Position numbers and translations under genes: made by a program. Of a DNA stretch of 23,001 nt, positions 1-23,001 are shown piece by piece. The stretch spans positions 1 through 23,001 of the forward strand of contig KE561139.1 of the NCBI GenBank assembly GCA_000442015.1, read 5' to 3'. Below the pieces are notes generated by a model, which ran no database searches, was not told the origin of the DNA, and worked only from the letters and a program-made list of their open reading frames with translations. Positions within the stretch are counted from its first letter, which is position 1. Each line of letters opens with the position of its first letter. Source of the stretch: Rozella allomycis CSF55 (taxonomy: Eukaryota > Rozellomycota).

Positions 1-140
1 AGGAGGAATCCTTTGTCCGCAACTTTAAGTACTTTTGTGTTTAATTGCCGGTAACAATAGGACTATTAAACAAATAAATTAAGAGCAATATTCTGAAACG
101 AACTTTATTAATCATCACGTATAACAATTTAATTAATTGA

Positions 141-3100
141 TTAATTTCTTTTCAATAATTCTAATTGAGTCAAAATCTCATGAAAACTTTTTCGTCTAGT
201 GTGATCCGCCGACCATGCATTGATAATTACCTCATTCCAAACACGATACTCGTCATCAATTTTAGGTCTTAACCCTTTTAATTAACTTCATAAATGATAC
301 CAATAAGCAAATCCCTTATGAATTCTTGAGTATTTTTCAGATTTGCCACATCCCATGCATTCTTTTTGTAAATCAGCTCGTACATTAGAATACTAAATGC
401 ATAAACATCAACAGGCTTGTTGTCTTCTTTTACAACCGTTTCATGGGACTGCAATCTTCTGATGAGCTATAATATCACAATTTCACTATTACCTCAGGAC
501 TTGCATATGCAAGGGTAAGACCGGCGGCTGTCGATGTCGACAAGCCAGACACTAGCTTGTCGTGAAGAAAGCTATCAATAACTCTTGCCAAACCGAAATC
601 TGATACGACACACTCTTCAATTATAAATCCATCGCCTGGAACGCTGTGGACATTCAACAGAATATTGTCTACTAACTATTGGTTTAATTGCTTACGAGGT
701 TTTAAATCAAAATGTATTACGCTATTAGCATGCAAATATTCCATTCCTTTACAAATGTCTATCAAGATATCAAGACATAAATTGGCGGTTAAATATTGTG
801 GTTTAGTTCTAATTAATTCGATCAAGGAAACGTTATAGTATTTTAGTATTATAGATGGTGGGCTAAATGTAAATCCAATAAATTGCGCTATATTTGAATG
901 TTTTAATGAGCTATGTGTCCCAATAGTAATCATTACCTATGCAGAGCAATTTCAGACGATAAATTGGATTTTGCTGCCTCGCTTTCTTATATTAATCAAA
1001 AATAAAATATTACCAGAAAACATTTTAATAGCCACAACGGAGATATTAGCTATGGGCTTGACTAGACGAGCCTTGTACACTTTTGCAAACCCTCCTTTGC
1101 CTATGAGATCTTTGATTTCAATATCATTTTTGATATCAATTTGCAATTGACCAGGTAAACTAATAAGAGATTTAACATCAGTCTAATATTTAACATGGTA
1201 TTGTTTTACTATCGTTGTGGAATCTAGAGCATTTGAATGTGGTCTATGATATTCAGGTATTATTAATGGCGTTGGTTTAAGGAGCCCAATTTTCGGTAAA
1301 GCTCTTTGACGACTACTCCTGCTCAATGAAATTCGACTTGGCTGAATTAACCTCGCTTTTGAAATTGATTTGAAAGATATTTTAGACTTTTTGTTTTTCC
1401 TGTGCCTCCAGTAAAAGAATATCAATGCAACTATTATAATGAAAAATAATGATGCTCCAGATGAGATTAGTATAATCGTCAATTCATTTGTGGCCGGTAA
1501 TTTTAATGGTTCATTTGAATAGATTGTTGTTGTAGGCAAAGAAGATGTCAGTAAGGAATATGGAACATTCATACTACTAGATTTACTTGTTATTAGAGGC
1601 GAAACATTCAAAATAGTTGTTAGTAGCAATGGGTCACTTGTGATACTAGATTCGCTGGTGGCGAGAGGAGAAGGAATCAACGTAGTTGTGAGTAACGATG
1701 AATCTCTAGTGATACCAGATTCACTTGCTGTGACAGAAAAAGGAATCAAAGCATCTGTCGTTGCAGTAGAAGTATATTCGGTGAATGACGATGGGAACCC
1801 CCTCGAATCTGTTGTTGTCATAAGGCTTGAAAAGCTTTGGCTGCTTTGAAAAATACCACTGCTTGAATAAGTGAAACTACTAAATGTCTTGGTTGTAGAA
1901 ATAGTCGTTAATTTGGATGTATTCAAAAGCGTGGTTGTTTGTGTTGATGTAGTTGAGACATTTATGGTACTGGTTGTGGTATAAGACCTTGAAGATGATA
2001 CACTGTTGATACTTGAAGTTAAACTTGGAATTGGACCATCACAACCACTAATCAATTTAATAACGTAATATCCAACGCGACAGCCAGACGGATAAAAGTT
2101 GGTAAATTCAATATCGTAGAGGAAGCTTTTAGCAGGCATATGGTCCAAATTAACATGAATAGATGTTGTATTTATGGCAGGCGAATTCGTAGCTCTAAAA
2201 ATCGAAGTGCTGTTTGGCTGCCAATAGCTTATAGCTGATGAACACAAAGTTGAGGATGCGGCTCTTCCTATTTTTATCTGAAACGAGCAAGAATCCATAG
2301 AGTTGTTGTCCATGATGATGATTAGTTCCGTAAAACTTTCGAATGAAAGATCGCAAGTTGATGAATGGAACTTTGTATAGAAATAATTTGAACTGTATCC
2401 AAAAAATTCGATGCCGTAACCGAGCCCTTGAAATGATCTTATTACATCCAGTTCGTCAGTCGGCGGATGTAAGAAACTTCTGTATCCACCGAGACTATTT
2501 AATGTATTATTTTCACCCTTGTCTACAATCAATTCAGATGAGCACATTAGCGGTAACATTGAATCAATCATTCGTTTGTAATNATTAGCGGCAACATTGA
2601 ATCAATCGTTCGTTTGTAGTTCGTTGCATTTAGTAGCAGAATTTCTGATATTGTTATGATACTTCTATATTGTCCAGTATATCTGAATGAAATCTGATTT
2701 AGATTGTTGATTCCAGGCGTGCAAGATAATGGTAAATTGTAATATGATTTCGACAAATCACTGACACTGATATCAACCTGGGAGTCGGCACCAAATGGCC
2801 GCCATGTCTCATCATTATTTAAATCAACTAGAATGTTCATGTACTGGCCATTGGGCAAGAAAAGATCACGATCAAATTTTACCGCCAATGTCATGTTGCT
2901 TGCACAGTCATCATTTGTGTAAGTGTACGGATAAAAAGTAATGTTGAAATACGAAGGATTTTGAGTAGAATTATAAAACGTCAAAGCCAATGGCATAACC
3001 GCGCTTGTTGAAACGGTTGAAGATTTTGTCATATTTTTTGCATAGTTGAATTCTCTCGAGAGCAAGTTTGTGGATGAGGCTTGCTGAGCATATTCGTAAA

Positions 3101-3155
3101 GAGTGCTGTATACTAATTGTATGCCTGAAATGAGCAAGTAGTGAAATTTCGCCAT
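141..3155 (-). CDS. Receptor-type protein kinase (TKL/Tyr-kinase-like), single-pass membrane protein, 7 exons
   Basis: This is one gene of about 938 residues once six introns (1183-1209, 986-1013, 911-936, 669-695, 467-492, 275-300; 26-28 nt each) and one duplicated copy around the N at 2583 are removed; the total is then an exact multiple of three. Residues 1-24 look like a signal peptide. An N-glycosylation-rich, Cys-containing ectodomain follows to about 370, then a Ser/Thr-rich stalk with imperfect repeats of about 24 residues. A membrane helix at 546-570 is followed by a basic stop-transfer (RHRKNKKSK) and a basic juxtamembrane segment. The kinase domain runs from about 655 to 938: G-loop GKGGFAKV 664-671, VAIK Lys689, alpha-C Glu704, HFDLKPHN 775-782, DFG 804-806, SPE 837-839, DVYAFSILMYEL in subdomain IX. 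The HRD Arg is replaced (HFD), so it is a non-RD kinase. The kinase exon has no ATG between the TAG at 1183-1185 and the G-loop, so it cannot start on its own. The ligand is unknown. Confidence 0.82.
2546..2620. repeat. Direct duplicate flanking an N (assembly join) in the receptor kinase ectodomain
   Basis: Copy A is 2546-2582 and copy B is 2584-2620, 37 nt each with 3 mismatches, around the N at 2583. Deleting one copy plus the N (38 nt) rejoins the two ectodomain frames exactly. This looks like an uncollapsed contig overlap, with the mismatches perhaps allelic. Confidence 0.85.
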
Positions 3156-3419
3156 AGTTACGACATCTAGGACACAATTGACCTTGAAAATGAAACTTGG
3201 TCACATGGATTTTTTCTATTAATTAATTAGAATAAGTTTGTAACTGGCATGAATATTTTTACTAATTGCGCTCACTAAAAATAACATATTCAAAAGACAG
3301 CTTTGGCAATCGAACATAATGTCATTTCAAAGACTAAATGGTAGCATTTTCATCCAAAAAATTAAATACACGAGAATTTTATCCGTAAAAGGCAACGAAA
3401 ATAACAATATTACCAGGGT
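3156..3419. promoter_or_regulatory. Divergent intergenic region between receptor kinase and CYM1
   Basis: These 264 bp separate two divergently transcribed genes, so both promoters must lie here. I see no recognisable core element. On the plus strand a 36-codon ORF starts at ATG 3319 and ends at a TGA about 10 bp inside the CYM1 reading frame, overlapping its start codon out of frame. It could act as an upstream ORF if transcription begins before 3319. Confidence 0.4.
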
Positions 3420-6400
3420 ATGCCACTTTTGAAGCAATTTATATCACCATGCCGCAGAACCTTTAGAAAATTTGCCACGGCATCATCGCCAGATAATATA
3501 TGCAAGCACCCGAACTTTGTGTTGAAGGCAAGCCAGCGTTACAACGAGTACAAGATGACAGCGTATCTGTACGAGCACATCAAGACCAAAGCATCGTACA
3601 TGCATTTAGAAAAGAGCGACACGAACAAATTATTCGCGTAACCATTATACAATATGGTGAAATAGTGTCGGATTTAAGACCTTGCCAGCGGACAACAAGG
3701 GGATTCCGCATATTCTGGAGCATTTAACGTTGTGTGGGTCAGAAAAGTATCCAGTGCGAGATCCGTTTTTCCGGATGCTGCGTCGATCCTTGTCGAACTA
3801 TATGAATGCGTGGACGTGTAATGTTGTTGATTTTGTGTGTGATAGTTCCGTATTTTACAATGTATCCGTTTACTACTGAGAATGAGAGTGATTATAATAA
3901 TTTGATGAGGATCTATGTGGATGCTGTGTTTCGGCCGCTGCTGAAGCGGGAGGATTTTATGCAGGAGGGGTGGCGGCTGGAGCAGCGGGATTTGGGGGAT
4001 GTGGATTCTGAGGTTGAGTTTAAGGGGGTTGTGTTTAATGAGATGAAGGGTGCGTTGGTAATGAGTGATGTTGGGATTGAGTAGTCTGATTCGAATAGTG
4101 TGTTTGAGAATGAGTGGCAGAAGGCGATGTTTGAGGGAAGTAAGTTTGGGGTGAATAGTGGGGGAGATCCGAGTGAAATACTGAGATTGGGTTATGAGGA
4201 ATTGGTGAGATTTAGAAATGAGAATTATCATCCGACGAATGCGTATTTTGTTTCGTATGGGGATGTGAATGTTTTGAATGTTATGGAGTATCTTGATTCG
4301 CAAATTAAAGAGTTTGAAGAAAAGGAAAAGATTGATGAGAGTGGGATTGATGGATTTGAGATTAAGGGAAATGAAACTGTTTATATTGATTGTCCAGTAG
4401 ATCCAAGTAAGAGTTGTAGATTTGAAGTGAAATAGTTGGAGAAGAAGAGAAACAAGTGAAGATGGTTTTGAGTTTCTATACGAATCCAGTGAAAGATTTA
4501 TATGAGAGTTTTGTGATGAGACTTTTATCGTGTTTGTTATTGAATGGACCAGCATCACCCATGTATAAAAGTTTGATTGAAACAAATCTTGGAAATGAAT
4601 ATTCACCAATCAATGGATATGATTGCAACACACCGTAAGAAGTTACGTTAAAGTTGATGAAATAGAATTTCAACATTTTCATTTGGTTTGCAGGGGATTA
4701 GTGAAGGCGATGTAGAGAAAGTGAAAGAAATAATTTTTGAAACATTGGAGAAGTCAATGTATGAAGGATTTCCGATGGAAAGAATTGAAGCAGCGTTGCA
4801 TCAAATTGAACTTTCATTGAAACATAAAACATCAAAGTTTGGAATAGGAATTGCTCAATCTTTAATGATGAAATGGATGCATGGAATAAATCCTTTAGAA
4901 TCTTTAAATTTAGAACAAGTAAATTTCTTAATCTATTTTTTCAATTTAGATCTTGAATAAATTAAGAGAAGAATTAAAAGATCCAAATATGTTTAAATCT
5001 AGAATATTTAAATATTTTTTCAAAGATCCAAAATTTAAAATTATTATTTCAAAACCAAATAAAAATTATCAAAAAGATTTAGATGAAAAAGAATCTAAAA
5101 TTTTAAATGAATTAATAAAGAAAAATGATAAAAATAAAATATTGAAAGAAGCTTTAAAAGTTAAACAAAGACAAGAAGAAAATGAAGATGGTAAAGAAAT
5201 TAAAATCTTTTTTAAAAGAAAATATTTTGCCATGTTTAGAGATTAATGAAATATCAAAAAAGGGAAAAGATTATTCTGTTCTTACAAAGTCAATAAATTC
5301 AACAAAATTATTCTTGAGAGAAACAGAAACAAATGGGATAAATTATTTCAATGCTATAATCCCCTTTCAAAATCTATCAAAATCTGATTTATCTTTTATT
5401 CCAATTCTATCTTTTGTAATTCAATCATTTCTCATTCATTAAAGATGTTGAGTGATCTTGGTGTCACTACTAAATCAAAAGCTCAATTTCAACAAGATAT
5501 TGAACAACACACTGGTGGTATTTCATTCTCTCCTTTTCTATCTCCAAATCTTAATGATTCAAACAAAGCTAACCTTGGATTATCCATATCTTCCTATGCC
5601 TTGGCAAACAACACGAACAAAATGTTCAATCTAATTTCTGAAGCACTAAAATCAACAAACTTTAATGACATTGATCACATAAAAACTTTGATAAACTCTG
5701 TAACAAGTCTCATATTCATTTCATTAGAATGCTTCAAACGCAATGTCAAGTATTTCCAGCCAGGGTCATTCATACGCCATGCAATTTGCCGCCAGTAAAT
5801 TAACAAAGCCACAAGTAGAAAATATTCAAATATTGTTTAGGCTATTGATGAATTATGGACTGGTCTTTATTATGTTAGATTCTTAGATATGCTAAAATCA
5901 AAATCTATTAAAGAGATATCCGAAACTTTGCATTTTCTTTCATCCTCTTTAATAGCTTTAAAAGATATGCGAATGTTTCTAGTCACTCAAGACAAAGAAT
6001 CAGTTGAATTCAGCATCAATAACTTTGTTTCAGGATTTGGTTCCACTTCTTTTAAAGATTCCGAATCATTTGAGCATACTGCACAATCAGGATCACATTC
6101 ATTCATTCCACTTCCCTTTGGATGTTCGTTTGCCAGTCTCGCTATAAAGGCTGTTCCCTATCTGCATAAAGATGCCATGGCGCTATCTGTTTTGGCTAAA
6201 TTACTCACAAACAAATTTCTGCACAAGGAAATCCGTGAAAAGAATGGCGCGTATGGCGGTGGTGCTTCCTATTCCTCTCTAAACGGCATCTTTTCTTTCT
6301 ACTCTTACAGAGACCCAAATCCACTGAAATCAATTGAAATTTTCAAATCAACAGAAGAATTCGTTAAATCCAAACCATTTGATCCAAAGGTACGCTTTAT

Positions 6401-6700
6401 TCTAGTCATTCAAAGGATCTCCATGAAGCGAAACTGGGACTATTCTCTGCAATGGACTCGCCGGTTGATGTGCAATCTGAAGGTGTTTTGCTGTTTGAGC
6501 ATGGAATCACTGATGAGATGAGGCAGGAGAGAAGAAATAGACTTTTTGAAATTACGCTTGAAGATGTTTATAGAGTTGCTGGAAATGTTCTTGGGTCGTC
6601 GGATAGTTCGGCGGTAGTGTTGGGAAAAGATGATCAGGATTCTAAAAGGGAGTTTAGGGATTGGGAGGTGACAGAGTTTAGGGATCTCATTGATCAGTGA
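3420..6700 (+). CDS. CYM1: Mitochondrial presequence protease, M16C metallopeptidase (Cym1/PreP/PITRM1)
   Basis: This protease degrades cleaved presequences and other unstructured peptides in the mitochondrial matrix. Eleven introns of 26-31 nt (3638-3665, 3818-3845, 4058-4084, 4407-4435, 4635-4665, 4919-4949, 5191-5218, 5416-5444, 5701-5728, 5815-5840, 6390-6415) leave an exact 989-codon frame, the usual family length. The first 25 residues are rich in Arg, Lys, Ser and Phe with no acidic residue, as in a mitochondrial targeting peptide. The inverted zinc motif HILEH is at 88-92, and the third zinc ligand is Glu189 in FNEMKG. The following [14 protein letters not shown] and MYPF segments are characteristic. 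The second half keeps [14 protein letters not shown] and, near the C-terminus, EKNGAYGGG, the substrate-binding Arg/Tyr-type region of the M16 fold. Coding DNA is G-rich near 3900-4300 and very AT-rich near 4950-5250. The ATG at 3420 is chosen because it opens the targeting peptide. Confidence 0.95.
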
Positions 6701-6914
6701 AATTGTTTAGGGAGAATGAAAGATCATCAATTAATAAATCAATAAATTAATAAGTCATAAATTATTTATGTTACAATCTTCATTTTCAATCCTTTAATGT
6801 TAGATCTACTATTGAGAACTATTTTCCTAATGTATTTGTTTATTGCCCAACTGTGTGGCGCATCCGACGTTTTATCCGGTCGTTATTCTCTGACAAGCAG
6901 AAACTTGTTTCTTT

Positions 6915-7991
6915 ATGGCCATAACCGATCTTAATCTGTTATATGAACTAGTTGCATCGCTTCCCACCATTGCGCAAAGCATGGAATCAGCAGCTCAAGG
7001 TAACCTCACCACTAATATATAACTTTAGAAATCCAAAATTCCAGGGCATCGAACGTATTTGAGCATTCCACGCAAAACAGCCCGCTAGTACGGCGACGAG
7101 GCAGACGGTCGATATCGCATTCACAAAACGCGTCCTACTTGCTGGAAGGAGATGAGGAGATTCCCGGTAGGTCGAGACGGAGGCGTCGGAACTCGTTTCT
7201 GGATGAGGTGGATACTGGTGTGCTGTCGACATCGCTGCCTTTGCCGTCGAGCAGCGCGACTGTGTTCAGATCGCCGTTGAGCCAGCGGTCGCAGTCGCAG
7301 AGATCGAGGAAAGATTCTAGAGGGGAGATGGTGGCGTCTGATGAGGATGGGCAGCAGGGCTCGTCGGCGATGATGGAGCTGGCGGCAAGTGCTGGTGGAT
7401 TGAGTCTTGGCAGTGTTACTGTGCGCAGACCTTCAGAAGCGTTTTATGATGTGGAGTCGAGGCTGCGGAAGAGTATTCGCAAGTATTTCCATTCTGATAT
7501 ACTGAACTGGATTGAAGATCAAGTTTTGAGGTTCTTGTCGGTGATCCTGCCTGTTGATGCTAGAAATTTTCCAGGATTTGTTTCTAGGCGAGATGGCACT
7601 GGAACAAGAGAGTTTCAGGATATGGATAGCGGAATGTATTGTTCGTGCAGTGTGGGGAGATCAGAAAACGTTAATAGCGCTTTGATGTCGCCTAGAACAA
7701 GGAAAAATAGAAAAGGGAAGCAGCGAAAATCTTCTAGGGATGATCCTATAGTTGCATGCTTTCAGTCAANGCTTTCAGTCAAGCGACAATAATTGTAAAA
7801 TAATCCTTCAAACACTGGTACAGTACTATAATTTGAAGAGTATCACATTTTGTGTATTTTCATATAGTGACCACAAAAGAAAGTGGTGTATTTATTATAT
7901 CCATGTCTGAAGNATATCCGAATCTGAAGCTGACAATTTTGTTATTCCTGGAATGTCCTTAAAGCAGTTTATAGAGGATGAACTAAAATAG
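6915..7991 (+). CDS. R3H-domain protein, R3HDM4-like (R3H-associated domain plus C-terminal R3H)
   Basis: This is a putative nucleic-acid-binding protein of unknown role. Introns 7000-7028 (29 nt) and 7840-7867 (28 nt), plus removal of two duplicated joins (Ns at 7770 and 7913), leave an exact 329-codon frame from ATG 6915 to TAG 7989-7991. The N-terminal half is Arg/Ser-rich and probably disordered. The middle (YDVESRLRKSI to WIEDQVLRFLS) resembles the R3H-associated segment of animal R3HDM4, and the end (CKIILQTLVQYYNL, then a short beta strand, then IPGMSLKQFIEDEL) matches the C-terminal R3H region of that family. The signature Arg and His of the R3H motif are not conserved, so RNA binding is uncertain. 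The assignment comes from recalled similarity in order and spacing, not from a search. The first 600 bp are more GC-rich than the neighbouring genes. Confidence 0.65.
7758..7782. repeat. Direct duplicate flanking an N (assembly join) in the R3H gene
   Basis: Copies 7758-7769 and 7771-7782 (12 nt, identical) flank the N at 7770. Removing 13 nt joins the R3H-associated part to the C-terminal R3H part in frame. Confidence 0.8.
7897..7929. repeat. Second direct duplicate flanking an N in the R3H gene
   Basis: Copies 7897-7912 and 7914-7929 (16 nt, about 13 matching) flank the N at 7913. Removing 17 nt gives the reading frame that ends at the TAG at 7989. Confidence 0.7.
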
Positions 7992-8047
7992 TTAAATCGC
8001 TTGTAATAGCACAATAAAATTTTGAATTCATGTAATTTTGATGTTTA

Positions 8048-8338
8048 TTACCCCCATGCTACGGTAATGCAATAATTTATTACAAGTATTCCTTCTGAGC
8101 TGAAACATTTGTATAGATTTCGTAGTGATTCATCAGGTGCTGGCGCAAACGCGCTATTGACGTATAAAAATAGATTATTTCCTCCTTCAGAACCCAGCTT
8201 CAATTGCTTGCGAAGAAAATCGCTTAAAGAGGCGACATCTTGATTGGCATCTACCATGAACTTGTTCTGTTTCAAGATCGGAGTACTTCCAACAGCCTTA
8301 AACAAGACTACAAATTTATGAACGTCACTCGACATCAT
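8048..8338 (-). CDS. ATG12: Autophagy ubiquitin-like protein ATG12
   Basis: ATG12 is activated by ATG7, passed to ATG10 and attached to ATG5; the ATG12-ATG5 conjugate then promotes ATG8 lipidation on autophagosomal membranes. This intron-free ORF encodes 96 residues, almost only the ubiquitin-like core, so the variable N-terminal extension of yeast ATG12 is absent. Hallmarks are KFVVLFKAVGSTPILKQNKF near the N-terminus, SLSDFLRKQLKL, FLYVNSAFAPAPDESLRNLY and the C-terminal NYC..AWG ending in the glycine needed for conjugation (Gly96). The first ATG of a Met-Met pair at 8336-8338 is used. It lies 98 bp from, and divergent to, the PNS1-like gene. ATG7 lies about 7.4 kb away in the same window. 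Confidence 0.95.
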   Translation of the reverse strand: MMSSDVHKFVVLFKAVGSTPILKQNKFMVDANQDVASLSDFLRKQLKLGSEGGNNLFLYVNSAFAPAPDESLRNLYKCFSSEGILVINYCITVAWG

Positions 8339-8436
8339 TACGATATTCCTTTAGCTTTAAAAATTTGGCTTTGGTTTATCGAAATTCTATTTTTGGCGTC
8401 ATTANATTTTTGGTGTCATTAAAACGACTCAGCCAC
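8339..8436. promoter_or_regulatory. Short divergent intergenic region, ATG12 / PNS1-like, containing an assembly join
   Basis: At most 98 bp separate the two start codons. The N at 8405 is flanked by 16-nt copies (8389-8404 and 8406-8421, one mismatch), so the true spacer is probably about 81 bp. Both promoters must share this space. No motif was recognised. Confidence 0.45.
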
Positions 8437-9912
8437 ATGTCGTATCAGCAACCACAGTATGGCAACGCGCCATATGGTCAGCCGCAAAACTGGCAGCAAC
8501 CGTATGGACAACCACAACCAAATTACTCGCAACCACAATATAATCCTCCTTATGCCCCTCAAGACCAAAAGGTTCCAGAAGATTCCAAGAAGCACGGTAG
8601 CACTTCCAACGTCAGTGGTAGACCGGTGTACCAAGATTTATGGGCAGCGCTTCTGTATTTGTTTCATTTCGTCGTGTTAATCGGCCTTGGAGGTTATTGT
8701 ATCCATGCATTCATAAATCATGCAAGGTTCGGAGATACTTCTTCATCGGGAGGCAATTCACTTCCAGTGCCTGATCATACTTTGGGGATTTCTATTGCGT
8801 CTATGCTTGCTGTCGCTATAGTGTTTACATCGTTCTACACCTATTTGATGTATCGCCACGCTAAAAAGCTGATTTACTTTACTTTTATCATGAATATTGC
8901 TTTTACTGTAGCTTTGGGGGTCCTTTATATTGCGCAAAGGGTGATGAATGGAGCTGTTGTTATGTTCATTATTGCGGGATTACAGTTGATCTTTTTCTAT
9001 TTTTCCAGAAATCGTATTCCTTTTGCAGCTCTTGTGTTGGAATCTGTAGTTGGTGTTCTGAAGAGATATCCTGCGATGTTAAACGTGCCAATTGTTGTAA
9101 TGATCGCTACCGTCACTCTGTCGGTGTTTATCGCTTTTGCTATGGTTGGTTCTATGTTCGCCTTTGAAAACGGAGGTTATTCAATAATTTTCTTCATCTT
9201 TTCTCTCTACTGGACACAGCAAGTTATTGCCAATACTGGTCATGTTACGCTAAGTGGAGTCTATTCAACATTTTACTTTATGGAAGGAACTGGTCAAGCT
9301 ATTTCTAATCCTACTGGATCATCCGCTAAACGTGCTTTAACTTATTCTTTTGGTTCTATCTGTTTTGGATCTTTGATTGTCGCAATTATTCAATTTTTAC
9401 GTGAACTTTTACGCCAATCAGCTCGCGATGGATCATTTTTTGGCGCCGTTATGGGATGTTGTCTTGGCTATATTGAATCATTGATTGAATATTTTAATCA
9501 TTATGCGTATGTTCAAGTTGCGATGTATGGAAAACCGTTCTGTGCTGCGGCAAAAGACACTTGGACAATGGTTAAGAGTAGAGGAGTTGATGCTATTATC
9601 AATGATAACTTTGTTGGAACAGCTTTATCTTTTGGCAGTTTGATTTGCGGTGTGCTTTCAGCTGCAGTTGCAGGATTAGTCATCGCAACTGGAATAACTT
9701 CTGATTCTGATTCAGTTAAAATTATTGTCATATTCGTCGTCATTGGTTTATTTGTCGGCCTTGTTATTTTCTCCACCGTAACAACTGTTGTTAATTCTGG
9801 AACTGCAACAATCTTTGTGTGTCTCGCGGTTGATCCAAACTCACTTCGCCGTAATAATCCAGAACTTTTCGCCAAGTTTGCTGAAGTTTATCCTGAAGTG
9901 AACTTTGCTTAA
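8437..9912 (+). CDS. PNS1: PNS1 / choline transporter-like (CTL) multi-pass membrane protein
   Basis: This is an intron-free 491-residue membrane protein of the CTL/SLC44 family. Fungal PNS1 is a plasma-membrane protein of uncertain substrate; choline transport is known for animal relatives only. Residues 1-50 form a Gln/Pro/Tyr-rich cytoplasmic tail (repeated YGQPQ-like units). About ten hydrophobic segments follow, starting near residue 70. Family features include TQQVIANTGHVTLSGVYSTFYF, the segment SFGSICFGSLIVA, YFNHYAYVQVAMYGKPFC and AAKDTWTMVKSRGVDAIINDN, which are the most conserved CTL blocks. The start at 8437 is preferred because upstream codons cross the N at 8405 and are not coding-like. 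The C-terminus is short and hydrophilic. Confidence 0.92.
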   Translation: MSYQQPQYGNAPYGQPQNWQQPYGQPQPNYSQPQYNPPYAPQDQKVPEDSKKHGSTSNVSGRPVYQDLWAALLYLFHFVVLIGLGGYCIHAFINHARFGDTSSSGGNSLPVPDHTLGISIASMLAVAIVFTSFYTYLMYRHAKKLIYFTFIMNIAFTVALGVLYIAQRVMNGAVVMFIIAGLQLIFFYFSRNRIPFAALVLESVVGVLKRYPAMLNVPIVVMIATVTLSVFIAFAMVGSMFAFENGGYSIIFFIFSLYWTQQVIANTGHVTLSGVYSTFYFMEGTGQAISNPTGSSAKRALTYSFGSICFGSLIVAIIQFLRELLRQSARDGSFFGAVMGCCLGYIESLIEYFNHYAYVQVAMYGKPFCAAAKDTWTMVKSRGVDAIINDNFVGTALSFGSLICGVLSAAVAGLVIATGITSDSDSVKIIVIFVVIGLFVGLVIFSTVTTVVNSGTATIFVCLAVDPNSLRRNNPELFAKFAEVYPEVNFA

Positions 9913-9995
9913 ATAAATTTATAACCCGGTTAAATTTCTTTTAGATTTATTGACAATTATTGACTAGCAGGGGCTGACTATAATTACAGCCAAAC

Positions 9996-12536
9996 ATGAC
10001 TCAAACACTGAATATTAATGTATTTAAATTGGCAGATTCAGATTTTAGATCAGGCACACGTCATAAATTTCTAAATTGTAATTTTGGAGAGGGCAACAAA
10101 ACATGCCTTTAGTGACCGTCGTGTGTAATTTAATAGCTTTAATAAAATTTAGACAACAGTTCAGAGAGTAGTTTTGCTGGAAACTATTCAATCCGCCTTG
10201 AACCAAAGGGCAGTGAGCCAGTTATAATAGATACCGGGTCCAGATTTGTCAAAGATATAGAGCTTAAAAGGTTGTTATATATAAAAACGATTATAGTGAG
10301 TCTGTTTCGGTAAAAATTTGCCACAGGGATAGCGAAATTGTACTTTGTGAATTTGAGGCCTCTATACCTTTTGAAGAAATATTGGAGATTGAGAGGAATG
10401 TAATTGGGTATCTTTGTGTGAAATTCTTTGATGAAATGGCGTCTGCTGGTTCTCCTGACCTGGACGACTCTGCCGAAACACTGTCAGTGATGAATAGTAC
10501 GGATATTGCCGCTGTCATATATTTCGAAAGTAATAAGTATTAGATTAGTTTATAGTAATTGAAGCCAAAAATCTGCCAAGAGAAAAGTCGTTTATAAAGA
10601 TTGGTTATGACAGTGATCCGTTTGTGGTTATATCATTTGGCAAGCAAACTTATAAAACTAGATTCATTAGACATACACTGAATCCTGTATGGAATGAAAA
10701 GGTTTACATGTAATTGAGGATGGTAATTTAATATTTAGACCTGTTGGGCCAAATGAAATGAATTTTGATGTGAATTTCGCAGTTTATGACCATGACAAGT
10801 TTTCAACGCATGACTATATTGGCAAGGCAGATTTGAATATCAAAGATTTGCCTAAAAATGCTTGGAAAGAATTCATTCTTCCTCTGCAGCTGAAAAGAAA
10901 AGACATCAAGGACCCTTCGTTCATGGTTGTTAAAGGGAGTGTTTGGGCTTATGCGGGTATTAAATATGTTTTGGATATGATAGATTTGAAGATAAGATTT
11001 TGGACGATTCTTTCAGGGATTTATGATCATGATGAGAATGGAAAGTTGAATAGAATCGAATTAATTTCAATGCTAGAGAGCATAGGAAGTACTTTGAGCG
11101 AAGAAACCATTGAAGATTTGTTTAGCAAGTTTGGGAAAGAAGAAGATGCAGAAGTTCAAGTTGAGGATATTGTTGATTGTTTGGATAACATTAGCATATC
11201 TGGAAGCATGAAGAATGGAGATTCAGAAAATTTGGTACTCTTAAAGAAATGTCCAACGTGTGGGAAAAAGATGAAAAAGTTTGTAAAGGATTTTGATATT
11301 ATCAATCATCTTGTGATATGTTCGAATCAAAACGATTTAAATGAATCGGTTGGGAGATTCGGTAATCTTAATAAATCTATTTTAAAAGTAATGTCTGGAT
11401 TTTTAACAGAAGAGCACGCATCAAGGAAGTGGTTCATGTCGATCTTTAAAACTATTTCATTTGGTTCTGTTAAACTTGGAAACAACAATGGCAACATTCT
11501 CGTTCAAGATAGAAAAGTATTAAGATTATTTCAACTTTAAAGACTGGAAGATTACTAGAAGAGAAAATGCCAACTTACATTAGACTAGGAATCAGGTTAA
11601 TGCATCAAAAGGCTCCCTATAATATAAGTATACTCAATATACTTTAATAAATTAGCATCTAGACTTAAAATGGTTAAAATGTTATTGAAAAGGCTTACAA
11701 TTCAACAAGGAAAAAAGTTTGATGATCCTTCGTCTGTTAAGAGCATCGAGCCTTTCATTAAATATCACAATTTGAATGTCGAAGAAATTTTGGATCCCAT
11801 TGAAAGTTTCAAATCTTTCAATGAATTCTTTTATAGAAAAATTAAACCATCTTCAAGAAAATTAGCTTCATCTGATCCAGTAAAATTTAAACTCTTCAAA
11901 TGATAGAAAATTCTTGTTTCAGCAGCTGACAGTAGAACGCTAGTCTTTCCATCAATTTCAACAGCTGTCGATATTTGGATAAAAGGATCAAAATTTAGCG
12001 TCTCTGAATTATTAGAAGAAGCCAATCATCCATTTCTTGAAGGTTCCTTGGTCATTCATAGATTGGCGCCACAGGACTATCATCGCTTTCATTCCCCTGT
12101 TGATGGAAAAGTTAAATCCATCAAGAAGATACCTGGCGNAAGTTAAATCCATCAAGAAGATATCCGGCGATTATTTTACTGTAAATCCAATGGCAATCAG
12201 GCAGAAATCAGTTAATGTTTACACTGAAAATGTTAGAAACGTCATATACATCGAATCTGAAGCATTTGGATTAGTGGCAATTGTGGCTGTTGGTGCCATG
12301 ATGGTTGGATCCATCGTTTGGACTGTTGATATTGACCAAAGCGTTAATAGGTAATTGTGTTTCTCTTATTTCATAGAATGGACGAGTTGGGATATTTTAA
12401 ATTTGGAGGTTCAACACTGGTGATACTTTTGCAACAAAATACTGTTTCTTTTGACAATGACTTGATAGAGAATAGCCAAAGGCCCTTGGAAACATTATTG
12501 GCGGTAGGCGACTCTGTAGGAACAAGTTGCAAATAA
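9996..12536 (+). CDS. PSD2: Phosphatidylserine decarboxylase, PSD2 type (C2 domains, EF-hand, zinc motif, PSD domain)
   Basis: The enzyme converts phosphatidylserine to phosphatidylethanolamine with a self-generated pyruvoyl group, on Golgi/endosomal membranes in yeast. Clear introns are 10125-10152, 10271-10296, 10530-10555, 10710-10738, 11517-11542, 11628-11655, 11880-11906 and 12351-12376 (26-29 nt). One 5' intron at 10078-10112 (35 nt) is tentative. With the duplicate at 12139 removed, the frame is an exact 752 codons. Order: a weak first C2-like region; a typical C2 (YDSDPFVVISFG, HTLNPVWNE, VYDHDKFSTHDYIG); an EF-hand loop DHDENGKLNRIE; a CPTCGKKM...HLVIC zinc-like motif; and the decarboxylase with LTIQQGKKFDDPSS, FNEFFYRKIKP, LAPQDYHRFHSPVDG and NVYTENVRNV. 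The processing motif GGST lies at about 710-713, where the Ser becomes the pyruvoyl group. The 5' end is the least certain part. Confidence 0.92.
12109..12169. repeat. Direct duplicate flanking an N (assembly join) in PSD2
   Basis: Copies 12109-12138 and 12140-12169 (30 nt, 2 mismatches) flank the N at 12139. Removing 31 nt restores the frame between the HSPVDG block and YFTVNPMAI. Confidence 0.88.
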
Positions 12537-12565
12537 ATATTTTATTATCTTTATTATATGATCTT

Positions 12566-13344
12566 CTAGTCCTCATTTTCATCCTCTGAAAAATCTAATG
12601 GAAGGTTTTCGTCATGCACAAAAAGGGAAGGATCAAGTATACCTTGTTCAGCTAATTTAATAACCTTACCGACATCTTGGTCATCACCATTATTCACATC
12701 CGATGCTATTAAAGTCTTGTCCTTTTCGAACATTTGTCTGCCAGTCAGCTTTCCTTTCATTCTCCTTATTCTCTCCATCTCTTCCTTGCTCTCCATTCTC
12801 TCTTTATCAAACGCAGCCTTCCATTTCGCAAATGTTTCAGCCGTAACAGGAGTTCCATTTTTCTTTTCAGCGTCTGCTAATCCCTTTAATTCAGGCTCTA
12901 ATGACAGCTGCTCCATCCTTTCCGCCTCTAGTCTGTCGATTTCATTTCTTTCCTCGACTACGCTGTTGATATGAGATATCAAGGTAAACAGCATAACCAT
13001 CCCTCTATTTTGTTCAGCCTGCACTACAATTCACCTTGAATACTTACCATTTCAATGAGTTCCGCTTCCAATTGTGTTGAATCAAACCCTACATTCAAAA
13101 ACACTTCAGGAAGATCGGAAGGATATTCTGGGGGTAAAACAAATTCAGCGTATCCTAATTCTTACATTCAAATAACTGTTACGTTTTTCATCTTCGTCGA
13201 CGTCGTTTTGGTTTAAGAGGTAAATGCGTAAAGTAGGGGGATTATCGCTGATAACTTTTATCACGAGTGTAGAATATTACTTTTTAGTTCATCGGGAAAG
13301 ATTGATAAAAGTACTTCGTATTCTTCAGTCTGCTCGTCATTCAT
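12566..13344 (-). CDS. GIR2: RWD-domain protein, RWDD1/Gir2 family (DRG-family-regulatory protein-like)
   Basis: Gir2/RWDD1 proteins bind DRG-type GTPases through their C-terminal half and Gcn1 through the RWD domain, which links them to translation control. Introns at 13255-13280, 13155-13182 and 13019-13047 (26, 28, 29 nt) leave exactly 231 codons. Residues 1-105 form the RWD domain: EEYEVLLSIFPDEL at the start, then YAEFVLPPEYPSDLPEVFLN with the YP..P turn, then a helix with NRGMVMLFTLISHINSVVEE. The C-terminal half has GTPVTAETFAKWKAAFD and KLTGRQMFEKDKTLIASD, the family's most typical blocks, and an acidic tail. Only 29 bp lie between its stop and that of PSD2. The last intron ends in GCAG; all others I placed end in TAG or AAG, except the odd one in ATG7. 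Confidence 0.9.
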
Positions 13345-13589
13345 GAAATTTCACAATTACAACTGCGGCTTCTTTTTTAGAATAGGTTAAAGTCAGGCAT
13401 GGCTTTAAAAAATTCATAAGGCAATAGTGTGATGAAAAGATCAATAAGGATTAAGAAGAAAATTGACATAATTGGATATTCCCAATAGTCATGCATCAGA
13501 ATTAAGAAGAAAATTGGCATAATTGGATATCGTCATGGTCATGCAACCGTAATCAAGGTCGTGTTGAACGAATACTTAATTATAAATTA
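13345..13589. other. Intergenic region with a 51-bp imperfect tandem duplication
   Basis: Upstream of the Gir2-like gene the DNA is AT-rich and non-coding. A direct repeat with a period of 51 bp occupies about 13450-13496 and 13501-13547; both copies begin ATTAAGAAGAAAATTG. No N separates the copies, so this one is unlikely to be a contig-join artefact. Nothing else is recognised. Confidence 0.6.
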
Positions 13590-14083
13590 ATGTCAACATA
13601 TAACTACATAAATAAGTTTGTAGCGCCCCGGATTGGTAATAATTATCACAGATTATCAAACCTACCACCTGGGACGCACCTTACTCTCGATCCCCTTCAA
13701 CGAGTTCGGCAATCATTGAAACCTACGCCAACCGCTTTTTTAAGAATCTGCTTCGATACTATCCACAAAGTAAAAAATATTGTTACCAAAAACGAAAAAA
13801 GAAGACTGATCTTATGGGCAGATATTTTTTATTCCCGAAATACCCTAACATGGATAGACTGTTTGGCGACACAAGTAGATTGGGAGCCAAAGCGCATAGC
13901 TTTATAAGATGATACCCCTCCCATTGATGATGAAATTTTTTTAGAAGTGAGAAGAAAATTTCAAAAAGTCATATAATATTGAAACAAGAAATTAAAAATT
14001 TAAAGTTAAATGCATTAGAGGTTCCAAAATTTAAACCATATCTGAAGCATCCAACTATTAGCAGACCTTTTGATCTACTCTAG
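13590..14083 (+). CDS. Uncertain gene or gene remnant of unknown function
   Basis: Coding-like peptide segments are visible but no single open frame joins them: IIETYANRFFKNLLRYYPQS, then KTDLMGRYFLFPKYPNMDRL, then TPPIDDEIFLEVRRKFQK, then LEVPKFKPYLKHPTISRPF. They can be linked from ATG 13590 to the TAG at 14081-14083 by three phase-compatible GT-AG introns (about 13620-13651, 34 nt near 13875-13908, and 38 nt near 13968-14005), giving 129 codons. These introns are longer than the window's 26-31 nt norm. The alternatives are frameshifted draft sequence or a decaying gene. I do not recognise the family. The 3' end runs into the ankyrin repeat array of the opposite-strand gene. Confidence 0.3.
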
Positions 14084-15572
14084 AATCTGCCAGCAACATT
14101 TTGACAACATCTGCATGACCGTTACGGGAAGCCCATCGAATAGCATAATTGTCATCCGCACTTGGATCTACTCTAGAATCTACCAGCAACATTTTGACAA
14201 TATCTGCATGACCGTTATAGGAAGCGCATCGAATAGCAAAGTTGTCATCCGCACTTGGATCTACTCTAGAATCTGCCAGCAACATTTTGACAATATCTGC
14301 ATGACCGTCAAGGGAAGCCCATCGAATGACATAATTGTCATCCGCACTTGGATCTACTCTAGAATCTGCCAGCAACATTTTGACAACATCTGCATGACCT
14401 TTACGGGAAGCCCAGCGAATAGCATAATTGTCATCCGCACTTGGATCTACTCTATAATCTGCCAGCAACATTTTGACAACATCTGCATGACCTTTACGGG
14501 AAGCCCAGCGAATAGCATAATTGTCATCCGCACTTGGATCTACTCTATAATCTGCCAGCAACATTTTGACAACATCTGCATGACCTTTACGGGAAGCCCA
14601 GCGAATAGCATAATTGTCATCCGCACTTGGATCTACTCTATAATCTGCCAGCAACATTTTGACAACATCTGCATGACCTTTACGGGAAGCCCAGCGAATA
14701 GCATAATTGTCATCCGCACTTGGATCTACTCTATAATCTGCAAGCAACATTTTGACAACATCTGCATGACCGTTATGGGAAGCCCAGCAAATAGCATAAT
14801 TGTCATCGGCTCCTGGATCTACCGTAGAGTTTGCAAGCAAAATTTTAACAATTCCTTTCCGCACGCTATGAGCATTAGAAAAATTAAAATTGCCATCAGC
14901 ATTCGAGTTTGTGTATACGGAAGAAGAAGGTTGAAAACCATTCTCAAAAAGGACAATATTTTGGATTGCATGCATAAGGTCGAATTGGCATGAAAATTGA
15001 AACGCATAGTTAGCAGCNACATGACCGTTATGGGAAGCCCCGCGAATAGCATAATTGTCATTGGCACCTGGATCTATCGTAGAGTTTGCAAGCAAAATTT
15101 TAACAATTCCTGTCCGGCCGTTATGAGCAATAGCAAAATTAAAATTGCCATCAGCCTTCGAGTTTGTGTATACGGAAGGAGAAGGTTGATAACCATTCTC
15201 AAAACTGACAATATTTTGGATGGCATGCATAAGGTCGAATTGGCATGAAAATTGAAACGCATAGTTAGCAGCTTTTTGAGGCATGTTCTTTTGTTTTAGA
15301 CAATGCAGAAAAAATACGAACCTTTCTCTTTGTTCGTTGTGCATAAGAATATTCCAGCACGAATGTATGGCTAATACTTTCCCGCACCTCTGCTTGATTA
15401 GATATTGAAGTACATAAGGGCATTTCCATGAACAACTTAATTCAGGGGTTTGATGAAGGATGAAGTCGAAGCAAACTGAGCGAAGCCATATCGAAGTTCT
15501 GGAGACTTGTTTCAAATCATCCAGAGTTAAGTGCGACAAAATAAACAGCCAAACCTCGTGTGGAAAATTCAT
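14058..15572 (-). CDS. F-box plus ankyrin-repeat protein
   Basis: The N-terminus (FPHEVWLFILSHLTLDDLKQVSR...WLRSVCFDF, residues 3-36) is an F-box, which would bind Skp1 in an SCF ubiquitin ligase. The rest is a series of 31-residue ankyrin-like units of the form GHADVVKMLLADxRVDPSADDNYAIRWASRx, suggesting a substrate-binding scaffold. The ORF is 504 codons as assembled, but an in-frame 255-bp duplication around the N at 15018 (copies 14764-15017 and 15019-15272) probably inflates it by 85 residues. The central units are identical in DNA sequence. The protein ends abruptly inside a repeat with VDQKVC, so the array looks truncated at its 3' end. No introns are seen. F-box/ankyrin proteins are also common as effectors of intracellular microbes, but nothing here shows secretion. 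Confidence 0.78.
   Translation of the reverse strand: MNFPHEVWLFILSHLTLDDLKQVSRTSIWLRSVCFDFILHQTPELSCSWKCPYVLQYLIKQRCGKVLAIHSCWNILMHNEQRERFVFFLHCLKQKNMPQKAANYAFQFSCQFDLMHAIQNIVSFENGYQPSPSVYTNSKADGNFNFAIAHNGRTGIVKILLANSTIDPGANDNYAIRGASHNGHXAANYAFQFSCQFDLMHAIQNIVLFENGFQPSSSVYTNSNADGNFNFSNAHSVRKGIVKILLANSTVDPGADDNYAICWASHNGHADVVKMLLADYRVDPSADDNYAIRWASRKGHADVVKMLLADYRVDPSADDNYAIRWASRKGHADVVKMLLADYRVDPSADDNYAIRWASRKGHADVVKMLLADYRVDPSADDNYAIRWASRKGHADVVKMLLADSRVDPSADDNYVIRWASLDGHADIVKMLLADSRVDPSADDNFAIRCASYNGHADIVKMLLVDSRVDPSADDNYAIRWASRNGHADVVKMLLADSRVDQKVC
14068..14811 (-). repeat. 93-bp tandem repeat array encoding ankyrin units
   Basis: About eight direct units recur with a period of exactly 93 bp; the marker CTTGGATCTACTCT recurs at 14161, 14254, 14347, 14440, 14533, 14626 and 14719. 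Units between about 14386 and 14760 are essentially identical, while the outer ones differ at several sites. This points to recent expansion or homogenisation of the middle. Confidence 0.9.
14764..15272. repeat. 254-bp diverged direct duplication around an N in the ankyrin gene
   Basis: Copies 14764-15017 and 15019-15272 are offset by 255 bp and differ at roughly 17-18 positions (about 7%). They flank the N at 15018 in the same way as the shorter joins elsewhere in the window. Either two diverged alleles were concatenated or it is a true paralogous duplication broken by the N. Confidence 0.75.
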
Positions 15573-15735
15573 ATGAAGTGGTCACTGGTCAGTGGCTGAA
15601 AATACAACCTCAGAAACCTCATCATATTGAGGTCCATCCTTTACTGTTTTATTTATTGAGCAAAATGCGAAAATTTTGGTTTCCGTTTATTAAAGACTAA
15701 AAACAATAAACAAATACATATACTGACCTATTTAT

Positions 15736-17788
15736 TTACTCACTCGCTTCTGAAAATGAAATCTCCAATTCTTGCTGATCCAAATCTTTTTTCAAGCTGC
15801 TTATCCCAGATATTTCTTCAAGGATACCTGGATTGTTGAAAATCCTTTCTAAAAATCCAATATTGTCGGATTTAAATTCATTTATGATTTTTTCGGAGCA
15901 GGCAACGCATTCATTGAATCTTGGCGAAGAAGTTTTTATAAATTCGTAGGTAGAAAGAAATCCTCTGATCTGCTGATATGCGGTCCCTAAAGTATCTTGG
16001 GTGGAATTCGAAACTGATTCCCCAATACTAGTGTCAATTAAAGCATTTCTATACTTGGCCAAGTTTGATTGAACATATGATGTTAATAATTCTACCGCAG
16101 TTCCTGACGCAATCATTGAAATCCCAGGGCGAGTGACTGTGCATTGTTGATCCAGTGTCCTTTTTTGTAAAGACTTTAAACAAAGGCTTGTATTGTTTAC
16201 GTTCGTGGGAGCTATTACATCCTGACAGAAGTAACAAGAATTGTTATATTCACGCAAACCATGTCGGATTACTAAGAAGGAATCAAATCCTATAGCAACA
16301 CTGATGACAATCTACATTTAGCAAAAATTCGTTGTGTACTTTATTATATAGCCTGCCTAGTAGAGTCGGTAGCCATCTTGACTCTCTACTATCTGTAAGT
16401 AAAAAAATAACATCATGTAAGCTTATCACTTCCATTAACTCAGCCAAATCATTTTTAAAACTAGCTGGATCTCCGATGGAATGACCCGGCATGGGTACTG
16501 ACATCACCATACCTTTACAATCCACATTGGGGTAGATATCTTTTAATCTCTGAGCTGCAACTTCAGCTTTATATTGTCCTCCATTTTTACAATCATCAAA
16601 AACAAACAATGATTGCCGAACAGGATTAGAAGGTGAGACTACTCCATTGTCAATAAATGTTATGCATTTTATATTCCAGCCCTATAGTATTAATATTACA
16701 AAATTACAAGTAAGCATCTAGCTACATTGCATCCCAAAGTACCAGCACCAACTAGAAGACATCTCAATGAAGATATCTTTTCCAAGTCAAGATCCGGTGC
16801 TGTCTTCCACTTCATTAATTTTGTATTAAGGTCAACGGCAGTTTCAGCAAGCCAAATAAATAAATTACAAAACATATTACTGGTCATCGTTCATGAGGTG
16901 TCCTAAACTTGTGATATTTGAAGAAAATTGAACACTGAGGCCAATATTCTCAACGTTGGGGACAAGATTTGCTCGAGTTTTAATAACCACATTTTTAGAT
17001 TTTTGAATTCTAAAAATGAGTGCAGTTATGCTTCTGGCTTTATACTTTTGCATTAACATTAATAGTATATTGTGACAATTTTGATCGATGTTATTCCCAG
17101 TGGTTGAGTCTTTAATGATAAAATACTTAATATGAGCGCATACATTGATTACTGTTTCTTTTGAGCATTCATTCAATTTGCTGATTCTCACAAAGCTGTT
17201 TGCGATAACAGCCACAGCTTGCAAACCATGATCATTCATGTATGAATAAGCATCGTCAATATTTAAGTAGTCTAAAAGCGTAAAATCTATCCGTTGAAAC
17301 TCCAGATTAAGATCGCCATGAGTAAGGAGGATATGTCCTGTGGTATAATGAAACTTATATTTCTTCAGATCAGCATATGAAACAAGGAAAAAATTACAGA
17401 AATCACCAATTTCAATTTTTTCCCAATGATTATTCGCCAGCATTTCTTTATACACTTCTAATTGTGTCTTAATATATTTGCGATAGTCAAAATCGGCATA
17501 GTCTTCAAGTGTGTTTTGGTTCATGAGAAGCCCCTGAATCATGCAAAATTGAAGATTAAGGCATTCGTTTTTGAAACATTCGACTATAGACGTGGGAGCT
17601 TGATGGTCCCGTCCTTGGCAAATTGCTAGAATAGGACGAGCTTTATCATCTAGTTTGAAAACATCTTTCTTTAAATCAACTAGTCTGAACCAAAAATTTA
17701 CATCAACTATTGATTTAAACAATTGAAGTTGGACTTTGGTTTCATTCACTTCGATCGCCTTGGCTGTCATTGAAGGCAAATTTTCCAT
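15736..17788 (-). CDS. ATG7: Autophagy E1-like activating enzyme ATG7
   Basis: ATG7 adenylates ATG12 and ATG8 and carries them as a thioester before transfer to ATG10 and ATG3. Four introns (16853-16880, 16682-16707, 16312-16339, 16174-16200) leave exactly 647 codons. The N-terminal domain ([18 protein letters not shown]; later [11 protein letters not shown]) is followed by [11 protein letters not shown], the ATP-binding GAGTLG at 338-343, ITFIDN...[17 protein letters not shown] and [12 protein letters not shown]. Zinc cysteines sit in CYFC (491/494) and CVAC (591/594), and the catalytic Cys513 is in [12 protein letters not shown]. The loop between RHG and CYFC is much shorter than in human ATG7. 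The first intron ends in TG instead of AG. The 27-nt intron 16174-16200 has no stop and would add nine residues if retained; removing it matches the human spacing. Confidence 0.96.
16853..16880 (-). other. Apparent GT-TG (non-AG acceptor) intron in ATG7
   Basis: Read on the minus strand, the 28-nt interval begins GTAATATG and ends ATTTATTTG, followed by GCTTGCTGAA. Removing it joins MNDDQ to LAETAVDLN with the same spacing as MDPxRLMESxVDLN in animal ATG7. No AG acceptor in the area gives a compatible frame. One T-to-A difference would make it a normal TAG acceptor. Confidence 0.7.
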
Positions 17789-17831
17789 GTTTTAAGCTTT
17801 AGAACAAAATTCGATTATTAATTTATATTTA

Positions 17832-19037
17832 TTAAATGTTAATCAAAATACGAATGGCAAAAAGAGATTTTGCCAAATTGAAAACACTGTCGGCTAAATT
17901 TGGCTTGATATCTAACTTTACTTCAACAGGGAAGTGGTCACTGATTCTTGAAATGTCTGCGAGATCTAATTTAAGTTTTTCGCAAGCATTGTCAGGATGC
18001 CAAGGTTTCTTCGTGGATGTTTCAGAGGAGTATATATCACAAGGATAGTAGTATGGTTTAGCGCTATTAGGCACAACAAGTCTCATGGCACTAGTTGAGG
18101 CAATTATTCTGTCAAAAGCGCAACAGGTGGAAATACTTGTGGTTGTATCTACGGACGTTTCAATCAACCAATGAAGTCTAGTGTCATGATAAAGTAGCAC
18201 AGTAAAATTTGAATGATTTACAGTATTGTCATCGCTTCTCTTCTGTTTTACCCTTCTTTTCTTAGGCCTCTCTGAAGCTTCGTCATCTCCTGAATATCCG
18301 TGATCGTCTTCGTCATAACCAATTGGTGCATGAGCTAAATTCTTTGGTTTCCTGCGAGATCTTCTTTTGGCACGCGAACTTTCAGAATCTGTAAATACTC
18401 CTTCATCTTCAGTGCTGCTGGAATCAGATTTGGGTAAGTGCCAATGTTTCTTTCTAACGTATTGGCAATCAGCGTTGAGGTCTCCCATGATCATAATGTT
18501 AGATTCACCCCACCTTTGTAACACCTCATCATAGACATATTTTAATGAATTAATTTCAAATATAGCTGCCGCTGGTTTCGCATGCAACCCTATAAATACT
18601 ACCTTTTCATGACCAAAGCTCATCAATACACAAAATGGCGGCCTTTCAAAGTTTCTTGCCGCTATTCCATCGTATTGCCATTGATCTATAAGTACAGCCC
18701 TGTCCTTTCTATAAAAATATACGTATTGCTCTTTGGATGAACTTTTCCCGAGATGATCACTAGCAACTAATTCATATCCAGCGGAAGTCAAGTTATTCAC
18801 CATTGACAGTAATCTCGATGGGGTACTACCACTAATGTCTCTAATTTCTTGAGCCAAGAACACATCGTATCTTGTTATTATGGTGGATATTGTCGATGTC
18901 ACTAAAGAGTCATTAAGCTTTGTCACACCGAAAACATTTAAATTCATAGCACCAAAAGTGAACTCATAACCCGAAGAATGCTGTACAAATGCAAGCAGTA
19001 GCAACCCTAGCAGTAAAACCAATGTTTGAATTGACAT
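17832..19037 (-). CDS. Secreted DNase I family endonuclease with a charged NLS-like insertion
   Basis: This is an intron-free ORF of 401 residues. Residues 1-23 form a clear signal peptide (LVLLLGLLLLAFVQ core). The fold and every key residue of DNase I can be followed: QEIRD with Glu64, KEQYVYFYR with Glu103, GLHAKP with His152, MGDLNAD with Asp186/Asn188, AFDRI with Asp309 and SDHFPVEV with His368. Active Mg/Ca-dependent DNA cleavage is therefore expected. Between CQYVRKKHW and the LHWLIETSVDTT strand lies an extra segment of about 75 residues (203-278) rich in Ser, Asp and Glu and containing two strongly basic clusters, AKRRSRRKPK and RPKKRRVKQKR, like nuclear localisation or DNA-binding motifs. 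A smaller insertion (about 338-352) precedes the final His, and the C-terminus is extended by about 25 residues. DNase I is typical of animals and uncommon in fungi. It starts 158 bp from RRP9 (divergent). Confidence 0.9.
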   Translation of the reverse strand: MSIQTLVLLLGLLLLAFVQHSSGYEFTFGAMNLNVFGVTKLNDSLVTSTISTIITRYDVFLAQEIRDISGSTPSRLLSMVNNLTSAGYELVASDHLGKSSSKEQYVYFYRKDRAVLIDQWQYDGIAARNFERPPFCVLMSFGHEKVVFIGLHAKPAAAIFEINSLKYVYDEVLQRWGESNIMIMGDLNADCQYVRKKHWHLPKSDSSSTEDEGVFTDSESSRAKRRSRRKPKNLAHAPIGYDEDDHGYSGDDEASERPKKRRVKQKRSDDNTVNHSNFTVLLYHDTRLHWLIETSVDTTTSISTCCAFDRIIASTSAMRLVVPNSAKPYYYPCDIYSSETSTKKPWHPDNACEKLKLDLADISRISDHFPVEVKLDIKPNLADSVFNLAKSLFAIRILINI

Positions 19038-19195
19038 TACTATACGTGGCTGAAAAAGTCAATAAAAACACGTGCTTTGAATGGCTAAAATCAAAACATA
19101 AGAATGGAAATAAAAATATTTACATTATTGCGTTTACATGAATCCTACGGTGAATAACTTTTGGAGTTGACAAAGCCACATTTGTCCAGGGGTTA
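19038..19195. promoter_or_regulatory. Divergent intergenic region between DNase I and RRP9
   Basis: These 158 bp must contain both promoters. The DNA is AT-rich (for example GGAAATAAAAATATTTAC near 19106). I can identify no specific element. Confidence 0.35.
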
Positions 19196-20681
19196 ATGTC
19201 AGATTCTTTTTTCGTATCGGAGAAGCGTTCCAGGGAAGAAGATGAAGCTCATGATATTTTTGAAGATGAAGAGTCATTAGATTCTTTATCTGAAAGTGAT
19301 GAAGAAAGTAAGGAAACGCCCGCTGAAAAACGTTTGAGATTAGCGAAAGAATATATTGAAAATATGAGAGCTGATATAGGTAAAAAAATCTTGGAATTTT
19401 AAATAGCGGATGACGAAATAGATGCAGCTGAAATAGATAAAGAGTTGATCGCATCGAGAATGTTGAATGCTCAGGTAAATAGTTATGATGAATTTGATAG
19501 ATGGAAGAAGGAGGCCGAATATTTAAATTTATTGCATCAAATTTTGATTTCTCAGATGAATACGTTGAAAATATATCAATCAAGAAGTTTAGAGGTCATA
19601 GACTTGCGGTAACCGCTGTTTGCATTTCTGAAAATGAAAAGTTTTTATTCACAGCTTCCAAAGATTCCAATATAATTAAATGTAAATGCAATTTTAAAAT
19701 TTAAATAGGGGATTTAGAGACTGGCAAGAAATTACACACTTTCGGATCTTGCATTCCTCCAAAAAGTAAGAAAGGCAAAGGAAAAGAATCACTTCCAAAT
19801 CCAGATGGTCATTTTGATCATATTCTAGCGTTGGCAGTTTCTTCAGATGGGAAATATCTAGCGTCTGCTGGAAAGGATAAACAGATTCATATTTGGGATG
19901 CTAAAGAAAATAAACATCTAAAATGCTTCAAGCAACACAGAAAGGCAGTTACTGTAATTTTTTTAAATATAACCCCAATAGGGATTAGCGTTTAGAAAAG
20001 GACACAACCAATTGTATTCATCATCTTTAGACAGAACGATAAAGATTTGGAATATTGATGAACTATCATATGTAGAAACACTCTTTGGACATCAAGACGG
20101 AGTTGTTTCAATTGATTCTTTGTCAAGAGAAAATTGTGTTACTGTTGGATTGAGAGATCGAACTGTTCGTCTTTTCAAAATAATCGAGGAATCTCAGTTA
20201 GTATTTAGAGCGTCGATCCCACACGGTGGAAGTTTAGATGTTGTGAAAATGTTGGATGAAAATTGTTTCGCATCTGGAAGTGATAATGGAACGCTTTGTC
20301 TATGGAACATAAACAAAAAGAAACCCACTTTCTCACTTGTTGGGGCCCACAGTCAAGGAATCATTTCATTGGCAACTGTTAAATTTAGCGATTTGCTTGT
20401 TTCCGGTTCCAGTGACGGATCCATCAAATTTTGGAAATTGATTAGTGACCAAGGAATTGTCAAGAAAGCTGAATTAATCGGTTCATTGAGTGTGGTATAG
20501 ATATTGTCATTTATTTATTTAGGATGGTTATCTTAATTCTCTTTCTTTGAGTTCCTCTGGAAAATTCTTGGGTGTTTCTATTGGTCAAGAGCCTAGGTTA
20601 GGAAGATGGGGCATCAACAAAAATGTTCAAAATTCATGTTTATTAATCGATTTAACCTCTATCATCGTTTCGAAAGAATAA
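19196..20681 (+). CDS. RRP9: U3 snoRNP WD40 protein RRP9/U3-55K
   Basis: RRP9 binds the U3 snoRNA box B/C region and is needed for early cleavages of pre-18S rRNA in the nucleolus. Introns at 19380-19406, 19475-19500, 19682-19708, 19954-19981 and 20495-20522 (26-28 nt) leave exactly 449 codons. The N-terminus is highly acidic and leads into PAEKRLRLAKEYIE, a conserved helix. The WD40 propeller follows: RGHRLAVTAVCIS...ASKDSNIIKWDLETGKKLH; ILALAVSSDGKYLASAGKDKQIHIWD; GLAFRKGHNQLYSSSLDRTIKIWN. The family signature SYVETLFGHQD...SLSREnCVT continues into DRTVRLFKIIEESQLVFRA. The last blade contains SSSGKFLGVSIGQEPRLGRW. The start at 19196 gives the acidic N-terminus typical of the family. Confidence 0.95.
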
Positions 20682-20824
20682 AGCGCATCATTTCTAAATA
20701 TAGAATTTATTTTTAGCTCATTAATTTGATTGGTACAATTCACGCGGGTTACATGATTGGTTCAAAAAATGTCATTCAAAAGTTATAAAAGGCAAGTGAT
20801 ATGAATGTTTCCCAACAAATACCA

Positions 20825-21908
20825 ATGAAAACTTTTCAATTCTTCTTGATGACAACCTATGCCTGCTTATTGACANATGACAACCTATGTCTGCTTATTG
20901 ACAGCAATGGTAATACCAAAAAGACCTGAGTTATACCAAAATATTCGAGTCGCATTTAAAGGAAAGGATACTAAACAAATGTATCACGATCTGACCAACA
21001 AGGATTCTAAAACATTCAATACTTTCAAAAGCTTGGTAGACGACAATATTGAATCAGCGTCGAATGAAATAGCCAAACATACTTATGCCGAAAGAGCTGG
21101 TCATTTGATATCATATGGACCGTTAAGAAGATTTGAGAATCAAGACATTGGAAATCTTAAAAGTTTCTTGAGACAACAACAGGAACTCAAGTCAATTTTG
21201 GAGACCAAAACAGATAATTGGTCATTATCCAGCAAAGACAGAGTAATGAAGGCTCTTGAGTCTGAAATCGAAAAGGCCAACAAGCTAAATGACCGTTCAA
21301 TTATGGAAAAGGGAGTTGGTGTTGCAAATATGAAAAAGTTGGAATCAAAATTGATGTCAGGCGATGAACAAGCAATGGACAGGTACCTTGGACTGGCTAC
21401 GAAAATTCATCAAGATGAAAACATTGATTCATTCAACGTTCAAAAGAATATTTATCGCGACCACATCGTCAGAAAACTTCAAAGATACCAAAATGATAAT
21501 GCCAACGAAAGTAAAGTGGAAAAGGCAGAATATTTGAAAAGGCTCACAGAAAAGGAACATCTTGACCCACAGGAATTAGAATATCTACGTGCTAATATGA
21601 ACAAAAGCTTCCTCAAAGCCATTCATGCCGACAAGGTAGTCAGAAGTACTAGCGAGCATGACTTTGATACACAAGTAGACCCCATCGATTTGCATTCCCG
21701 CCAAGATGCTTTATCAGAAATTTCATCGAAAAAGACAACATCTGAAAATGGTGATCATGATGCACAACAAAAGCCAAAAAAAGATCCACAATCACAAATC
21801 AAGGATGAGACAAACAAGTCCAAAGGAAAACCCAGTGATTCAACTATATTATTAACAGCTCTTGGTGCAGGTTCTGCAGGAGTAACAGCGGGTGTTCTAA
21901 TTGACTAA
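20825..21908 (+). CDS. Unknown secreted or membrane-anchored protein, mostly helical
   Basis: With one duplicated copy around the N at 20876 removed (28 nt) the frame is an exact 351 codons from ATG 20825. I chose this ATG because it gives a signal peptide: MKTFQFFLMTTY followed by CLLTAMV. A further in-frame ATG lies 24 bp upstream. The mature part is charged, rich in Lys, Glu, Asp and Asn, and predicted helical (SLEKANKLND-like heptads, EKAEYLKRLTEKEHLDPQELEYLRAN), then a disordered Lys/Asp/Gln-rich segment (KKDPQSQIKDETNKSKGK). It ends in a small-residue hydrophobic stretch, ILLTALGAGSAGVTAGVLI, which could be a C-terminal membrane or GPI-type signal. No known family is recognised. No introns are seen. 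Confidence 0.7.
20849..20903. repeat. Direct duplicate flanking an N at the start of the secreted-protein gene
   Basis: Copies 20849-20875 and 20877-20903 (27 nt, one mismatch) flank the N at 20876. Collapsing them puts ATG 20825 in frame and creates the signal peptide. Leaving them hides the true start. Confidence 0.85.
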
Positions 21909-21971
21909 ATATTAATAAAACACTTTTCTTTCAAATCATTTGTTTCACTGCGCGGGTGGTGCTTCGCCACA

Positions 21972-22523
21972 ATGGACCATGAAATTAAAATTCTAGAAAA
22001 ATTACTTAAACGACATCAGCACCAACTGGGAAAATTTTTAGCCTTTAGAAAATTAAATCAGGTATGTCCAACCTGTATAGGAAATAAAGATACACTCACT
22101 CTTGAAAAAGTACAAATCCACAAATCATAAAGCCATAATAAGGGATAAGGTAGCCGTTTGTTGATTATTTAATAGACTATGAATCTGATTTTGGAGTCTG
22201 CCATGATAAACAATGCACAAATTCACCAAACACATTTTCTTGCACTTTTTGCAGTTTTTAATGGCATTATTTCTAGACTTTATTGGCTACTAAAATTAGA
22301 TGCAAAGAAAGATGAGCCACTAGTATCACCTATTGCGGCAAACGAAGAAATTGGAGGTATGACTTATGTTGCGTCTATAGTAGAAAAGATTGAGCGTGTG
22401 AATACGTGTGTTGAAAAGATTAATATTAAAAAGAAACGAAAAGTTGATTCTGTTGTAATCAACTGTGAATCATCTTCTGAGGATGAGATTATCACGTTTT
22501 CGTACAAAAAGACAAAGCTATAG
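21972..22523 (+). CDS. Small RMP1-like protein (putative RNase MRP subunit)
   Basis: Introns 22062-22089 (28 nt) and 22150-22175 (26 nt) leave exactly 165 codons from ATG 21972. The N-terminus, ILEKLLKRHQHQLGKFLAFRKLNQ, resembles the HRxKNQH...W..F..L.R region of fungal Rmp1. A hydrophobic helix, FLALFAVFNGIISRLYWLL, lies where Rmp1 has its conserved Leu/Ala-rich helix. The tail is Lys-rich then acidic (NIKKKRKVDSV, ESSSEDE), with a nuclear-localisation-like cluster. Rmp1 is an RNA-binding subunit of RNase MRP, which cuts pre-rRNA at site A3. The similarity is from memory and moderate, so the function is a suggestion. Confidence 0.5.
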
Positions 22524-22650
22524 TTTAATTTTCATCGCAATTATTTGATTTCTTTCAATTGAAATACTGAAATATATTGGATTGATTAGTTTTAGTTTAA
22601 ATAAAACAATTTTTTTACTACTTCGTTTCTTCCTTTGCCAGCCACATTTT

Positions 22651-23001
22651 ATGGATCCAGAAGAAATCCAAGTTTTAACCGCAATATACCCTGAAATCGA
22701 CTACAACACAGAAACTCTGACNAACCGCAATATACCCTGAAATCGACTACAACACAGAAACTCTGACAATCCCACTGGGAAGAATAATCAAATCGCGACT
22801 GCCCACGAGTCTATCAGAATCTCTATGCAAGCTCTTTGAGCACCAATTCACATTAAGCATGACAAACGACAGGTTCCAGATAAACTGGGCCACGATAACA
22901 GTATACGACAGTGCGACGGAATATGTGCCTGCAGAAATCCCACTCTACTATGAATGCAGCAACCATCCAACACTCGTCTTGTCTCAGGATATGCGTCGTA
23001 A
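22651..23001 (+). CDS. RWD-domain protein, N-terminal part (runs off the window)
   Basis: From ATG 22651 the frame begins MDPEEIQVLTAIYPEI, the usual first helix and strand of an RWD domain (EEIxxLxxIYP). It continues as an alternating strand pattern (HQFTLSMTNDRFQINW) to YVPAEIPLYYEC and the window end. The N at 22722 is flanked by a 45-bp identical duplication; dropping 46 nt keeps the frame open to 23001. RWD domains occur in Gcn2, RBR-type E3 ligases and Gir2-like proteins, and the part seen does not say which. Confidence 0.55.
22677..22767. repeat. 45-bp identical duplicate flanking an N in the RWD gene
   Basis: Copies 22677-22721 and 22723-22767 are identical and flank the N at 22722. 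This is the cleanest example in the window of an uncollapsed contig overlap. Confidence 0.9.

Follow-up and report, generated by a model that had tools for sequence, protein, structure and literature searches.

The minus-strand interval from 3155 to 141 of the window, which is the whole 23,001-nucleotide stretch analysed (contig C162:1-23001), is in our judgement a single gene of Rozella allomycis, whose product is predicted from the sequence to be a receptor Ser/Thr kinase of type I, with one membrane pass and about 938 residues (probability roughly 0.87). The first-pass annotation had joined a membrane protein to a kinase across an apparent stop codon, leaving the strand unstated, and had guessed an early-fungal source; NCBI taxonomy places Rozella in Rozellomycota, within Fungi, as guessed. 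As to the species, an elongation-factor-like protein from contig C198 of the same assembly matches its Rozella allomycis CSF55 entry at NCBI with 100% identity over 464 residues. The layout which it proposed is borne out in silico, as a weak signal peptide, an ectodomain, one transmembrane helix and a kinase are found in one polypeptide. The product thus belongs, by prediction, to the single-pass receptor-kinase architecture class, with the signal peptide judged by hydropathy and by eye. The gene model consists of the following parts:

141..3155, minus strand: whole receptor-kinase gene (ATG 3155-3153, stop 143-141)
3090..3155, minus strand: putative signal peptide, about residues 1-22 (hydropathy and eye; best 15-residue mean 1.22, weak to moderate)
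2584..3155, minus strand: coding piece 1, with the signal peptide and the first half of the ectodomain, 190 aa
2546..2620, minus strand: assembly gap with frame change (single N at 2583 between the 37-nt near-duplicates YKRTIDSMLPL / YKRMIDSMLPL)
2044..2580, minus strand: second half of the ectodomain, which resembles the ectodomain of the C198 paralogue
1501..2043, minus strand: Ser/Thr/Pro-rich stalk, 181 aa (S, T or P = 54%)
1420..1476, minus strand: single predicted transmembrane helix IILISSGASLFFIIIVALI (Kyte-Doolittle hydropathy 2.82)
1183..1209, minus strand: intron 1, 27 nt, phase 0, GTAA...TTAG, the final three bases being the apparent stop TAG
1123..1182, minus strand: second juxtamembrane exon part, TDVKSLISLPGQLQI..., with the shared S[VL]PG motif
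162..1122, minus strand: protein kinase domain of TK/TKL type, HFD = non-RD, catalytic motifs present; contains five introns
986..1013, minus strand: intron 2, 28 nt, phase 1, position matched in C198
911..936, minus strand: intron 3, 26 nt, phase 2, position matched in C201
669..695, minus strand: intron 4, 27 nt, phase 1, position matched in C201
467..492, minus strand: intron 5, 26 nt, phase 0, position matched in C198 and C201
275..300, minus strand: intron 6, 26 nt, phase 1, position matched in C198

The apparent stop had been read as the tail of a 27-nt GTAA...TTAG interval, and this interval, GTAAAACAATACCATGTTAAATATTAG, lies exactly at 1209-1183 in phase 0, with ...ALDSTTI before it and TDVKSLISLPG... 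after it in the protein. Translation confirms that the membrane part and the kinase exon share one frame. As noticed before, there is no ATG in the kinase exon ahead of the glycine loop: 53 residues pass before the first in-frame Met, which lies beyond both this loop and the VAIK lysine, so that translation could not usefully begin within the exon. The interval also fits the intron class claimed for the window, since 124 of the 152 introns predicted in loci L020-L034 are 26-29 nt long. For Rozella, a density of 2.53 introns per kb coding sequence is quoted in PMC8476143.

The gene models were made with a purpose-written gene finder that allows short introns. Its codon scores derive from 50 long ORFs in the window and the other loci, and the codon table did include the window and the C198 receptor locus, whereas both were left out of the intron model, which was trained on L020-L034 only. 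With introns thus modelled from elsewhere, the finder returns exactly the same six introns for the window. Once these are removed, a single frame extends from 2580 to the stop at 143-141 and covers both the membrane helix and the kinase.

In the counted loci, 127 of 3073 TAG triplets have a GTAA 26-29 nt upstream (4.1%) and 246 have a GTA at this distance (8.0%), both values being upper bounds because real introns are included in the counts. Among the predicted TAG stops, one of four has a GTA 24-31 nt upstream (41 stops were predicted in total). Given the chance rate of 8.0%, the TAG motif alone is weak evidence, and it is the paralogues that are decisive. Elsewhere in the window, the reading of an ATG7 gene (Pfam ATG7_N) on the minus strand meets a stop at 16879-16877 and resumes with LAETAVDLN... 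after a 28-nt GT...TG interval (16880-16853), which looks like a tiny intron that does not end in AG, or else like one whose acceptor base was misread.

We searched the genome, a 9.97-Mb assembly of 213 contigs, and found two paralogues, C198 and C201, modelled with the same finder (C201 is part of its training set). The C198 product has 874 aa with a signal-like start, a predicted transmembrane helix at 421-439 and a kinase; that of C201 has 434 aa, in which a signal-like start is followed by only about 20 residues of ectodomain, a helix at 38-56 and a kinase. Both kinases are matched by Pfam. The motif S[VL]PG ahead of the glycine loop is common to the window gene, C198 and C201. All six introns recur in one or both paralogues with place and phase unchanged, introns 1, 2, 5 and 6 matched by C198 and introns 3, 4 and 5 by C201. 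The C198 counterpart of intron 1 is 27 nt long, in phase 0, nine residues before the shared PG, and carries an in-frame stop (GTA TGA). A 25-nt form of this C198 intron was considered and dropped, as the finder gives the 27-nt form, which keeps the frame open. Introns 3 and 4 are missing from C198, which has one extra intron after residue 456, and introns 1, 2 and 6 are missing from C201. The juxtamembrane intron of C201 lies about three residues further on in another phase and was therefore not counted as a match. Together with the gene finder, this intron-for-intron agreement supports the earlier proposal of one gene with its stop hidden in a tiny intron.

We define the Rozella receptor-kinase family here by a transmembrane helix joined to a kinase, the S[VL]PG motif and shared intron places, and three loci show all of these. 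The family may be larger, because our models cover 16 kinase regions and a PF07714 search of the genome lists 140 matching stretches. One kinase match, at C87:49942-50349, is 43% identical to the C201 kinase and is possibly a fourth member. Near the C201 receptor kinase, L022 7444-6227 on the minus strand encodes 405 aa that include a membrane helix at the N-terminus and a kinase-like domain, the latter divergent and recognised by motif only.

An improbable alternative, though the best placed of those considered, is that both forms are made, a kinase-less decoy receptor by retention of intron 1 and the full kinase by splicing. Both intron 1 and its C198 counterpart carry an in-frame stop before the kinase, so that a product with the intron retained would break off in the juxtamembrane part, after 465 of the 759 residues of the second coding piece. 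With an HMM of the non-Rozella kinase domains used for the tree below, the fully spliced product scores 173.5 bits, and the product with intron 1 retained, cut at its first stop, gives no match; retention of introns 2-6 one by one, cut in the same way, leaves 20.9, 28.5, 99.9, 138.5 and 163.7 bits. Against a special role of the stop, such stops are the rule: in the window and L019-L034 they are found in 49 of 50 predicted introns of length 3n, compared to 37 of 65 and 52 of 81 in the two other length classes, an excess that is at least partly built in because the finder favours stop-carrying 3n introns. Moreover, the scarcity of translatable introns in Paramecium is explained by mRNA surveillance and selection against them (PMC11334263). 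For a 27-nt intron of the Rozella allomycis genome, carrying a stop is nothing out of the ordinary, and intron 1 itself is therefore not the point of interest. If intron 1 were retained, either a kinase-less membrane protein would be made or the mRNA would be destroyed, and ordinary splicing quality control is more likely here than regulation.

That there are two genes, with a kinase-less Ser/Thr-rich membrane protein ending at the TAG at 1185-1183 and a separate kinase gene downstream, is more improbable again. The TAG does exist in the DNA, and if the donor of intron 1 is masked, the finder predicts two open genes, 2547-1183 and 1023-141. However, this lowers the score from 60.3 to 44.6, a loss of 15.6 log units, and leaves the kinase as a fragment starting behind the glycine loop, with no Met ahead of it. 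Furthermore, C198 shares the layout as well as the position and phase of this intron, and C201 too joins a transmembrane helix to a kinase, which favours the single receptor-kinase gene.

The first-pass annotation had counted exactly 938 codons after splicing. This total is reached, but only if a further 38 nt are removed at 2583, which it did not mention, namely the N together with one of the two 37-nt near-duplicates. Taken as it stands, the sequence loses its frame at 2583, leaving pieces of 190 and 759 residues, 11 of them duplicated, which gives 938. We compared the flanks of N sites with 60 bases on each side, in the window and the fetched loci, counting a site as positive if its flank similarity was above the maximum of 296 random controls. 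Near-duplicate flanks were found at 17 of the 34 N sites examined, compared to 0 of 296 random sites. Within the window this holds for six of eight N sites, the single Ns with near-identical flanking duplicates being at 2583, 7770, 8405, 12139, 20876 and 22722; others are in the fetched loci. This is a recurrent scaffolding artefact of this assembly and can shift frames. As the pattern recurs, we read the N at 2583 as such an artefact and not as biology; the frame is continuous across 2583 only if the N and one near-duplicate do come from the assembly.

The spliced second piece is matched by the Pfam families PK_Tyr_Ser-Thr (E 8.9e-34) and Pkinase (E 4.7e-33). At E <= 0.001, Pfam finds nothing besides the kinase in this piece and nothing in piece 1. 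The motifs occur in the order glycine loop, VAIK, SSEIALH, HFDLKPHN, DFGLA, YASPE and DVYAF. With the glycine loop, the VAIK Lys, the alpha-C Glu, the HxD Asp, the DFG and an APE-like motif, the domain has the motif set expected of an active kinase. Tyrosine kinases have HRDLAARN or HRDLRAAN as catalytic loop, and HFDLKPHN is a Ser/Thr form of the non-RD kind, which sets the domain apart from the TK group. When PDB sequences were searched, 1967 matched; TKL and TK kinases are mixed in the top 60, with KSR2, EphB1, Roco4, TNNI3K, BAK1, CTR1 and B-raf, and ephrin-receptor kinases are among them. NCBIfam gives only partial matches to bacterial kinases, far under their cut-offs. A decaying or inactive gene, either a pseudogene with its frame broken at 2583 or a pseudokinase with HFD in place of HRD, is the least probable of the alternatives, because the break coincides with the N and near-duplicate pattern of the other N sites, nothing else interrupts the frame between 3155 and 141 apart from the six introns, the catalytic motifs all occur in the right order, and HFD is shared by C198.

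The part of the receptor kinase outside the membrane is, as far as its sequence goes, an orphan without a matched family. The second half of the ectodomain is similar to that of C198, with alignment z values of 7.2 and 4.5 (0 of 300 shuffles reach the score in each case) and a BLASTP E of 0.001 in a single comparison; for the first half, similarity to C198 was undetected in the same shuffle test. In genome searches at E <= 10, the window's second half and the C198 ectodomain each matched only themselves. A protein search with residues 1-400 of the joined query found no homologue at E <= 0.001 among 7994 candidates scored, and Pfam at E <= 10 gave only LuxS (E 0.13) for the ectodomain halves and nothing for piece 1. 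Single-sequence structure models of the two halves are of low confidence, with a mean pLDDT of 31.4 and 45.6. Foldseek with the better model (pLDDT 45.6) gave no match at E <= 0.001, and the 50 matches listed are assorted proteins with query-normalised TM-scores of about 0.2-0.35. A tandem repeat was also considered and rejected, as the halves are unlike each other in the window as well as in C198: the half-versus-half score was reached by 80 of 300 shuffles in the window (w1-w2) and by 285 of 300 in C198 (a1-a2). There are five N-glycosylation sequons in piece 1 and seven in piece 2.

Besides the receptor kinase and the ATG7 reading, other features were seen in the window. The stretch 14058-15581 on the minus strand encodes an ankyrin-repeat protein whose tandem repeats are almost identical and whose start matches F-box weakly, below the Pfam cut-off. 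At 17832-19037, also on the minus strand, there is a DNase I-like (Exo_endo_phos) protein with a signal-like start, which is perhaps secreted. Positions 4001-5000 show a strong GC skew (0.51) across the plus-strand gene 3420-6700, which resembles an M16 peptidase, together with a long antisense ORF at 3674-4609. Scans of the window with Rfam at the gathering threshold and for tRNAs gave no match.

A tree was built with 118 kinase domains: 134 were given, of which five without a match and 11 with matches shorter than 191 residues were dropped, none of them from Rozella. The window kinase and C198 are sisters (100/97), and C201 joins them (99/94). The plant RLK rows lie within a separate clade of 58 rows (100/100), and the Rozella kinases do not nest within plant RLK/Pelle. 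The nearest rows outside the Rozella clade, the database proteins P0034 and P0065, have weak support (97/57) and no transmembrane helix by hydropathy. Since the rows come from one similarity search in which the TK, Raf and FslK families are not represented, the tree cannot place the Rozella clade among all TKLs.

Several known systems resemble the window gene in part. Plant RLK/Pelle proteins also have a signal peptide, an ectodomain, one membrane helix and a Ser/Thr-type kinase, and non-RD variants occur among plant receptor-like kinases; unlike them, the window kinase lies outside the plant RLK clade and its ectodomain has no Pfam domain. Animal and premetazoan receptor tyrosine kinases have the same layout but differ from the window's loop HFDLKPHN, which is of Ser/Thr form. 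Fungi do have one single-pass kinase, IRE1, which is like the window gene in its lumenal domain, one membrane helix and kinase. The locus C35 (L028), which we take to be the IRE1-like gene of Rozella, is a separate gene and lies elsewhere in the tree, although its branch is long and uncertainly placed. The FslK kinases are described as fungi-specific kinases related to tyrosine kinases (PMC3937382); by that description they resemble the window kinase in being fungal and near the TK/TKL border. The words 'transmembrane' and 'Rozella' are absent from the main text of PMC3937382.

The layout suggests how the receptor may work. The ectodomain, probably N-glycosylated, would be held off the membrane by an O-glycosylated stalk and would bind a ligand from the host or the surroundings. 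Binding may then cluster receptors, upon which the cytoplasmic kinase would phosphorylate Ser/Thr on itself and on partners. By the RD rule, the HRD arginine holds the activation-loop phosphate. As the window kinase is non-RD (HFD), this switch is unlikely to be needed for activation.

Among the papers listed by literature searches on Rozella kinases and on fungal receptor kinases, none deals with Rozella receptor kinases, and an earlier mention in the 2013 Rozella genome paper is possible. Among the best 120 of 205 matches to catalogued proteins of 522-1662 aa, none is identical to the window kinase and none is from Rozella. The protein database does contain Rozella proteins, and shorter annotated pieces of the window gene may exist in it. 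The first-pass annotation had called receptor kinases unusual in fungi, which agrees with a 2023 review. What is new, as predicted here, is a receptor-kinase layout with an orphan ectodomain and a kinase clade of its own, in a group that was believed to have no receptors of this kind.

Rozella is an endoparasite at the base of Fungi, with a wall-less stage. Tentatively, and with somewhat less than even odds, we suggest that a small family of true receptor Ser/Thr kinases, with orphan ectodomains, is peculiar to it, that their assembly would have been independent of that of plant RLKs and animal RTKs, that they may sense the host at the surface of the wall-less stage, and that gene splitting by tiny introns helped to hide them. 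The window gene suggests that kinase surveys of genomes with tiny introns can miss receptors. If the family is as proposed, the statement that fungi lack receptor-like kinases would be wrong at the root of the kingdom. Rozella is described as a sister lineage to Microsporidia (PMC8476143). With at least three receptor kinases in Rozella, it becomes testable whether such receptors were present in the fungal ancestor and then lost, or are new in the endoparasite.
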